This document shows positions 1 to 64,000 of a stretch of 64,000 bases of DNA, one piece after another; position 1 is the first letter of the stretch, and each line of letters starts with the position of its first letter. Origin of the DNA: Lachnospiraceae bacterium (lineage in GTDB: Bacteria > Bacillota > Clostridia > Lachnospirales > Bianqueaceae); NCBI GenBank assembly GCA_022794035.1, contig JAAWDX010000003.1:248001-312000 (forward strand), given 5' to 3'. The position numbers and the translations under genes are program-made. Below the pieces are notes generated by a model. It saw only the letters and a list, made by a program, of their open reading frames with translations, searched no databases and was not told the origin of the DNA.

Positions 1-7
1 AGGTAGA

Positions 8-724
8 ATGTGGAAAAAAATATGGAGCTGGATGCAAAAGAAAATCGGTAAAAAGAAAGAGGGAGGCGTCTATTACATAGGAGGCAGCGAGGTTTTGCCG
101 GCTCCCATGACGGCCGAAAAAGAAAAATACTGGTTATCGCATTTGAAAGAGGGAGATCCACTGGCCAAACAGGCTAAGGATATGCTGATTACTCATAATT
201 TGCGGCTTGTCGTATATATTGCCAAGAAGTTTGAAAATACGGGAATTATGGTTGAGGATCTGATTTCAATTGGAACGATCGGGCTGATGAAGGGCGTTAA
301 TACATTTAATCCGGAAAAGAACATTAAACTAGCGACCTATGCATCGCGCTGTATTGAAAATGAAATTCTGATGTATCTCCGGCGCAATCAAAAAACGCGC
401 TCGGAGGTGTCGATTGATGAGCCGCTCAACATGGATGTCGACGGAAATGAGCTGCTTCTTTCGGATATATTGGGGACGGATAATGATGTGATTTCCAGAG
501 GATTGGAAGATGAAATTGACCGTCAGCTGCTGCAGGAATCCATGAAGATTTTAGGCGGCCGGGAGAAAAAGATCGTACAGCTGCGGTTTGGACTCGGAAG
601 TGACGGAGAAGAAAAAACGCAAAAAGAAGTAGCGGACATGATGGGAATCTCGCAGTCCTATATTTCCAGATTGGAAAAGAAGATTATGAAACGGCTATAT
701 AAGGAAATGAAGCGATTGCTATAA
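8..724 (+). CDS. sigE: Sporulation sigma factor SigE (pro-sigma-E)
   Basis: Mother-cell sigma factor of sporulation, 238 aa, the usual family length. The N-terminus is a short basic/amphipathic pro-sequence followed by [12 protein letters not shown], the region where SpoIIGA processes pro-sigma-E. Region 2 ([17 protein letters not shown], then [14 protein letters not shown]) and the region 4 helix-turn-helix ([20 protein letters not shown]) are intact. The processing protease SpoIIGA is expected just upstream, outside the window. The ATG at 8 follows AGGTAGA at the window edge. Unusually, the stop overlaps the 3' end of convergent sigG by 6 bp; in Bacillus and most clostridia sigG follows sigE on the same strand. 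SigK is the nearest alternative, but the pro-region and partner gene favour SigE. Confidence 0.95.
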
Positions 725-1486
725 ATATTTTCGCATTTGCTTTAAAGCATTTTTTTCGATGCGTGATACCTGCGCCTGGCTAATGCCGATTTCAGAAGAA
801 ACCTCCATTTGCGTATGGCCCTGGAAGAAACGCAGATTTAGGATTTTTTGTTCACGGTCAGAGAGCTTTTTCATGGCTTCATTGATCGAGAGCTTTTGCA
901 GCCACTGCTCGTGGCTGCTTTTTTCATCCTGAATTTGATCCATTACATATAAAGCGTCTCCATCTTCATGAAATACAGGCTCATACAAGGAAATAGGATC
1001 TTGAATGGCATCGAGCGCCAGAACAATGTCTTCTTTGGGAAGCTCCATTTCCTTGGCGATTTCCTCTAGCTTTGGTTCTTGTCCGTTTTTTCTGGTCAGC
1101 TCCTCTCTTACGCGCAGTGCGCGGTAGGCGGTGTCGCGCAGGGAGCGGCTTACACGAATGGAATTATAATCCCGTAAAAAGCGCCGCAGCTCTCCTAAGA
1201 TCATGGGCACGGCATAGGTGGAGAATTTGACCTGTTGCGATAAGTCAAAATTATCGGTAGCCTTGATCAGACCGATGCATCCCACCTGAAACAGGTCGTC
1301 GGCCTGCTCGCCGCGTCCAGTGAAGCGCTGGATGATGCTGAGTACCAGACGAAGGTTGCCCTCGATGAAGGTTTGTCTGGCCTGCTCATCTCCTTGTTTG
1401 ATCTTTTCAAACAGGGCAAGCTTTTCTTCATGCGTGAGCACAGGGAGCTTAGCGGTGTTCACACCGCAGATTTCTACTTTATTCAT
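719..1486 (-). CDS. sigG: Forespore sigma factor SigG
   Basis: Late forespore sigma factor, 255 aa. The N-terminus [17 protein letters not shown] is the SigG signature. Region 2 ([39 protein letters not shown]) and region 4 ([25 protein letters not shown]) are complete. It is antiparallel to sigE and overlaps it by 6 bp at the 3' ends. A sigma-F-like promoter lies about 50 bp upstream on the minus strand, as expected for a gene switched on by SigF in the forespore. SigF is the closest paralogue, but it lacks this N-terminus and normally sits in the spoIIA operon. Confidence 0.95.
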
Positions 1487-1534
1487 ATGATCATTCCTTT
1501 CTGTTTCTCTCGGAGAGTCCTCTTTGTTTTTTTA

Positions 1535-1564
1535 AAGGATAGCCAGCACAAAGATGGTTTATAC
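1535..1564 (-). promoter_or_regulatory. Sigma-F-like promoter of sigG
   Basis: Read on the minus strand: GTATA (1564-1560), 15 nt, then GGCTATCCTT (1544-1535). This resembles the sigma-F/sigma-G pattern GYATA-N15/16-GGNNANANT, with two departures in the -10. The same geometry precedes spoIIR. Confidence 0.6.
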
Positions 1565-1585
1565 AACAATAAAAAATTTATGAGC

Positions 1586-1614
1586 TTGACAATTATTTCA
1601 CCGTGCTATAAACT
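1586..1614 (+). promoter_or_regulatory. Candidate sigma-A promoter of lysC
   Basis: TTGACA at 1586-1591 is followed by TATAAA at 1607-1612 (15-nt spacer) or TAAACT at 1609-1614 (17-nt spacer). It lies between the divergent sigG and lysC genes. Confidence 0.55.
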
Positions 1615-1625
1615 GTAAGTTGACT

Positions 1626-1639
1626 ATTTGTCGACAAAT
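1626..1639. promoter_or_regulatory. 14-bp perfect palindrome in the lysC leader
   Basis: ATTTGTCGACAAAT is perfectly self-complementary and lies just downstream of the candidate lysC -10. It could be an operator. The binding protein is unknown. Confidence 0.4.
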
Positions 1640-1683
1640 GCCGCTGTGCGCATTTGAGTTTATGATCAATTGAGGAGAACAGG

Positions 1684-3003
1684 ATGAAAAAGGCTGTTAA
1701 ATTTGGGGGGAGTTCGCTCGCAGATGCGGCGCAGTTCCAGAAATGTGCAGATATTATTAAGGCTGACCCGGCCCGCTTATATGTGGTTCCGTCTGCGCCT
1801 GGTAAAAGGCATGGAAATGACATAAAAGTGACCGACATGCTTTTTCATTGCTTTGCATTACAGAAAAAGGATCCTGAGCAAGCGATAGAATATTTTGCTC
1901 GGATTAAAGAAAGATATGATGAAATCATTCGGGAATTGGGGCTCGATTTTTCGCTGGCAGAAGAATATCAGACAATCGAAACCCAAATCAGAGAAGGCTT
2001 AACAGAAGAATATCTGGTAAGCCGCGGAGAATATCTAAGTGCAAAGGTTCTTTCCTGTTTGTTGGGATATCCATTTGTTGATGCGGCCAGCTGCATTCAA
2101 TTTGATGACCGGGGCAATTATGACGAGCATGATTCGATGTTGGCGTTTCAGGCCTTTAAAGAAGAAGGCTGTTTTGTGTTGCCCGGTTTTTACGGGGCTG
2201 GCCCAGAGGGGGAGATCCGTACATTTTCCCGCGGAGGCAGTGATATTTCTGGCGCCGTGGTGGCAAAAGCCATGGAAGTCGACGTGTATGAGAACTGGAC
2301 GGACGTAAGCGGATTTTTGGCTGCTGATCCGCGGATTGTTTCCAATCCGCAGCCCATTGAGGAAATTACTTATAGTGAGCTTAGGGAGCTTTCCTACATG
2401 GGGGCCAGCGTGTTTCATGAGGAGGCCATCTATCCGGCCAGAAGCGCGGGCATCCCGATCAATATCCGCAATACCAATCGCCCGCAGGATGCAGGTTCAT
2501 GGATCTGTCCGGACGATAAGGCCACAGAAAACCATGCCTATATTACCGGCATTGCCGGTAAGAAAAACTTTATGTCTCTCTCCTTTGAGAAGGATATTGG
2601 AGGCGATAAGCTGGCGTTTGGGCGCAAGGTGCTGCAAGTCTTTGAGGAGGCGCATGTGATGGTGGATCATGTGCCGTCCAGCATCGGTACGATGACCGTG
2701 GTGGTGGATGCCAATGAGATGAATGGTAAGGAAGAGAGCATTTTGCGGCGGATCCGGCATGATATTGACCCGTATCATATTACGGTTGAGCGCAGTTTGG
2801 CTTTTATTGCTGTGGTCGGCTTTAGGATGAAGGGCGGCGTGGGCGTGACGGCGGGACTGCTGGCCGCGCTGGCAGAGGAAGGAATCAGTGTGAAAATGGT
2901 GATTCAGGGAATCCGCGAGATCAGTTTGATTATTGGGATTGATGAGGAGAATTTTGAGAAAGCGATCAAAAGGCTGTACCAGTTTCGGCAGGAAGTGCAA
3001 TGA
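1684..3003 (+). CDS. lysC: Aspartate kinase
   Basis: Phosphorylates L-aspartate, the first step towards lysine, threonine, methionine and diaminopimelate. The 439-aa protein opens with the amino-acid kinase motif VKFGGSSLADA. It contains FSRGGSDISGAVVAKAM in the kinase core, and two C-terminal ACT domains from about residue 300 (SFEKDIGG..., AVVGFRMKGGVGVTAGLLAAL). The form is monofunctional, with no homoserine dehydrogenase fused. ATG 1684 has GAGGAGAA just upstream. It stands alone between divergent sigG and a PucR-type regulator. A 14-bp palindrome in the leader may be a control site; no lysine riboswitch is evident in the short leader. Which amino acid inhibits it cannot be read from sequence. 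Confidence 0.93.
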   Translation: MKKAVKFGGSSLADAAQFQKCADIIKADPARLYVVPSAPGKRHGNDIKVTDMLFHCFALQKKDPEQAIEYFARIKERYDEIIRELGLDFSLAEEYQTIETQIREGLTEEYLVSRGEYLSAKVLSCLLGYPFVDAASCIQFDDRGNYDEHDSMLAFQAFKEEGCFVLPGFYGAGPEGEIRTFSRGGSDISGAVVAKAMEVDVYENWTDVSGFLAADPRIVSNPQPIEEITYSELRELSYMGASVFHEEAIYPARSAGIPINIRNTNRPQDAGSWICPDDKATENHAYITGIAGKKNFMSLSFEKDIGGDKLAFGRKVLQVFEEAHVMVDHVPSSIGTMTVVVDANEMNGKEESILRRIRHDIDPYHITVERSLAFIAVVGFRMKGGVGVTAGLLAALAEEGISVKMVIQGIREISLIIGIDEENFEKAIKRLYQFRQEVQ

Positions 3004-3032
3004 GCGCTCATATTTCGTACATGAAACAGTGG

Positions 3033-3050
3033 TGTAACAGAAATGTTACA
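3033..3050. promoter_or_regulatory. Inverted repeat TGTAACA-N4-TGTTACA
   Basis: Perfect 7-bp arms (3033-3039 and 3044-3050) around GAAA, about 90 bp upstream of the PucR-type regulator gene. A likely operator; autoregulation is possible but inferred. Confidence 0.4.
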
Positions 3051-3056
3051 ATTTAT

Positions 3057-3077
3057 AACGAAATTATTTCGTTTTCC
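3057..3077 (+). terminator. Weak terminator-like hairpin after lysC
   Basis: AACGAAAT-T-ATTTCGTT is an 8-bp A+T-rich stem with a 1-nt centre, running into TTTTCC. It could be a weak lysC terminator or an operator. Confidence 0.35.
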
Positions 3078-3140
3078 TCTGGAACTTTGCAGAAAAATGT
3101 GATAAAATAGGACTATGCTAGCCTTGAAAGGGGTATAAAG

Positions 3141-4238
3141 ATGATTTCAAATCAGATTTTGCAGTCAACCATTGATGGATTGAAAGCGATCACCAAAGTG
3201 GATATTTCGGTGATGGATATGGAAGGGACGCTGCTTTCTTCTACGGAGGATGTTCGGGATGAGAAAACTTTTCCTTTGATACCGGATCTGATCAGCTCCA
3301 GAGCTGAAAGCATGTCGGTTCAGGGATATCAGTTTTTCAAGGTGTATGATGATAATGAAATGGAATATATCATTGCCATCAAAGGGGAAGACGAGGATGC
3401 GTATAAGGTCGGCAAGATTGCCGCATTCCAGATTCAGGGATTATTGACTGCTTATAAAGAGCGTTTTGATAAAGATAATTTTATTAAAAATCTGTTGCTG
3501 GATAATTTGTTGCTGGTTGATATTTATACACGCGCGAAGAAACTGCATGTGGAAAACAATGTCGCCCGCCTTGTTTATTTGATCGAGTCGAATAATGATA
3601 AAGATACAAACACGTCGGTAATGGATGTGATCCGCGGAATCTATCCGGCTAAGGCGAAGGATTTTATCACGGCCGTGGATGAGAATAATATCATTTTGGT
3701 GAAGGATGTCAGCGGTGATTCCTCACGGAGCGCCATTGAGAAGACGGCGCATACGATAGCGGATATGCTAAACAGCGAAGCGATGGGACGTGTTCGTATT
3801 TCAATGGGCTCGGTCGTTCATGACCTGAAGGATATTTCAAGATCTTATAAGGAAGCGAAGATCGCGCTGGAGGTCGGTAAGATTTTTTACGAAGACAAGT
3901 ATATGATCAATTACAATCGGCTGGGAATCGGACGCTTGATTTATCAGCTGCCGATTTCGCTGTGTAAGATGTATATCGAAGAAATCTTTAAAACCGTTAA
4001 GGTCGAAGAGTTTGATGAGGAGACGCTCAATACAATCAATAAATTCTTTGAAAACAGCTTGAATATTTCCGAAACATCCAGACAGCTTTATATTCACCGC
4101 AACACCTTGGTGTACCGGCTGGATAAGCTGCAGAAGACAACGGGGCTGGATATTCGGATTTTTGATGATGCGATTACCTTTAAGATTGCTTTGATGGTAG
4201 CAAAATATATGAGTTATATGGAGCAGAGCGGCTACTAA
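3141..4238 (+). CDS. PucR/CdaR-type transcriptional regulator
   Basis: DNA-binding regulator of 365 aa. The C-terminal third carries the PucR-type helix-turn-helix, with FENSLNISETSRQLYIHRN followed by NTLVYRLDKLQKTTGLDIR. The central part (about residues 120-280) looks like the GGDEF-derived domain usual in CdaR-like proteins. The N-terminus resembles a sugar-diacid sensor domain (ILQSTIDGLKAITKVDISVMD). ATG 3141 follows GAAAGGGG. It sits 53 bp before ftsE, but such regulators are not known to control ftsEX and the neighbourhood shows no purine or sugar-acid genes, so its ligand is unknown. An inverted repeat upstream is a possible self-operator. Confidence 0.85.
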   Translation: MISNQILQSTIDGLKAITKVDISVMDMEGTLLSSTEDVRDEKTFPLIPDLISSRAESMSVQGYQFFKVYDDNEMEYIIAIKGEDEDAYKVGKIAAFQIQGLLTAYKERFDKDNFIKNLLLDNLLLVDIYTRAKKLHVENNVARLVYLIESNNDKDTNTSVMDVIRGIYPAKAKDFITAVDENNIILVKDVSGDSSRSAIEKTAHTIADMLNSEAMGRVRISMGSVVHDLKDISRSYKEAKIALEVGKIFYEDKYMINYNRLGIGRLIYQLPISLCKMYIEEIFKTVKVEEFDEETLNTINKFFENSLNISETSRQLYIHRNTLVYRLDKLQKTTGLDIRIFDDAITFKIALMVAKYMSYMEQSGY

Positions 4239-4291
4239 GTAGGTGCCGGACAGGTGTGCAGTTATAGAAAACGAAGACATAGGAGCGTTAG

Positions 4292-4978
4292 ATGATAGAA
4301 CTGAAGGATGTCACAAAAATCTATGATGGAAACGTAACGGGCGTGGATCATCTGGATTTGAAGATTGAAGACGGTGAGTTTGTCTTTCTGGTAGGGGAAA
4401 GCGGATCTGGCAAGAGTACGCTGCTGAAGCTGCTGATGCGGGAGCTAACGCCAACAGAAGGCAGCATTACCATTGACGGAAAAGAGATTACCAAGCTTCG
4501 GCGTAAAAAGGTGGCGGAGCTGAGAAGAAATATGGGAATTGTGTTTCAGGATTATCGCCTGCTTCCGAAGCGGACTGTATATGAAAATGTAGCCTTTGCT
4601 TTAGAGGTAATTGAGATTCCCAGCAGAAAGATCCGGCGCAGTGTGCCGGCGGCACTTAATTTGGTGGGCCTTTCTCATAAATCTAAGAATATGCCGAATG
4701 AAATTTCCGGCGGTGAGCAGCAGCGTACGGCGATTGCAAGAGCGATTGTCAATAATCCGCCGCTTGTGCTGGCAGATGAGCCTACGGGAAATCTGGATCC
4801 GCGCAATTCGCAGGAGATTATGGAAGTATTAGATGCAATCAATCGACGGGGAACTACTGTGATTGTAGCGACGCATGACCGTGCGATTGTGAATGCGATG
4901 CAAAAGAGAGTGATTCATTTGGAAAATGGCGTGATCGTCAGAGACTCGCAGGAAGGAGGCTATGACGATGAGGCTTAG
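4292..4978 (+). CDS. ftsE: Cell division ATP-binding protein FtsE
   Basis: ATPase of the FtsEX complex, 228 aa. It contains Walker A GESGSGKST, Q-loop FQDYRLLPKRTVYENVAF (the RLL segment is characteristic of FtsE), signature SGGEQQR, Walker B LVLADEPTGNLD and the switch histidine in VATHDR. FtsEX does not transport a solute: it transmits ATP hydrolysis across the membrane to activate septal peptidoglycan hydrolases. The gene overlaps ftsX and is followed by an M23 hydrolase gene, the expected partner. Confidence 0.96.
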   Translation: MIELKDVTKIYDGNVTGVDHLDLKIEDGEFVFLVGESGSGKSTLLKLLMRELTPTEGSITIDGKEITKLRRKKVAELRRNMGIVFQDYRLLPKRTVYENVAFALEVIEIPSRKIRRSVPAALNLVGLSHKSKNMPNEISGGEQQRTAIARAIVNNPPLVLADEPTGNLDPRNSQEIMEVLDAINRRGTTVIVATHDRAIVNAMQKRVIHLENGVIVRDSQEGGYDDEA

Positions 4979-5885
4979 AACGATGAGGACCTGTGTCAAA
5001 GACGGTTTTAGAGGGATTTTCCGAAATGGCTTGATGTCTTTGGCTTCTATCGGCACGATTGCGGCGTGTCTGATCATTTTAGGAATTACATACTGTCTGG
5101 TCGTCAACGTACAGCATTTTGCCGACAATCTGGATGGTAATTTAGGAATGGTTGCTTTTCTGAAGGCGGGCGTGACCGAACAGGAGGTTGCCGATCTGCA
5201 GAAGAAATTAAATGACAGGCAGGACATCAGAGAGTTTACCTATATTTCAGCAGAGCAAGCTTGGAAAGAGTTTCAGCAGGAGATGATCGGCGGCGATGAA
5301 ATCGGTGAGGATCTGATGGGAGAGCTGGTGAAGGATAATCCGCTGCAAAATTCAGCTAATATTGAAATATACCCGCTGCGGGCAGAGGATCAGGAGGCGA
5401 TTGTGAGTTTCCTTAATCAGGAGCCTGCGGTACGGAAGGTCAATTATTCTGCCAATGCTTCTCAGGTGCTGGCTTCCTTTGGAAAGCTGGTGACTTATGT
5501 CGGAATGGCATTGATTGCGTTTTTGATTTTTATTGCCCTTCTTCTGATTGCGAATACGATCAAGCTTTCCGTTTATATACGGCGCAATGAGATCAGTATT
5601 ATGAAGTATATTGGTGCGACGGATGGATTTGTAAAGCTGCCGTTTATCGTCGAAGGAATCTTTATCGGCTGTTTGGGTGCAGTTTTACCGATTTTGATTG
5701 TATATTTAGGATATGAAAGTCTGATTGGGCTTTTAAATACACGTTTTTCAGCGATTACTGTGTTGGTTGAGTTTTTAAGTGTAACAGAAGTGATGAAGGG
5801 ACTGCTGCCCATATTCCTAGGACTGAGTATTGTTGTGGGAGCATTAGGCAGTATGATTTCGATTCGGAAGCATCTTAAAGTATAA
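4968..5885 (+). CDS. ftsX: Cell division protein FtsX
   Basis: Membrane subunit of FtsEX, 305 aa. There is an N-terminal membrane segment (SLASIGTIAACLIILGITYCLVV), then an extracytoplasmic domain of about 130 residues, then three C-terminal membrane segments around LIAFLIFIALLLIANTIKL. Of two in-frame ATGs, 4968 is preferred over 4962 because AGGAGG at 4954-4959 lies 8 nt before it but only 2 nt before the other. It overlaps ftsE by 11 bp, suggesting translational coupling. Confidence 0.94.
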   Translation: MRLRTMRTCVKDGFRGIFRNGLMSLASIGTIAACLIILGITYCLVVNVQHFADNLDGNLGMVAFLKAGVTEQEVADLQKKLNDRQDIREFTYISAEQAWKEFQQEMIGGDEIGEDLMGELVKDNPLQNSANIEIYPLRAEDQEAIVSFLNQEPAVRKVNYSANASQVLASFGKLVTYVGMALIAFLIFIALLLIANTIKLSVYIRRNEISIMKYIGATDGFVKLPFIVEGIFIGCLGAVLPILIVYLGYESLIGLLNTRFSAITVLVEFLSVTEVMKGLLPIFLGLSIVVGALGSMISIRKHLKV

Positions 5886-5916
5886 AAGCAGCAGGATCAT
5901 GAGCGGAGGGTATAAA

Positions 5917-7269
5917 ATGAGCATTAAGACAAAGAGAATTGTAACGGGGCTTTTAGCATGCGTCATTGTTTTAGCAATGATGCTGAGTATTATTACGCCG
6001 GTTTTTGCAGAAGAGCTGGATATCCTGGAGGAGCAGCAGCGGGAGCTGGAGCAGAAAGCAAATGATGCGGAGGCATTAAAGAATGCGACGCAGGATGAGC
6101 TTACAGCGGCGCAGAGCGCACTGCAGGTTGTCAAGGATGAGATGGCGACGATCAATGCGGAGATTCAGACCGTGAGTAATCGGATTGGGGAGCTCAATCA
6201 GAAAATTACTGAGAATGAAGGAAAGCTCAAAATAAAAGAAGCAGAGCTTGCACAGGCTAAAGAAGATATGAAAATGTATTATGCTGCCTTAAAGGGCCGT
6301 ATTCGCATGATGTATGAGAGCGACCGCAGCAATAATTATTTAGAGGTTCTTTTAAATGCCAGCAGTATTTCTGATTTTTTCAGCCGTCTGGAATATATCA
6401 GTCAGATGGTAGAATATGATAATAAAATCATGGAAGAGCTGGATGCTTGCCGCAAGACGATTCAGGAAAGCAAAGAAGTGATTGAAAATACAAAGAAGGA
6501 GCTGGAAACCAACCGTGCTGATGAGCAGAAGGAGCAGGAGCGTTTGCAGCAGGCCTATGGCGAGAAGCAGGAGAAGCTTAACGAGCTGGAAAACAACCGA
6601 GTGGCCCTGCAGATGATGGCTGATGAACAGGATGCATCTTATCAGTCTTTGATGGCGGCTATTGCAGATAATGAGACGAAGATCCAAAATGAAAAGGATC
6701 GGATCGAACAGGAAGCGGCTGCGAATCAAAGACCTTCAGAGCCAAACGGGGGCGGATCCTCAGAAGGGGGCTCCAGCGGCAGCTATGATCCGGGCACAGC
6801 GCCAGGAGAGGGCGATGCCTCTGACCGAGTACTTTCAAATGGATATTACAGCACCTGGCCGGGAATCGGCAATCAGATGCTGGGGTGGCCGTGCAACGGG
6901 TATACGCTTTCTTCTTTATATGGACCGCGTATCCATCCGATTACAGGTGAATATAAAAACCATGGCGGAATTGATTTTTGCGTTGGCTATGGAGAGGACA
7001 TTTACGCCTGTGCCGGCGGTGTGGTGGTAGAAGCGAACACCACAGACGACTGGGGCGGCGGCTGGGGCTATTATGTAGTCATCCAGCATTACAACGGACT
7101 CAGTACGCTGTATGCGCACTGCAGCAGCATTCACGTGTCAGAGGGACAGGAAGTCGGTGCCGGACAGAATATTGCGCAGGTTGGGTCTACCGGAATGTCT
7201 ACCGGGCCGCATCTGCATCTTGAAGTATACAGCGGCGGCGGAAGAGTGAATCCGGAGGATTATCTTTAA
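5917..7269 (+). CDS. Secreted M23 (LytM) peptidase with coiled coil, FtsEX partner
   Basis: Peptidoglycan hydrolase of 450 aa. A signal peptide (VTGLLACVIVLAMMLSIITPVFAEE) is followed by a long coiled coil to about residue 270, a Gly/Ser/Pro-rich linker, and a C-terminal LytM domain with complete zinc ligands: HGGID (H349, D353) and HLHLE (H432, H434). The build matches EnvC/PcsB-type proteins, whose coiled coil docks on FtsX. The complete zinc site suggests an active enzyme, unlike EnvC, which is only an activator. ATG 5917 is chosen over 5899 because GGAGGG at 5905-5910 lies 6 nt upstream. It starts 31 bp after ftsX, so the three genes form one unit ending at the terminator at 7274. Confidence 0.92.
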   Translation: MSIKTKRIVTGLLACVIVLAMMLSIITPVFAEELDILEEQQRELEQKANDAEALKNATQDELTAAQSALQVVKDEMATINAEIQTVSNRIGELNQKITENEGKLKIKEAELAQAKEDMKMYYAALKGRIRMMYESDRSNNYLEVLLNASSISDFFSRLEYISQMVEYDNKIMEELDACRKTIQESKEVIENTKKELETNRADEQKEQERLQQAYGEKQEKLNELENNRVALQMMADEQDASYQSLMAAIADNETKIQNEKDRIEQEAAANQRPSEPNGGGSSEGGSSGSYDPGTAPGEGDASDRVLSNGYYSTWPGIGNQMLGWPCNGYTLSSLYGPRIHPITGEYKNHGGIDFCVGYGEDIYACAGGVVVEANTTDDWGGGWGYYVVIQHYNGLSTLYAHCSSIHVSEGQEVGAGQNIAQVGSTGMSTGPHLHLEVYSGGGRVNPEDYL

Positions 7270-7273
7270 AATA

Positions 7274-7322
7274 AAAATGCCGGTCATAACGGGGGATAAA
7301 AGTTATGGTCGGCATTTTGTCT
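7274..7322 (+). terminator. Rho-independent terminator after the M23 peptidase gene
   Basis: 17-bp stem (7274-7290 with 7302-7318) built on AAAATGCCGGTCATAAC, with G-U pairs in the middle, followed by T-rich sequence. It closes the ftsEX unit. Confidence 0.85.
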
Positions 7323-7357
7323 TTTTGTTTGTATAGGAATCAGAAGGAGAAGGTGAA

Positions 7358-8158
7358 ATGGATATAGCAGCGATTCAAAGCTATTTGCAGCCTCAGGCTC
7401 GGCATTTGCAGCTGGACTTAAGAGAAGAAGTAAGCTCCACCAATACCGTGCTGAAGGAAGAGGCAGCAGCAGGAGCCGCTGAAGGGAAAGTACTGTTTGC
7501 CAGAAGGCAGACGGCTGGCAAGGGACGGCGCGGCAGAGGCTTTTATTCTCCGCAGGAGACAGGAATCTACATGAGCCTGCTGCTAAGACCCTCATTGAAA
7601 CCCAAAGACTGTCTGCTCATTACTACGGCAGCCGCCGTAGCGGTGGCGGAGGCCATTGAAAAGGTGACGATGCAGCGGGCTGAGATCAAATGGGTAAACG
7701 ATGTGTATTGTCATGGCAAAAAGGTAGTAGGGATTTTGACAGAAGGAGGCATGGCGCCAGAGGGAGATAGACTTTCCTATGCCGTGCTTGGCATTGGAAT
7801 CAATGTGTGGCAGCCGGAGGGTGGCTTTCCTTCAGAGCTTGCCTCGGTGGCAGGGAGCGTGATGCAGGAGGAGAAGAACGGCAGGCAGATCCGAGACCGA
7901 TTGGCAGCGGCTGTGCTTAATGAATTTATGCTGATTTATCCTCAGCTTGCAGAGAAGAAATTTATGGATCTGTATCGGCAGCGTTCATTTTTAATCGGGA
8001 AAACAGTTAAGCTCTTGCGGTCAGATCATGAAGAGCTGTCAGGATATCCACCGGTAAAGGTGATTGGCATTGGTGATGATGCGCAGCTGCTGATTGAGCT
8101 TCCCAGCGGAGAGAAACAGGAGGTATACTGCGGTCAGGTAAGTGCGAGAATCATATAA
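7358..8158 (+). CDS. birA: Biotin-[acetyl-CoA-carboxylase] ligase, no DNA-binding domain
   Basis: Attaches biotin to the carrier lysine of biotin-dependent carboxylases. The 266 aa show the ligase core: SSTNT, ARRQTAGKGRRGRGFYSP (biotinyl-AMP loop), MSLLLRP, KWVNDVYCHGKKVVGILTE, and a C-terminal SH3-like domain. The N-terminal winged helix of bifunctional BirA is absent, so it is a class I enzyme and should not itself repress biotin genes. No biotin synthesis genes are nearby. It is followed 16 bp later by the esterase genes. Confidence 0.92.
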   Translation: MDIAAIQSYLQPQARHLQLDLREEVSSTNTVLKEEAAAGAAEGKVLFARRQTAGKGRRGRGFYSPQETGIYMSLLLRPSLKPKDCLLITTAAAVAVAEAIEKVTMQRAEIKWVNDVYCHGKKVVGILTEGGMAPEGDRLSYAVLGIGINVWQPEGGFPSELASVAGSVMQEEKNGRQIRDRLAAAVLNEFMLIYPQLAEKKFMDLYRQRSFLIGKTVKLLRSDHEELSGYPPVKVIGIGDDAQLLIELPSGEKQEVYCGQVSARII

Positions 8159-8174
8159 AGAATGGAGGAATAAG

Positions 8175-8957
8175 ATGGCACTGATTCATGCAAACTTTTA
8201 TTCAGAGACGCTGGGGATGGAACGTTCTATGGACGTAATTCTGCCTCAGGTTCAAAATGGAATTGGTCAGGGCGGCAAGCAAACGGCAGAGAAGGTACCG
8301 GTGCTTTATCTGCTGCATGGTGCATCGGATGACCAGACGATCTGGCAGCGCAGAACGTCGATTGAACGATATGCGGTAGCCAAAGGATTGGCAGTAGTGC
8401 TGCCCTGTACAGATTTGGGATTTTATACCGATATGAAATATGGTTATGATTTCTATCAGTTTTTCAGTAAGGAGCTGCCGCGGGTCGTGCATGAGTTCTT
8501 TCCAATGATTTCCGAAAAACGGGAAGATACTTTTATAGCAGGGCTGTCAATGGGAGGCTTTGGCGCATTTAAGCTTGCAATCAACTGCCCGGAGCAGTAT
8601 AGTTATGCGGCCAGTCTATCCGGCTATTTGGATCCGGTCTTAGGTTTGGAGCAGCTGGGAGAGAGATTCCTTGGCAATGTGATGGGGACAAAGGAGGAGC
8701 TTGTGCACAGCATCAATGATCTTCCTTGGCGTTTAGAAGAGCAGCTTTCCGCTAAGGCAGAGCTTCCGAAATTTTATATGTGCTGCGGTACAGAGGATTT
8801 CCTATATGATATCAATGTTCATTTTCGTGATCAATTTAAGGATCGGGTGGCGCTGACCTATCTGGAAGAGCCCGGTACTCATGAGTGGGGCTTCTGGGAT
8901 CGCAATATTCAAAGGATTTTGGACTGGCTGCCCTTACAAAAGAAGGAGGCGATTTAA
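8175..8957 (+). CDS. Esterase of the alpha/beta hydrolase D-type family, copy 1
   Basis: Putative serine esterase, 260 aa, of the PF00756 type (tributyrin esterase / S-formylglutathione hydrolase-like). The nucleophile elbow is AGLSMGGFGA. An acidic residue in CCGTEDFLYD and a histidine in PGTHEWGFWD complete a plausible triad; LYLLHGASDD is the oxyanion-side motif. ATG 8175 is chosen because GGAGG at 8164-8168 lies 6 nt upstream. No signal peptide, so probably cytoplasmic. The next gene is a diverged paralogue starting 2 nt after this stop. The substrate is unknown; short-chain acyl or acetylated-sugar esters are possible. Confidence 0.88.
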   Translation: MALIHANFYSETLGMERSMDVILPQVQNGIGQGGKQTAEKVPVLYLLHGASDDQTIWQRRTSIERYAVAKGLAVVLPCTDLGFYTDMKYGYDFYQFFSKELPRVVHEFFPMISEKREDTFIAGLSMGGFGAFKLAINCPEQYSYAASLSGYLDPVLGLEQLGERFLGNVMGTKEELVHSINDLPWRLEEQLSAKAELPKFYMCCGTEDFLYDINVHFRDQFKDRVALTYLEEPGTHEWGFWDRNIQRILDWLPLQKKEAI

Positions 8958-8958
8958 A

Positions 8959-9756
8959 ATGGCATTGATGCAGGTTGATTTTTATGCACAGACGCTGGGG
9001 CTGTGCAGTCAGGTCAATGTAATATTGCCGCAGCAGACGCATGGGATCGGGGTCACGGGAGCTGCCGCTAAAAGAGAGCGGTATCCGGTGCTCTATCTGC
9101 TGCACGGCGCTTCCGATGATCATACCATTTGGCTGCGCCGGACCAACATCGAACGGTATGTAGCGCAAATGGAATTAGCAGTTGTGATGCCGGCGGCTCA
9201 TCTATCGCGCTATGAAAATATGGAGCATGGACCGCGGTATTATGACTATATTACAGAGGAACTGCCGCGGATGATGCAGTCCTTTTTCCCCATTTCGCAA
9301 AAACCGGAGGAGCAGTATATCGCCGGTCTTTCCATGGGCGGCATGGGAGCGCTTAAGATCGGACTGACGAAACCAGAGCAGTATGCCGCTGTGGGATGCT
9401 TTTCCTCCGGCAATCTGTTTTACCGCGCACCGGAAGCATATGGGCAGGCAGCAAAGCGTGCGAGCGGAGGCTGCTCCATTATGGAGGCCGTGTATGGCTG
9501 TGACCGGCAGGATAGTCTTAAGGGAAGCCGCTGGGATCCTTTTGTCACCGCGGAGAAGCTGCTGCAAAAAGGGCAGAAGATGCCGCGCTTTTTCCATGTA
9601 TGCGGTACGGAGGATTTTTTGCTGGACAGCGCGCGGCTTACACAGGAATGGTTTGCGGCTCACCCACAGATTGAGTACACCTATCAGGAGGCGCCGGGAG
9701 CACACACATGGGAATTTTGGGATCAGTGGATCCAGGAGTTTTTAAAGTGGATATAA
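8959..9756 (+). CDS. Esterase of the alpha/beta hydrolase D-type family, copy 2
   Basis: Paralogue of the preceding gene (265 aa). Both open as MAL-x-x-x-FY-x-x-TLG and share LYLLHGASDD-x-TIW-x-RR, GLSMGG and CGTEDFLLD. The last part, PGAHTWEFWD, holds the presumed catalytic histidine. ATG 8959 follows AAGGAGG at 8943-8949. Sequence divergence is clear, so the duplication is not recent and the two enzymes may differ in substrate. The 3' end overlaps the next hydrolase by 10 bp. Confidence 0.88.
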   Translation: MALMQVDFYAQTLGLCSQVNVILPQQTHGIGVTGAAAKRERYPVLYLLHGASDDHTIWLRRTNIERYVAQMELAVVMPAAHLSRYENMEHGPRYYDYITEELPRMMQSFFPISQKPEEQYIAGLSMGGMGALKIGLTKPEQYAAVGCFSSGNLFYRAPEAYGQAAKRASGGCSIMEAVYGCDRQDSLKGSRWDPFVTAEKLLQKGQKMPRFFHVCGTEDFLLDSARLTQEWFAAHPQIEYTYQEAPGAHTWEFWDQWIQEFLKWI

Positions 9757-10679
9757 AAGAATTTCAAGTTATTTCTAACCGGGATGGTTTATCTCTGGCT
9801 GCCCTCAGGGCAGAACCGGACGGCGCAAAGCCCATTGGCGTTGTGCAGCTGGTGCATGGCATGACAGAGCATAAGGAGCGGTATCTTCCATTTATGGAGT
9901 TTTTGGCTGCACATGGCTTTGCGAGCGTAATTTATGATCACAGAGGGCATGGCCACAGCGTGCGCTCGCAGGCAGATCTTGGCTATTTTGGGAGTCACGG
10001 GGCACTGTCTGCCGTGGAGGATCTGCATCAAATGGTTCAGTATACCCATAGCCTTTTTCCGGCCCTGCCGGTGCATCTGCTGGGCCATAGCATGGGATCT
10101 CTGATTGTGCGGTGCTATCTGCAGTCATATGATGATGAAATTGTTTCGCTGACGGTGAGCGGCTGTGTGGGGCCAAACCCGCTGGCAGGTTTGGGACAGG
10201 GGATTGTGAAGGTGCTTAAGCTCGTACTGGGAGAGCGGCACCGCAGCAGGCTGATTACACAGCTGGCATTTGGCGCATATAATAAGGCTTTTCAGCCGGT
10301 GATGTCTCCGAATGCCTGGATCTGTTCGGATCCGGAGGTAGTGAAGGCGTATGATCAGCATCCGCTTTGTGGTTTTACGTTTACCTTAAACGGATATGAA
10401 ACGCTGTTTGATCTGGTGAAAAGATGTTACCGGAAAGAGGGATGGCGGGTGATGCAGCCGCAGCTGCCGATTTTCTTTGTGTCGGGTGCGGAGGATCCCT
10501 GTATGAATGGAATGAATGGATTTTTGGACGCGATTTCGTTTTTGAAGGAGCGGGGATATGAGGATGTGCAGGGCACTACGATCCAGGGCATGCGGCACGA
10601 GGTGATGAATGAGATTGGAAAGGAAAAGGTGTATGCACAGATTTTGCACCATATAGAGACAGCGCAGAGCAGTTTATGA
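9747..10679 (+). CDS. Alpha/beta hydrolase, lysophospholipase/monoacylglycerol lipase-like
   Basis: Serine hydrolase of 310 aa. It shows VQLVHGMTEHKERY (oxyanion side), the elbow LLGHSMGSLI, an acidic residue in SGAEDPC, and a histidine in GMRHEVMNE. This is the build of monoacylglycerol lipases (Hydrolase_4). The GTG at 9747 is taken as start: GGAG at 9735-9738 lies 8 nt upstream and it overlaps the previous stop by 10 bp, typical of coupling. An upstream in-frame ATG at 9708 would cut deep into the previous gene and lacks a ribosome site. It is the last gene before the terminator at 10683, third in a run of hydrolases. Confidence 0.85.
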   Translation: MDIKEFQVISNRDGLSLAALRAEPDGAKPIGVVQLVHGMTEHKERYLPFMEFLAAHGFASVIYDHRGHGHSVRSQADLGYFGSHGALSAVEDLHQMVQYTHSLFPALPVHLLGHSMGSLIVRCYLQSYDDEIVSLTVSGCVGPNPLAGLGQGIVKVLKLVLGERHRSRLITQLAFGAYNKAFQPVMSPNAWICSDPEVVKAYDQHPLCGFTFTLNGYETLFDLVKRCYRKEGWRVMQPQLPIFFVSGAEDPCMNGMNGFLDAISFLKERGYEDVQGTTIQGMRHEVMNEIGKEKVYAQILHHIETAQSSL

Positions 10680-10682
10680 ATG

Positions 10683-10720
10683 AAACCGGCATTTCTTTTT
10701 GAAGAGATGCCGGTTTGTTT
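10683..10720 (+). terminator. Rho-independent terminator after the hydrolase cluster
   Basis: 15-bp stem AAACCGGCATTTCTT (10683-10697) with 10702-10716, loop TTTG, one G-U pair, then GTTT. It separates the hydrolases from the ABC exporter. Confidence 0.85.
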
Positions 10721-10765
10721 ATGCATGCGGACACCCAAAGGGACTATAAGAGTCACTGGAAAATC

Positions 10766-10779
10766 GTTGCGATCGCAAC
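10766..10779. promoter_or_regulatory. 14-bp perfect palindrome upstream of the ABC exporter promoter
   Basis: GTTGCGATCGCAAC is perfectly self-complementary and ends 8 bp before the -35. It is a likely operator for an unlinked regulator. Confidence 0.45.
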
Positions 10780-10787
10780 ATTTTATA

Positions 10788-10816
10788 TTGACAGGCTGTG
10801 TAAAAAGAGGTATCAT
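10788..10816 (+). promoter_or_regulatory. Sigma-A promoter of the ABC exporter operon
   Basis: TTGACA (10788-10793), 17-nt spacer, TATCAT (10811-10816). Confidence 0.75.
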
Positions 10817-10853
10817 TATTAACGTGATTTTAAAAAGGGAAGGAATGATACGG

Positions 10854-12587
10854 ATGGTGATCAAGAAATTCTTGAGAAAGTACGGATGGCTGTACATACC
10901 CGGTATTGTGTTTTTGGCGATTAATTCGCGGATTCAAACGCTGGCGCCGGAGGCTTTGGGAAAGGCCATCGATTTGTTGGAGCAGGCGGTGCCGGATAAA
11001 AACCTGGTCTGGAGGCAGGCGGGTCTTATCATATTGATTGCGGTTGGCGTGTTTGTGACACGATTTATCTGGCGGATGATGATTATCCGCAATGCCAGAT
11101 CGATGGAGTGCTTTCTGCGCGAGGAGCTTTTTGCGAAGCTGCAGAGCATGCCGATCTCCTTTTTTTCTAAACAGCGTTCAGGCGATCTGATGGCCTATGC
11201 GATCAATGATGTCGGGGCGGTGCGTATGACCTTTGGACCGGTGCTGGCGCAGGGACTGAACGGGATTATCACAGGCGGGCTTTCCATATGGGCGATGACA
11301 AAAGCCGTGGATGGGAGGCTTACATTTTTGGCCTTAATTCCGGTGCCGATTGCGATTATTTCTATTATTTTGATTGGCAATCTGGTGCAGAAACGTTTCC
11401 GCAGAGTACAGGAACTATTTTCTCATCTTTCTGGATTTGTGAATGAGTCCATTATGGGCGTGCGTGTAGTGAAGACCTTTGCCAGAGAAAAGGAGTGGCA
11501 GCACGAGTTTGAGACCACATCTACTGAGATGATGCAGGCCAATGTAAAATTGACGGATACGTCGGCATTGATCAACCCGATTACGGTGATTACATTTGGG
11601 CTAAGCTATGCGGTCAGCTTAATCTATGGCGGCGGACTGGTCATGAGTGGTTCTTTGGCGCTAGGGGATCTGGTGGCCTTTCTGGGGTATCTACTGCTGA
11701 TTCAGAATCCGGTGGTACAGCTGGGACGAATTGTCAATATGCTGCACCGCGGTATTGCATCCTATAAGCGCTTAAGTGTGATTTTTAATGAGGAGAGTAT
11801 TCCCGAAAAGGAAATGCAGGAATACGACAGACCGATTGACGGTGCGATTGAAGCACGGAATCTGACCTTTACCTATCCGGATGCGGATAAGCCTGCACTG
11901 GAGAATGTTAGCTTTAAGCTGCCGGCAGGCGGGACGCTGGGCATTGCCGGAAAAACGGGCGGCGGCAAGTCAACGCTGATTGGGCTTTTGCTTAAGTTCT
12001 TTGATGCGCCGAGAGGTACGTTGTTTATTGATGGAAAGGATATCTGCGATATTCCGGCCAAGGCACTGCGGGAAGCGGCGGGCTATGTGCCGCAGGATGG
12101 CTTTTTGTTTTCAAGCTCTATTGAGCAGGATATTGCGTTCTATATGCCTAAGGTTGGGCGCAAGGAGGTACGGCAGGCCGCAGATTTGGCTAATATTGAC
12201 GAAGATATCAGCGCTTTCCCGGAAGGGTATGATACGCAGGTGGGCGAACGGGGAACGCGGCTTTCCGGAGGGCAGAAGCAGAGAATTTCTTTGGCGCGTG
12301 CACTGATTCGGGATCCGCAGATTCTTATTTTAGACGACACGCTGTCGGCTGTGGATAATATTACCGAAAAAAAGATTGTAGAGAATATTCATGGAGTGCT
12401 GCGTGATAAGACTTCTATCGTGATTAGCCACCGGCTGTCAGCGCTTCGCAGATCGGACTGGATTTTGTTTATGGAGGATGGCAGAGTGATTGAGGCAGGC
12501 ACGCATGAGCAGCTTATGGCCAAGCAGGGAGCGTATGCCGAGACCTATGAAAAGCAGTCAAAGGAGGATGAGCAGCATGAAGAATAA
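10854..12587 (+). CDS. ABC exporter half-transporter, subunit 1 (non-catalytic Walker B)
   Basis: Membrane exporter subunit, 577 aa: six N-terminal membrane segments, then an ATPase domain. Walker A is GKTGGGKST, signature LSGGQKQR is canonical, but Walker B reads LILDDTLSAVD, with Asp in place of the catalytic Glu. This is the hallmark of one half of heterodimeric exporters such as BmrCD, TmrAB and TM287/288. ATG 10854 is preferred over 10845 because AAGGA at 10840-10844 lies 9 nt upstream. It overlaps subunit 2 by 11 bp. The substrate (drug, lipid or peptide) cannot be inferred. Confidence 0.92.
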   Translation: MVIKKFLRKYGWLYIPGIVFLAINSRIQTLAPEALGKAIDLLEQAVPDKNLVWRQAGLIILIAVGVFVTRFIWRMMIIRNARSMECFLREELFAKLQSMPISFFSKQRSGDLMAYAINDVGAVRMTFGPVLAQGLNGIITGGLSIWAMTKAVDGRLTFLALIPVPIAIISIILIGNLVQKRFRRVQELFSHLSGFVNESIMGVRVVKTFAREKEWQHEFETTSTEMMQANVKLTDTSALINPITVITFGLSYAVSLIYGGGLVMSGSLALGDLVAFLGYLLLIQNPVVQLGRIVNMLHRGIASYKRLSVIFNEESIPEKEMQEYDRPIDGAIEARNLTFTYPDADKPALENVSFKLPAGGTLGIAGKTGGGKSTLIGLLLKFFDAPRGTLFIDGKDICDIPAKALREAAGYVPQDGFLFSSSIEQDIAFYMPKVGRKEVRQAADLANIDEDISAFPEGYDTQVGERGTRLSGGQKQRISLARALIRDPQILILDDTLSAVDNITEKKIVENIHGVLRDKTSIVISHRLSALRRSDWILFMEDGRVIEAGTHEQLMAKQGAYAETYEKQSKEDEQHEE

Positions 12588-14322
12588 GCAGGAAAAAAGT
12601 TCTAGCCTAGTGCGTCTGGCGCTTTTGATGAAGCCCTATATTGGCAAGCTGCTGATCTGTATGTTATGTGTGATTGTGGTGAATCTGGCAGAGCTTTTGA
12701 AGCCATATGTGGCGGCCATTGTGATCGATAATTTTTTGGTGGGCACTACGGAGCAGAGCGGCTTGTTTTCTATTACCGGCATGGGCATATTGTATTTTGC
12801 TGTGGCGCTGGCCGGCGCGCTCTTTTCTATGACACAGGTGAGGCTGATTGCCCGTATATCGCAGGGGATTCTGAACGAAATGCGGCAAAAGGTATTTAAT
12901 AAGATCATGCATATGCCGATGAAGCTGCTGGACCGTTATGGCACAGGACGTTTGATTACACGAGCGACCAATGATGTGGAAACGGTAAATGAATTTTATT
13001 CTGATGTATTTTTGAATCTATTTAAGGATGTATTTTTGCTGCTGGGAATTTTGGTTATGATGCTGATCATGGATCCCCATCTGGCGCTGGCGGCATTTAC
13101 GGGTGTACCGCTGATTGTGCTCCTTACATTTTCTCTTAAGAAGATCATCAAGCGTAATTTTAAGCGCATGAAGCAGATCATCGGACAGATCAATGGATTT
13201 TTTGCAGAAAACATATCAGGCATGCGGATTGTGCAGGCTTTTAACCGGCAGAAAAATAAAATGGATGAGTTCCAGGAGCTGAATCAGGCATATTTTAAAA
13301 CAACGATGACACAGGTGTTTTTAAATTCGTTTCTGAGGCCGACTATGGAGGTCATCAATAATCTTGTGATTGCGCTGCTGATCGTCTATGGATTTGGCAG
13401 GATTACCGGAGGCTTGCTGGAGGTTGGCGTGCTGTACGCATTTACAAACTATGTTAAACAGTTTTTTGAGCCAATCAATGATTTAGCGGAGAAATATACG
13501 ACGATTCAGTCGGCACTGGTCTCAACCGATCGTATCTATGAAATTTTAGATGAGACGGATATTGAGGATCCGGAAGCGGGCGCGCACGGCGGCCCGGTAA
13601 AAGGAACGGTTGAGTTTAAGGATGTTTGGTTTGCATATCAGGATGAGGATTGGATCCTGAAGGGTATCAGCTTCAAGGTAGAGGCTGGCCAAAAGGTGGC
13701 TTTTGTCGGACATACTGGCGTGGGCAAATCTACGATTATCAACCTGATCAGTCGTTATTATGCGATTCAGAAGGGACAGATTTTGGTAGACGGCGTTCCG
13801 GTGGAGGACTGGAAGCTGAGGGACCTGCGTCAGGGAGTATCCACAGTACTGCAGGATGTGTTTCTCTTCACGGGGGATATCGCTGAAAACCTGGATATGC
13901 ATGCGGGTCTTACCGAGGAGCGCATGGAGGATGCACTGGAGGTTTCGGAAGCGTCGGATTTCATCCATGATCTTGGCGGTTTGAGCAGTGCGGTGACGGA
14001 ACAGGGACTCAATTTCTCTACAGGACAGCGGCAGCTGCTTTCATTTGCAAGAGCCATTGCCCATGATCCAGCCATTTTGGTGCTGGATGAGGCAACAGCG
14101 CATATTGATACAAATACGGAAGAGCTGATCCAGCAGTCGATTGAAAATATTTCCCAGGGACGGACTTCCATCTTTATTGCGCATCGGTTATCTACGATTC
14201 AAAATTGTGATGTTATTTTTGTCTTGGTTGATGGACAGGTAGCAGAGCAGGGAACACATGATGAACTATATGCACTGAATGGGGTATATACCAATCTGAT
14301 TCAGGCACAGGTAGAGGAATAA
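12577..14322 (+). CDS. ABC exporter half-transporter, subunit 2 (catalytic Walker B)
   Basis: Partner of the preceding gene, 581 aa. Walker A GHTGVGKST, Walker B LVLDEATAHID with the catalytic Glu, and H-loop FIAHRLS are intact, but the signature is degenerate: FSTGQRQ instead of LSGGQ. It complements subunit 1, so the heterodimer has one complete ATP site (this Walker A/B with subunit 1 signature) and one degenerate site. ATG 12577 lies 9 nt after AAGGAGG (12561-12567). A terminator follows. Confidence 0.92.
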   Translation: MKNKQEKSSSLVRLALLMKPYIGKLLICMLCVIVVNLAELLKPYVAAIVIDNFLVGTTEQSGLFSITGMGILYFAVALAGALFSMTQVRLIARISQGILNEMRQKVFNKIMHMPMKLLDRYGTGRLITRATNDVETVNEFYSDVFLNLFKDVFLLLGILVMMLIMDPHLALAAFTGVPLIVLLTFSLKKIIKRNFKRMKQIIGQINGFFAENISGMRIVQAFNRQKNKMDEFQELNQAYFKTTMTQVFLNSFLRPTMEVINNLVIALLIVYGFGRITGGLLEVGVLYAFTNYVKQFFEPINDLAEKYTTIQSALVSTDRIYEILDETDIEDPEAGAHGGPVKGTVEFKDVWFAYQDEDWILKGISFKVEAGQKVAFVGHTGVGKSTIINLISRYYAIQKGQILVDGVPVEDWKLRDLRQGVSTVLQDVFLFTGDIAENLDMHAGLTEERMEDALEVSEASDFIHDLGGLSSAVTEQGLNFSTGQRQLLSFARAIAHDPAILVLDEATAHIDTNTEELIQQSIENISQGRTSIFIAHRLSTIQNCDVIFVLVDGQVAEQGTHDELYALNGVYTNLIQAQVEE

Positions 14323-14347
14323 AAAGGAATAAAAAGGAATAAGAGGA

Positions 14348-14392
14348 AAAGGGCTTTACAGCTTGGAGGATTAGCTGTAAGGCCCTTTGTGA
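14348..14392 (+). terminator. Rho-independent terminator after the ABC exporter
   Basis: 16-bp stem AAAGGGCTTTACAGCT (14348-14363) with 14373-14388, one G-U pair, short T run. Confidence 0.8.
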
Positions 14393-14451
14393 TAGAGGCG
14401 GTTAATGAAGGAGTGAAGGTTTGGAGGTTAGGAGGACTGAAGGATTGAAGG

Positions 14452-14751
14452 ACGGTCCGTCCCCTAGACAAAGGGGGCGTTGGCAAAAGAGAGGTTGGCG
14501 GATTTTAACGTGGATGACCGATGTAAAGCACGTTAGGGAAGGACTATGAAAAAGGATTTAACGGGTCATTAGCAGGGTTTTGTCCGTTATATTGATAAGA
14601 ACTCTTCAATTTCAACTGATCAAATTCGTTTTTTGACCAGTTGAAATGGCAAGCAGAGCAGAGGATGCAACGTGCAAAATCAAAGAAAGATACGTTAAAA
14701 AAACAAAATTGAAGAATCTGTAACGGCGTAGGAGCAGTAGGGACGGACCGT
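14452..14751. repeat. 300-bp MITE-like element with 12-bp terminal inverted repeats
   Basis: Occupies most of the 500-bp gap between the ABC exporter and the TetR gene. The ends are ACGGTCCGTCCC (14452-14463) and its exact complement GGGACGGACCGT (14740-14751). Flanks TTGAAGG and TTGAGGA may be an imperfect target duplication. Inside are a second pair of inverted ends, TTTTAACGT (14503-14511) with ACGTTAAAA (14692-14700), and a hairpin of TTTCAACT with AGTTGAAA. It has no open frame with a ribosome site. A related element lies near 38.7 kb. Confidence 0.5.
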
Positions 14752-14768
14752 TTGAGGAAAGAGAGACA

Positions 14769-14797
14769 TTGACAGATTACACAGATGGGATTATAGT
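14769..14797 (+). promoter_or_regulatory. Sigma-A promoter of the TetR regulator gene
   Basis: TTGACA (14769-14774), 17-nt spacer, TATAGT (14792-14797), 27 bp before the ATG. Confidence 0.75.
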
Positions 14798-14823
14798 AAG
14801 GAATGGCTGAAAGGAGGGAGAGC

Positions 14824-15381
14824 ATGCCTAATTTCACTCAAATGGCAATTAAAAAAACATTTATAAAGCTTCTAAACGAGAAACCGCTGAATCAGATTAC
14901 GGTCAAGGACATTGTAGAGGAGTGCGGGATTAACCGTAATTCATTTTATTATCATTTTCAGGATATTCCGGCATTGATAGAAGAAATTGTGACAGAGGAG
15001 GCAGACCGGATTATTTCTAAGTATCCCTCGATTGATTCCTTGGAGATCTGTTTGAATGCTGCCGTTGATTTTGCTACGGAGAATCGGCGGGCCATTCTGC
15101 ATATTTACCACTCGGTCAATCGGGCTGTATTTGAACAGTACCTGTGGAAGGTCTGTCGTTATATAGTGGCAACCTATGGTGCAACTGTGTTTAAGGATAA
15201 GCCGGTGAAGGAGGACGACCGGCAGCTAATTCTTCGTTTTTATGAGTGTGTCTGCTTTGGCATGGTAATCGACTGGATGAACGATGGCATGCCGGAGCGT
15301 GTTCATCAGCAGATTAGCCGTTTATATGAGCTAAAAAAAGGAATGATTGAGGAAATGATTCAGAGAAGTCTGCAAAAATAA
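14824..15381 (+). CDS. TetR-family transcriptional regulator
   Basis: Regulator of 185 aa with an N-terminal TetR helix-turn-helix (ITVKDIVEECGINRNSFYYHFQDIPALIEEI). The C-terminal helical domain, with FYECVCFGMVIDWMNDGMPE, resembles that of DhaS-like TetR proteins. ATG 14824 follows AAGGAGGG (14811-14818). It has its own promoter and terminator and precedes the DUF308-MMPL-xxxLxxG genes on the same strand. That arrangement suggests it represses this efflux module, which is inference. Confidence 0.87.
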   Translation: MPNFTQMAIKKTFIKLLNEKPLNQITVKDIVEECGINRNSFYYHFQDIPALIEEIVTEEADRIISKYPSIDSLEICLNAAVDFATENRRAILHIYHSVNRAVFEQYLWKVCRYIVATYGATVFKDKPVKEDDRQLILRFYECVCFGMVIDWMNDGMPERVHQQISRLYELKKGMIEEMIQRSLQK

Positions 15382-15401
15382 ATGGATAGATTGATCGATT
15401 T

Positions 15402-15452
15402 GACACCGGACATGAATGTGTTAGGCATTTATGCTCCGGTGTCTATTTTTTA
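15402..15452 (+). terminator. Rho-independent terminator after the TetR gene
   Basis: Interrupted stem: GACACCGG (15402-15409) pairs with CCGGTGTC (15436-15443), with inner CATGAATG/CATTTATG pairing, followed by TATTTTTT. Confidence 0.75.
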
Positions 15453-15504
15453 GTCAATTTTGGCAGCATGACCGGTTTTTCAGCATCGGGCAGAATCTGT
15501 CCGT

Positions 15505-15532
15505 TTGAAAAGAGGGAAGGCTTTGGTATAGT
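15505..15532 (+). promoter_or_regulatory. Candidate promoter of the DUF308-MMPL operon
   Basis: TTGAAA (15505-15510), 16-nt spacer, TATAGT (15527-15532). Confidence 0.6.
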
Positions 15533-15563
15533 AATCGCATACTTGAAAAAAGGAGGGTTTACC

Positions 15564-16160
15564 ATGAAAATGAGGTCGGTTGCCCCTATGCGGGCCGCTA
15601 AGATTGGCTATATCGTGATGTCGGTTTTCTTTTGTATCATGGGAATATGGATGATTGTTTACCCGCAGATTTCTATGCAGGTCATGGCAAAGGTGCTGGG
15701 AATGGGGCTGCTGCTTTTTGGCTGTATCCGGCTGATAGGGTATCTGTCGAAGGATCTGTTTAGGCTGGCCTTTCAATATGATTTGGAGTTTGGCATTCTG
15801 CTGATCCTGCTGGGACTCATTGTGCTGATCAAGCCGGGCAATGTGGTGAATTTCATTTTCATTGCAATTGGGATTGCCGTTTTCACAGAAGGGCTGTTTA
15901 AAGTACAGATTGCGCTGGATGCTAAGCGCTTTGGCATCGAGACTTGGTGGCTTATTTTTGCGCTTGCTGTCGTGACGGCACTGGCAGGAGGCGTTATTAT
16001 GTTCCGCCCTGCGGCGGGAGCGCAGATGATGACGGTGCTGCTGGGGATTTCCCTGCTGACGGAAGGAATTTTGAATTTCTGCGTTGTGCTGAGTACGGTG
16101 AAGATCGTTAAGCATCAGCAGCCGGATGTGGTGGAATGCGAATATTATGAGATCAAATAA
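15564..16160 (+). CDS. DUF308 (HdeD-like) membrane protein
   Basis: Small integral membrane protein of 198 aa with about six hydrophobic segments arranged as repeated hairpins (GYIVMSVFFCIMGIWMIVYP; LEFGILLILLGLIVLIKPG; WWLIFALAVVTALAGGVIMF). This is the HdeD/DUF308 pattern. ATG 15564 follows AGGAGGG (15551-15557); an upstream extension lacks a ribosome site. It starts 16 bp before the MMPL transporter, so is probably co-expressed. The molecular role of DUF308 proteins is not settled; HdeD itself is linked to acid resistance in E. coli. Confidence 0.82.
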   Translation: MKMRSVAPMRAAKIGYIVMSVFFCIMGIWMIVYPQISMQVMAKVLGMGLLLFGCIRLIGYLSKDLFRLAFQYDLEFGILLILLGLIVLIKPGNVVNFIFIAIGIAVFTEGLFKVQIALDAKRFGIETWWLIFALAVVTALAGGVIMFRPAAGAQMMTVLLGISLLTEGILNFCVVLSTVKIVKHQQPDVVECEYYEIK

Positions 16161-16176
16161 AGAGAGGATGAAACAA

Positions 16177-18276
16177 ATGCATTTTTCAAAAGCGGTTGTC
16201 CGGTACCGCGTTCCGATTTTAATCTTGGCGCTTTTGCTGATGATTCCTTCTGTTTTGGGAATGGCGGGCACCCGGATCAATTATGATATGCTGGATTATC
16301 TGCCGGAGGACATGGATACCATTGTGGGGCAGAATGAATTGATGGAGGAGTTTGGCAAGGGCGCTTTTTCGTTTATTATTATGGAGGATATGCCGGAGCA
16401 GGAGGTGGCGGCGCTTAAGAAAGAGATCGAGCAGGTGGCACACGTGGAAAGCGTGATCTGGTATGATTCTTTGGTGGATCTTTCGGTTCCGATGGAGCTG
16501 CTGCCGGATTCGATCTACCGTGAGTTTAATACGGAGCATTCGACCATGATGGCTGTCTTTTTTGACAGCTCTACATCGGCGGATATCACGATGGATGCGA
16601 TTCGTTCGATCCGAAGCCTTTGCACAAAGCAGTGCTATGTTTCGGGGATGTCGGCTCTGGTTACGGATCTGAAGGATCTGTGTGAAAAGGAAGAGCCCAT
16701 TTATGTGGGGATTGCGGTAGCGCTGGCCTGTGCGGCGATGCTGCTCTTTTTGGATAGCTATCTGGTGCCCTTTGTGTTCTTGGCATCCATCGGCATTATG
16801 ATTCTGATCAATCTGGGATCGAATTATTTTATGGGAGAAATTTCCTATATCACAAAGGCGCTTTCTGCTGTGCTGCAGCTGGCAGTGACCATGGATTACT
16901 CGATCTTCCTGTGGCACAGCTATAATGAGCAGAGGGAAAAGACGGCTGATGCTAAAGAGGCGATGGCTGTCGCCATTCAGGAAACACTGACCAGTGTGCT
17001 GGGCAGTTCGATCACCACGGTGGCTGGATTCATTGCGTTATGCTTTATGTCCTTCACGATGGGCAGAGATCTGGGTATTGTCATGGCTAAAGGGGTCTTG
17101 CTGGGTGTGATCGGGTGTGTTACGGTGCTACCGGCTCTGATTTTGGTGCTCGATACGCCGCTGCAAAAAACAAAGCATCGTTCCCTGATTCGCGGCTTTG
17201 GAAAAACGGCCAAGGGCGTCGTTAAAATTTTTCCGCTATTTCTGGTGATTTTTGCTGCTCTTATACCGCCTGCGTACTATGGCTATCAGAAAACCAATCA
17301 GGAGGTATACTATGACATGGGAGAGTGCCTGCCTCAGGATATGGAATATGTGATTGCCAATTCAAAGCTGAAGGAAGAGTTTAATATTGCCTCTACGCAT
17401 ATGATTTTGATTGACCGCGGCACGAGTGCCAAGGAGATTCATCAGATGACGCAGGAGATGGAGCAGGTAGAGGGCGTGAAATATGTACTCAGCCTGGAGT
17501 CTATTGTAGGCAGCCGGATTCCAGAAGAGATGATCCCCGATTCGATAGCCGGGATTCTAAAAAGCGATCGCTGGGAGCTCATGCTGATCAATTCGGAATA
17601 TAAGGTTGCCGGCGAAGAGGTGAATGAGCAGATCAACCGGCTGAATGAAATTTTGAAGCGATATGATGAGGGTGGCATGCTGATTGGAGAAGCGCCCTGT
17701 ATGAAGGATATGATCGAAACTACCGACCATGATTTCAAGGTCGTCAATATAATATCCATTTTGGCAATCTTTTTCATCATTGCACTGGTAGAAAAGAGCG
17801 TTTCGCTGCCCTTCATTTTGATCGCGGTGATCGAGCTGGCTATCTTTATTAACCTGGGGCTGCCGCATTATCTGGGACAGAGTCTTCCGTTTATTGCGCC
17901 GATCTGTATTAGCACGATTCAGCTGGGAGCCACAGTCGATTATGCCATTTTGATGACCACGCGCTATAAAGCGGAGCGGCTTGGCGGAGCAGATAAAAAG
18001 GAGGCCGTGCATACCGCACTGCTAACTTCCATCCCTTCCATCATTGTATCAGGAATGGGACTTTTCGCCGCCACCTTTGGCGTCGCTGTCTATTCCAATA
18101 TTGATATCATTAGCTCGATGTGCATGCTGATGGCCAGAGGAGCCGTAGTCAGTATGCTGGCTGTTATCTTTATTTTACCGTCGCTACTGCTGCTGTGCGA
18201 TAGAGCCGTATGCGCGACCACATGGGGCATGAGAAAATTGAGTAAACATTCTAAACGCAATCAGGAGGCAATCTAA
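16177..18276 (+). CDS. MMPL/RND-family transporter
   Basis: Large efflux-type membrane protein, 699 aa, with two halves of the same build. Each half has one membrane helix, an extracytoplasmic domain of roughly 150 residues, and a five-helix block (DSYLVPFVFLASIGIMILINLG in the first; SLPFILIAVIELAIFINLGLP in the second). Acidic residues within TMDYSIFLWH and ATVDYAILMT fit proton coupling in RND pumps. ATG 16177 lies 9 nt after GAGAGG. MMPL proteins export lipids or hydrophobic compounds in actinobacteria; the substrate here is unknown. The next gene encodes a secreted coiled-coil protein and starts 2 nt after the stop. Confidence 0.88.
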   Translation: MHFSKAVVRYRVPILILALLLMIPSVLGMAGTRINYDMLDYLPEDMDTIVGQNELMEEFGKGAFSFIIMEDMPEQEVAALKKEIEQVAHVESVIWYDSLVDLSVPMELLPDSIYREFNTEHSTMMAVFFDSSTSADITMDAIRSIRSLCTKQCYVSGMSALVTDLKDLCEKEEPIYVGIAVALACAAMLLFLDSYLVPFVFLASIGIMILINLGSNYFMGEISYITKALSAVLQLAVTMDYSIFLWHSYNEQREKTADAKEAMAVAIQETLTSVLGSSITTVAGFIALCFMSFTMGRDLGIVMAKGVLLGVIGCVTVLPALILVLDTPLQKTKHRSLIRGFGKTAKGVVKIFPLFLVIFAALIPPAYYGYQKTNQEVYYDMGECLPQDMEYVIANSKLKEEFNIASTHMILIDRGTSAKEIHQMTQEMEQVEGVKYVLSLESIVGSRIPEEMIPDSIAGILKSDRWELMLINSEYKVAGEEVNEQINRLNEILKRYDEGGMLIGEAPCMKDMIETTDHDFKVVNIISILAIFFIIALVEKSVSLPFILIAVIELAIFINLGLPHYLGQSLPFIAPICISTIQLGATVDYAILMTTRYKAERLGGADKKEAVHTALLTSIPSIIVSGMGLFAATFGVAVYSNIDIISSMCMLMARGAVVSMLAVIFILPSLLLLCDRAVCATTWGMRKLSKHSKRNQEAI

Positions 18277-18278
18277 TC

Positions 18279-20483
18279 ATGAAAAAAGGAATAAAAAGAA
18301 AAGTGGCGCTGGGGCTATGCGCGGCTGTCATGCTTAGCGGCATGCAGGCTCCGGCTTTAATGGTCGGCGCAGCGCAGGAAAAAGAAGAGCCACAATCAAG
18401 TGTGTCAAAAGAGGAAACGGTATATATTTTGACGGAAGCAGATGGCAGCATGCAGGATGTCATCGTCAGCGACTGGCTGAAAAATCCGCAGAAGGCAGAT
18501 ACGATCTCAGAACGGTCGGATCTGACAGAAGTAGAAAATGTAAAAGGAGACGAGACCTATACAGACGAAGCCGGACATGTGCGCGTTTGGAACGCGGGAG
18601 GCAAGGACATCTATTATCAAGGGAGAAGTGAGCAGACACCTCCTATTGCTCTTTCCGTCAGCTATGAACTGGACGGAAAGCCGATTTTACCGCAGGAGCT
18701 GGCAGGAAAAAGCGGCAAGGTGCGTATTCGCTTCACATATACCAACTCGCAGTATGAAACCGTGGATATCGATGGTAAAAAAGAGAGAGTCTGCGTTCCC
18801 TTTGCTGTACTGACAGGCATGATTCTTGATGACGAGGTCTTTCATAATGTAGAGGTAATCGGCGGAAAGCTCGTCAACGATGGCAGCCGCACCGCAGTCG
18901 TCGGCATTGCCTTCCCGGGAATTCAGGAAAGTCTGCAGCTGCCAGAGCAGGCTGCCGGGCTTCCCAGTACGCTTGAGATCACAGCCGATGTAGAAAACTT
19001 TGCGATGGGCATGACGCTTAGCATCGCAACCAATGAAGTTTTCAATCAGATTGATATCCAGCAGCTGGATTCCATAGAGGATCTAAAAGGTTCTCTGCAG
19101 AAGCTGACAGACGCTATGGATCAGCTGATCAATGGCTCTTCTGACCTTCGTGAGGGTCTGCGCACCTTATCTGAAAAATCCGGTACGCTGGCAAACGGCG
19201 TAGATCGTCTTACCTCCGGCGCATCTGCGATTCACAGCGGCATGAAGGAGCTTGCGAGCGGCGCAGAAAAGCTCTATGAAGGCGCTTCCAGATTGCAGGA
19301 GGGACTGGATACACTGGTCAGTAACAGCAGTCAGCTGACAGCAGGAGCGGCGCAGGTGTTCCGCACTTTGCTCGATACAGCGGCTGCGCAGCTGCAGGAA
19401 GCCGGGCTGTCTGTGCCGGCTATGACGATAGAAAATTATGCAGATGTTTTAAACGGCATCATCAATTCATTGGATGAAGCAGCCGTATATCAGCAGGCGC
19501 TGTCGCAGGTCACTGCTGCGGTGGAGGCTAACCGCGCGCAAATTATAGCGGCCGTGCAGGATACGGTTAAGGAGACGATTCGCGCCAAGGTCTGCGAGGC
19601 GGCAGAACAGACCGTCACAGAGCAGGTCACGCAGACTGTATATGAAACCGTGAAGGATCAGGTGATCCTGGCTGCGACCGGTCTGGATAGAGCTGCCTAT
19701 GAAGCCGCCGTTTCTGCAGGCAGCATTACCGAGGAGCAGCAGTCACAGATTGCCAGCGCAGCTGAGGCGCAGATGCAGACAGAGGATGTGCAGCAGAAAA
19801 TAGCTGTCGCCGTCCAGCAGCAGATGGCCAGTGAAGAGGCAAAGGCCATGATAGAAGGACAGATCGCAGCACAGCTGCAAAGCGACGAAGTGCAAAGTCT
19901 AATCGCGCTGCAGACAGAGGCGCAGGTGCAAAAGCTCATAGCAGACAATATGGCAAGCGATGCCGTACAAAGCCAGCTGGCAGCCGCCTCCGAAGGAGCA
20001 AAGGCAGTCATTGCCCTGAAAAGTTCATTAGACAGCTATCATGCCTTTTATTTAGGACTGTACGCCTATACGGCAGGAGTGGCAGAGGCAGCAACGGGCG
20101 CAGGAGAATTAAAAACAGGAGCTGAAAGCCTGAAGACAGGAGCCGGCGCTTTAAATCAAGGTACAGGAGAGCTTTATAACGGCTTGGTTACGCTGCAGGA
20201 CTCTGTACCGGCACTGTTAAGCGGAATTTCACAGCTTTTAAATGGCTCAGCACGCCTTGCGGACGGAATCAAGGAATTAAATGAAAAGGGGATTGAAAAG
20301 CTGATCGGTGCCTTAGATGATCCGGAAAAAGTAGGAGATGTTTCGCTGCTTTTGAAAAGGATCAAAGCAGGCTTAGAGCTGTCAAAAGAGTATCAGTCCT
20401 TTTCAGAAATAGATGAAAAGATGGAAGGAAAGGTGAAATTCATTTATCGTACGGAAGGGATTGAGATTAAGAAGGAATCGTAA
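18279..20483 (+). CDS. Secreted xxxLxxG-repeat coiled-coil protein, MMPL partner
   Basis: 734-aa exported protein. A signal peptide (VALGLCAAVMLSGMQAPALMVGAA) is followed by a beta-rich N-domain to about residue 250. Next come two arrays of leucine-glycine heptads (LANGVDRLTSGASAIHSGM; LKTGAESLKTGAGALNQG) as in YhgE/Pip proteins, separated by a long Ala/Gln/Glu-rich helical stretch (about residues 400-590). Unlike YhgE/Pip it has no C-terminal membrane segments. Its position right after the MMPL gene suggests an extracytoplasmic helper of the pump. ATG 18279 follows TCAGGAGG. A terminator follows. Confidence 0.82.
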   Translation: MKKGIKRKVALGLCAAVMLSGMQAPALMVGAAQEKEEPQSSVSKEETVYILTEADGSMQDVIVSDWLKNPQKADTISERSDLTEVENVKGDETYTDEAGHVRVWNAGGKDIYYQGRSEQTPPIALSVSYELDGKPILPQELAGKSGKVRIRFTYTNSQYETVDIDGKKERVCVPFAVLTGMILDDEVFHNVEVIGGKLVNDGSRTAVVGIAFPGIQESLQLPEQAAGLPSTLEITADVENFAMGMTLSIATNEVFNQIDIQQLDSIEDLKGSLQKLTDAMDQLINGSSDLREGLRTLSEKSGTLANGVDRLTSGASAIHSGMKELASGAEKLYEGASRLQEGLDTLVSNSSQLTAGAAQVFRTLLDTAAAQLQEAGLSVPAMTIENYADVLNGIINSLDEAAVYQQALSQVTAAVEANRAQIIAAVQDTVKETIRAKVCEAAEQTVTEQVTQTVYETVKDQVILAATGLDRAAYEAAVSAGSITEEQQSQIASAAEAQMQTEDVQQKIAVAVQQQMASEEAKAMIEGQIAAQLQSDEVQSLIALQTEAQVQKLIADNMASDAVQSQLAAASEGAKAVIALKSSLDSYHAFYLGLYAYTAGVAEAATGAGELKTGAESLKTGAGALNQGTGELYNGLVTLQDSVPALLSGISQLLNGSARLADGIKELNEKGIEKLIGALDDPEKVGDVSLLLKRIKAGLELSKEYQSFSEIDEKMEGKVKFIYRTEGIEIKKES

Positions 20484-20498
20484 ATAAAAAGTTTTGAT

Positions 20499-20546
20499 AA
20501 ATTCCCTCTTTACTGGATAGTCCAGCAAAGAGGGAATTTTTATATT
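20499..20546 (+). terminator. Rho-independent terminator after the efflux module
   Basis: Perfect 13-bp stem AAATTCCCTCTTT (20499-20511) with 20527-20539, then T-rich sequence. Confidence 0.85.
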
Positions 20547-20552
20547 TTTGTA

Positions 20553-20581
20553 TTGCTAATGGATATACAAAGGGATATAAT
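20553..20581 (+). promoter_or_regulatory. Promoter of the RelB-like gene
   Basis: TTGCTA (20553-20558), 17-nt spacer, TATAAT (20576-20581). Confidence 0.65.
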
Positions 20582-20613
20582 AATATCAATCTAAAATGAA
20601 AGGTGGTATCATT

Positions 20614-20913
20614 ATGGCTACAAAAAGCGCAAATGTACTGGCTCGTGTTGAACCAGAAATAAAGGAACAAGCTGAATCTATCATGTCCAAACTTGGATTG
20701 CCCGCTTCGGTTGTTATCAATGCACTATATAAGCAGATCATTATGACTGAAAGTATTCCTTTTTCACTGTCGTTGCCGAAAAAACCTGCTACACTAGATT
20801 CTATGGATACAGAAAAATTTAACTCCATTATGAAAAAGGGATTGGCACAAGCTGAATCAAATCAGTCACGTCCTATTGCTGATGTTTTTGCGGATTTAAG
20901 ACGGGAAATATAA
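20614..20913 (+). CDS. RelB/DinJ-family antitoxin, orphan
   Basis: 99-aa protein with the ribbon-helix-helix start typical of RelB/DinJ antitoxins (ATKSANVLARVEPEIKEQAESI, then KLGLPASVVINALYKQI) and a C-terminal toxin-neutralising tail (PIADVFADLRREI). ATG 20614 follows AAAGGTGG; an earlier in-frame ATG at 20596 overlaps the ribosome site. These antitoxins normally precede a RelE/YafQ RNase toxin by a few bases. None is present here: the following 280 bp hold only a methyltransferase fragment. It may be a decayed pair or an orphan regulator acting on a toxin elsewhere. Confidence 0.83.
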   Translation: MATKSANVLARVEPEIKEQAESIMSKLGLPASVVINALYKQIIMTESIPFSLSLPKKPATLDSMDTEKFNSIMKKGLAQAESNQSRPIADVFADLRREI

Positions 20914-20997
20914 TAATGGATAATATCTATAGGAAATGTGATCAGTTACGGCAATTATCACAGAGTATGCCATAATCAAATCACTGAACTCAAATCT

Positions 20998-21192
20998 ATG
21001 GGGAAAGTTAAGAGGATAGAATGGGGTTCTGATCAGGATTTGAAATTTAAGAATCAAAGAACGCAGCCGGTCATTGATATGGCAAAAGAATCCAGATTAA
21101 AGATCCAAAGTATATTCTTGATATTGGGCGGCGGGCTGGGAAATAGCACAGGTGTCGAATACCAAAGAAATGATGTCCATGCTGTTCGATAA
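20998..21192 (+). pseudogene. Remnant of a SAM-dependent methyltransferase gene
   Basis: The frame MGKVKRIEWGSDQDLKFKNQ, then RTQPVIDMAKES, resembles the N-terminus of trans-aconitate-methyltransferase-like enzymes. The SAM-binding motif I is broken: ILDIG is readable in one frame near 21115-21130 and the following G-x-GNST in the next, so a frameshift lies between them. The rest of the gene (normally about 250 aa) is missing; the reading stops at 21192. It lies between the orphan RelB gene and a terminator, in a patch of decayed accessory DNA. Assigned by eye. Confidence 0.5.
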
Positions 21193-21216
21193 ATTAAAGA
21201 AAAATGGTATATAAAA

Positions 21217-21257
21217 AAGCGTTAGAACTGACAAATATCAGAACTAACGCTTCTTTA
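21217..21257. terminator. Hairpin terminator between convergent genes
   Basis: AAGCGTTAG...(21217-21231) pairs with 21238-21252 (CTAACGCTT end), A-rich before and T-rich after, so it can act on both strands. Confidence 0.7.
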
Positions 21258-21282
21258 TTTGAAATCCTATTTAGAACCTTTT

Positions 21283-22128
21283 TTATAGCTCAATGATTTT
21301 TCCGTCATACGAGATATCTAGGTCAAAGGGCTGAGCCGCCTCGACCAGCTGCTGATGGAGCAGGTGCCCATTGTGTGAAAAATGATTGGCAACGCAGCGC
21401 GTATGCGCATCAATAACGCCGATCTCTTTCATCTCATCACGCACCCGCACCACATCCGGAAGTCCTAAATGGCCTCCGCCGCAATGCGTGTCAATCTCAC
21501 CGCAGGTGGTATCAAAGCTAACCAGATCAACAGGCTTTTTCAGAGATTTAAAATATGTCCAGACCTCAGGCGCATAGTATCCGCTATCGTGAAGATAGAG
21601 AACAGAAATTCCCTCGGCATCCTCAATGTGATAGACAAAGGGCTGGTGGCCGGCCGACATGTGATGGGCAGGAAGCGGCGTGATGCGATAAGGACCAGCC
21701 TGCACCGTTTCAAACGGCGTCAGGATATGCCAGTGCATAGCCTCATCACTTGCCTGATCGAGTTCCCAGCCGCTGCAGCGGTAAAAGAAATCCTTTGTTT
21801 CCTGCGCGCAGTAAATATGAATATCCGGGCTTGCCATGTTGTGGCTGTAGCCAGAGCCGCGTACGCTTAGCTCCTGTGGATAAAAATGATCCATATGACA
21901 ATGCGTAATCAGAAGATGCTGTACCTTGGTCAGATCGAGACCATGCTGCAGCTTATGCATATAAGTATCGGGCGGCAGATCGATCAGCAGGTCCTCATTG
22001 ATCATTGCCTGTGAGCGCGTGCGGATATCCTTGCCGCCAAGGCGCGCTGCCTCTTTACAAAAATCACATTGACAAAAAACCGCCGGCCAGCCCTCAGCAG
22101 CAGCCGTTCCTAAATACATAAATTTCAT
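21283..22128 (-). CDS. MBL-fold metallohydrolase, PhnP-like
   Basis: 281-aa hydrolase of the metallo-beta-lactamase fold. It begins MKFMYLGTAAAEGWPAVFCQCDFCKEA, with the CxCxxC region seen in PhnP-type phosphodiesterases. It carries the metal motif THCHMDHF, HHMSAGH, and a C-terminal VANHFSHNG. PhnP cleaves cyclic ribose phosphates in phosphonate use, but no phn genes are nearby, so the substrate is open. Its ATG overlaps the stop of the upstream histidinol phosphatase by 4 bp, so the two are likely translated together. Confidence 0.85.
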   Translation of the reverse strand: MKFMYLGTAAAEGWPAVFCQCDFCKEAARLGGKDIRTRSQAMINEDLLIDLPPDTYMHKLQHGLDLTKVQHLLITHCHMDHFYPQELSVRGSGYSHNMASPDIHIYCAQETKDFFYRCSGWELDQASDEAMHWHILTPFETVQAGPYRITPLPAHHMSAGHQPFVYHIEDAEGISVLYLHDSGYYAPEVWTYFKSLKKPVDLVSFDTTCGEIDTHCGGGHLGLPDVVRVRDEMKEIGVIDAHTRCVANHFSHNGHLLHQQLVEAAQPFDLDISYDGKIIEL

Positions 22129-22991
22129 TTATGAACCTCCTCTTTATATGAGCGCGATAGCGCCAAATCACATAAACCGACCTCTTCAAAAAGAGAATCC
22201 CGCCCCAGAACCATGACAGAACGATAGCCAGCCTCCTGCAGCAGTGCAGTCGCCAGATCAAAATGAGCATCCAGCTTAGCCGCATCATGACAGTCAGAGC
22301 TAATCATAACAGGATATTGATGCTCCCTCAGAAAACGCAGCATCGTAAGATTTGGATAGGGCTGAGAGGCATAGCCGCGCGCAATTGCCCCGGTATTTAC
22401 TTCAGTAATCGCTCCGGTTTCCGCGCAGGCGCGGAGAGATTCGAGCGCTAGTTTCAGATAGGCCGGATCCTCCTCGTCGATCAGATGATGCGTATCATTT
22501 CGCTTGGTAATGAGATTGAAGTGCCCAATGATCGAAGGCCGCTTTTGCGTGAATAGCTCGGCAACCTGAGCATAATAGGTGCGCGCAAGCGCAAAAATGT
22601 CGCCGTGAAAGCCTTTTTCAAGCGTTTCATAAAAGGAATCCACAGAGCCGTCATAGGAGTAGAAGGCGCTTGTTTGGGGATCAAGATAATGATGAACACT
22701 GCCGATGAGGTATTCATAAGGGCTCAGATCCACCGAAGAATAATAATCAAGCTCCAGGCCGAGCCGAATGGTAAGCTGATCGCTGTAGACATGCTGCAGC
22801 CGGTGGATTTCCTGTATGTATTGCTGCGTCCCTGCCAGTGACATACCATAATCTAAGGTATTCTTGTGGTAAGAATGACCGGAAAAGCCGAGAGAAGTAA
22901 AACCGAGGTTAATAGCGGCTTGCACCATCTGCTCAGCGGAAGAGGCCGCATCACAGAACTGAGTATGCGTATGAGCATTAGATAAAATCAT
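22125..22991 (-). CDS. Histidinol-phosphatase, PHP family
   Basis: 288-aa PHP-domain phosphoesterase. Metal-binding motifs are visible: NAHTHTQFCD at the N-terminus, GFSGHSYHK, GLELDYYS, IGSVHHYL, and SSDCHDAAKLDAH near the C-terminus. The family (HisK/HisJ) removes phosphate from histidinol phosphate in histidine synthesis. Other his genes are not in the window, so a different phosphoester is possible. First gene of a two-gene minus-strand unit with a good promoter. Confidence 0.85.
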   Translation of the reverse strand: MILSNAHTHTQFCDAASSAEQMVQAAINLGFTSLGFSGHSYHKNTLDYGMSLAGTQQYIQEIHRLQHVYSDQLTIRLGLELDYYSSVDLSPYEYLIGSVHHYLDPQTSAFYSYDGSVDSFYETLEKGFHGDIFALARTYYAQVAELFTQKRPSIIGHFNLITKRNDTHHLIDEEDPAYLKLALESLRACAETGAITEVNTGAIARGYASQPYPNLTMLRFLREHQYPVMISSDCHDAAKLDAHFDLATALLQEAGYRSVMVLGRDSLFEEVGLCDLALSRSYKEEVHK

Positions 22992-23018
22992 AAATTAGAG
23001 CCTCCCTTACGGTTGCTT

Positions 23019-23046
23019 AGTATAGCATGGATAAGAAAAAAGTCAA
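23019..23046 (-). promoter_or_regulatory. Promoter of the histidinol-phosphatase operon
   Basis: On the minus strand TTGACT (23046-23041), 16-nt spacer, TATACT (23024-23019). Confidence 0.7.
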
Positions 23047-23160
23047 GCGAGCGGGAAAGGCATAGTTGCGGATCATAATGGTTTGCCTTCCTTGCCTGTT
23101 TGTATGAGCAGAGTGATAAAGGTTTCAAATTAGGAAATACTAAATACTAGAGAAAAAATA

Positions 23161-23207
23161 TTTACATTTAAACTTTAATAATATATATTATAAAGTATAA
23201 ATGTAAA
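23161..23207. promoter_or_regulatory. Operator/promoter of the AbiE genes
   Basis: Arms of 17 nt (23161-23177 and 23191-23207) pair with one mismatch around a 13-nt centre. The left arm starts with TTTACA, a possible -35, and TATATT (23184-23189) in the centre is a -10 at 17-nt spacing. AbiEi antitoxins are known to bind inverted repeats at their own promoter, so this is the probable autoregulatory site. Confidence 0.7.
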
Positions 23208-23231
23208 ATCTCTTTTTGGAGGCATGTTTTT

Positions 23232-23828
23232 ATGGATAGCATTTGGAGTAAAATCGAGAAAGTTGCAGAAGAAAATAATGGCTTTATAAAAACAAGTGCA
23301 GTTGAAGCTGCAGGAGTCAGCAGACCGATGCTTCGTAAATATATGAAGAATGGAAGACTGGAACAAATTCGTAAGGGGTTATATATTTGTGCAGACGATC
23401 TTGCCGATGAATTTGCTATGCTGCAACTACAGAGCACAAAGGCTATTTTTTCTTATGGAACAGCATTATATTTATGGGGATTGTCAGATCGTATACCACA
23501 TAAATTCGATGTAACAATACCGCAGGGTACGAATATTAGCCGGCTTAAAAGAGACAATCCAAATATCCGATGTCATTATGTGAAACGAGAAGTATACGAT
23601 ATGGGAATAAGTGAGGTTCGGTCGCCTCAAGGTGCCATGGTACGCTTATATGATAAGGAACGTTGTATATGTGATTTGATTCGGGATAAAGATAAAGTGG
23701 ACATTCAGATATACACACAGGCAATAAAAGAGTATTTTAATACAAAACCTGACAAGCGTAAGCTTTTGAAATACAGCAGGATTCTTGGGGTTGAAGCTAA
23801 AGTCAGAATCTATATGGAGGTATTATAA
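23232..23828 (+). CDS. AbiEi antitoxin / transcriptional repressor (type IV toxin-antitoxin)
   Basis: 198-aa AbiEi-family protein. The N-terminal winged helix reads GFIKTSAVEAAGVSRPMLRKYMKNGRLEQIRKGLY. The C-terminal domain has FSYGTALYLWGLSDRIPHKFDVTIP. AbiEi antitoxins repress their operon and counter AbiEii without direct protein binding. ATG 23232 lies after TTGGAGGCA. The stop overlaps the toxin start by one base (TAATG). The pair is more A+T-rich than its neighbours, in keeping with horizontal gain. Confidence 0.9.
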   Translation: MDSIWSKIEKVAEENNGFIKTSAVEAAGVSRPMLRKYMKNGRLEQIRKGLYICADDLADEFAMLQLQSTKAIFSYGTALYLWGLSDRIPHKFDVTIPQGTNISRLKRDNPNIRCHYVKREVYDMGISEVRSPQGAMVRLYDKERCICDLIRDKDKVDIQIYTQAIKEYFNTKPDKRKLLKYSRILGVEAKVRIYMEVL

Positions 23829-24667
23829 TGAAAACACCAGAGCAATTAAAAGGAAGCATACGTAGCATGGCGGTGAAGAAAAATCTTCGTGCTCAGGAAA
23901 TTCTGCAGATGTTTCTTTTTGAACGAGTATTGGAACGTTTGGCAAACTCTACTTATAAAAATAATTTTATTCTGAAAGGTGGTTTGCTTGTTTCCTCTAT
24001 GATTGGAATAGGAGAACGCACAACGATGGATATGGATACTACTGTGCGTGGTATTCAGACGGAGGAGGATGAAATCGTGAAAGTTGTCAAAGAGATTCTG
24101 GATGTAGAAGTTGGCGATGGTATTGTATTTGAATACCAAAGTATTGAGCCTATTCGTGAGGAGGATGTTTATCATAATTTTCGTGTACACCTGCGTGCAA
24201 AATATGGTAAAATTGATAGTCCGATGAAAATAGATGTTACAACTGGGGATGTAATTACCCCGGCAGCAATCCAATATGATTTTCCGATGTTATTTGATGA
24301 AAAGACAGTTCCCATTATGGCCTATACACTTGAAACGGTCCTTGCCGAAAAATATGAAACAATTATTCGCAGAAATATCGGTACAACAAGGGCCAGAGAT
24401 TATTATGATCTTCACACTCTATTTCAGAGCCGTAAATCAGAAATTTGTCTGGATGTTTTGAAAACAGCCGTTTTACATACTGCCGAAAAGCGCAATTCGG
24501 TTCAAGATATCAAAGAATGGCAGGATATTATCAAAGATATCAGAGAAGATTCACAGATGTATTTGCTTTGGGATAACTACGCTTTTGAAAATAAGTATAT
24601 TGGTGCGTTGAGATTTTGTGTTGTTCTTGATACCGTGGAAGAGATTGCAAAACTTCTGAGTTTTTAA
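23828..24667 (+). CDS. AbiEii/AbiGii nucleotidyltransferase toxin (type IV toxin-antitoxin)
   Basis: 279-aa toxin. The nucleotidyltransferase core shows ILKGGLLVSS, then RTTMDMDTTVRG with the paired acidic residues, and further on LETVLAEKYETIIRRNIGTTRARDYYDL. Related toxins (AbiEii, MenT) transfer nucleotides to tRNA or other targets, and AbiE systems abort phage infection. Translation is coupled to abiEi by TAATG. The key residues look intact, so the pair is probably functional. Confidence 0.9.
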   Translation: MKTPEQLKGSIRSMAVKKNLRAQEILQMFLFERVLERLANSTYKNNFILKGGLLVSSMIGIGERTTMDMDTTVRGIQTEEDEIVKVVKEILDVEVGDGIVFEYQSIEPIREEDVYHNFRVHLRAKYGKIDSPMKIDVTTGDVITPAAIQYDFPMLFDEKTVPIMAYTLETVLAEKYETIIRRNIGTTRARDYYDLHTLFQSRKSEICLDVLKTAVLHTAEKRNSVQDIKEWQDIIKDIREDSQMYLLWDNYAFENKYIGALRFCVVLDTVEEIAKLLSF

Positions 24668-24726
24668 ATGGTGATGGCCCTAGTGTTTTGAGTTTTCAAG
24701 TGAGGAATAGTAGTATAGAATTAGAC

Positions 24727-24755
24727 TTGTACAACCAGAAACCCTATGGTATAAT
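24727..24755 (+). promoter_or_regulatory. Promoter of the NahK-like kinase gene
   Basis: TTGTAC (24727-24732), 17-nt spacer, TATAAT (24750-24755). The 16-mer ACCCTATGGTATAATA (24741-24756) recurs exactly at 28790-28805. Confidence 0.7.
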
Positions 24756-24773
24756 ACGCACATAGAACGATCG

Positions 24774-24820
24774 CAAGAATCCCGCGGGGATTTCTTGTTT
24801 CGTTTGATATAGGTCAAACG
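24774..24820 (+). promoter_or_regulatory. Structured leader upstream of the NahK-like gene
   Basis: Two consecutive hairpins start about 15 nt after the expected transcript start: CAAGAATCCC with GGGGATTTCTTG (24774-24797), followed by TTT, and CGTTTGA with TCAAACG (24801-24820). The leader is about 170 nt long. It may be an attenuator or small RNA; no known riboswitch was recognised. Confidence 0.4.
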
Positions 24821-24931
24821 AGTGTTCAGCGAAGAACGAGCCGAACTTTTTAAGCAATGCAAATGATTGTCAAACGATGAGAGCCATGAATATACTATAA
24901 GCAATGAAAGAGAAACGCGAGGGAAAGCAAT

Positions 24932-26038
24932 ATGAATTACGAGGAAATTATTCGGGTATTTAATATTGAAGGAGAGATTCAATCGGTAGAACCCTTTGGT
25001 TCAGGACATATTAACGATACCCTGTGTGCTACGGTTGTTCATAACGGACAGACGCAAAAATATGTTCTGCAGAAGATGAATACAGAGATCTTTCAGGATC
25101 CGCAGGGCCTGATGAACAATATCATTAAGGTGACGGAATACCTGAAAAAAATCATTAAGGCGCGGGGCGGCGATATCGCTAGGGAAACCCTGCATTTTTA
25201 TCCTACCAAAGACGGACATCTGTTTTATAAGGATGATCAGGGGCGCTGCTGGCGCCTGGAGGATCTGGTAGCCGATACCAAATCCTATGATATGGCGGCT
25301 ACACCGGAAATGTTTATGAATACCGGAATCGCGTTTGGGCAATTTATGGCGGATCTGGCGGACTTCCCAGCGGAGGAGCTGGTGGAGGTGATTCCTGATT
25401 TTCATCACACAGGAAAACGCTTTGAGACCTTTGAAAAAGAAGTAGCAGCTAATAAAGCAGGACGCATTGAAACCTGCCGTGAAGAAGTGGATTTTGCACT
25501 TGCCCGCAAGGAGCTTGCGCTGTCGCTGGTTGGGCAGCTGGCAGAAGGAAAGCTTCCGCTGCGCGTTACACATAATGATACGAAGATCAATAACATTTTG
25601 ATGGATGAAACAACCGATCAGCCGATTTGTATTATTGATTTAGATACGATTATGCCCGGTGCCTGTGCCTATGATTTTGGAGACAGCATTCGCTTCGGCG
25701 CTTCTAGTGCCGAGGAGGATGAACAGGATCTGTCAAAGGTATATATGAGGCTGGATCTGTTCGAGGCCTTTACAAAAGGCTATATGCAGGCAGTGGGAAA
25801 GACTTTGACTCCAGAAGAGGCAAAAAGTCTGGCGATCGGCGCTGCTGTGATTACATTTGAAACGGGTATTCGTTTCTTAGGCGACTATCTGAATGGCGAT
25901 ACATATTTTAAGGTGCATCGGCCAGGTCAGAATTTGGATAGAGCGCGTACACAGTTTAAACTGGTAGCCGATATGGAGGAAAAAATGGAGGAGATGCAGG
26001 CCATTGTTGACCGCTATTATCAGCTGGCTCAGCAGTGA
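24932..26038 (+). CDS. Phosphotransferase, N-acetylhexosamine 1-kinase-like
   Basis: 368-aa kinase of the aminoglycoside/choline kinase fold. The catalytic loop is RVTHNDTKINNIL and the metal motif IIDLDTIMPGACAYDFGD; a P-loop-like segment PFGSGHINDT lies at the N-terminus. HNDTKINN and the DLDTxMPG signature are those of NahK-type kinases, which phosphorylate N-acetylhexosamines at C1. No lacto-N-biose phosphorylase gene is near, so the sugar is uncertain. It stands alone after a structured leader and ends at a bidirectional terminator. Confidence 0.82.
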   Translation: MNYEEIIRVFNIEGEIQSVEPFGSGHINDTLCATVVHNGQTQKYVLQKMNTEIFQDPQGLMNNIIKVTEYLKKIIKARGGDIARETLHFYPTKDGHLFYKDDQGRCWRLEDLVADTKSYDMAATPEMFMNTGIAFGQFMADLADFPAEELVEVIPDFHHTGKRFETFEKEVAANKAGRIETCREEVDFALARKELALSLVGQLAEGKLPLRVTHNDTKINNILMDETTDQPICIIDLDTIMPGACAYDFGDSIRFGASSAEEDEQDLSKVYMRLDLFEAFTKGYMQAVGKTLTPEEAKSLAIGAAVITFETGIRFLGDYLNGDTYFKVHRPGQNLDRARTQFKLVADMEEKMEEMQAIVDRYYQLAQQ

Positions 26039-26077
26039 GCGCGGCGCTAAAACCACTTTTTGAAGAGAATTTTATAT

Positions 26078-26130
26078 AAAAAACAGGCTCCCAAGCAGCG
26101 TTCATGCTGCCTAGGAGCCTGTTTTTTATT
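26078..26130. terminator. Bidirectional terminator
   Basis: Long stem 26078-26099 with 26106-26127 (ends AAAAAACAGGCTCC / GGAGCCTGTTTTTT, inner AGCAGC/GCTGCT-like pairing). It serves the convergent kinase and DUF1540 genes. Confidence 0.9.
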
Positions 26131-26132
26131 GA

Positions 26133-26321
26133 TCAGTTCTTCTTTTCGAAGCTAGCGCATTCTGTGCACTCGCAGGTATTAGCGCAGGGCTCGCATTTGC
26201 CGACCTGAATCTGCTGCAGGGTGCAGTACTGGGCATCGCCGCAATGGTATTTGCACTCATCTACCGTGCAGCCGATAGCGCGGTTAGTAGTAGAATCACA
26301 ATTTGTTTTAGATACATGCAT
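26133..26321 (-). CDS. DUF1540 small cysteine-rich protein
   Basis: 62-aa protein. The DUF1540 pattern is clear: GCTVDECKYHCGDAQYC, then IQVGKCEP, then TCECTECASFEKK, giving ten cysteines suited to metal or disulfide binding. An AAAGGAG ribosome site precedes ATG on the minus strand. DUF1540 proteins are common in spore-forming Firmicutes and have no established function. Confidence 0.85.
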   Translation of the reverse strand: MHVSKTNCDSTTNRAIGCTVDECKYHCGDAQYCTLQQIQVGKCEPCANTCECTECASFEKKN

Positions 26322-26431
26322 GGTAAAAATCTCCTTTCTGGTGGATAAATTCTTAAATGCTGTGAAGTATTTTCACATCCATAGCTAGTATGAACAGACA
26401 AAAAGATAATATGCGATTTAAAGGCAGATCA

Positions 26432-26460
26432 TTGACAGGAATTTAAGAAGCGATTACAAT
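26432..26460 (+). promoter_or_regulatory. Promoter of cca
   Basis: TTGACA (26432-26437), 17-nt spacer, TACAAT (26455-26460). Confidence 0.7.
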
Positions 26461-26519
26461 AGAAAATAACGAATGGAAAAAAATGTATATTTGATAAAAA
26501 GGCAGAGGAGGTGTAGGAA

Positions 26520-27704
26520 ATGCAGATTGACAGCGGAGCCGAATGGATTGTAAACCGGCTTGAACAGGCAGGCTACGAGGCCTATGTAGTAGGCGGCTGT
26601 GTGCGCGATGCGCTGATGGGCATGCAGCCAAAGGATTGGGATATTACCACATCAGCCAGGCCGGAGAAAGTCAAAGCCATTTTTCCTAAAACCTTCGATA
26701 CAGGCATCGAGCATGGGACAGTTTCCGTGCTGTATGATCACACAGTCTATGAAGTCACTACCTATCGGATAGACGGCGATTACAGCGATCACCGCCGGCC
26801 CGACCATGTTCTGTACACCTCTTTGTTATATGAAGATCTGGCCCGCCGTGATTTTACCATCAATGCGATGGCCTATCATCCGCAGCGGGGGCTGGTCGAC
26901 TACTTCAGCGGACAGCAGGATTTAAAAGAAAAGCGGATCCAATGCGTGGGAGAGGCCGAGCAGCGCTTTGAAGAGGATGCGCTGCGAATGCTGCGGGCGG
27001 TCCGTTTCTCAGCTAGGCTTGCCTTCAGCATCGAAGACGCAACACTGCGGGCCATCCGCAAAAAGGCGCCCAGCCTTGCTCATGTCAGCCGTGAGCGAGT
27101 GGCCGATGAGGTGACGCAGATTTTGCTGTGTCAGCATCCGGAAGGCCTGAGCCGCATCGTCGACACCGGCCTTGCGCCCTGGATCTCGCAGGAGCTTGGA
27201 CAGGGCGAGCAACTGGATTTTTTGGCGCCTGCGCGCGTAAAAGGGCAAAAAGCACTTCGGTTTGCTGCCTTGCTACACCGCTTTGGAGCGGAGAGGGCAG
27301 CGCGGATACTGCAGGAGCTGAAGCTGGATAATGCAACCAAGCGGGATGTCGTGCATCTGCTGACCTTTATCGGGGCGGCGCTGCCGCAAAATAGACGAGA
27401 CATGCGCTTTTTTTTGCATGAGCTGGGGGCGGATTATTTTGATGCCTTGTGCGAGCTAAAGCGGGCGGCCGGACAGAACGGGGAGCAGGAGCTTTTAGCA
27501 GCGTATGCCTTGTATGAAACGGAGAAGGCGGCCTGTTTGACGCTGGCACAGCTGGCAGTGAGCGGTCGGGATCTGATGGAGGCTGGTGCGGTGAGCGGCC
27601 GGGCGCTGGGCGCTCAGCTGCAGCAGCTGCTGAATTTGGTGCTGGAAAACCCGGAGATGAATGAGAGAGAGAGTCTTATGCAGTATTTTCGTGAGAACTG
27701 TTAG
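26520..27704 (+). CDS. cca: CCA tRNA nucleotidyltransferase
   Basis: Adds or repairs the 3' CCA of tRNA; 394 aa. Class II motifs are complete: VVGGCVRDALMG and KDWDITTSA (catalytic Asp pair), RRDFTINAMAY, RFEEDALRMLRAVRFSARL (RNA-binding motif D). The C-terminal helical part (LHRFGAERAARILQELKLDNATKRDV) is like the Bacillus-type enzyme, with no HD phosphohydrolase motif seen. Poly(A) polymerase is the alternative, but it lacks this domain order in Firmicutes. ATG 26520 follows GAGGAGG. Confidence 0.92.
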   Translation: MQIDSGAEWIVNRLEQAGYEAYVVGGCVRDALMGMQPKDWDITTSARPEKVKAIFPKTFDTGIEHGTVSVLYDHTVYEVTTYRIDGDYSDHRRPDHVLYTSLLYEDLARRDFTINAMAYHPQRGLVDYFSGQQDLKEKRIQCVGEAEQRFEEDALRMLRAVRFSARLAFSIEDATLRAIRKKAPSLAHVSRERVADEVTQILLCQHPEGLSRIVDTGLAPWISQELGQGEQLDFLAPARVKGQKALRFAALLHRFGAERAARILQELKLDNATKRDVVHLLTFIGAALPQNRRDMRFFLHELGADYFDALCELKRAAGQNGEQELLAAYALYETEKAACLTLAQLAVSGRDLMEAGAVSGRALGAQLQQLLNLVLENPEMNERESLMQYFRENC

Positions 27705-27738
27705 GCATGAACGGCGCATTGTCCTCATATAGTGTTGG

Positions 27739-27762
27739 TATAGAAACGAGACGGTTTCTATA
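27739..27762. promoter_or_regulatory. Inverted repeat upstream of the CotS-like gene
   Basis: TATAGAAAC (27739-27747) and GTTTCTATA (27754-27762), perfect 9-bp arms with a 6-nt centre, 26 bp before the start codon. Possible operator. Confidence 0.45.
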
Positions 27763-27788
27763 GAATTTAAGATGAGGACGTGACCAAT

Positions 27789-28784
27789 ATGAGAGAGTTT
27801 TCGCCGGCTCTGCTAGAACCCTTTGGGCTGCGCAGTAAACGCATCACCAGGGCCTACGGAGCTTTTATTTGTGATACAAATCAGGGAGTCGTGCTAGTGA
27901 AGGAAGCAGCGCAGCCGGAGGAGGTGCTGTGGGCAGCGCATGGCGCTAAGGAATATTTGTGCAGACAGGGATTTGGATGGACGGACCGCTATATAGTCGG
28001 CAGAGACGGATTTCCTTGGGCAGCTGCCGGCGGCGAGATATATACGGTGCGCAGCTGGCTGAGAGCGGAGGAAGCAGACCTGACGGATAAGGCTTGTGTC
28101 ATTCAGATGGCGGCTATGCTGGGCCGGATGCATCGGCTTTCGGTGAGATATGAGCCGGTGCAGGGAGCGCAGATGGTGAACCGTTGTTATGAATGGCCGC
28201 AGAAGGTTTATAAAAACTGCCGTAAGCTGAAAAGCTACGGCAAAATTTTGCGCAAGAATGGGCATTATACAGAGTTTGACCTGATGGTGCTGTCCTGCCT
28301 GCCGCAGCAGGTGGAGGAGGCAGAGCAGGCACAGGAGTTTTTTATGGGACCGAAGTATGTGAGGCTAGCAGAGCGATCAGATGAGCAGCATGCTTTTGGT
28401 CACGGACAGTATACGGATCATACGGTGCTGCTGGGTAAAAATCGTACGATGATTACGGATTTTGAAAAAATTTCCTATATGATTCCGGCCACGGATCTGG
28501 TGATGCTGCTGGAAAAAGTACTGCGAAAAAATCATTGGTCAGTTGAGTTTGGCATGGAGATGCTGGAAGCATACGACAGGTGGTGCCCGATGGGAGAAGA
28601 GGAGCGGCAGTTTGTTTACGCCGGGCTGATCTATCCCAGCAGGCTGTGTGAGCTGTGCACCAAGGCTTATCATACGAAGAGAAGCTGGATTCCCATTGCC
28701 TATAAGCAAAAGCTGGAGGAGTTTTTAGCGCAGCAGGAAAAGAGAAAAGATTTCCTGCACCAGCTGCGGAGTGTATTGCGATAA
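27789..28784 (+). CDS. CotS-like spore coat / kinase-fold protein
   Basis: 331-aa protein of the CotS/YutH family: spore-associated proteins with an aminoglycoside-kinase-like fold. It shows the family layout: an N-terminal lobe (YGAFICDTNQGVVLVKEA), a mid segment AAMLGRMHRLS, and FGHGQYTDHTVLLGKNRTMITDFEKISYMIPATDL where true kinases have their HxD and DxD motifs. Here the catalytic loop is replaced, so activity is doubtful. ATG 27789 has GAGGA 10 nt upstream; a GTG at 27780 abuts that site. Sporulation control is plausible, and an inverted repeat sits just upstream. Confidence 0.75.
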   Translation: MREFSPALLEPFGLRSKRITRAYGAFICDTNQGVVLVKEAAQPEEVLWAAHGAKEYLCRQGFGWTDRYIVGRDGFPWAAAGGEIYTVRSWLRAEEADLTDKACVIQMAAMLGRMHRLSVRYEPVQGAQMVNRCYEWPQKVYKNCRKLKSYGKILRKNGHYTEFDLMVLSCLPQQVEEAEQAQEFFMGPKYVRLAERSDEQHAFGHGQYTDHTVLLGKNRTMITDFEKISYMIPATDLVMLLEKVLRKNHWSVEFGMEMLEAYDRWCPMGEEERQFVYAGLIYPSRLCELCTKAYHTKRSWIPIAYKQKLEEFLAQQEKRKDFLHQLRSVLR

Positions 28785-28804
28785 GGGTTACCCTATGGTA
28801 TAAT
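28776..28804 (+). promoter_or_regulatory. Promoter at the CotS-like 3' end, towards the PEGA gene
   Basis: TTGCGA (28776-28781), 17-nt spacer, TATAAT (28799-28804). The -35 lies inside the end of the CotS-like gene. Confidence 0.65.
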
Positions 28805-29005
28805 ATAGGCGGCAAGGCAATTTTGAGTATTCGAGACCCTGAGCCGCCTTTTGAGTTTGATGCAAAGCATCAAACTCCGATATCGTACAGCTATTCAAAT
28901 TGATTATGCTGCGCTATAAGTTTGCCAAAGGCAAACTTGTGATAATGCTATGGTATGATATAAGCGGTAAGGCAATTTTGGTTATTCAAATCCCTGAGCC
29001 GCCTT
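28793..29005 (+). repeat. Two tandem 58-nt promoter-hairpin units
   Basis: Copies at 28793-28850 and 28948-29005 match at about 50 of 58 positions. Each starts CTATGGTATRATATA (a -10 box) and ends CCCTGAGCCGCCTT. In copy 1 GGCGGC pairs with GCCGCC; in copy 2 a C-to-T change keeps a G-U pair. Between them lie two perfect AAA-loop hairpins: 28853-28877 (11 bp, GAGTTTGATGC) and 28918-28938 (9 bp, AAGTTTGCC). No coding frame spans this gap. Function unknown; small RNA, attenuator or duplicated leader are possible. Confidence 0.6.
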
Positions 29006-29064
29006 AATACGTAAGTTACGAAGTTACGATATAGATATAAAGCATGGAGTATAGGGAGGAAAGC

Positions 29065-31041
29065 ATGAAGGACGAAAAGGATAAAAAGAACGAGCAGTTT
29101 GAAGAATGGAGCTTTGAAGATGTGTTTGCAGCCTCTGAGAATCAGAAGCCATCAAATAAAGAAGCAGCAGGAGCAAAGAGAAAAGAAGAACGATCGGAAG
29201 CTCCGGCAGATAGGAAAATAAAAGCAGATCAGGCGCAGACGCCGCCTGCAGTGCCGGAAGAGGATTCTCCTGAGCTGCAGGAATTTTCTGATACCAAAAA
29301 ACATAGTCTGAATCGTTTAAAGCCGGAAATTAAATTGACATCGGTTGAGGAGAGTATCCGCGTGGATAACCGGTATGAAGCAGAGGAAGAAGAGGCTGAG
29401 GAGCTATATGGAGATGAAGATGCCTATGGCGACGAGGATGCCTATGAGTATGACGAGGAAGCATACGATGACGGATATGAATATGATGATGAAGATGCCT
29501 ATGATGAAGACGGGTATGCTTACGACGACGAGTATGAGTATGAAGACGAGGCTTATGAAGACGGTGACTATGAATATGACGAAGAAACCTATGAGGACGA
29601 CGAATACGCTTACGACGATGAATACGATTATGAAGAAAGTGAAGAGACCTCAGATATTCCTAATGTAAGAAAAACCGATACCGATGGAAAAAATAAAAAG
29701 CCGCTGATTATCGGAGGAATCTCCATTGGCGTAGTGCTTTTACTGATTATGGTGGTTGTACTGCTGTTTAGGGGCCTGGGAAGCGAGGGGCAAAACAGCG
29801 ATCAGAGTACAGGCTATGATTTGCAGCAGCTGACAGGCGTGGTAACAGGTCTTGATAAAAACAACGAGACCATTTTGATTTATAATGCGGAAAGTAAGCA
29901 GGAGCAGGGCTTTACATTAAAAGACGCAGGCCAAAACGTGATGTCCATTGGCAGCGTCAATGTCGGCGATGTGGTACAGGTGCAGTACAACAAAGCCAAT
30001 GGAAATAAAGTAGAGGCACTAAGCCGAGCCAGTGCGGCGCAGCAACTGAAGGATGTTAAGAATGCAGTGCCCACGCAGAATACAGTTACCATTAATGGAA
30101 ACCGGTATTCCATAGATGACAAACTGGTTTGCCTGTATGGAGGCCAGCCCTTTGATGTGAAAAAGATCAGTGGGAATACAACTTATGATGCTACGGTGGT
30201 AGGAGAGCATATTTATACGATTTACGTTACGTATGCAATCGGCACATTGGTGTTGCAGAACCTGGAAGAATATGCAGGCGGCATGATGACACTGCAGCCA
30301 GCCGTTGGAGAAAAGATTGAAAAGCTGATTACGCCCAATATGGAGCCAATTGAGCTTCAGGAAGGATCTGTAGAAATTCAGATTAAAATGGACGATGAGG
30401 TTGTTTATACCGGTAAGATTTTCATCAGTGCCGGCAAAGAAAATACGCTGAAGCTGACCAATATGGAGGATAAAAAAGGAAAAGTTGTATTTGTATCCAA
30501 TGCCAGCACAAGGGCGGTTGTGGAAATAGACGGCAAGGAATATGCGGAAAATGATGAGATTGAGCTTGAATACGGCGACTATACGGCGCATGTTTCAGCA
30601 CCCGGATATGACCCTGTGGATCAGAACTTCACAGTGAGCCAGCCCTATCAGCAGGTCAATATAGAATTCAGAGAAAATACAACGCAGGTCACAGTATCCA
30701 CCAATTTGTGGGGCGTTTCATTGTACGTAGACGGCGTCTATCAGGGAGAGCTGGAGGACAGCAGCATTACCTGCCGTCTATCGCCCGGAACCTATACCAT
30801 CACCTGTACACGCACAGGTTATCATGATAAATCAACTACGATTACCATTACAGAAGGAATGGAAGATCAGTTCCTGTATTTCAGCGGTTTTGTTCCGATT
30901 GAAAATAATGAGCCAAGTACCAGCCAGCCAGAGCCGCCCGCTGAATCCAGCGAAACGGGGGAAAGCAGTGATGAACCAAGTTCTGCTGGAGAAGAAGATT
31001 CAGATAACACTGATAACAGTACGCCAGAAGATGGAGAGTAA
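29065..31041 (+). CDS. Membrane protein with acidic Tyr-rich tract and PEGA domains
   Basis: 658-aa single-span protein. Residues 1-100 are polar and charged. Residues about 103-195 are almost only Asp, Glu, Tyr and Ala in an irregular repeat (DEDAY, EYDEEAYDDGYEYDD). Then comes a basic KNKKP and a membrane segment at about 213-236 (LIIGGISIGVVLLLIMVVVLLF). The outside part contains a beta-rich region and two PEGA domains (about 472-530 and 538-595: VEIDGKEYAENDEIELEYGDY; LYVDGVYQGELEDS...LSPGTYTI), ending in a Ser/Glu/Pro-rich tail. PEGA domains are thought to bind or sit at the cell surface. Topology suggests the acidic tract is cytoplasmic. ATG 29065 follows AGGGAGGA. Confidence 0.8.
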   Translation: MKDEKDKKNEQFEEWSFEDVFAASENQKPSNKEAAGAKRKEERSEAPADRKIKADQAQTPPAVPEEDSPELQEFSDTKKHSLNRLKPEIKLTSVEESIRVDNRYEAEEEEAEELYGDEDAYGDEDAYEYDEEAYDDGYEYDDEDAYDEDGYAYDDEYEYEDEAYEDGDYEYDEETYEDDEYAYDDEYDYEESEETSDIPNVRKTDTDGKNKKPLIIGGISIGVVLLLIMVVVLLFRGLGSEGQNSDQSTGYDLQQLTGVVTGLDKNNETILIYNAESKQEQGFTLKDAGQNVMSIGSVNVGDVVQVQYNKANGNKVEALSRASAAQQLKDVKNAVPTQNTVTINGNRYSIDDKLVCLYGGQPFDVKKISGNTTYDATVVGEHIYTIYVTYAIGTLVLQNLEEYAGGMMTLQPAVGEKIEKLITPNMEPIELQEGSVEIQIKMDDEVVYTGKIFISAGKENTLKLTNMEDKKGKVVFVSNASTRAVVEIDGKEYAENDEIELEYGDYTAHVSAPGYDPVDQNFTVSQPYQQVNIEFRENTTQVTVSTNLWGVSLYVDGVYQGELEDSSITCRLSPGTYTITCTRTGYHDKSTTITITEGMEDQFLYFSGFVPIENNEPSTSQPEPPAESSETGESSDEPSSAGEEDSDNTDNSTPEDGE

Positions 31042-31086
31042 GTGAACGCCATCTTTAGCATATGACTACTTTAAGGAGGAATGAAG

Positions 31087-32772
31087 ATGTCAGGGTACAA
31101 GGAGCGATATCAGCAGTGGCTTTCCAGCAGCGCTATCGATGAGGCCACAAAGGAAGAGCTTAGATCCATTGCCAATGATGAAAAAGAGATTGAAGAGCGT
31201 TTTTATCAGGATCTGGAGTTTGGTACCGGAGGGCTTCGTGGTGTAATTGCCGCCGGAACCAATCGTATGAATGTTTATACGGTGCGCAGAGCAACGCAGG
31301 GGCTGATCAATTATCTGATGTTAAAAGACCCCGGTGCAAAAGAAAAAGGAATTGCTATTGCCTATGATTCGCGTCATATGTCAGATGTATTTGCCAGAGA
31401 AACAGCTGCCGTTGCAAACGGAAACGGCATGAAGGCTTATGTATTTGAATCGCTGCGTCCAACACCGGAGTTATCCTATGCCATTCGTACACTGGGCTGC
31501 AAAAGCGGCGTTGTGATCACGGCCAGTCATAATCCTTCAAAATATAATGGCTATAAAGCCTATTGGGAGGATGGCTGTCAGATTCCGCCTCCAATGGACA
31601 GCGAAGTGATCGACGAAGTAAATCGGGTCGATCTTTTTGAGGGCGTAAAAGTGATGCCGCGTGCGCAGGCGGAAAAAGAAGGACTCTATATTGAGCTTGG
31701 CGAGGAGATGGACCAGCGCTTTATTGAGCAGGTTAAAAGCATGGTCATTGACAAGGAAGCGGTTGCGCAGTATGGAAAGGATCTGAAGATTATTTATACG
31801 CCGCTGCATGGTACAGGGCGCATGCCAGTGATGCGGGCGCTTACAGAAAGTGGTTTTTCTCAGGTCCATCTGGTGCAGGCGCAGGCAGAGCCGGACGGTG
31901 ATTTTCCAACGGCGCCTTATCCGAATCCAGAAGATCCTGCTGTCTTTAAGCCGGCGATTGCCATGGCGGATGAAATCAATGCTGATATTTTAATTGCCAC
32001 CGATCCAGATGCAGACCGGATGGGCGTGATGGTTAAGACGAAAGAGGGATATCGTCATTTTAGCGGAAACATGACAGGTGTGCTGCTGCTGTCCTATATT
32101 CTGGAGGCGCGCAAAAAAACGCATACGCTGCCAGAGGATGGATTCGTAGTCAAAACGATTGTATCTACGGAAATGGCACGTGCAATTGCGCAGAATTACG
32201 GCGTAGAAGCCAGAGAAGTGCTGACAGGCTTTAAGTTTATCGGTCAGCAGATTTTAGAATCAGAGCAAACAGGAAAGGGACAGTATCTGTTTGGGTTTGA
32301 AGAAAGCTTTGGTTATCTGTGCGGCACGTATGCAAGGGATAAGGATTCTGTCAGCGCAGCACTGCTGATCAGCGAAATGGCAGCCATTTATAAAGCCAAA
32401 GGAATGACGCTGGTTGATGCGCTGGAGGAGCTCTATAAAAAATACGGATACTATAAGGAAACTTTGGTTTCGCTTACCTTTGAAGGACTCGAAGGAATCG
32501 AAAAGATCCGCTCTATTATGGAAGAGATGCGCCAGAATCCTAAAGACAGCTATGGCGGCCTGAAGGTTCTGGAGATCAAAGACTACTCCAAGGGCATTGA
32601 TGGACTGCCTAAGAGCAATGTGCTGCGATTCTTGCTAGAAAAGAATAGCTGGTTCTGTGTACGTCCATCAGGGACGGAGCCCAAAGTCAAATTTTACTTT
32701 GGCGTTAAGGGACTTGATGCTGCCCATGCACAAGAGCTGGTCGAAAAACTGCAAAAGGATGTTACGCCCTAA
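31087..32772 (+). CDS. pgcA: Phosphoglucomutase / phosphomannomutase
   Basis: Interconverts hexose 1- and 6-phosphates, linking glycolysis to cell-wall and glycan precursors. In 561 aa the alpha-D-phosphohexomutase motifs are complete: TASHNPSKYNGYK with the phosphorylated Ser, DPDADRMGV (metal loop), GFEESFGYL (sugar loop) and RPSGTEPKVKFY (phosphate loop). Length fits PgcA-type enzymes. ATG 31087 lies 7 nt after AAGGAGG (31073-31079); the ATG at 31081 is too close. A strong terminator follows. Sugar specificity (glucose versus mannose) is not certain. Confidence 0.9.
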   Translation: MSGYKERYQQWLSSSAIDEATKEELRSIANDEKEIEERFYQDLEFGTGGLRGVIAAGTNRMNVYTVRRATQGLINYLMLKDPGAKEKGIAIAYDSRHMSDVFARETAAVANGNGMKAYVFESLRPTPELSYAIRTLGCKSGVVITASHNPSKYNGYKAYWEDGCQIPPPMDSEVIDEVNRVDLFEGVKVMPRAQAEKEGLYIELGEEMDQRFIEQVKSMVIDKEAVAQYGKDLKIIYTPLHGTGRMPVMRALTESGFSQVHLVQAQAEPDGDFPTAPYPNPEDPAVFKPAIAMADEINADILIATDPDADRMGVMVKTKEGYRHFSGNMTGVLLLSYILEARKKTHTLPEDGFVVKTIVSTEMARAIAQNYGVEAREVLTGFKFIGQQILESEQTGKGQYLFGFEESFGYLCGTYARDKDSVSAALLISEMAAIYKAKGMTLVDALEELYKKYGYYKETLVSLTFEGLEGIEKIRSIMEEMRQNPKDSYGGLKVLEIKDYSKGIDGLPKSNVLRFLLEKNSWFCVRPSGTEPKVKFYFGVKGLDAAHAQELVEKLQKDVTP

Positions 32773-32790
32773 GCGGTGGCGTATGAATGG

Positions 32791-32830
32791 ATACATCTCC
32801 AAGGAATTTACCTTGGGGATGTATTTTTTT
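32791..32830 (+). terminator. Rho-independent terminator after pgcA
   Basis: 14-bp stem ATACATCTCCAAGG (32791-32804) with 32811-32824, one G-U pair, then seven T. Confidence 0.9.
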
Positions 32831-32886
32831 GTGTGCAGATGAATATGATGAAGTAAAACCGCGAAGCGGTAAAGGAGAGACGGCTT

Positions 32887-33315
32887 ATGAGTCAGAAGAA
32901 AAGCTTCTGGGTTTTTTTATTGCTGAGTGTCTGCATTTTGCTGACAGCCTGCGGCAAAAAGGAAGAACCGGTTCGCAGCTATGAAAATGCGCAAGATATT
33001 GCCTATGAAATTGTGACCGGCTCTGATGTGCCGCATAAGGTCAATGAAAAAATCTACAAAGCAAAAGAGAAGGGCTTTGGCTTTGCGTATCGCGACGGTG
33101 AAACCATGTATACGATTTTTGGTTTTGGAAAGCAAAATACAGGCGGGTACAGCATACAGGTGCTGGCAGTCAAGGAAACCGATGCCGCGGTTGTCATCGA
33201 AGCAAAGCTGGTAGCGCCGGAGGCAGAAGAAGTCATATCCACGTCGCCATCTTATCCATATATGATCTTAAAAATGACCAATGTGGAGAAAGATGTTCAA
33301 TTCTTATTACATTAA
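32887..33315 (+). CDS. Lipoprotein with PrcB-like C-terminal domain
   Basis: 142-aa exported lipoprotein. A signal peptide ends in the lipobox LLTAC, giving lipidation at Cys 21. The C-terminal half (FGFGKQNTGGYSIQVLAVKE...PSYPYMILKMTN) resembles the PrcB_C domain, named after the regulatory subunit of dentilisin protease. It ends 13 bp before the SipL-like gene, whose ribosome site overlaps its stop, so the two are probably co-transcribed. Function unknown; a spore-envelope role is possible from context. Confidence 0.75.
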   Translation: MSQKKSFWVFLLLSVCILLTACGKKEEPVRSYENAQDIAYEIVTGSDVPHKVNEKIYKAKEKGFGFAYRDGETMYTIFGFGKQNTGGYSIQVLAVKETDAAVVIEAKLVAPEAEEVISTSPSYPYMILKMTNVEKDVQFLLH

Positions 33316-33328
33316 GGGGGATCCTACA

Positions 33329-34846
33329 ATGGCAGATTTATTAAGAGAAACATACAGCAGTGCGTCTATGTGTCCGCCGCAGCTGCTGCAGGTACCGGTT
33401 AAGGGCGATGTGATCGTTCCGGATACGAAACCGGATGCAGATAAGATTCTGCAAACAAGCGTGCGCTACATGCCTGCGGATGCTGCTTTGGAGCATCGCA
33501 AGGTCAGAGTACAGGGCGAATTGGAATTTACGGTTTTATATCTGAGTCAGGAGGAAATGCCGGCGCTGCGGAGCCTGACCAGTGTACTCCCGGTAGAAGA
33601 AGAGATTAACTTAGACGGGATCATGGAAGAGGACGATAGGGTGCGCTTTCAGATTGCTTATACGCCTGAGAACATTCGCAGCACACTTTTAAATGGCCGT
33701 AAATTAAGTCTTAGCGCACTGTTAGAGATCGAGGTGCAGGTCACAAAATATGAAGACACAGCTGTGATCATGGATGTAGCCGGAGAGGAAAATCTGGTGC
33801 TCAATCGCATTCAGAAGCCAGTAAGCCGTCTGGTAGGAGATAAAGAGGAAAAGCTGATTGTAAGAGAAAGTGAGGCGGTCAAGGACGGAAGCCCCAATAT
33901 TCAGGAAATTCTGTGGTGGGATGCCTCCATTCGGAATAGGAGCTGCCGCCTGCTGGAGGATAAGGTACAGGTAAAGGGAGAAATTGCCGTCAGCGTATTA
34001 TATCAAACGGAAAACGGCGTGCAGTTTTTTGATTACAGCACAGATTTTGCCGGCCTGCTGGAAGTGAGCGGCTGTAGGGAGGATATGGAAGCGGCTTTGC
34101 AGATGGAGATCGTAAAGGGGTTTGTACATGCGGATGCCGACGCAGATGGAGAACAGAGGGTTCTGCAGATGGAAATGATTGTATCCTGCAGAGTGCGTGT
34201 CTGTGAAGAGCAGATGTGCGAGCTGGTTGTAGATGCCTACGATACGAAGCAGGATGTTTTACTGGAGAAGCCGCTGCGGTTCATGCAGCATCAGATCTAT
34301 CGTGATCAGCTGCGCGCGGATGTAGCAGAAACGCTGGAGATTCCGGAAAATATGCCCATGGCCCTGCAGGTGTTCTATACAACGGCGAGGGTAAAGGTAG
34401 ATGATTATGTGATAGAGGATGGTAAACTGCAGATCGAGGGTGTACTCTATGTAACCGTCTTTTGCCTGACAGCGGACGACAGAAGCCCTGTTATCTCCTT
34501 TACGCAGCCCGTCCCCTTTGAAAAATCAACAGCGGTTTCCGGCGCTGAGCCGGGACAAAATGTAGAGATTGTTCCCTATTTGGAGAGCGTCCGTTCAGAG
34601 CTTAGAAATGAAAAGAAGCTGGATATGAAGGCATCGCTGGCCCTAGAAGTGAGCATTGTAGCAGAGGAGCGCCAGGAGGTGCTCACGGAGCTGCTTCTTC
34701 AGGAAGGAGAGGTGGAGGAGCTGCCGGCGATGGCATTATATTATCTGCAGCCCGGAGAAACGGTCTGGGATGTTGGCAAAAGATACCGCGTGCTGCCGGA
34801 TTGTATGGAGAAGATGGGCGAGTCGGTTGTAATGGTTGTTCGCTGA
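33329..34846 (+). CDS. sipL: SipL-like protein: SPOCS (DUF3794) domains plus C-terminal LysM
   Basis: 505-aa sporulation protein. Repeated SPOCS/DUF3794 units are visible (VKGDVIVPDTKPDADKIL near the start; KVQVKGEIAVSVLYQTENG; DGKLQIEGVLYVTVFCLTAD). A C-terminal LysM begins near residue 471 (YYLQPGETVWDVGKRYRVL). This build is that of SipL, which binds SpoIVA through its LysM and tethers the coat to the forespore in Clostridioides difficile. As I recall, sipL, ispE and spoIIR are also close together there, which supports the name. ATG 33329 lies 8 nt after AAGGGGG. No signal peptide, as expected for a mother-cell protein. Confidence 0.8.
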   Translation: MADLLRETYSSASMCPPQLLQVPVKGDVIVPDTKPDADKILQTSVRYMPADAALEHRKVRVQGELEFTVLYLSQEEMPALRSLTSVLPVEEEINLDGIMEEDDRVRFQIAYTPENIRSTLLNGRKLSLSALLEIEVQVTKYEDTAVIMDVAGEENLVLNRIQKPVSRLVGDKEEKLIVRESEAVKDGSPNIQEILWWDASIRNRSCRLLEDKVQVKGEIAVSVLYQTENGVQFFDYSTDFAGLLEVSGCREDMEAALQMEIVKGFVHADADADGEQRVLQMEMIVSCRVRVCEEQMCELVVDAYDTKQDVLLEKPLRFMQHQIYRDQLRADVAETLEIPENMPMALQVFYTTARVKVDDYVIEDGKLQIEGVLYVTVFCLTADDRSPVISFTQPVPFEKSTAVSGAEPGQNVEIVPYLESVRSELRNEKKLDMKASLALEVSIVAEERQEVLTELLLQEGEVEELPAMALYYLQPGETVWDVGKRYRVLPDCMEKMGESVVMVVR

Positions 34847-34848
34847 GG

Positions 34849-34876
34849 TTGAAATTTTAGCCAGATGATGTATAAT
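34849..34876 (+). promoter_or_regulatory. Promoter of ispE
   Basis: TTGAAA (34849-34854), 16-nt spacer, TATAAT (34871-34876). Confidence 0.7.
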
Positions 34877-34878
34877 AG

Positions 34879-34897
34879 GCCTATCATACTATGATAG
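34879..34897 (+). promoter_or_regulatory. Hairpin/operator overlapping the ispE ribosome site
   Basis: CCTATCAT-ACT-ATGATAGG, perfect 8-bp arms. The right arm contains the first two bases of the AGGAGG ribosome site (34896-34901), so as RNA it could mask translation starts; as DNA it could be an operator just after the -10. Confidence 0.5.
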
Positions 34898-34909
34898 GAG
34901 GTTATGCAA

Positions 34910-35806
34910 ATGCGTGAGTGGAATGTGCGGCAGAGGGCATACGGCAAGATCAACCTGGCGCTTAATGTAGGGGAGACCCGGCCGGATGGCTTTCATGAAG
35001 TAGCGATGATCATGCAGCATGTTAGCATCTGGGATGAAATTACGCTGATCAGACGGGATGATACAGAAATCACGCTGGAGTGTAACCTGCCTTTTCTGGG
35101 AGCGAATGAAAAAAATATTGCCTATCGCATGGCGCTGCTGATGCAGAAGCGCTATGGTCTGGGAGGCTTTCATGTTCGATTGTTTAAAAAGATCCCCATT
35201 GCCGCCGGAATGGCCGGCGGCAGTGCGGATGCCGCCGCCGTGATCAAGGCTGTTAATCGCTTGTTTGGGCTGGAGCTCTCGATGGATGAGATGATGAGAC
35301 TGGGGACAGAGCTGGGATCTGATATTCCGTTTTGCCTGCTGGGAGGGACATGCCTGGCAACCGGACGAGGTGAGAGACTGGAGAGGATTGCACCGATGCG
35401 GGAGACGCATGTGGCATTGGTAAAGCCTAATTTTGGCATTTCTACGCCATGGTCCTATGCGCAGGTCGATGTTTATAAGGCGGCGCACGGAGAAACGGTG
35501 AAGGCAGATATACCGGCTATGGTGCAGGCCATAGAGAGAGGAGCACTGCCGCAGATTTGCGCCCATATGGCGAATCAGCTGGAACCGGCAGCCATAGAGG
35601 CGTATCCGGTAATTGGAGAAATCAAGCAGGATTTGATGGGGCTTGGTGCGGCGGGCGCCATGATGACGGGAAGCGGGCCTACGGTGTTTGGCCTGTTTGA
35701 AAGGTATGAAGCGGCGAGGGAGGCAGTGCGGCGCTGCAAGATGCGCTATCCGTGGAAATATCAGGTGATGTACTGCCGAATTGAAAGTTTTAAAAAACCA
35801 TATTGA
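34910..35806 (+). CDS. ispE: 4-diphosphocytidyl-2-C-methyl-D-erythritol kinase
   Basis: GHMP kinase of the MEP isoprenoid pathway; phosphorylates CDP-methylerythritol. The 298 aa begin with RAYGKINLALNVGETRPDGFHEV. The ATP loop is IPIAAGMAGGSADAAAV, and the C-terminal motif is GAAGAMMTGSGPTVFGLF. ATG 34910 lies 8 nt after AGGAGG; the ATG at 34904 is only 2 nt away. It follows the SipL-like gene but has its own promoter. Other MEP genes are not in the window. Confidence 0.93.
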   Translation: MREWNVRQRAYGKINLALNVGETRPDGFHEVAMIMQHVSIWDEITLIRRDDTEITLECNLPFLGANEKNIAYRMALLMQKRYGLGGFHVRLFKKIPIAAGMAGGSADAAAVIKAVNRLFGLELSMDEMMRLGTELGSDIPFCLLGGTCLATGRGERLERIAPMRETHVALVKPNFGISTPWSYAQVDVYKAAHGETVKADIPAMVQAIERGALPQICAHMANQLEPAAIEAYPVIGEIKQDLMGLGAAGAMMTGSGPTVFGLFERYEAAREAVRRCKMRYPWKYQVMYCRIESFKKPY

Positions 35807-35832
35807 TTTTTACTATAGAAAAATAGTAAAAT
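35803..35832 (+). promoter_or_regulatory. Promoter of gdhA with inverted repeat
   Basis: TTGATT (35803-35808), 18-nt spacer, TAAAAT (35827-35832). Perfect 9-bp arms ATTTTACTA (35806-35814) and TAGTAAAAT (35824-35832) cover both boxes, so a bound protein would block the promoter. Confidence 0.55.
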
Positions 35833-35892
35833 AGAGGCAATACCCTCAATGATGAGGTTACAATTTTATATAAACTTAGGAGGAAGAGTCCC

Positions 35893-37152
35893 ATGGACAA
35901 AGTCTACAACCCATATCAGAATATGCTGAATGTGTTAGAATGTGCCGCGCAGAAGCTGGAGCTTGATCAAAGCGATTATGAAGAGCTCAAATATCCGGAG
36001 AGAGAATTAAAGGTTTCCGTACCGGTACAGATGGACGATGGAAGTATTCGAGTTTTTGAAGGCTTCCGTGTGCAGCATTCAAGCTCCCGAGGACCGTGTA
36101 AGGGTGGCATCCGCTATCATCAGAATGTAGATGAAAGCGAAGTGAAGGCGCTGGCCGCGTGGATGAGTATTAAGTGCGCGATTGCGGATATCCCGTACGG
36201 CGGAGCCAAGGGCGGTATTTGTGTGGATCCTGCGACCTTGTCCAGAGGTGAGCTGGAGCGTTTGACGCGCCGTTATACGGCTATGATCGCGCCAATCATT
36301 GGAGTAGATCGGGATATTCCTGCGCCGGATGTGAATACAAACGGTGAGATCATGGGCTGGATTATGGATACCTATTCTGCGCTGAAGGGCTGCTATACGC
36401 CTGGCGTTGTGACGGGCAAGCCGATGGAGCTGGGCGGCAGCCTGGGCCGGCCGGAGGCAACAGGGCGCGGTGTTATGATCTGTGCAAAGGAAGCGGTAAA
36501 GCGCAGAGGCATGCAGATCGCAGGCAGCAAGGTGGCGGTGCAGGGAGCCGGTAACGTAGGCTTTACAGCAGCGCAGCTGATGGCGGCGGAGGGCTTTACG
36601 ATTGTAGCGCTAAGCGATGTGTCCGGCGGTATTTATAAGCAGAGCGGCCTGGATGTTGAAAAGATCGGGCAGTATTTAAGTCAGAAGGGCAATCTTCTGA
36701 AGGACTATCAGGAAGAGGGACTTTCGTATATTACGAATGAAGAGCTCCTTACCTGTGAGTGTGATATTTTGGTGCCGGCTGCGCTGGAAAATCAGATTAC
36801 AGCGGGCAATGCTCAGCAGGTTCAGGCCAAGCTGATTATTGAGGGCGCTAACGGGCCGACAACCAATGAGGCTGATGATATCTTAGAGAAACGCGGCATT
36901 ACGGTGGTACCGGATGTGCTTGCCAATGGCGGCGGCGTAATTGTTTCCTATTTTGAGTGGGTGCAGAATCGTGAGATGCTGGCCTGGGATTTACAGACGG
37001 TGAATCAGAAGCTGCAGGATAAAATGCTGCTTGCCTTTGACAATGTCTGGCAAATGGCGGAGAATAAAAAGAGCTCGCTGCGTCAGGGTGCGTACATGGT
37101 AGCGCTGCAGAGACTGGTGGCCGCCAGAAAGCTGAGAGGGACATTTTTATAA
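35893..37152 (+). CDS. gdhA: Glutamate dehydrogenase (Glu/Leu/Phe/Val dehydrogenase family)
   Basis: Interconverts glutamate and 2-oxoglutarate plus ammonia. The 419-aa length and motifs are those of the RocG/GudB class: GPCKGGIRYH, the catalytic-lysine region IPYGGAKGGICVDP, DRDIPAPDVNTN, the Rossmann motif VAVQGAGNVGFTAA, and ANGPTTNEADDILEKRGITVVPDVLANGGGVIVSYFEW. Leucine dehydrogenase is shorter. Cofactor is likely NAD, not shown directly. ATG 35893 follows AGGAGGAA. A promoter with overlapping inverted repeat precedes it and a perfect 16-bp terminator follows. Confidence 0.92.
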   Translation: MDKVYNPYQNMLNVLECAAQKLELDQSDYEELKYPERELKVSVPVQMDDGSIRVFEGFRVQHSSSRGPCKGGIRYHQNVDESEVKALAAWMSIKCAIADIPYGGAKGGICVDPATLSRGELERLTRRYTAMIAPIIGVDRDIPAPDVNTNGEIMGWIMDTYSALKGCYTPGVVTGKPMELGGSLGRPEATGRGVMICAKEAVKRRGMQIAGSKVAVQGAGNVGFTAAQLMAAEGFTIVALSDVSGGIYKQSGLDVEKIGQYLSQKGNLLKDYQEEGLSYITNEELLTCECDILVPAALENQITAGNAQQVQAKLIIEGANGPTTNEADDILEKRGITVVPDVLANGGGVIVSYFEWVQNREMLAWDLQTVNQKLQDKMLLAFDNVWQMAENKKSSLRQGAYMVALQRLVAARKLRGTFL

Positions 37153-37173
37153 GATAGTGCTTAATAAAGTAGA

Positions 37174-37217
37174 GAGCGCTGCTTAATCACATGAATGATT
37201 AAGCAGCGCTCCTTGTT
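37174..37217. terminator. Terminator between gdhA and the convergent gene
   Basis: Perfect 16-bp stem GAGCGCTGCTTAATCA (37174-37189) with 37196-37211, then CTTGTTTT. Confidence 0.88.
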
Positions 37218-37700
37218 TTATTCATAATCGGCAGCTGACTGCAATTCTTTCTCTAAAAATTGCTTTATATACGGATTATTTTCCTCACTTAAGGTAGGCT
37301 GAAACGCCATATACCGGCATTTCTGATACCGCTCGCCATCTAGTACAAAGGTATATCCCATCATACATTTAGGATTACAGTCGTTGGGGTCAATGAGCCG
37401 TTTGCAGACGGATGCTTTTTTGATTTCCTTTTTTATATTTTCGGGCAATGTGGACAGAAAGCTCTGATATTCCTGTATATGTTCGGGATAGATGCGAAGC
37501 CTCATCCCCGTTTTTCGGGATATAAAGGTTGCCAAAGTCCTTTTGGTGCTGCTGAGTACGTAAGACGTAACATAGCCGCTTTTTTGCAGTTTTATATCAC
37601 ATTTGCAGCCATTTTCTGTCAGATATTTATTAATCTGGCTGACAAAGCTACGGAAATGTTCTTCAACCGTTTCTATAAAGGCATTAAATTTGTCGTTCAT
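37218..37700 (-). CDS. Hypothetical protein downstream of an AraC/GyrI regulator
   Basis: 160-aa soluble protein, family not recognised. The N-terminal half is basic and predicted helical (FNAFIETVEEHFRSFVSQIN, then CKCDIKLQKSGYVTSYVLSS). The C-terminal half has paired cysteines, ASVCKRLIDPNDCNPKCMMGY and YQKCRYMAFQP, which could bind metal. Its start overlaps the end of the AraC-type gene by 17 bp on the same strand, so the two are likely translated together and function together, perhaps as regulator and target. Confidence 0.7.
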   Translation of the reverse strand: MNDKFNAFIETVEEHFRSFVSQINKYLTENGCKCDIKLQKSGYVTSYVLSSTKRTLATFISRKTGMRLRIYPEHIQEYQSFLSTLPENIKKEIKKASVCKRLIDPNDCNPKCMMGYTFVLDGERYQKCRYMAFQPTLSEENNPYIKQFLEKELQSAADYE

Positions 37701-38562
37701 GAGCTTCTTTGTTATCCTTTCTCTTTATCACTGGGATCCATACCTCATATTGTGCGTTTCGCGGATCTGGATTTAAGTAAACCTCAATATCGGGTGCATT
37801 GGCATATTCATATCCAGAGGTCGGAAGCCATTCTGTTATGATCCGCTGCTCTAGCTCCTGGATGGATTGATTTATGCCTGTTCCGGAAAAGACTGCCCAT
37901 GTAGAGGCAGGAATGGTATACTCTTCAAACTCGACGCTTGTTTTTGTACTGGAAACAGCAATAAAGTATTTCCATTGCTCTTCATCGTTGCAGGCACTCA
38001 CGCCTAAAAGCCCGATTAGCGGTGTATCCATCAGCCCTGCCAATTTTTCTATTGTTCCATTTGCAGATGCCTCCTGCCACATCTTAGGCATGGCCATAAA
38101 GTTATTTTCAATTTGCTTATCTAACGGCGCAGATACGCCAATGATGGGGAAGGCTTCTTTGGTTTCGATCCTATAATTTAATTCGGTTGCTCCCTTTATA
38201 GCAATTTTAAATACAATAGGAGAAAAAGACTTTACGGATACACCTTTTTCTTTCACAGATGAGGGGGCGATCCCGTGAAAAGATTGGAATGCCCTGTTAA
38301 ATGCAGTCGGCGACTGGTAGCCATATTTCTCTGCAATATCAATAATCCGTTTGTCGCCGGTCTGTAAGTCTACTGCCGCTAAAGACATTTTTCTTCTTCG
38401 GATATACTCTGCCAAGGGAATGCCTGCCATATAAGTAAACATTCTTTGATAGTGATAGGCGGAGCAGCAGGCAATCCGCCCAAGCTGTTCATAGTCAATT
38501 TTATCTGTCAAATGCTCCTCAATATAATTTATGCTTTGATTTAATCTCTCAACCCATTCCAT
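37684..38562 (-). CDS. AraC-family regulator with GyrI-like effector domain
   Basis: 292-aa regulator. The N-terminal AraC double helix-turn-helix reads INYIEEHLTDKIDYEQLGRI, then YIRRRKMSLAAVDLQTGDKRIIDIAEKYGYQSPTAFNRAFQSFHG. The C-terminal part (from about residue 130; IIGVSAPL, SVEFEEYTIPASTWAVFSGTG, WLPTSGYEYANAPDIEVYL) is a GyrI/BmrR-like small-molecule-binding domain. Such proteins sense drugs or hydrophobic compounds. ATG 38562 follows GGGAGGT on the minus strand. TATAAT about 35 bp upstream is a possible -10 without a clear -35. Confidence 0.88.
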   Translation of the reverse strand: MEWVERLNQSINYIEEHLTDKIDYEQLGRIACCSAYHYQRMFTYMAGIPLAEYIRRRKMSLAAVDLQTGDKRIIDIAEKYGYQSPTAFNRAFQSFHGIAPSSVKEKGVSVKSFSPIVFKIAIKGATELNYRIETKEAFPIIGVSAPLDKQIENNFMAMPKMWQEASANGTIEKLAGLMDTPLIGLLGVSACNDEEQWKYFIAVSSTKTSVEFEEYTIPASTWAVFSGTGINQSIQELEQRIITEWLPTSGYEYANAPDIEVYLNPDPRNAQYEVWIPVIKRKDNKEAHERQI

Positions 38563-38693
38563 GAGGTACCTCCCTGCTACTGTGTTTTGTTTTTATTATA
38601 AGACTTATTCTTAAGCGTTTCCTCTCTATCTTTGCACAAAAAAGAGAGGCGATCGTATGGGGCCGCGTTATCACTTTATTTTAAACTGGAATC

Positions 38694-38820
38694 TAACGTA
38701 CTTTTTTCTGATTTTGCACGTTAAGCATGGATGATAGCTTCAAATTTAACAGGGAAAACCACCGTTAAATTTAAAAGCATAAGCTTAGTATAACATACAA
38801 AACAGGAGAAAAGTACGTTA
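38694..38820. repeat. 127-bp inverted-repeat element in the AraC-spoIIR gap
   Basis: Lies in the 409-bp gap between divergent AraC and spoIIR genes. Ends are TAACGTACTTTT (38694-38705) and AAAAGTACGTTA (38809-38820), perfect 12-bp arms. Inside is AAATTTAAC...GTTAAATTT (around 38742-38772). The minus strand carries AACGTGCAAAATCA, also present at about 14669-14682 followed by a similar GAAA-TACGTTA stretch. Bases 38815-38850 also resemble 14691-14725. No coding frame. Probably a miniature repeat family. Confidence 0.5.
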
Positions 38821-38909
38821 AAAGTGAGAAAATTGAATCGTAATAACGCTGCTTCAGCGGAGCAAGTCTCAATGACTGCCTCCTTTAAAAAGAAATTTTA
38901 AAATAACCT

Positions 38910-38939
38910 GTATAAAGGCGCTGCAAGCTGGGAATCTTT
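38910..38939 (+). promoter_or_regulatory. Sigma-F-like promoter of spoIIR
   Basis: GTATA (38910-38914), 15-nt spacer, GGGAATCTTT (38930-38939), one departure from GGNNANANTN. The spacing equals that before sigG. spoIIR is a known sigma-F target in Bacillus. Confidence 0.7.
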
Positions 38940-38971
38940 TCCGTATCGTCTGATGGAAAAGGAGAAGAGCA

Positions 38972-39610
38972 ATGAAAGTACAGATAAAAGAATGGATGCA
39001 GAAAATAGAAAATAAAGTCTTTCTGGCCGCCATGGTCATAGGGACGGTTATCACGGTTTTGATTGTTTCGCTGTATACGCTTGCCGGACAGGAGGAAAAG
39101 CTGCTGGCAGAGAATTTTTTTCGCTTCCATGTACTGGCAAACAGCGATAGCGAAGAGGATCAGGCACTCAAGCTGCAGGTCAGAGATGCAGTCATCGCCT
39201 ACTTGGAGCCTCAGCTGAGGGAGTCCTCTACGCGGGATGAGACCAAGCAGTATATATTAAAGCACCTTGCACAGATTACGGATGTGGCCGGCCGCACGGT
39301 GCGGCAGGCCGGCAGTGATCAGAGCGTCCAGGTGCTGGTGGGCGTGTCTGAATTTCCTACGAAAAGCTATGGCGCCGTCACTTTGCCGGCTGGCCGGTAT
39401 GAGGCGCTGCGGATTGAGCTGGGAGAGGCGCAGGGGCACAATTGGTGGTGCGTGATGTTTCCCAGTCTGTGCTTTGTAGAGGAGACGGAGCCGGAGGAGA
39501 TGGAGGAGGATTTGGAGCAGAAGCTTCCGCAGGAGCAGAATGAACTGATCCATGAACCAAGGCAGTTTAAATTTAAGCTGCTGGAATGGTACCATCAGCT
39601 GTTTGGCTGA
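38972..39610 (+). CDS. spoIIR: Stage II sporulation protein R
   Basis: Forespore signal protein that crosses into the intermembrane space and triggers SpoIIGA to process pro-sigma-E. 212 aa: an N-terminal membrane segment (VFLAAMVIGTVITVLIVSLYTLA), the family hallmark FFRFHVLANSDSEEDQALKLQVRDAV, and GEAQGHNWWCVMFPSLCF. ATG 38972 has AAGGAG upstream and a sigma-F-like promoter about 35 bp away. It links functionally to sigE at the left end of the window. Confidence 0.95.
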   Translation: MKVQIKEWMQKIENKVFLAAMVIGTVITVLIVSLYTLAGQEEKLLAENFFRFHVLANSDSEEDQALKLQVRDAVIAYLEPQLRESSTRDETKQYILKHLAQITDVAGRTVRQAGSDQSVQVLVGVSEFPTKSYGAVTLPAGRYEALRIELGEAQGHNWWCVMFPSLCFVEETEPEEMEEDLEQKLPQEQNELIHEPRQFKFKLLEWYHQLFG

Positions 39611-39611
39611 C

Positions 39612-39640
39612 TTGTATTTGGGGCTGAAATGTGATATAAC
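39612..39640 (+). promoter_or_regulatory. Promoter of nadE
   Basis: TTGTAT (39612-39617), 17-nt spacer, TATAAC (39635-39640). Confidence 0.6.
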
Positions 39641-39681
39641 TTTAGCAATACTGAATATCGATGGAGGCTGGGTGTGATCAG

Positions 39682-41589
39682 ATGAAGGATGGATTTGTGA
39701 AGGTGGCGGCTGCTACTCCGGAGCTTGTAGTGGCAGATCCGAAATATAACTGTGAGAAAATGATGGAGATCGTGCGGGAGGCGGCGCAGCAGGAGGTACA
39801 GGTGCTGGTGCTGCCGGAGCTGGCAGTGACGGGCTATACCTGCGGTGATCTTTTTCTGCAGGAAAGCCTGCTGGCAGCGGCAGAAAAAGAGCTGATCAAG
39901 CTGGCGCAGGCAGTGGGCTCAATGCTGGTGATTGTGGGAGTGCCGGTTCGATACAAGAATAAGCTGTATAACTGTGCGGCCGTACTGAATCAGGGGCATG
40001 TGATCGGGATGGTGCCTAAGCGCAGTCTGCCGAATTATAGTGAGTTTTATGAGCGGCGGCATTTTGAGCCGGGCTTTTATGAGCCGCAGAGGCTGATGCT
40101 GGGTGATCAGGAGATCTGGATGGGCATGCAGCTGCTTTTTGCCTGCGGTCAGATGAAGGAGCTTGTGGTGGCGGCGGAGATCTGTGAGGATCTGTGGGTG
40201 GCCAGCCCTCCGTCTAACCAGCATGCGCTGGCAGGAGCGACGCTTGTGGTCAATCCTTCAGCCAGTGATGAGATCATCGGTAAGGAGGGGTATCGCCGGC
40301 AGCTGGTCAGTGCGCAGTCGGGCAGGCTTTACTGCGGCTACATCTATGCGGATGCTGGTGAAGGGGAGTCTACCACCGATATGGTGTATGCGGGGCATAA
40401 TCTGATTGCAGAAAACGGCAGCATCCTGGTGGAGAGCTCGCTTTTTAGCCATGGAATGATCGTAACGGAGCTGGACATGCAGAGGATTGCCTATGAGCGG
40501 CGTAAGTCAACGACCTATCCGGCCGTGCAGGATGAGGGGTATAGGACGATTCCCTTTGAGCTTTGTCCGCGCAGGACAAGGCTGACAAGGCCGGTGGAGG
40601 CCAATCCGTTTGTACCGGCAGATCGCAGCGACCGGATGCAGCGCTGTGAGAGCATTTTGGCAATGCAGATTTCAGGCCTTAGAAAACGAGTAGAGCATGC
40701 GCATGCTAAATCGCTGGTGATTGGTATCTCCGGAGGGCTGGATTCTACGCTGGCGCTGCTGGTGGCAGCCGGAGCGATGGACCGCCTTGGGCGGAGCCGG
40801 ACGGATATCATCGGTGTTACAATGCCCTGCTTTGGCACGACGAAGCGGACAAAGAGCAATGCGGAGCTTTTATGCCAGCGAATGGGAATTACGCTGCGGT
40901 GCGTGGATATTGCAGCGGCAGTGCAGCGGCATTTTGAGGATATTGGCCATGATCCGGCGGTGCTGGATGTGACATATGAAAACTGTCAGGCCAGGGAGCG
41001 TACGCAGGTGCTGATGGATATTGCCAACCAGACAGGCGGTCTGGTCGTAGGCACAGGAGATCTGTCGGAGCTGGCGCTGGGATGGGCCACCTACAATGGC
41101 GATCATATGTCAATGTATGGTGTGAATGCTTCTATCCCGAAGACGCTGGTGCGTCATATTATCTCGGCATTTGCCGAGCATGCGGAGGATCCGCAGATGA
41201 AGGCGGTGCTGCGGGATATTCTGGATACGCCGGTGAGCCCGGAGCTGCTTCCGGCTAAGAACGGGGAGATCGCGCAGAAGACAGAAGAAATCGTGGGTCC
41301 CTATGAGCTGCATGATTTTATTCTGTATTATGTGCTGCGGTTTGGCTTTGCGCCGGCGAAGATTGACCGCTTGGCGCAGAGGGCGTTTGAGGGCATATAT
41401 GAAAAGGCGGTGATCCGCAAATGGCTGCGGGGATTTTACTATCGCTTCTTCCAGCAGCAGTTTAAACGGTCCTGCTTACCGGACGGTCCTAAGGTGGGCA
41501 GCGTCACGCTTTCGCCGCGAGGCGACTGGAGAATGCCAAGCGACGCCAGTGCGGCTGTGTGGATGGCGGAGATCGAAACGCTTCAATAA
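39682..41589 (+). CDS. nadE: Glutamine-dependent NAD(+) synthase
   Basis: Makes NAD from deamido-NAD, ATP and glutamine. The 635-aa two-domain enzyme has an N-terminal CN-hydrolase glutaminase with its triad visible: E46 (LPELAVTGY), K113 (GMVPKRSLPN), C168 (AAEICEDLW). The C-terminal synthetase has the ATP loop GISGGLDST (S350) and LVVGTGDLSELALGWATYNGDH. The start is uncertain: ATG 39682 gives the family N-terminus MKDGFVKVAAATPE but GGAGG is 14 nt away; ATG 39661 lacks a clear ribosome site. Confidence 0.93.
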   Translation: MKDGFVKVAAATPELVVADPKYNCEKMMEIVREAAQQEVQVLVLPELAVTGYTCGDLFLQESLLAAAEKELIKLAQAVGSMLVIVGVPVRYKNKLYNCAAVLNQGHVIGMVPKRSLPNYSEFYERRHFEPGFYEPQRLMLGDQEIWMGMQLLFACGQMKELVVAAEICEDLWVASPPSNQHALAGATLVVNPSASDEIIGKEGYRRQLVSAQSGRLYCGYIYADAGEGESTTDMVYAGHNLIAENGSILVESSLFSHGMIVTELDMQRIAYERRKSTTYPAVQDEGYRTIPFELCPRRTRLTRPVEANPFVPADRSDRMQRCESILAMQISGLRKRVEHAHAKSLVIGISGGLDSTLALLVAAGAMDRLGRSRTDIIGVTMPCFGTTKRTKSNAELLCQRMGITLRCVDIAAAVQRHFEDIGHDPAVLDVTYENCQARERTQVLMDIANQTGGLVVGTGDLSELALGWATYNGDHMSMYGVNASIPKTLVRHIISAFAEHAEDPQMKAVLRDILDTPVSPELLPAKNGEIAQKTEEIVGPYELHDFILYYVLRFGFAPAKIDRLAQRAFEGIYEKAVIRKWLRGFYYRFFQQQFKRSCLPDGPKVGSVTLSPRGDWRMPSDASAAVWMAEIETLQ

Positions 41590-41651
41590 AAAGTTTGTGA
41601 TGCCCTGACGGGTAAATTCATCGGGAAGATGACTAGTTCCTTCAGTTGATG

Positions 41652-41659
41652 CATACATT
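41652..41659 (+). promoter_or_regulatory. Sigma-E-like -10 of spoIIID
   Basis: CATACATT fits the sigma-E -10 (CATACAMT-like). At 14-nt spacing the -35 would be TGACTAGT, a weak match. ACATTGT-AAAAA-ACAATGT (41655-41673) is a perfect 7-bp inverted repeat overlapping the start region; its ACAAT core is near the SpoIIID-binding consensus, so autoregulation is possible. Confidence 0.5.
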
Positions 41660-41688
41660 GTAAAAAACAATGTTTCTGGAGGGGCATC

Positions 41689-41943
41689 TTGAAGGACTAT
41701 ATTGAAGAGAGGGCCATCGAAGTCGGACTGTTTGTGGTAGAACACGGCGCAACTGTGCGGCAGACGGCGCAGCATTTTGGAATCAGCAAAAGTACGGTGC
41801 ATAAGGATATTACGGCGCGTCTTGTGCACATAAAGCCGGAGCTGGCAAGCCGCGCAAAGGCGGTGCTGCAGATCAATAAGGCGGAGCGCCATATACGGGG
41901 CGGTCTGGCGACAAAAGAGAAATACAGGCATGAGGCGTATTGA
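41689..41943 (+). CDS. spoIIID: Sporulation transcription factor SpoIIID (TTG start)
   Basis: Mother-cell DNA-binding protein that tunes sigma-E genes and leads to sigma-K. In 84 aa: DYIEERAIEVGLFVVEHGATVRQTAQHFGISKSTVHKDITARL (helix-turn-helix) and HIRGGLATKEKYRHE. TTG 41689 is the start: it has GGAGGGG 4 nt upstream, and the sequence from there aligns with the known SpoIIID N-terminus; no ATG is available. It is followed by the mreB-like gene, as in many clostridia. Confidence 0.95.
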   Translation: MKDYIEERAIEVGLFVVEHGATVRQTAQHFGISKSTVHKDITARLVHIKPELASRAKAVLQINKAERHIRGGLATKEKYRHEAY

Positions 41944-41968
41944 CATTTAAAGAACGCTATTTTATAAT
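41940..41968 (+). promoter_or_regulatory. Consensus sigma-A promoter of the mreB-like gene
   Basis: TTGACA (41940-41945), 17-nt spacer, TATAAT (41963-41968). The -35 overlaps the spoIIID stop codon. Confidence 0.85.
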
Positions 41969-42012
41969 AAATTTGTTGTAGATAACGAAGAGAGGAAAGT
42001 GGGCAGGAAGGC

Positions 42013-43002
42013 ATGTTTTCAACGAGTATTGGGATTGATTTGGGCACGTCCACTGTGCTGGTATATGTAAGAGGAAAAGGAATTATTTTGAGAGAGCCTT
42101 CGGTGGTCGCCATCCGCAGGGAAGAGCAGACCCGCATCGAGGCAGTAGGGCAGGCGGCCTATGAGATGCTGGGCCGAACACCCAAAACGCTGCATACCAT
42201 CCGTCCATTAAGCGGAGGAGTCATCTCCAATTATCAATACACGGAGAAAATGCTGAAATACTTTGTGCAAAGAACGATTGGAAAACGCCTTGTTAAGCCG
42301 GTGGTGGCTGTGTGCATCCCCTGCAAGGTGACGGAGGTGGAGCGAAAGGCGTTTACCGATGCCTGTTATCAGGTGGGAGCCAGAAGCGTACATATGATTG
42401 AAGAGCCTATTGCGGCGGCGATGGGGGCTGGACTGGATATATCGAGGCCGAATGGCTGTATGATCATTGATATAGGCGGGGGCACGGCTGATATTGCTGT
42501 GATTTCTCTGGGCGGCATTGTCGTCAGCACTTCCGTTAAGGTGGCGGGTGATGATTTTGACGAGGCGATTATCCGGCATATCAAGAAAAAATATAACCTG
42601 CTGATCGGCGAACGGACAGCGGAAAATATTAAGATTCAGATCGGAACCGTAAGTGAAAATGAGGACGAGGTCGTGATGGAGGTTAAAGGCCGGCATATGA
42701 TTACAGGCCTGCCGGTGAGCGTCATGGTTTCGAGCTACGATGTGCGGGAGGCGCTGCAGGAGTCCGTCAGGACCTTGGTGGAAGCAGTGCATGGCATTTT
42801 AGAGCAAACGCCGCCGGAGCTGGCCGCTGACATCTATGAACACGGCATTGTGATGACGGGCGGAGGCAGCCTGCTGCGCGGAATCGATGAAATGATCAGC
42901 CGGGAGACGCAGATGAATGTTTTTGTAGCGGATGATGCGATTTCCTGTGTGGCCATCGGTACAGGACGATATGTAGAGCAGCTGGCCGAAAAAAGAAAAT
43001 GA
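42013..43002 (+). CDS. MreB/Mbl-type rod-shape actin homologue
   Basis: Bacterial actin that guides lateral cell-wall synthesis, 329 aa. ATPase motifs: GIDLGTSTVLVYV (phosphate 1), CMIIDIGGGTADIAVISLGG (phosphate 2), GIVMTGGGSLLRGID (adenosine). EEPIAAAMGAGLD is typical of MreB. The position after spoIIID matches the Mbl/MreB paralogue found there in spore formers; which paralogue it is cannot be decided without mreCD nearby. A terminator follows at 43006. Confidence 0.9.
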   Translation: MFSTSIGIDLGTSTVLVYVRGKGIILREPSVVAIRREEQTRIEAVGQAAYEMLGRTPKTLHTIRPLSGGVISNYQYTEKMLKYFVQRTIGKRLVKPVVAVCIPCKVTEVERKAFTDACYQVGARSVHMIEEPIAAAMGAGLDISRPNGCMIIDIGGGTADIAVISLGGIVVSTSVKVAGDDFDEAIIRHIKKKYNLLIGERTAENIKIQIGTVSENEDEVVMEVKGRHMITGLPVSVMVSSYDVREALQESVRTLVEAVHGILEQTPPELAADIYEHGIVMTGGGSLLRGIDEMISRETQMNVFVADDAISCVAIGTGRYVEQLAEKRK

Positions 43003-43005
43003 TGC

Positions 43006-43034
43006 AAAACGGCGTGTCAAAGCGCCGTTTTATT
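43006..43034 (+). terminator. Terminator after the mreB-like gene
   Basis: AAAACGGCG (43006-43014) pairs with CGCCGTTTT (43023-43031), followed by ATT. Confidence 0.75.
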
Positions 43035-43071
43035 GTCTGTGAATATCAAAAGAGAAACTGGAGGAAGCAGC

Positions 43072-45351
43072 GTGCAGGAGTTGGCGGGACAGGAGCAGAT
43101 TGCAGGCTATGTCATTGAATGCATCTTTGAAAATGCCGATACGGGTTACAAGGTGCTGGAGGTAGAATCCGATGACGGCCTGCAGCTCATGACGGTGGTG
43201 GGCATCATGCCCGATTTGCAGGTCGGAGAGCGCATCGAGGCCAGCGGACACTGGAAAGAGCATAATACTTACGGAGAGCAATTTGAGGTTGCTTCTTTTT
43301 TGCGCGCACTTCCAAAGGACCGCGAGGCCATGGAGCGATATCTGGCCTCCGGCGTGATCAAGGGCGTGGGCGCCGCGCTGGCGCATCGGATCGTAGAGCA
43401 TTTTGGGGATGATACCTTTAAGCGCATCGAAGCGGAGCCGGAGCGCCTGGCCGAGATTAAAGGAATCAGCAGTGCAAAAGCCTGCGAGATCGGCGAGCAG
43501 TTTGCGGCGCAGCGAGCGGCCAGAGAGGCCATGGTGTTTTTGCAGGGGTTGGGCCTGACGCCCACAATGGCCATGCGGGTTTATAAGGAATTTGGCGAAA
43601 AAACCGTCTCCCTTCTCAGCAGCAATCCCTATGCGATGGCAGAGCGGGTACAAGGAATCGGATTTCGGCGGGCCGATGAGATCGCCCGGCAGATGGGCAT
43701 CCCCGAGGAATCACCAGGACGGATCCGCGGTGCCATCCGTTTTGTGCTGCAAAATGCCGCAGGAGAAGGACACACCTATCTGCCGCAGGATAAGCTGCAG
43801 GATGAAGTGTACCGTCTGATCGGCATCGAAGGCATCCCAGTCGAAAACGGCATTACCGAATCAGTCCTTGAAGGACAGCTGGTACAAAAAAGAGAGCAGG
43901 AGCAGGAGCGCGTCTATCTAAAGAGCTATTATCAGGCCGAAGCGGGCGTGGCCCGCAAATTGACGGAGCTTTCGCTTTTTCAGCGTAGCCTAGAAGCGGA
44001 GAAGTACCGGGCGAGGCTGCAGGCAGTTGAAGAAAAACAGCATATAGAGCTCTCGGAGGAGCAGCGGGAGGCTGTATTGGCCGGCCTGCAGCAGGGGGTA
44101 CTCATCATTACGGGAGGCCCTGGAACCGGGAAAACGACGATCATCAATGCACTTCTGGAGCTGCTGGACGAGGATCATCAAAAATATTTGCTGGCTGCGC
44201 CTACTGGCCGTGCGGCTAAAAGAATGACAGAGGCCACGGGCCGTGAGGCCAAAACGATTCACCGGCTGCTGGAGATTCAGTTTGGGCTTGCGGAGGATAG
44301 CGGAAGGCAGATTTTTCAGAGAGATGCAGAGCATCCTCTGGAAGCGGATGTGATTATTTTAGATGAGGTGTCCATGATCGATGTCAGCCTTATGCACCAT
44401 CTGTTAAAGGCAGTGATGCCGGGAAGCCGTCTGATTCTGGCGGGAGATCAGGATCAGCTGCCCTCGGTGGGAGCCGGCAATGTGCTGAAAGATATGATTC
44501 AAAGCGGCGCAGTGGCGGTTCGCAAGCTGACCAAGATCTACCGGCAGGCAGCGATGAGCGATATTGTAGTCGGGGCGCACCGGATCAATCAAGGGGAATA
44601 CCCTGTATTTAATCAAAAAAATACGGATTTCTTTTTTATGAAGAGAAGGGTTAAAGAAGATGTAATCCGGACTATGATTGAAGTTATTTTAAAAAGAATG
44701 CCTAAGTTTGCTAAATGCTCGCCTGTGGATGATATTCAGGTGCTTACGCCGATGAAGCGCGGTTTTCTTGGTGTGGAAAATCTGAATCCGCGCCTGCAGG
44801 AGGCATTAAACCCCCGTTCAGCAAAAAAAGCAGAGCTTGAATTCCGGGATATGGTTTTTCGCGAGGGCGATAAAGTCATGCAGATCAAAAATAATTATAA
44901 TATGGCCTGGAAGGTGCTCAATCGCTATGGATATCCGCTGGAAGAAGGAGACGGCGTGTTTAATGGCGACGTAGGAAGGATTAAGCAGATTAATCCGAAA
45001 GCGCGGACGCTGACGGTGCTGTTTGATGACAAGCGCCAGGTGGAGTATGACTATATGGAGCTGGAGGAACTGGAGCTGGCATATGCGATCACGATCCATA
45101 AATCACAGGGCACAGAGAGCCCGGTGATCATTCTTCCCCTGCATAGTGGTCCGGATATCCTGCTGAGCCGCAATCTGTTGTATACAGCTGTCACCAGAGC
45201 CAAGCGCTATGCGGTGATTATTGGCGATGAGGCAGTGGTACACAAAATGGTGGATAATGACCGGCAGGCGGTGCGGTATTCTTCTCTGGGCGTACGTCTC
45301 AGGGAGCTGGCTGCTCTGGCCGAGGGAATAGAAGAAAGGAGCGAGAGCTGA
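43072..45351 (+). CDS. RecD2-like ATP-dependent DNA helicase
   Basis: Superfamily 1B 5'-3' helicase of 759 aa. An N-terminal OB-like and helix-hairpin-helix region (residues 1-300) is followed by the motor: GGPGTGKTTII (motif I), APTGRAAKRM (Ia), ILDEVSMIDV (II), AGDQDQLPSVGAGNVL (III), ending with YAITIHKSQGTE and LYTAVTRAKR (V, VI). RecD2 acts in replication-fork and repair work outside RecBCD. GTG 43072 has GGAGG 7 nt upstream; a TTG at 43033 has none. The stop overlaps the start of comF. Confidence 0.92.
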   Translation: MQELAGQEQIAGYVIECIFENADTGYKVLEVESDDGLQLMTVVGIMPDLQVGERIEASGHWKEHNTYGEQFEVASFLRALPKDREAMERYLASGVIKGVGAALAHRIVEHFGDDTFKRIEAEPERLAEIKGISSAKACEIGEQFAAQRAAREAMVFLQGLGLTPTMAMRVYKEFGEKTVSLLSSNPYAMAERVQGIGFRRADEIARQMGIPEESPGRIRGAIRFVLQNAAGEGHTYLPQDKLQDEVYRLIGIEGIPVENGITESVLEGQLVQKREQEQERVYLKSYYQAEAGVARKLTELSLFQRSLEAEKYRARLQAVEEKQHIELSEEQREAVLAGLQQGVLIITGGPGTGKTTIINALLELLDEDHQKYLLAAPTGRAAKRMTEATGREAKTIHRLLEIQFGLAEDSGRQIFQRDAEHPLEADVIILDEVSMIDVSLMHHLLKAVMPGSRLILAGDQDQLPSVGAGNVLKDMIQSGAVAVRKLTKIYRQAAMSDIVVGAHRINQGEYPVFNQKNTDFFFMKRRVKEDVIRTMIEVILKRMPKFAKCSPVDDIQVLTPMKRGFLGVENLNPRLQEALNPRSAKKAELEFRDMVFREGDKVMQIKNNYNMAWKVLNRYGYPLEEGDGVFNGDVGRIKQINPKARTLTVLFDDKRQVEYDYMELEELELAYAITIHKSQGTESPVIILPLHSGPDILLSRNLLYTAVTRAKRYAVIIGDEAVVHKMVDNDRQAVRYSSLGVRLRELAALAEGIEERSES

Positions 45352-46019
45352 TTTTTTCAAGCTGCATTTTAGATCTGCTGTTTCCGCCGCGCTGCATTTT
45401 ATGCAGGCAGCTATTGGACCGAAAAGAGGAGAAGCAAAGGGAAAGTGCCCTTTGCAGCCTCTGCCGGTGGCAGGATTATCAAAATCCGCAGGCAGAAGGG
45501 CCAGAGGGGCGCTGTGCATTATTGTATGAGGAGAGGCTCAGAGAAGCGATCCGGCAGTTAAAATATGAAGGAAAGAAAGCATATGGAGCCTACTTTGCCA
45601 GATGGATGCTGGAGGAGGGCGGAAGCTGGGCGGCAGAGCAGGGCTTCGACCGGATGACGGCCGTGCCGCTGGCAAGAAGCCGCATGCGCCTGCGCGGATA
45701 CAATCAGGCAGAGGTGATTGCCAGAGAGCTTTCCCGGCTGTGCCGGGTGCCTTATGAGGAGCTTCTGGAGAGGCGCCGCGAGACGGAGGCGCAAAGCGCG
45801 CTGGGGGCGGCGATGCGAGGGCATAATATGGAGGGTGTATTTGCGGTAAGGCCTGGCAGCAGGACGCCTAGGCATATTTGCTTGGTGGATGATATTTATA
45901 CAACCGGCAGCACGGTGAGAGCCTGCCGGGAAGCGCTTGAGCAGGCATGGCCGGAGGTGCGCGTGACGTATTGGGTGCTGGCGGGACGGATTTCGTCAAA
46001 TTTTTCAGATAGCGCTTGA
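45348..46019 (+). CDS. comF: ComF-family phosphoribosyltransferase-like protein, non-ATG start
   Basis: 223-aa ComF-like protein. The N-terminal zinc finger is LDLLFPPRCILCRQLL with a second pair CSLCRW. It contains LKYEGKKAYG and VPLARSRMRLRGYNQAEVIARELS; the PRPP loop is CLVDDIYTTGST. ComF assists DNA uptake in naturally competent bacteria; in others its role is less clear. No ATG, GTG or TTG lies upstream of the zinc finger. CTG 45348 (AAAGGA 7 nt before) or ATT 45351, overlapping the recD2 TGA, is the likely start. Starting at ATG 45414 would lose the first CxxC. Confidence 0.85.
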   Translation: MIFSSCILDLLFPPRCILCRQLLDRKEEKQRESALCSLCRWQDYQNPQAEGPEGRCALLYEERLREAIRQLKYEGKKAYGAYFARWMLEEGGSWAAEQGFDRMTAVPLARSRMRLRGYNQAEVIARELSRLCRVPYEELLERRRETEAQSALGAAMRGHNMEGVFAVRPGSRTPRHICLVDDIYTTGSTVRACREALEQAWPEVRVTYWVLAGRISSNFSDSA

Positions 46020-46044
46020 CAGGCGGGGGCTAATGTGCTAAACT
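46016..46044 (+). promoter_or_regulatory. Promoter of the rpmG-secE-nusG operon
   Basis: TTGACA (46016-46021), 17-nt spacer, TAAACT (46039-46044). The -35 overlaps the comF stop. Confidence 0.75.
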
Positions 46045-46078
46045 CAAAAAGCTAACTAGTTTGGGTTCTTTTTTTTTG
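46041..46078 (+). terminator. Terminator-like hairpin after comF
   Basis: AACTCAAA (46041-46048) pairs with TTTGGGTT (46060-46067), then C and about ten T. It overlaps the rpmG -10, so it can stop read-through from comF but would be only partly present in transcripts from the rpmG promoter. Confidence 0.5.
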
Positions 46079-46133
46079 CATGAATTTAAGAATCCGGCTC
46101 AGCGAAGAAACAAAACCAATGGAGGTGGAAGTC

Positions 46134-46283
46134 GTGCGAACCAGAGTAACATTAGAGTGCACAGAGTGTAAACAGCGGAATTACAACACGTCGAAAGACA
46201 AAAAGAAACACCCCGATAGGATGGAAACCAAGAAGTATTGTCGTTTCTGTCAGCGGCACACCCTTCACAAGGAGACCAAATAA
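46134..46283 (+). CDS. rpmG: 50S ribosomal protein L33
   Basis: 49-aa large-subunit protein. The zinc-binding form is present: [21 protein letters not shown], then YCRFCQRHT (two CxxC). GTG 46134 follows GGAGGTGGA; an ATG at 46080 would add an unrelated N-terminus. First gene of the secE-nusG operon, the usual place in Firmicutes. Confidence 0.93.
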
Positions 46284-46323
46284 GCCGAGGGAGAGATTGC
46301 TCCCGCGATGAGGAGGCGAAGCA

Positions 46324-46503
46324 ATGTTTAGTTTTAAAGAACTAAAAAGCGAATTTAAGAGAATTACCTGGCCTGGCAAGAAAGAGATTGCGCAAAAGAC
46401 AGGGATCACTCTGCTTGTATGTGCTATCATGTCGATCATCATCGGTATCTATGATTTGTTCTTTAATTGGATTATGCGAAAATTGGAAGATATTTTCCTA
46501 TAA
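46324..46503 (+). CDS. secE: Preprotein translocase subunit SecE
   Basis: 59-aa SecYEG subunit. It shows the conserved amphipathic helix FKELKSEFKRITWPGKKEI and a single membrane segment (TGITLLVCAIMSIIIGIYDLFF). ATG 46324 follows GAGGAGG. It lies between rpmG and nusG, its standard position. Confidence 0.92.
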   Translation: MFSFKELKSEFKRITWPGKKEIAQKTGITLLVCAIMSIIIGIYDLFFNWIMRKLEDIFL

Positions 46504-46523
46504 GATGAAGAGGATGAGTTTTC

Positions 46524-47042
46524 ATGGCAGAAGAAGCTAAATGGTATGTAGTCCACACGTATTCCGGATACGAAAATAAAGTGAAGGAAAGCATTGAAAA
46601 GACTGTCGGCAACCGCAATATGCAGGAGCAGATCTTTGAGGTGCAGGTTCCGTTAGAGGACAGCGTGGAGGAGAAAAACGGCAAGCAGGTCGTTGTGCAA
46701 AGGAAGGTTTTTCCCGGATATGTTCTGATCAATATGATTATGAATGATGACACCTGGTATGTCGTTCGCAATACCCGTGGTGTTACCGGTTTTGTAGGTC
46801 CCGGATCTAAGCCGGTGGCTCTTTCAGAAGAAGAGGTGCGAAAGCTGGGAATCAGCTCTGCTCAGTATAAAATTGACGTAGAGATCGGAGAGAGCGTTCA
46901 GGTGATGAATGGTCCCTTCGAGGGTTCCGTCGGTGAGATCAAGGAGATCCGTCAGGACGAGGGTCTGGTTGTGGTCGACCTTTCTATCTTTGGAAGAGAG
47001 ACACCCGTAGAGCTTAGCTTCGAGCATATCAAGAAAATCTAA
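46524..47042 (+). CDS. nusG: Transcription termination/antitermination protein NusG
   Basis: 172-aa transcription factor. The NGN domain begins AKWYVVHTYSGYENKVKESI, with PGYVLINMIMNDDTWYVVRNT and GVTGFVGPGSKPVALS. The C-terminal KOW domain is GESVQVMNGPFEGSVGEIKEI. It binds RNA polymerase and links it to the ribosome or to Rho. Lies 20 bp after secE and 49 bp before rplK. Confidence 0.95.
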   Translation: MAEEAKWYVVHTYSGYENKVKESIEKTVGNRNMQEQIFEVQVPLEDSVEEKNGKQVVVQRKVFPGYVLINMIMNDDTWYVVRNTRGVTGFVGPGSKPVALSEEEVRKLGISSAQYKIDVEIGESVQVMNGPFEGSVGEIKEIRQDEGLVVVDLSIFGRETPVELSFEHIKKI

Positions 47043-47091
47043 GTGGAATCCATGAGATTCTGTTTTTATCACAATGGAGGTGTAAAGTCAA

Positions 47092-47517
47092 ATGGCTAAG
47101 AAGATTTCAGGTTATATTAAGCTGCAGATTCCCGCAGGTAAAGCTACTCCTGCTCCTCCGGTTGGCCCTGCACTGGGTCAGCATGGTGTGAACATTCAGG
47201 CTTTTACAAAGGAATTTAATGCAAGAACCGCAAATGACGCAGGAATGATTATTCCTGTTGTGATCACAGTGTATCAGGACAAGAGTTTTACATTTGTAAC
47301 CAAAACTCCCCCTGCTGCAATTTTGATTAAAAAGGCTTGCGGTATCCAGTCCGGCTCCGGCAACCCGAAGAAAACCAAGGTTGCTTCTTTGAAGAAGGAG
47401 CAGGTAGAGGAAATTGCGAAGCTGAAAATGAGAGATTTAAATGCTGCTAGTGTTGAGACGGCTGTTAAGATGATTGCCGGTACGGCCCGCAGCATGGGTA
47501 TTACAGTAGAAGAATAA
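47092..47517 (+). CDS. rplK: 50S ribosomal protein L11
   Basis: 141 aa, full length: [29 protein letters not shown] and the rRNA-binding C-terminal domain ending [13 protein letters not shown]. It forms the GTPase-associated centre with L10 and L7/L12. ATG 47092 follows ATGGAGGT. Confidence 0.96.
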
Positions 47518-47649
47518 GCGCTGCTTATCCGTTTTGGCTTCGGCACCGCTGGCCGGAGACGAAACTTCTCTTCAACACTGCGTTGAAGCTGTGCGTGATT
47601 CATTGTGGGAGGGTTACTCCCCCGCTAAAACCACAAGGAGGTTTACAAG
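47518..47649 (+). promoter_or_regulatory. Structured rplK-rplA intergenic leader
   Basis: 132-nt gap. GTGGGAGGG-TTA-CTCCCCCGC near 47607-47628 can fold into a G+C-rich hairpin about 8 nt before the rplA ribosome site (AAGGAGG). Possibly a site for ribosomal-protein feedback (L1 is the candidate); this is inference. Confidence 0.4.
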
Positions 47650-48345
47650 ATGAAAAGAGGAAAGAAATATTTAGAAGCTGTTAAGAAGTACGATAGAGCT
47701 GCTCAATACAGCCCGGCTGAGGCTATTGCCAATGTACTGGCTATGGCTCCTGCAAAATTTGACGAGACCGTGGAAGCTCACATTCGGCTTGGTGTAGACG
47801 GACGTCATGCAGATCAGCAGGTGCGTGGTGCGGTAGTGCTTCCGCATGGTACCGGCAAGACTGTACGTGTTTTAGTATTTGCTAAAGGCGATAAGGCAAA
47901 AGAGGCTGAGGCAGCTGGTGCGGACTATGTGGGCGCAGAGGATATGGTTTCCAAAATCCAGAGTGAAAACTGGTTTGAATTTGATGTCGTTGTGGCAACG
48001 CCCGATATGATGGGATTGGTTGGCCGTTTGGGACGTGTGCTGGGACCGAAGGGTTTGATGCCCAACCCCAAATCCGGAACTGTAACGCCGGATGTGGCCA
48101 GAGCCATTGCAGATATCAAAGCTGGTAAGGTAGAGTATCGTTTAGATAAGACCAATATCATTCATGTTAGCTTTGGAAAGGTATCCTTTGGCCAGGATAA
48201 GCTGGTAGAGAATTTCCACACTTTGATTGGTGCTATTATAAAGGCAAGACCTGCTGCGGCAAAGGGTCAGTATATCCGCAGCCTGACTCTGAGCTCCACG
48301 ATGGGCCCAGGAGTTAAGATCAGTCCTGTGCGCGCCGAGGAGTAA
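47650..48345 (+). CDS. rplA: 50S ribosomal protein L1
   Basis: 231 aa, complete: [15 protein letters not shown] at the start, [44 protein letters not shown] (hallmark) and the final [12 protein letters not shown]. It binds 23S rRNA at the L1 stalk and in many bacteria represses its own operon. Confidence 0.96.
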
Positions 48346-48375
48346 GAAGAAGTCGGCAGCCATAGGAAATGTGGC

Positions 48376-48404
48376 TTGACAAGTCAATATAAGTTTGTTA
48401 TAAT
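48376..48404 (+). promoter_or_regulatory. Perfect consensus promoter of rplJL
   Basis: TTGACA (48376-48381), 17-nt spacer, TATAAT (48399-48404). Confidence 0.88.
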
Positions 48405-48414
48405 CGTTCTCGTT

Positions 48415-48565
48415 GATTGCAAAATCAACAGGATTGATTATATAACCGGAGACAGCAGGTGGCGCTAGCCGTAACATGAATGGGCCTGCCGAGGTATCAA
48501 AATCAGATCTTGATAGAGATGATCCAAAACCCCGTCCCCGGTTACCGGGAGCGGGGTTTTCTATA
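48415..48565 (+). ncRNA. Ribosomal protein L10 leader with attenuator
   Basis: The roughly 200-nt leader before rplJ contains GGCGCTAGCCG and GGGCCTGCCGAGGTA, resembling the L10-leader RNA that binds the L10(L12)4 complex. A strong terminator-type hairpin follows: AAAACCCCG (48526-48534) with CGGGGTTTT (48552-48560), with inner CCCGG/CCGGG pairing. Binding of excess L10-L12 would end transcription here. Confidence 0.75.
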
Positions 48566-48625
48566 TCCTACGGATGATGAACCGATTTTCCGGTAGCACA
48601 AAATCTAATAGGAGGTAAAGATAAA

Positions 48626-49144
48626 GTGGCTAAGATTGAAGCAAAACAGGTTGTTGTTGATGAGATTAAGAGCAAGCTGGAAAAAGCAGAAGGCGTAGTG
48701 CTGGTAAGCTCCCGCGGCTTAACCGTTGCACAGGACACTGAGATGCGTAAAGCGCTGCGTGAAGCTGGTGTGGACTACAAGGTATATAAAAACACCATGG
48801 TGAACTTTGCTATCAAAGGTACAGCCTTTGAGGCGCTGGCACCTCATCTGGAAGGGCCTACCGCTGTTGCGATCAGCTATGATGATGCGACGGCAGGCGC
48901 ACGTGAGCTGGATTCTTTTGTTGCCAAGTTCGAGCCCCTGCAGTTCAAGGGCGGTGTTGTAGCTGGCGAATACTATGATGAGAAGGCGATTGAAAAGGTT
49001 GCTAAGATTCCTTCCAAAAACGAGTTGCTTTCCAGATTGCTTGGAAGCTTTAAGTCTCCGATGTCTTCCCTTGCTCGTGTGGTTAACGAGATTGCAAAGA
49101 AAAACGGAGGCACAGCAGAGGCTGCAACAGAAGCTGCTGAATAA
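48626..49144 (+). CDS. rplJ: 50S ribosomal protein L10
   Basis: 172-aa stalk base protein with VVLVSSRGLTVAQDTEMRKALREAGVDYKVYKNTM and a C-terminal helix that anchors L7/L12 dimers. GTG 48626 follows AGGAGGTAAAG. Expression is probably controlled by the leader just upstream. Confidence 0.95.
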   Translation: MAKIEAKQVVVDEIKSKLEKAEGVVLVSSRGLTVAQDTEMRKALREAGVDYKVYKNTMVNFAIKGTAFEALAPHLEGPTAVAISYDDATAGARELDSFVAKFEPLQFKGGVVAGEYYDEKAIEKVAKIPSKNELLSRLLGSFKSPMSSLARVVNEIAKKNGGTAEAATEAAE

Positions 49145-49202
49145 AACGTAAAACGTTTAAAGAAAGTTAAAACTTAATAAAATTTTATGGAGGTTTTTAA
49201 AA

Positions 49203-49574
49203 ATGGCTAAACTTAGCGTACAAGAGATTATCGATGCTCTGAAAGAGCTTTCCGTTATGGAGCTGAACGAGCTGGTTACCGCATGTGAAGAAGAATTCGG
49301 CGTATCCGCTGCTGCAGGTGTGATGGTTGCTGCAGGTCCGGCTGCTGCTGCTGAAGAGGAGAAGACTGAGTTTGATGTTGAGCTGACCGATGCAGGCGCT
49401 CAGAAGATCAAAGTCATCAAAGTTGTTCGTGAGATCACCGGTCTGGGCCTGAAAGAGGCTAAGGAACTGGTTGAGTCCGCTCCCAAAGTACTGAAGGAAG
49501 GCGCTAGCAAGGAAGATGCAGAAGCTCTGAAGAAACAGCTGGAAGAAGTTGGCGCAAAGATTACCTTAAAATAA
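49203..49574 (+). CDS. rplL: 50S ribosomal protein L7/L12
   Basis: 123-aa stalk protein: dimerisation domain [25 protein letters not shown], Ala/Glu-rich hinge ([17 protein letters not shown]), and a C-terminal domain that binds translation factors ([24 protein letters not shown]). ATG 49203 follows ATGGAGGT. A terminator follows. Confidence 0.96.
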
Positions 49575-49609
49575 TCTTAATCCGAAAATCTAATCTAATG
49601 ATAAAAATG

Positions 49610-49655
49610 AATTCCGATGAAGCTGCAGCAGCAGTTTCTCGGAATTTATTTTTAT
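49610..49655 (+). terminator. Terminator between rplL and rpoB
   Basis: AATTCCGA (49610-49617) pairs with TCGGAATT (49639-49646); inner AGCTGC/GCAG pairing; then TATTTTTA. Some read-through into rpoB is likely. Confidence 0.7.
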
Positions 49656-49663
49656 ATAAATGC

Positions 49664-49692
49664 TTGACATGGCTTGACTTGTGTGGTAGTAT
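49664..49692 (+). promoter_or_regulatory. Promoter of rpoBC
   Basis: TTGACA (49664-49669), 17-nt spacer, TAGTAT (49687-49692). A 165-nt leader follows, with TAAAGCTG...CAGCTTTA (about 49789-49822) as a hairpin. Confidence 0.65.
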
Positions 49693-49864
49693 TGTAAATT
49701 GCATTATATTGCGATTTTATGCTCATACGCAGCGTGATGGCAGAAGCTTGCATAATTCTTATTCAAGTTTGTTCCATCATGCTGTCATTAAAGCTGTTTG
49801 TGTCGGAAAACAGGCAGCTTTAGAGCAAAGCAAGATAAATCTAGTCAAGGGGTGAAACGCATTT

Positions 49865-52800
49865 ATGGAAAAAAACCGTATCCATCCACAACCGTATGGA
49901 GACCGTGTGAGAATGTCCTTTGCCAGAGAGAAGGAAGTTCTGCAGATGCCCAATTTGTTGGACGTGCAGAAGGATTCTTATCAGCAGTTTATCAGCGAAG
50001 GCCTAAAAGAGGTATTCGAGGATATCAATCCGATCACGGACTTTGGCGGCAATTTGTCTTTGGAATTTATTGATTTTAATTTAAATTCCGAACCCAAATA
50101 TACGATACAAGAAGCAAAAGAACGGGATGCTACTTATTCAGCACCTTTAAAGGTGACGGTTCGTTTGACCAATGAAGAGACAAAGGAAAAGCAAGAGCAC
50201 GAGATCTTTATGGGCGACTTTCCGCTTATGACAGAAACGGGCACCTTTGTTTTGAATGGTGCTGAGCGTGTAATTGTCAGTCAATTAGTGCGTTCCCCTG
50301 GCATTTACTATGCAAAATCAATTGATAAAACAGGAAAGCCCTTGTTTTCGGCAACGGTAATTCCCAATCGCGGCGCATGGCTTGAATATGAGACGGACTC
50401 TAACGATATTTTTCATGTGCGTGTTGACCGTACCCGAAAAATTCCGGTAACAGTGCTGATTCGTGCGCTGGGCGTAGGGACGGATGCGGAGATCATGGAG
50501 CTTTTTGGTGAAAATCCAAAGCTATTGGCTACGATTGAACGGGATAATGCTAAAAGCGTAGAAGAGGGCTTGATTGAGATTTACAAAAGAATTCGTCCCG
50601 GAGAGCCTCCTACTGTAGAAAGCTCTAAGAGTCTTTTGTATTCTATGTTTTATGATGATAAGCGTTACAATCTGGCACATGTGGGCCGGTATAAGTTTAA
50701 TAAAAAGTTAGCGTTTCGCAATCGTATAGCAGGCCTTGCGTTAGCAGAAGCAGTGGTAGACCATTCTACCGGAGAAGTGCTGGCAGAAGAGGGGACTGTT
50801 TTAACGAGGGATCTGTGCCAGCAGATTCAAAATGCCGGCGTCTCCTATGTGTGGGTGCAGAAGGATGACCAGAAGGTTAAGGTATTAAGCAATTTAGCTG
50901 TGGATATCCATGCCCATTTGGACATTTCAGAAGAAAAGCTGCATGAGTGCGGTATTACGGAGGATGTTTTCTATCCAGTGCTGGAAGAAATTCTGGAAAA
51001 GGATTTAGAGGGAGAAGAGTTGTGGGAGATGCTCAAAAAGCGTTCCTATGATTTGGTTCCTCGTCATATTACCTTTGAGGATATTATGGCATCCATCAAC
51101 TATAATCTGAATCTGGAATATGAGATCGGCAACGTAGATGATATCGACCATTTAGGAAACAGACGGATCCGCTGCGTAGGAGAATTGCTGCAGAATCAGT
51201 TCCGGATTGGTCTGGCCCGTTTAGAGCGTGTCGTACGTGAGCGTATGACGACACAGGATCTGGAAGAGGTCACTCCTCAGAGCTTGATCAATATCCGTCC
51301 TGTAACCGCAGCGATCAAAGAGTTTTTTGGCAGTTCACAGCTTTCACAGTTTATGGATCAAAACAATCCGTTAGCAGAGCTTACGCATAAACGGCGTCTG
51401 TCCGCACTGGGTCCGGGCGGTCTGTCGCGTGACCGGGCAGGCTTTGAAGTGCGTGATGTACATCATTCGCACTATGGACGCATGTGTCCGATTGAGACTC
51501 CTGAGGGTCCCAATATCGGTCTGATCAACTCTCTGGCCACGTATGCGCGGATCAATCGGTACGGATTTATCGAAACGCCCTATCGAATTATCGACAAATC
51601 CTCGGGAACGCCTGTTGTGACAAACGAGGTTCGCTATATCACGGCGGATGAAGAGGAAAATTATAAAATTGCACAGGCAAATGAGAAGCTGGACGATCAG
51701 GGGCATTTCATGCGCGATCGTATCACCGGTCGTTTTAGAGATGATAATATCGAAATGGATGCCAACGAAATTGATATGATGGACGTATCACCTCGTCAGG
51801 TATTTTCGGTGGCGGCTTCTTTGGTTCCTTTTGTGGAAAATGATGAGGCTTCTCGTGCCCTTATGGGATCCAACATGCAGCGCCAGGCCGTGCCGCTTCT
51901 CGTTACGGAATCGCCGGTCGTAGGCACTGGTATGGAATATAAAACAGCGATGGATTCGGGTTCTTGCGTCATTGCCAGAGAAGACGGTATGGTAGAAGAG
52001 GTTTCCTCAGACCGTATCGTTGTACGTAAGGATGACGGCAATATTGATGAGTATGATCTGCTTAAGTTCCAGCGTCAGAATCAGAGTACCTGCTTCAACC
52101 AGCGTCCCATTGTGGATAAAGGAGAGCGCATCAAGGCTGGTCAGGCCATCGCAGACGGTCCTTCCACAGAAGAGGGAGAGCTGTCGCTGGGTAAAAATGC
52201 ACTGATTGGCTTTATGAACTGGGAAGGCTATAACTATGAGGATGCGGTTCTGCTGAGTGAACGTCTGGTGGCAGAGGATGTATATACCTCCGTGCATATT
52301 GAGGAGTACGAGACCGAAGCGCGGGATACGAAGCTGGGACCGGAAGAAATTACAAGAGACATCCCCAATGTGGGTGACGATGCACTTAAGGATCTGGATG
52401 AACGTGGCATTATCCGTATTGGAGCCGAGGTACATGCAGGTGACATTTTAGTTGGTAAGGTAACGCCTAAAGGCGAAACAGAGCTCACGGCTGAAGAAAG
52501 ACTGCTGCGTGCCATTTTCGGAGAAAAGGCCCGCGAGGTACGGGATACTTCTCTGCGCGTACCGCATGGAGAAGAGGGTATTATCGTTGACGTAAAAACC
52601 TTTACTCGTGAGAACGGAGATGAAATGTCGCCGGGCGTGAACGAAACCGTACGCGTATATATCGCTCATAAGCGTAAGATATCCGTTGGTGATAAGATGG
52701 CTGGCCGCCATGGTAACAAAGGTGTTGTTTCCCGGGTGCTGCCGGTAGAGGATATGCCGTTCCTGCCCAATGGCCGTCCGCTTGATATCGTGCTGAATCC

Positions 52801-53740
52801 GCTGGGTATTCCAAGCCGTATGAATATCGGACAGGTTTTAGAGGTTCATATGGGTCTCGCCTGCAAAGCGCTTGGATTCAAGATTGCCACTCCCATTTTC
52901 GACGGCGCCAGCGAGATGGATATCATGGATATGCTGGAACTGGCAAATGACTATGTCAATACTGAATGGGAAGAGTTCCAGACTAAGTATCAGGATACGC
53001 TTGATCCTGAGATTATGAAATATCTGGAAGAGAATCTGGATCATAGAGCAGAATGGGCCGGCGTGCCGATCAGCCGCAATGGCAAATTGCCGCTGCGCGA
53101 CGGACGTACAGGAGAACAGTTTGATAATCATGTAACCGTTGGCTATATGTATTATCTGAAGCTGCATCATCTGGTAGATGATAAGATCCATGCTCGTTCT
53201 ACAGGTCCTTATTCTCTGGTGACACAGCAGCCGCTGGGAGGTAAGGCGCAGTTTGGCGGTCAGCGTTTTGGAGAAATGGAAGTGTGGGCGCTGGAGGCTT
53301 ATGGCGCTGCCTATACGCTGCAGGAGATTTTGACTGTCAAATCAGATGATATCGTAGGTCGTGTAAAGACCTATGAAGCCATTGTAAAGGGTGAAAATAT
53401 TCCCGAGCCGGGCGTTCCGGAATCCTTTAAGGTGCTGCTCAAGGAGCTGCAGTCTCTTGGTCTGGACATTCGTGTGCTTACAGAGGATGCACAGGAAGTA
53501 GAGATTCACGAGGATCTGGGCGACGAAGGAGAAGGCGTTGATGTAAATATGGAGGGCCGCGAGGATATCCAGACGGGCTCTGTGTATTATGAAGATCAGC
53601 CGCCGATGGAAGAAGAGCTGATTGATACAGACGAAGAAAATGAAGAAGATTTGGATTTCGAGCCGGATCTTGAGGCAGGCGGTTATACAGTGGCCGATAT
53701 TGATACTTTAGATGATCCTATGTTTAGCGAAGACCTATAA
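49865..53740 (+). CDS. rpoB: DNA-directed RNA polymerase subunit beta
   Basis: 1291-aa beta subunit. Landmarks: LVRSPGIYY, the rifampicin region [47 protein letters not shown] with usual residues, [19 protein letters not shown], and [12 protein letters not shown]. The C-terminus carries an acidic extension after residue 1210 ([20 protein letters not shown]), common in this group. It has its own promoter after rplL and lies 17 bp before rpoC. Confidence 0.97.
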
Positions 53741-53757
53741 GAAGGGGGAACGCATAG

Positions 53758-56700
53758 ATGGCTGTAAAAACCACACATCAATCCATACAGTTTGATGCGA
53801 TTAAAATTGGTCTTGCTTCACCGGAAAAGATCAGAGAATGGTCCCATGGTGAAGTCAAGAAGCCGGAAACAATCAACTATAGAACCTTGAAACCGGAGAG
53901 AGATGGTCTTTTCTGTGAGCGCATTTTCGGACCGACAAAGGACTGGGAATGTCACTGCGGAAAATACAAACGGATTCGGTATAAAGGTGTGATTTGCGAT
54001 CGCTGCGGTGTGGAAGTGACCAAAGCGAAGGTGCGTCGTGAACGGATGGGCCATATTGAGCTGGCAGCGCCGGTATCTCATATTTGGTATTTTAAAGGAA
54101 TTCCCAGCCGGATGGGTCTGATTTTGGATATTCCGCCCCGTGCGCTGGAAAAGGTACTGTATTTTGCCTCCTACATTGTGCTGGACGGCGGCGATACAGG
54201 GCTTCTTTACAAGCAGCTTTTAACTGAGCGTGAGTACAGGGATGCGCAGGAAAAGTTTGGAGATGGGTTCCGGGCCGGTATGGGAGCGGAAGCTATTAAG
54301 GAGCTATTAGAAGCCATTGATTTGGAGAAACAGACGGCAGAGCTAAAAGAAGAGCTTGTAAACGCATCCGGACAGAAGCGGCTGCGGATTATTAAGCGCC
54401 TGGAGGTTGTAGAGGCATTCATGCAGTCAGGAAACCGTCCTGAGTGGATGGTGATGGATGTAGTGCCTGTTATTCCTCCGGATATTCGTGCGATGGTGCA
54501 GCTGGACGGCGGCCGCTTTGCTACCTCCGATCTGAATGACCTGTACCGAAGGGTGATCAATCGAAACAATCGTCTGCGCCGCTTGCTGAGTCTGGGAGCG
54601 CCGGATATTATCGTACGTAATGAAAAGAGAATGCTGCAGGAAGCGGTGGATGCCCTGATCGACAACGGCAGACGCGGCCGTCCTGTGACTGGCCCGGGTA
54701 ACCGCGCTCTCAAATCTCTGTCTGATATGCTGCGCGGTAAGCAGGGGCGTTTCCGTCAGAATCTATTAGGAAAGCGTGTTGACTATTCCGGACGTTCGGT
54801 TATTGTGGTAGGACCTGAGCTTAAGTTCTATCAATGCGGCTTGCCGAAAGAAATGGCAATTGAGCTGTTTAAACCGTTTGTGATGAAAAAGCTGGTAGAA
54901 AAAGAGCTGGCTCATAATATCAAATCTGCAAAAAGAATGGTAGAGCGCCTCAAGGTTGAGGTGTGGGACGTGTTAGAAGAGGTAATCAGAGAGCATCCGG
55001 TTATGCTAAATCGTGCTCCTACACTGCACCGCTTGGGCATACAGGCCTTTGAGCCGGTACTGGTAGAAGGTAAGGCGATTAAGCTGCACCCGTTGGTATG
55101 CGTACCCTTTAATGCTGACTTTGATGGAGACCAGATGGCTGTGCATGTGCCGCTTTCAGTAGAGGCTCAGGCAGAATGCCGGTTTATGCTGCTTTCTACC
55201 AACAATCTGTTAAAGCCCTCGGATGGCGGCCCGGTTACAGTTCCGGCACAGGATATGGTACTGGGAATGTACTATCTGACGATGCAGAGACCGGATCATT
55301 TAACAGATGAGCAAAAGAATCAGCTGAGATTGTTTAAAGATGAGAACGAGGCCATTCTGGCAGAAGCGAACGGAGAGCTGACGCTGCATACGCCTATCCG
55401 CGTACGCCGTACGGTAGAGGTAAACGGTAAAAAGGTTTCAGGCTTAGCGGAAACGACGGTAGGCCGTATCATCCTGAATGAAAAGCTGCCGCAGGATCTG
55501 GGGTTTGTTGACCGTGATCCCAATCAGCCGGAGACCTTCCTGCCCTATGAAATCAATTTCCTGGTCGGCAAAAAGCAGCTTGGAAAAATTCTTCAGAAAT
55601 GTATTGACGTACACGGCATTACATTTACTGTCAGCGTACTTGACAATCTCAAATCCTTGGGCTTTAAATATTCTACGCTGGGTGCGATTACCGTATCCGC
55701 TTCGGATGTTGTGATCCCCAGTGAGAAAAAGGATATGATTGCAAAGGCAGAAAAGGAAGTTGCTAAGATCCTGAGTATGTTTAAGCGCGGTCTCTTTACT
55801 AATGAAGAGCGCCATAAACGTATTATTGAGACATGGACCAATACGATTCGGGATATTACCGATCTGCTGCTCCCGAGTCTTGGGGAAGACAACAACATTT
55901 ATATGATGATCGATTCCGGAGCCCGTGGATCAATCGATCAGCTGAAGCAGCTTGCCGCGATGCGCGGCCTGATGGCAAGCCCGAACGGTGAAGTCATTGA
56001 GCTACCCATCAAATCCTGCCTGCTGGAAGGGCTGGATGTTCTGGAGTACTTTATTTCTGCACATGGTACCCGAAAGGGCTTGGCCGATACAGCGCTTCGT
56101 ACCGCTGACTCTGGATATCTGACCAGACGTTTGGTGGATGTGTCCCAGAATATGATCGTGCGCGCTGAGGACTGCTGTGAGGGCGAAGAAGAAGTCCGCG
56201 GTATGTGGGTTTCTGCCTATAAAGACGGAGATGAGATGATCGAGCCGCTCGAGGAGCGAATCCGGGGACGTTGGTCGATTGATGAAATCCGTCATCCGGA
56301 GACAGGCGAGGTCATTGTGCCTGCCGACAGTCTCATTGGACCGATTCAGGCAACCAAGGTTGTGGAAGCCGGTATTGAGAAGGTTTATATCCGGACAATG
56401 CTGACCTGTAAGCAAAAGCTGGGAGTTTGTGCAAAATGCTATGGCGCTGATATGAGTACCGGACTTCCGGTTCGCATGGGAGAGGCTGTTGGCATTATCG
56501 CGGCTCAGGCTATCGGCGAGCCGGGAACGCAGCTGACAATGCGTACCTTCCATACGGGCGGTATTGCAACGGGCGATGATATCACACAGGGTCTTCCGCG
56601 TGTGCAGGAGCTGTTTGAAGCCAGAAAGCCAAAGGGCTTAGCAGTGATTGCCGAATTTGGCGGACTTGTTCAGGAGAATATTACGCGTAAGAAGCGGGAA

Positions 56701-57495
56701 ATCATTATCACCGACCAGGAGAGCAAGGAGAGCAAAAATTACCTGATTCCGTACGGTGCGCGCCTGAAGGTGAAGGATGGTCAGGTGATCGAGGCTGGCG
56801 ACGAGCTGACAGAGGGTTCTGTCAATCCGCATGACATTCTGAAAATCAAGGGACTGCTGGCTGTTCAGGATTATTTGATTCAGGAAGTACAGCGTGTATA
56901 TCGTCTGCAGGGCGTGGATATCAATGACAAGCACGTGGAAATCATTGTGCGGCAGATGCTGCGCCGTGTCCGGATCGAGGACAACGGTTCTACGGATATG
57001 CTGCCTGGCTCTCTGGTGGATGTGCTGGAATTTGATGAGAAGAATGCAGCGGCTGAGGAAAATGGCTTAGAGCCCGCTGTTGGCGAAAGAGTTCTGCTGG
57101 GTATCACCAAGGCTTCTTTGGCTACCGATTCCTTCTTATCTGCTGCTTCTTTCCAGGAGACAACAAGAGTGCTTACAGAGGCCGCGATTAAAGGTAAGGT
57201 AGATCCGCTGATCGGACTTAAAGAAAACGTAATCATTGGTAAGCTGATTCCTGCCGGTACGGGTATGAGTCAGTACCAGAGAGCGGAGTACGAACTGGAT
57301 GGACTGCCGCCGGCAGAAATTCAGAAAATTGCGGATGAGGCTGCCAAGGCAGATGCCGAGAGTCTGGCAATGGCATATGAAGAAGAGGAGCCGGCTCTGT
57401 ATCAGGATGCGCTGGAGGATGATCTAAGCGCACTCTTAGATGATGTTTTAGAGACTGCTGCTTCAGAAGAAGATTTGCCGGAAGAAAACGAATAA
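53758..57495 (+). CDS. rpoC: DNA-directed RNA polymerase subunit beta'
   Basis: 1245-aa beta' subunit. Zinc finger [23 protein letters not shown]; catalytic [12 protein letters not shown] with three aspartates; switch and bridge-helix regions ([48 protein letters not shown]); second zinc site [13 protein letters not shown]. The tail is acidic. ATG 53758 follows AAGGGGG. Confidence 0.97.
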
Positions 57496-57500
57496 AATAG

Positions 57501-57529
57501 TTGACAGAATTAAATGAGCATGATATACT
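57501..57529 (+). promoter_or_regulatory. Promoter of the str operon (rpsL-rpsG-fusA)
   Basis: TTGACA (57501-57506), 17-nt spacer, TATACT (57524-57529), starting 6 bp after the rpoC stop. Confidence 0.8.
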
Positions 57530-57549
57530 CATTTAGTCTGCGTATAACG

Positions 57550-57580
57550 CGGACCTGCTGAGCAGGTCCGTTGTTTTTTG
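57550..57580 (+). terminator. Terminator/attenuator in the rpsL leader
   Basis: CGGACCTGCT (57550-57559) and AGCAGGTCCG (57561-57570) form a tight stem followed by TTGTTTTTT. It sits about 15 nt after the expected start of the rpsL transcript, so it either ends rpoC read-through or attenuates the str operon. Confidence 0.75.
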
Positions 57581-57624
57581 GCTTTTAATAGCGGCAGATG
57601 AAAATTTGAATAGGAGGTGCCGAT

Positions 57625-58038
57625 ATGCCTACTTTTAACCAGTTGGTAAGAAAAGGAAGACAGGTTTCAGTAAAGAAATCTACTGCGCCTGCATTGCAGA
57701 GAGGATGGAATTCTCTTCAGAAGAAAGCCACTGATATTTCTTCTCCTCAGAAGCGTGGTGTTTGTACCGTAGTAAAGACGGATACACCTAAAAAGCCTAA
57801 CTCTGCTCTTCGTAAGATCGCCCGTGTTCGCTTGAGCAACGGTGTGGAAGTTACCGCGTATATCCCTGGTGAAGGTCATAACCTGCAGGAGCACAGCGTT
57901 GTGCTGATCCGCGGCGGCCGTGTTAAGGATATGCCTGGTGTACGTTATCATATCGTGCGTGGCGTGCTGGATACGGCTGGAGTTGCTAACCGTCGTCAAG
58001 CTCGTTCTAAGTACGGTGCAAAACGCCCGAAAAAATAA
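57625..58038 (+). CDS. rpsL: 30S ribosomal protein S12
   Basis: 137-aa decoding-centre protein. It contains [29 protein letters not shown] with the usual lysine linked to streptomycin sensitivity, and the second hotspot [32 protein letters not shown] 57625 follows AGGAGGTG. Confidence 0.96.
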
Positions 58039-58156
58039 TAAGTAGGGAAAAGGTGCCAATCATATAGGGCAGTGCCCTTAGGTTGGCGCGAGACACGTAG
58101 GACTAACATGTGAGTACCTATGATCTAATTACAAATTAATTAAGGAGGGAAGAATC
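58039..58156 (+). promoter_or_regulatory. Structured rpsL-rpsG intergenic region
   Basis: 118-nt gap with several inverted segments: GTGCCAA with TTGGCGC around GGGCA-GTGCCC (about 58073-58090). It may be a feedback site for S7, which regulates its operon in other bacteria. Inference only. Confidence 0.35.
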
Positions 58157-58627
58157 GTGCCTAGAAGAGGACATATTGCCCACAGAGATGTACTGCCGGA
58201 TCCGATTTACGGAAGCAAGGTAGTTACAAAACTGATCAATAGCATTATGCTGGACGGTAAGAAGGGTGTTGCCCAGAAGATCGTTTACGGCGCGTTCAAC
58301 CGGATTGCAGCTAAAACAGAAAAGGCTCCGCTGGAGGTTTTCGAGGCTGCTATGAATAATATCATGCCGGTTTTGGAAGTAAAAGCAAGACGTGTAGGTG
58401 GTTCTACCTATCAGGTGCCTATGGAAGTGCGCGTAGAGCGCAGACAGACATTGGGTCTGAGATGGTTAACGACTTATTCCCGTGCTCGTGGTGAAAAAAC
58501 CATGGAAGAGCGTCTGGCGAATGAGATTATGGATGCCGCTAATAACACGGGTGCTTCTGTGAAGAAGAGAGAAGATACCCATAAAATGGCAGAGGCTAAC
58601 AAGGCTTTTGCGCATTTTCGGTTTTAA
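58157..58627 (+). CDS. rpsG: 30S ribosomal protein S7
   Basis: 156 aa, full length: [41 protein letters not shown] and [25 protein letters not shown]. It nucleates assembly of the 30S head. GTG 58157 follows AAGGAGGG. Confidence 0.96.
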
Positions 58628-58643
58628 TTGAGGAGGACAAGTC

Positions 58644-60728
<2,085 letters not shown>

Positions 60729-60756
60729 TTTTAACTAACAAAATTTGTAAAACCCC

Positions 60757-60785
60757 TTGCAAAAACACGTCTTATTCACTATAAT
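60757..60785 (+). promoter_or_regulatory. Promoter of tuf
   Basis: TTGCAA (60757-60762), 17-nt spacer, TATAAT (60780-60785), so tuf can be transcribed apart from fusA. Confidence 0.8.
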
Positions 60786-60832
60786 AGGACTGATGTTATG
60801 TAGTAAAAAACCTATATAGGAGGAATTTTATA

Positions 60833-62026
60833 ATGGCAAAAGCTAAGTTTGAAAGAACTAAACCCCATGTAAACATTGGAACCATTGGTCACGTTGACCA
60901 TGGTAAAACCACTTTGACCGCTGCCATCACCAAGACTCTTCATCAGAGACTTGGTACCGGTGAGGCTGTAGCCTTCGATATGATCGATAAGGCTCCCGAA
61001 GAGAGAGAGCGTGGTATTACTATTTCTACCGCACACGTTGAGTATGAGACAGAGAATCGTCACTATGCCCATGTTGACTGCCCTGGCCATGCTGACTATG
61101 TAAAGAACATGATCACTGGTGCAGCACAGATGGACGGCGCTATTCTGGTAGTTGCTGCTACCGATGGTGTTATGGCTCAGACTCGTGAGCACATCCTCCT
61201 GTCTCGTCAGGTAGGCGTTCCTTATATCGTTGTATTTATGAACAAATGCGATATGGTAGATGACGAAGAGCTCTTAGAGCTGGTTGATATGGAAATCCGT
61301 GAGCTGCTTACCGAGTATGAGTTCCCGGGAGATGATACTCCGATTATTCAGGGTTCTGCTCTGAAGGCTCTGGAAGATCCGAGCAGCGAGTGGGGTGACA
61401 AGATTCTTGAGCTGATGAAGTCTGTTGATGAGTATATCCCGACTCCTGAGCGTGATACAGAGAAGCCTTTCCTGATGCCTGTTGAGGACGTATTCTCTAT
61501 TACTGGCCGTGGTACTGTTGCTACCGGTCGTGTAGAGCGTGGTGTTCTGCATGTATCTGAAGAGGTTGAGCTGATTGGTTTGACCACCGAAATTAAGAAA
61601 TATGTTGTAACTGGTATTGAGATGTTCCATAAGCTGTTGGATGAGGCTCAGACTGGCGATAATATCGGTGCTCTGCTGCGTGGTATTCAGAGAGATGAGA
61701 TCCAGAGAGGTCAGGTTCTGGCTAAGCCTGGTTCTGTAACCCCTCACCACAAAGTAAAGGGTCAGGTATACGTTTTGAAGAAGGAAGAGGGTGGCCGTCA
61801 TACTCCTTTCCTGACCAACTATCGTCCTCAGTTCTATTTCAGAACTACCGACGTTACCGGTGTCATCACGCTGCCTGAGGGTACCGAGATGTGCATGCCT
61901 GGCGATAACGTTGAGATGGGCATCGAGCTGATCTACCCTGTTGCTATGGAAAAAGGACTGCGTTTTGCTATCCGCGAGGGTGGCCGTACCGTAGGTTCCG
62001 GTTCCATCACAGAGATCATCGAATAA
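60833..62026 (+). CDS. tuf: Elongation factor Tu
   Basis: 397-aa tRNA-delivering GTPase: [17 protein letters not shown] (G1), [26 protein letters not shown] (G3), NKCDMVDD (G4), GSALKALE (G5), GMEMF-type domain 2 and the C-terminal [22 protein letters not shown] 60833 follows AGGAGG. Codon use is highly biased, as usual for this protein. Confidence 0.98.
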
Positions 62027-62035
62027 GGTAAAGAT

Positions 62036-62067
62036 TAAAAGGGCGCCGAAATGGGCGCCCTTTTTTT
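62036..62067 (+). terminator. Rho-independent terminator after tuf
   Basis: AAAGGGCGCC with GGGCGCCC (62041-62060), short loop GAAAT, then seven T. Confidence 0.92.
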
Positions 62068-62098
62068 ATCAAAGTGAATACTGAGAGTGAGGAAGAAA

Positions 62099-62917
62099 AT
62101 GAAACTCATATCATGGAATGTCAACGGATTAAGAGCTTGTATGCAAAAGGGGTTCAAAGAGTTTTTTGATGCCTCGGATGCGGATTTCTTTTGTTTACAG
62201 GAGACAAAGCTGCAGGAAGGCCAGATTGATTTTGCACCGGAAGGATATTATGCATACTGGAATTATGCTGAAAAGAAGGGGTATTCTGGTACTGCCATTT
62301 TTACTAAGCATAAGCCTTTGCGTGTGAGCTATGGGATAGGCATTGAAGAGCATGATCATGAAGGGCGCGTGATCACATTGGAATATGAAAACTTTTATGT
62401 GATCACCGTGTATACGCCTAATTCCAAGCGAGAGCTCCTGCGCCTTCCGTATCGGATGATTTGGGAGGATGATTTTTTAGCATATTTAAAAAAGCTTGAA
62501 ACTGTTAAGCCAGTTATTTATTGTGGAGACCTTAAGACTGAGCACTCATCATATACATCAGATGTGAAAAGAAAACCGGTGATTATTTGTGGTGATCTGA
62601 ATGTGGCAGCTGCCCCAATAGATTTGCGCAATCCTAAATCAAACGAACGAAACGCTGGATATACTCCCGAGGAGAGGGAAAAAATGCGCTGCCTGCTAGA
62701 ATCTGGATTTGTAGATACGTTTCGCTATATGTACCCTGATAAGCAAGAATTTTCTTGGTGGAGTTATATGCGCAATTCAAGAGAAAAGAATATCGGTTGG
62801 CGCATTGATTACTTTCTGATATCCGAATTTGCAAAATCCAGTATCAAAGATGCAGGAATTATGACGGATATTTACGGCTCCGATCATGCACCGGTATTAC
62901 TTGATGTGGACATCTAG
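62099..62917 (+). CDS. exoA: Exodeoxyribonuclease III / AP endonuclease with a 22-codon insertion
   Basis: DNA repair nuclease of the ExoA/Xth family, 272 aa (relatives are near 250). Catalytic motifs are present: SWNVNGLRA, LQETKLQ, TVYTPNSK, ICGDLNVA, WWSYM, RIDYFL, GSDHAPV. The motif KPVIxCGDL occurs twice: KPVIYCGDL at 62507-62533 and KPVIICGDLNVA from 62573. They are separated by the extra segment KTEHSSYTSDVKR. The copies differ at many synonymous sites, so this is not a fresh duplication. The last 21 bp overlap the convergent recombinase gene. ATG 62099 has GAGGA 5 nt upstream. Whether the enzyme is active with the insertion is uncertain. Confidence 0.88.
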   Translation: MKLISWNVNGLRACMQKGFKEFFDASDADFFCLQETKLQEGQIDFAPEGYYAYWNYAEKKGYSGTAIFTKHKPLRVSYGIGIEEHDHEGRVITLEYENFYVITVYTPNSKRELLRLPYRMIWEDDFLAYLKKLETVKPVIYCGDLKTEHSSYTSDVKRKPVIICGDLNVAAAPIDLRNPKSNERNAGYTPEEREKMRCLLESGFVDTFRYMYPDKQEFSWWSYMRNSREKNIGWRIDYFLISEFAKSSIKDAGIMTDIYGSDHAPVLLDVDI

Positions 62918-64000
62918 GACAAATTGGCCTTCAGAATCCCGGCTATAATCAATCTTCTCAATGATATTTTTTAAAAATTGATTTTTATCTTGTGCATCAA
63001 TTTCATCGTCCTGCAGCGATTCCAATGCATCGGAAAGCAGCAGGACTTTTTCCTCATACTCAACTTTTTCCGGCATGGTGCTTTCTATTTCCGCGATTTG
63101 CTGCTCAATTGATTCGATCGTTGCATTATGTTTTGACTTTCTTTCCAAAAATTCATTTGATGTGTAGATTCCGTTTTCGTAATCATCAAACGCTTTCTCG
63201 AGTTTTCGCTTTGTAGCTTTTAATTGTGCCTGAAGCTTGTCTATTCGATCGATAAGGGCCCCTTCATCTACATCAGGAAGATTATCCACTTTAACCTCAA
63301 AATCATCTATATATAGTTTTAAACACTGCGTAAGGGCATCCATAACGTCATTAACCGCTGCGGATTTAACAGTACAAAACTGAGATAGGGGATGTGTATA
63401 TCTATCTCGAGTATTTCCCTTATGTTTGCTGTAGTGCATCATTTTGCCGCAGCTCTTGCATGCGAGTAGACCGGCCAGCGGATTGATCAGTTTTAATCCG
63501 CTTTTTGTTTTGTCTGTTTTGAAATCTTTATTTGCTTCCATGAATGTCTCCTCATCGACCATTGCTTCGTGTTTTCCATCAAATAGCATATAGTGCTCTG
63601 TATGATTTGATCTCGGTCTGCTAGTTTTAAGTTTGCCATCTACCATTGTTTTAATCCGCATTCGATCATTCCAACGGACTTTTCCCATATTTACCGGATT
63701 CATTAGAATTGATTTCACGCTGTCTTTTGACCATTCCAGTTCGCCTCTATATGTTGGAATGCCCATTGAGGTCAGGCGCTTGGCGATTTTACCGGGGGAC
63801 ATTTTTTCTTTTATACGCCACTCGTACATCATTTTCCCAACATCAAATTCCTGCGGATGCGGCGTTAGAGTTCGGCTTCGTTTTGATTTTATGATATTCC
63901 AGCCATATGGTCGATAGCTACCCATATAGTTTCCCTCAACGACAGCCTGTTTCCGGCCCCGGTCAAGTCGTTTTTGAATCATCTTGTATTCGCGGCGGCT
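62507..64000. mobile_element. Probable end of an integrated element targeting exoA
   Basis: The proposed junction lies between the two KPVI-CGDL copies in exoA (about 62534-62572). To its right are a diverged exoA 3' half and the serine recombinase gene, which continues past the window. The extent and cargo are not visible. This boundary is inference from the motif duplication and the adjacent integrase. Confidence 0.4.
62897..64000 (-). CDS. Large serine recombinase, 3' part (runs off the window)
   Basis: Site-specific integrase, 367 aa visible; the reading frame is open through base 64000, so the N-terminal resolvase catalytic domain lies beyond the window. Visible parts: the recombinase domain (RGRKQAVVEGNYMGSYRPYGW; EWRIKEKMSPGKIAKRLTSMGIPTYRGELEWSKDSVKSILMNP), a zinc ribbon (GLLACKSCGKMMHYSKHKG...QFC), and a C-terminal coiled coil (DRIDKLQAQLKATKRKLEKA). 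Such enzymes insert phages and mobile elements at specific sites. The gene is convergent with exoA and overlaps it by 21 bp, making exoA the suspected attachment gene. It is more A+T-rich than the ribosomal genes by eye. Confidence 0.9.
   Translation of the reverse strand, partial: SRREYKMIQKRLDRGRKQAVVEGNYMGSYRPYGWNIIKSKRSRTLTPHPQEFDVGKMMYEWRIKEKMSPGKIAKRLTSMGIPTYRGELEWSKDSVKSILMNPVNMGKVRWNDRMRIKTMVDGKLKTSRPRSNHTEHYMLFDGKHEAMVDEETFMEANKDFKTDKTKSGLKLINPLAGLLACKSCGKMMHYSKHKGNTRDRYTHPLSQFCTVKSAAVNDVMDALTQCLKLYIDDFEVKVDNLPDVDEGALIDRIDKLQAQLKATKRKLEKAFDDYENGIYTSNEFLERKSKHNATIESIEQQIAEIESTMPEKVEYEEKVLLLSDALESLQDDEIDAQDKNQFLKNIIEKIDYSRDSEGQFVLDVHIK

Follow-up and report, generated by a model that had tools for sequence, protein, structure and literature searches.

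An MMPL pump gene of Clostridia consistently paired with the gene of a secreted protein with a predicted adaptor-like helical hairpin

YhgE/Pip proteins carry xxxLxxG heptads and have a TetR gene nearby. The common explanation for the long extracytoplasmic parts of RND-superfamily pumps is an outer membrane that has to be reached. In the accessible parts of two mycobacterial studies, MmpL5 has a 196-aa coiled-coil insertion in its second loop (PMC12501195), its hairpin measures 125 Å and MmpS5 is a beta adaptor (PMC12346298). Hairpin adaptors have already been described in Gram-positives together with ABC transporters, as the available part of the report on YknX records (PMC4446572). In Staphylococcus aureus the TetR-family regulator FarR governs the MMPL-type pump FarE, which confers resistance to antimicrobial fatty acids and has fatty acids as substrates; FarR is needed for expression and is not a simple repressor, and the main text does not contain the words adaptor, coiled or periplasmic (PMC10019231). 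Among the matches listed from open journal papers, none deals by its title or the start of its abstract with the gene pair described here.

The window analysed is a stretch of 64,000 nucleotides from a Lachnospiraceae bacterium (contig JAAWDX010000003.1). It holds, in the order given by the initial annotation, genes for a TetR-family regulator, a DUF308 protein, a 699-aa MMPL pump and a 734-aa secreted xxxLxxG protein, hereafter SEC:

14824..15381, + strand: TetR-family regulator (TetR_N + TetR_C_8); start by ribosome-binding site, open frame from 14803
15564..16160, + strand: DUF308/HdeD-like membrane protein, from Pfam; start by ribosome-binding site
16177..18276, + strand: MMPL (RND superfamily) pump, 699 aa, from Pfam
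18279..20483, + strand: SEC, secreted partner, 734 aa, xxxLxxG heptads, from open frame, NCBIfam and predicted model

The first two genes match Pfam families TetR_C_8 (8.4e-18) and TetR_N (8.9e-9), and DUF308 (4e-15), respectively; a TetR-family regulator with an MMPL-type pump in a Gram-positive resembles FarE/FarR, as far as the latter's text is available (PMC10019231). The MMPL stop codon ends at 18276 and the SEC ATG stands at 18279, leaving a gap of 2 nt. The pump matches Pfam MMPL (4e-55) in two stretches, one in each half, and hydropathy gives 13 hydrophobic stretches, the last two of which we read as a single helix, for 12 helices in all. Its outer loops span approximately residues 31-173 and 367-519, and the second loop, of 153 aa, has no coiled-coil insertion, which sets the pump apart from the MmpL4/MmpL5 class. 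Two conserved residue pairs lie in its membrane helices:

16894..16899, + strand: Asp240-Tyr241, TM4, putative proton-relay position (Asp in 14/14, Tyr in 13/14, Phe in 1/14)
17938..17943, + strand: Asp588-Tyr589, TM10, putative proton-relay position (both in 14/14)

By analogy with MmpL3 work we take such Asp-Tyr pairs in TM4 and TM10 to be the proton relay of this pump as well. The genome, 98% complete, contains no second MMPL by either model searched: the Pfam model gives three matches, two being the halves of the pump gene and the third a protein read by eye as SecD, and the clade profile gives one.

Wherever the upstream DNA is present, SEC is never found away from MMPL in Clostridia, which strongly supports, within this group, the pairing that the initial annotation had named as the check. 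The MMPL gene lies directly upstream in all 42 SEC places among 147 Clostridia genomes, in 78/78 evaluable loci of 80 from a named collection (L095 and L081 were left out, SEC lying at the contig edge with the upstream DNA absent), and in all 14 loci of the relatives set outside the window, once G033, a weak coil-only match with no adjoining MMPL, is dropped. These counts do not include the neighbours of 21 phylum hits. In the reverse direction, SEC stands beside 40 of the 42 clade MMPLs. This count starts from 45 places of the 147-genome MMPL list, taken without its weaker matches (other RND-type proteins of low score, the long class in two pieces, and the fragment G153:C166); it then drops three fragments (G089 twice, G153:C169) and includes the contig-cut G163. 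One of the two exceptions adjoins a frame-disrupted SEC. The other (G114) is a clade MMPL without any partner, which counts against an adaptor reading. At least 587 relatives stand among at least 592 pattern matches, making this a widespread two-gene unit in Clostridia. The genes travel together so consistently that their products probably work as one machine. The pair does not stand out by co-divergence, as the Spearman coefficients over 37 loci (0.56 for MMPL with the SEC base, 0.75 with the SEC coil, 0.66 with DUF308, 0.42 with TetR) do not place MMPL-SEC clearly above MMPL-DUF308. Adjacent genes that are presumably co-transcribed would also fit a SEC that is merely cargo exported by the pump; SEC however has a signal peptide of its own, and the substrates established for MMPL proteins are lipids and small molecules, so that we regard this as highly improbable.

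SEC matches the NCBIfam repeat TIGR03057 in seven stretches (2.4e-21, 74.9 bits against a cut-off of 18.6), its other library matches being two weak, unrelated names. Its L-x-x-G/N motifs number nine in arm 1 and seven in arm 2 of the hairpin described below, and all motifs of an arm share a single 7-residue phase. With L-x-x-G alone, eight are in phase within residues 259-370, where 10,000 shuffles never exceed 3, and seven within residues 591-672, where the shuffle maximum is 4; the heptads are not due to chance. The gene calls, the TIGR03057 match and these phase counts bear out the initial annotation of an MMPL gene followed 2 bp later by that of a signal-peptide protein with leucine-glycine heptads, as does hydropathy its remark that the membrane helices of YhgE/Pip are missing: the signal peptide is the sole convincing membrane stretch, a weak one at residues 171-189 falls in predicted beta strands, and there are no C-terminal membrane helices. 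SEC shares the heptads and a nearby TetR with YhgE/Pip, but neither the N- nor the C-terminal YhgE/Pip model, both of which we take the searched library to contain, matches it at E<=1, and we rejected that assignment. HlyD, lipoyl and barrel domains of Pfam are likewise absent at E<=1. Some SEC members match SMC, Rad50, Mce and actII models, which we read as generic coiled-coil similarity. In all, 11/99 SECs carry a lipobox pattern and 0/99 an LPXTG pattern, one or two contig-cut SECs being left out of the motif and proline counts; the window's SEC shows no lipobox by eye and was rejected as a lipoprotein or sortase substrate. A tblastn search of phage records with the SEC base found six unannotated faecal contigs, which are probably bacterial DNA.

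Two AlphaFold2 models, of the window's SEC and of the shorter homologue L044 (the proteins are ~30% identical), agree on a beta base with an inserted helical hairpin. The predicted parts of the window's SEC are:

18279..18377, + strand: signal peptide, approximately residues 1-33; cleavage site and missing lipobox judged by eye
18405..19046, + strand: beta base domain, residues 43-256, pLDDT ~88, mu-homology-domain-like, from AlphaFold2 model and fold search
19074..19400, + strand: hairpin arm 1, residues 266-374, from model and heptads
19416..19418, + strand: Pro380, likely hairpin tip, the sole proline between residues 229 and 644
19437..19949, + strand: middle helices, residues 387-557, an addition at the tip, from the models; missing in L044
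19968..20315, + strand: hairpin arm 2, residues 564-679, from model and heptads
20424..20453, + strand: C-terminal strand, residues 716-725, belonging to the base, from model and fold alignment

In both predictions, whose overall pTM is low (0.44 and 0.53), the N-terminal domain and the last strand form the base and a helical hairpin is inserted between these two parts, as in adaptor-type proteins. The analogy to a periplasmic adaptor drawn in the initial annotation is supported in shape, by two predicted models, and partly supported as an interpretation. The hairpin arms comprise 109-135 residues, for which helix geometry gives ~17 nm, and 'wall-spanning' may therefore apply in part only. Fold searches match the predicted base to the mu-homology domain found in AP/COPI adaptors (Foldseek E 7.0e-6 for the window and 2.1e-7 for the second model, probability 1.00; VIA Z ~11, 11.4 for the window, rmsd 4.1 over 191 and 3.6 over 193 residues), a moderate likeness between predicted models at ~10% identity and a target TM-score of 0.39-0.44. 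The alignments include the last strand within the base (ranges 35..727 and 19..522 in the window and second model, respectively). SEC differs from that domain in being secreted and bacterial and in having a hairpin before the last strand, and any kinship is putative; the mu-homology Pfam family matches none of 14 SEC members at E<=0.1, and a base-domain profile finds only PilQ (E 0.11) among solved structures. HlyD-type adaptors and MmpS are not among the fold matches listed, an absence that excludes nothing. The helical parts give matches at Z 10-14, which mean little for long coiled coils, and for the window model VIA ranks the enterococcal surface stalk PrgA first (Z 11.7, rmsd 55.7). This match and the variable length of SEC are what would be expected of an independent surface or wall protein (a stalk, adhesin or wall organiser) that merely sits behind the MMPL gene, yet 0/120 evaluable SEC places are without MMPL (42 + 78; the collections may share species) and no SEC has an LPXTG pattern, and we consider such independence improbable. 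The specific case of a free-standing adhesin was rejected on these surveys.

A proline exactly 120 residues past the base is found in 64/77 close homologues and in only 1/20 more distant members, so that a constant arm length is confined to close relatives. A C-terminal anchor pattern, meant for measuring both arms by their prolines, failed in 10/77 close homologues and fitted others loosely, which limits the arm measure to this proline. The last strand comes back to the base and arm length is constant in close homologues, which suggests that the reach of the hairpin matters and argues against a SEC that is a dedicated pump partner without being a conduit. Such a SEC would receive the exported molecule from the pump as a carrier of lipids, a chaperone or an anchor in the wall, its base binding that molecule while the hairpin merely fixes SEC in the wall. 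The MMPL-SEC linkage fits such a partner equally well. It would also account for the base being the conserved part while the coil varies in sequence and length (SECs of the relatives set span 511-1136 aa), for the loss of the fixed proline in distant members, for the lipobox pattern in some members, and for two divergent SECs (L146 and L150), which have one xxxLxxG match each by a looser pattern and, by eye, keep base and coil. On balance we think a non-conduit role unlikely, if clearly worth considering.

We therefore favour as probable the reading that SEC is a dedicated, adaptor-like extracytoplasmic partner of MMPL that supplies an exit hairpin in trans. With MmpL5-MmpS5 the pair shares an MMPL pump, a long antiparallel extramembrane helical hairpin (here predicted), a beta partner and overlapping genes, as far as the available parts of those studies describe them; in MmpL5 however the hairpin lies inside the pump and MmpS is membrane-anchored, whereas here a single secreted protein combines the predicted base and hairpin (PMC12501195, PMC12346298). 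SEC would work like AcrA, HlyD and YknX, with a predicted helical hairpin set on a base beside a pump, and differs from HlyD-type adaptors in its Pfam profile, its mu-homology-like predicted base and its MMPL pump. In such a machine the beta base of SEC would sit on the outer domains of the pump with the hairpin reaching ~17 nm outward into the wall, and SEC would provide in trans the exit hairpin that MmpL5 has in its own chain, and perhaps an MmpS5-like clamp. Protons passing via the Asp-Tyr pairs would drive the pump, which may extract an amphipathic molecule from the membrane, be it a fatty acid, a bile acid, a lipid or a lipophilic drug, and pass it on to a hairpin assembly of probably three copies. 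Monoderm bacteria have no outer membrane that would obviously need a conduit, which counts against this reading.

A second Clostridia class of MMPL, the long one, has an unrelated secreted GLUG/coiled-coil partner in 10/11 loci (taken from 11 of the 20 genomes that have this class), and in five genomes of one genus pump and partner form one reading frame. A second pump class with the same layout, its partner unrelated to SEC and in places fused to the pump, is a parallel that favours the adaptor reading and further disfavours an independent surface protein. The natural fusion belongs to the GLUG/coiled-coil class and not to that of SEC, which counts against the adaptor reading of SEC. A bolder proposal, which we advance tentatively and at somewhat less than even odds, is that MMPL pumps gained a long exit hairpin repeatedly, within the pump (MmpL5), on a separate SEC with a mu-homology-like base, and on a separate or fused GLUG/coiled-coil protein, with SEC as founder of a new adaptor family and a helical conduit or delivery arm acting in trans through the monoderm wall. 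The widespread MMPL-SEC unit suggests that long helical arms serve the MMPL pumps of Gram-positives as well, here supplied as a separate protein. This makes the role of the hairpin directly testable, since it can be deleted, cut down or exchanged while the pump stays intact. The pair may have a bearing on how gut bacteria tolerate bile acids and fatty acids.

The predicted operon borders rest on the following candidate sites:

14769..14797, + strand: promoter-like site before TetR, TTGACA-17-TATAGT, consensus match only
15402..15443, + strand: terminator-like hairpin with a T run after it, from folding (-27.4 kcal/mol, z -6.59)
15505..15532, + strand: promoter-like site before DUF308, TTGAAA-16-TATAGT with TG preceding, consensus match only
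20499..20539, + strand: terminator-like hairpin after SEC, from folding (z -5.96)

Sites of the consensus scan are no commoner than in shuffles (5 vs 5.3), and both terminators rest on folding z-scores, being absent from that scan (loops of 3-8 allowed). The two strong hairpins flank DUF308-MMPL-SEC, and TetR is therefore probably transcribed on its own; TetR might release the operon when substrate appears. The initial annotation had grouped all four genes as one module, of which the MMPL-SEC pair holds and the constancy of the other two does not: among 58 evaluable close loci DUF308 is present in 40 and TetR in 46, and in the wider relatives set DUF308 was detected at none of the 14 loci. Within the pair the commonest spacing is a 4-nt overlap (20 of 75 measured, with longest-frame starts), which counts for coupled genes.

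The reading frames proposed for this module in the initial annotation hold, as does the 2 bp gap between the pump gene and that of the secreted xxxLxxG protein (SEC). The genes, all on the forward strand, are:

14824 (likely start), forward strand: TetR-family gene, with a ribosome-binding site in the sequence
15564 (likely start), forward strand: DUF308 gene, with a ribosome-binding site in the sequence
16177 (likely start), forward strand: MMPL gene, with a ribosome-binding site in the sequence
18279 to 20483, forward strand: SEC gene, beginning two bases past the MMPL stop

The TetR, DUF308 and MMPL families gave clear matches in family scans, and SEC was recognised solely by the xxxLxxG repeat model, its leucine-glycine heptads, already remarked on in the initial annotation, forming two arrays with a single phase held within each. 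As strong hairpins with T runs lie 3′ of TetR and 3′ of SEC, marking likely operon borders, DUF308-MMPL-SEC probably forms a single transcript with its own predicted promoter, the latter being a consensus match only. With the Pfam MMPL model no second MMPL was found in the window's genome, the remaining match being a SecD-like protein. Immediately 5′ of the module lies a pair of adjacent ABC exporter half-transporters (10680-14322, forward strand), immediately 3′ of the operon a RelB-type antitoxin gene (20614-20913, forward; Pfam 1.9e-8), and at 23232-23828 (forward) an AbiEi-type antitoxin gene (Pfam 1.8e-9).

The pairing of pump and secreted protein recurs in the genomes surveyed. A SEC match was present in 15 of 58 related genomes, one of which (G033, a weak coil-only match without an adjoining MMPL gene) was excluded, leaving 13 genomes besides that of the window, 14 in all, with 14 loci outside the window. 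An MMPL gene, or the contig-cut end of one, is directly upstream of SEC in 14/14 of these loci, a TetR-type gene was flagged nearby on either strand in 12/14, and DUF308 was detected in 0/14. Among 147 genomes of the class, the profile of the SEC base (its beta domain and last strand) matched at 42 places in 40 genomes and the MMPL profile in 71 genomes, with a same-strand MMPL match directly upstream at all 42 SEC places. Seen from the pump, SEC is present for 40 of the 42 MMPLs of the SEC-linked clade (cut-off at least 582 bits); in one exception (genome G059; locus L131:2500-4000, reverse strand) frame changes disrupt SEC while the MMPL next to it is intact, and in the other (G114) SEC is absent from the locus. 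Named genome contigs yielded at least 592 pattern matches, among them at least 587 relatives, from which 80 loci were kept. Most of these come from metagenome bins of Clostridia and a small number from isolates, Acetatifactor muris (L107) being one. In 78 of the 80 loci SEC is directly preceded by MMPL, the remaining two having SEC at a contig edge. The spacing is tight, with a 4-nt overlap in 20 of 75 measured gaps (longest frames taken), and where enough upstream DNA was available (n = 58) TetR was found in 46 loci, DUF308 in 40 and both in 33. Given these counts, including 21 of 199 genomes in a phylum-wide draw, the SEC family is common but patchy. Adjacent MMPL and SEC-base matches also occur on a 305-kb plasmid-collection record of Subdoligranulum variabile (OY725868.1 270784-273707), and SEC-like genes occur in MT837600.1 and five more 'Bacteriophage sp.' records, faecal contigs filed as phages that are probably bacterial DNA.

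SEC carries a predicted secretion signal, and its AlphaFold2 model (14 sequences, pLDDT 75.9, pTM 0.44) comprises a beta domain (43-256), a helix (266-374), shorter helices (387-557), a second long helix (564-679) and a last strand (716-725). A shorter homologue (L044, ∼30% identical; 30 sequences, pLDDT 83.4, pTM 0.53) is predicted to have a beta domain (28-233), a single helix (246-359), a short turn, another single helix (365-499), a strand (511-520) and, at the C-terminus, a small helix. Since the matched fold takes in the N-terminal domain jointly with the final strand in both models (ranges 35..727 and 19..522), the modelled hairpin is inserted immediately ahead of the last strand of the base. 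Pro380, the sole proline between residues 229 and 644 and 120 residues past the base, likely marks the hairpin tip; a proline at exactly this distance is found in 64 of 77 close homologues and in 1 of 20 more distant ones. An alpha helix rises 0.148 nm per residue, so that arms of 109-120 residues would reach 16-18 nm. The lengths of related proteins span 511 to 1136 aa. Two divergent ones (L146:4952-6895 and L150:4835-7021) retain base and coil although xxxLxxG heptads are nearly absent from them, which means that the architecture does not depend on the motif itself. For the arms, the top hit is the coiled-coil arm of an SMC protein (Z 14.3, rmsd 4.7 over 236), and long helices readily produce matches of this sort. 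In both models the base is matched best by mu-homology domains, those found in AP and COPI coats (Foldseek E 7.0e-6 for the window model and 2.1e-7 for L044; VIA Z 11.4 in each case, with rmsd 4.1 over 191 residues and 3.6 over 193); target-normalised TM-scores reach just 0.39 and 0.44, so that this is a resemblance of predicted fold and not an assignment.

SEC is not a YhgE/Pip protein, because no such model was among its scan matches and the membrane helices are missing, as the initial annotation had stated. On sequence grounds (Pfam scan) an HlyD-type adaptor was likewise rejected. Hydropathy gives 13 stretches in the pump, read as 12 membrane helices with the last two counted as a single helix. 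Its outer loops measure 143 and 153 residues, Asp-Tyr pairs occupy the TM4 and TM10 positions, and the solved chains that it matches best are MmpL4 and MmpL5 (E 3.6e-17 and weaker). The second loop of MmpL5 is reported to contain a 196-residue coiled-coil insertion (PMC12501195), which forms a 125-Å hairpin whose stabilisation involves the beta adaptor MmpS5 (PMC12346298). In contrast to MmpL5, whose hairpin is part of its own chain, the window MMPL lacks this insertion and therefore does not belong to the MmpL4/5 class; the SEC hairpin has a similar reach but resides, together with a beta base, in a separate neighbouring protein.

Our reading is that SEC serves the MMPL pump as a dedicated partner with an adaptor-like mode of action. 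We infer contact with the pump, threefold assembly, a conduit function, the kind of substrate and a signal acting on TetR: the base would be seated on the pump with the hairpin pointing outward, probably in threes, and amphipathic substrates might thereby gain a path, or a handing-off arm, into the wall. In Staphylococcus aureus the MMPL-type pump FarE, under a TetR-family regulator, is reported to confer antimicrobial fatty acid resistance, showing that a Gram-positive pump of this type can do so (PMC10019231). MMPL co-divergence across 37 loci (Spearman) is 0.66 with DUF308, 0.56 with the SEC base and 0.75 with the SEC coil; MMPL thus tracks DUF308 as well as SEC, which counts against a specific MMPL-SEC tie. 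The parts of the module are of known kinds, and hairpin adaptors have been described in Gram-positives with ABC transporters (PMC4446572). What appears new, relative to the portions of the literature searched, where no description of it was found, is the pairing of an MMPL free of the insertion with a separately encoded, secreted partner that unites base and hairpin.

A second, longer MMPL class is present in Clostridia (20 genomes in the 147-genome profile search), from which 11 loci were fetched. In 10 of these the next same-strand gene codes for a secreted protein other than SEC, in which GLUG-type repeats surround a long coiled coil (the coil judged by eye); L135 has no such partner at the locus. 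The partners and fusions are:

L133, L134, L136-L142 and L148 (e.g. L140:4992-7436, forward strand): GLUG/coiled-coil partner
L139:2797-8001 (genome G120), forward strand, and genomes G200, G201, G202 and G203: fused pump and GLUG partner

Two partners were scanned with Pfam, one scoring over the GLUG cut-off and one just under, and in L136 the partner is split across two frames. GG-x-x-G motifs flank the coil on both sides in 8/10, the remaining two being cut by the locus end. This class lends support to a general rule by which monoderm MMPL pumps act with an outside coiled-coil partner, the GLUG case not being direct evidence for SEC. Within one genus, five of the eight genomes carry the fusions, single open frames of 1916-2016 residues with no stops; of the other three, one has pump and partner on different contigs and two are without a pump match. 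In a sister genus pump and GLUG partner are two frames, and a Monoglobus pectinilyticus plasmid record gives the gene that follows a longer-class MMPL no annotation beyond 'hypothetical protein'.
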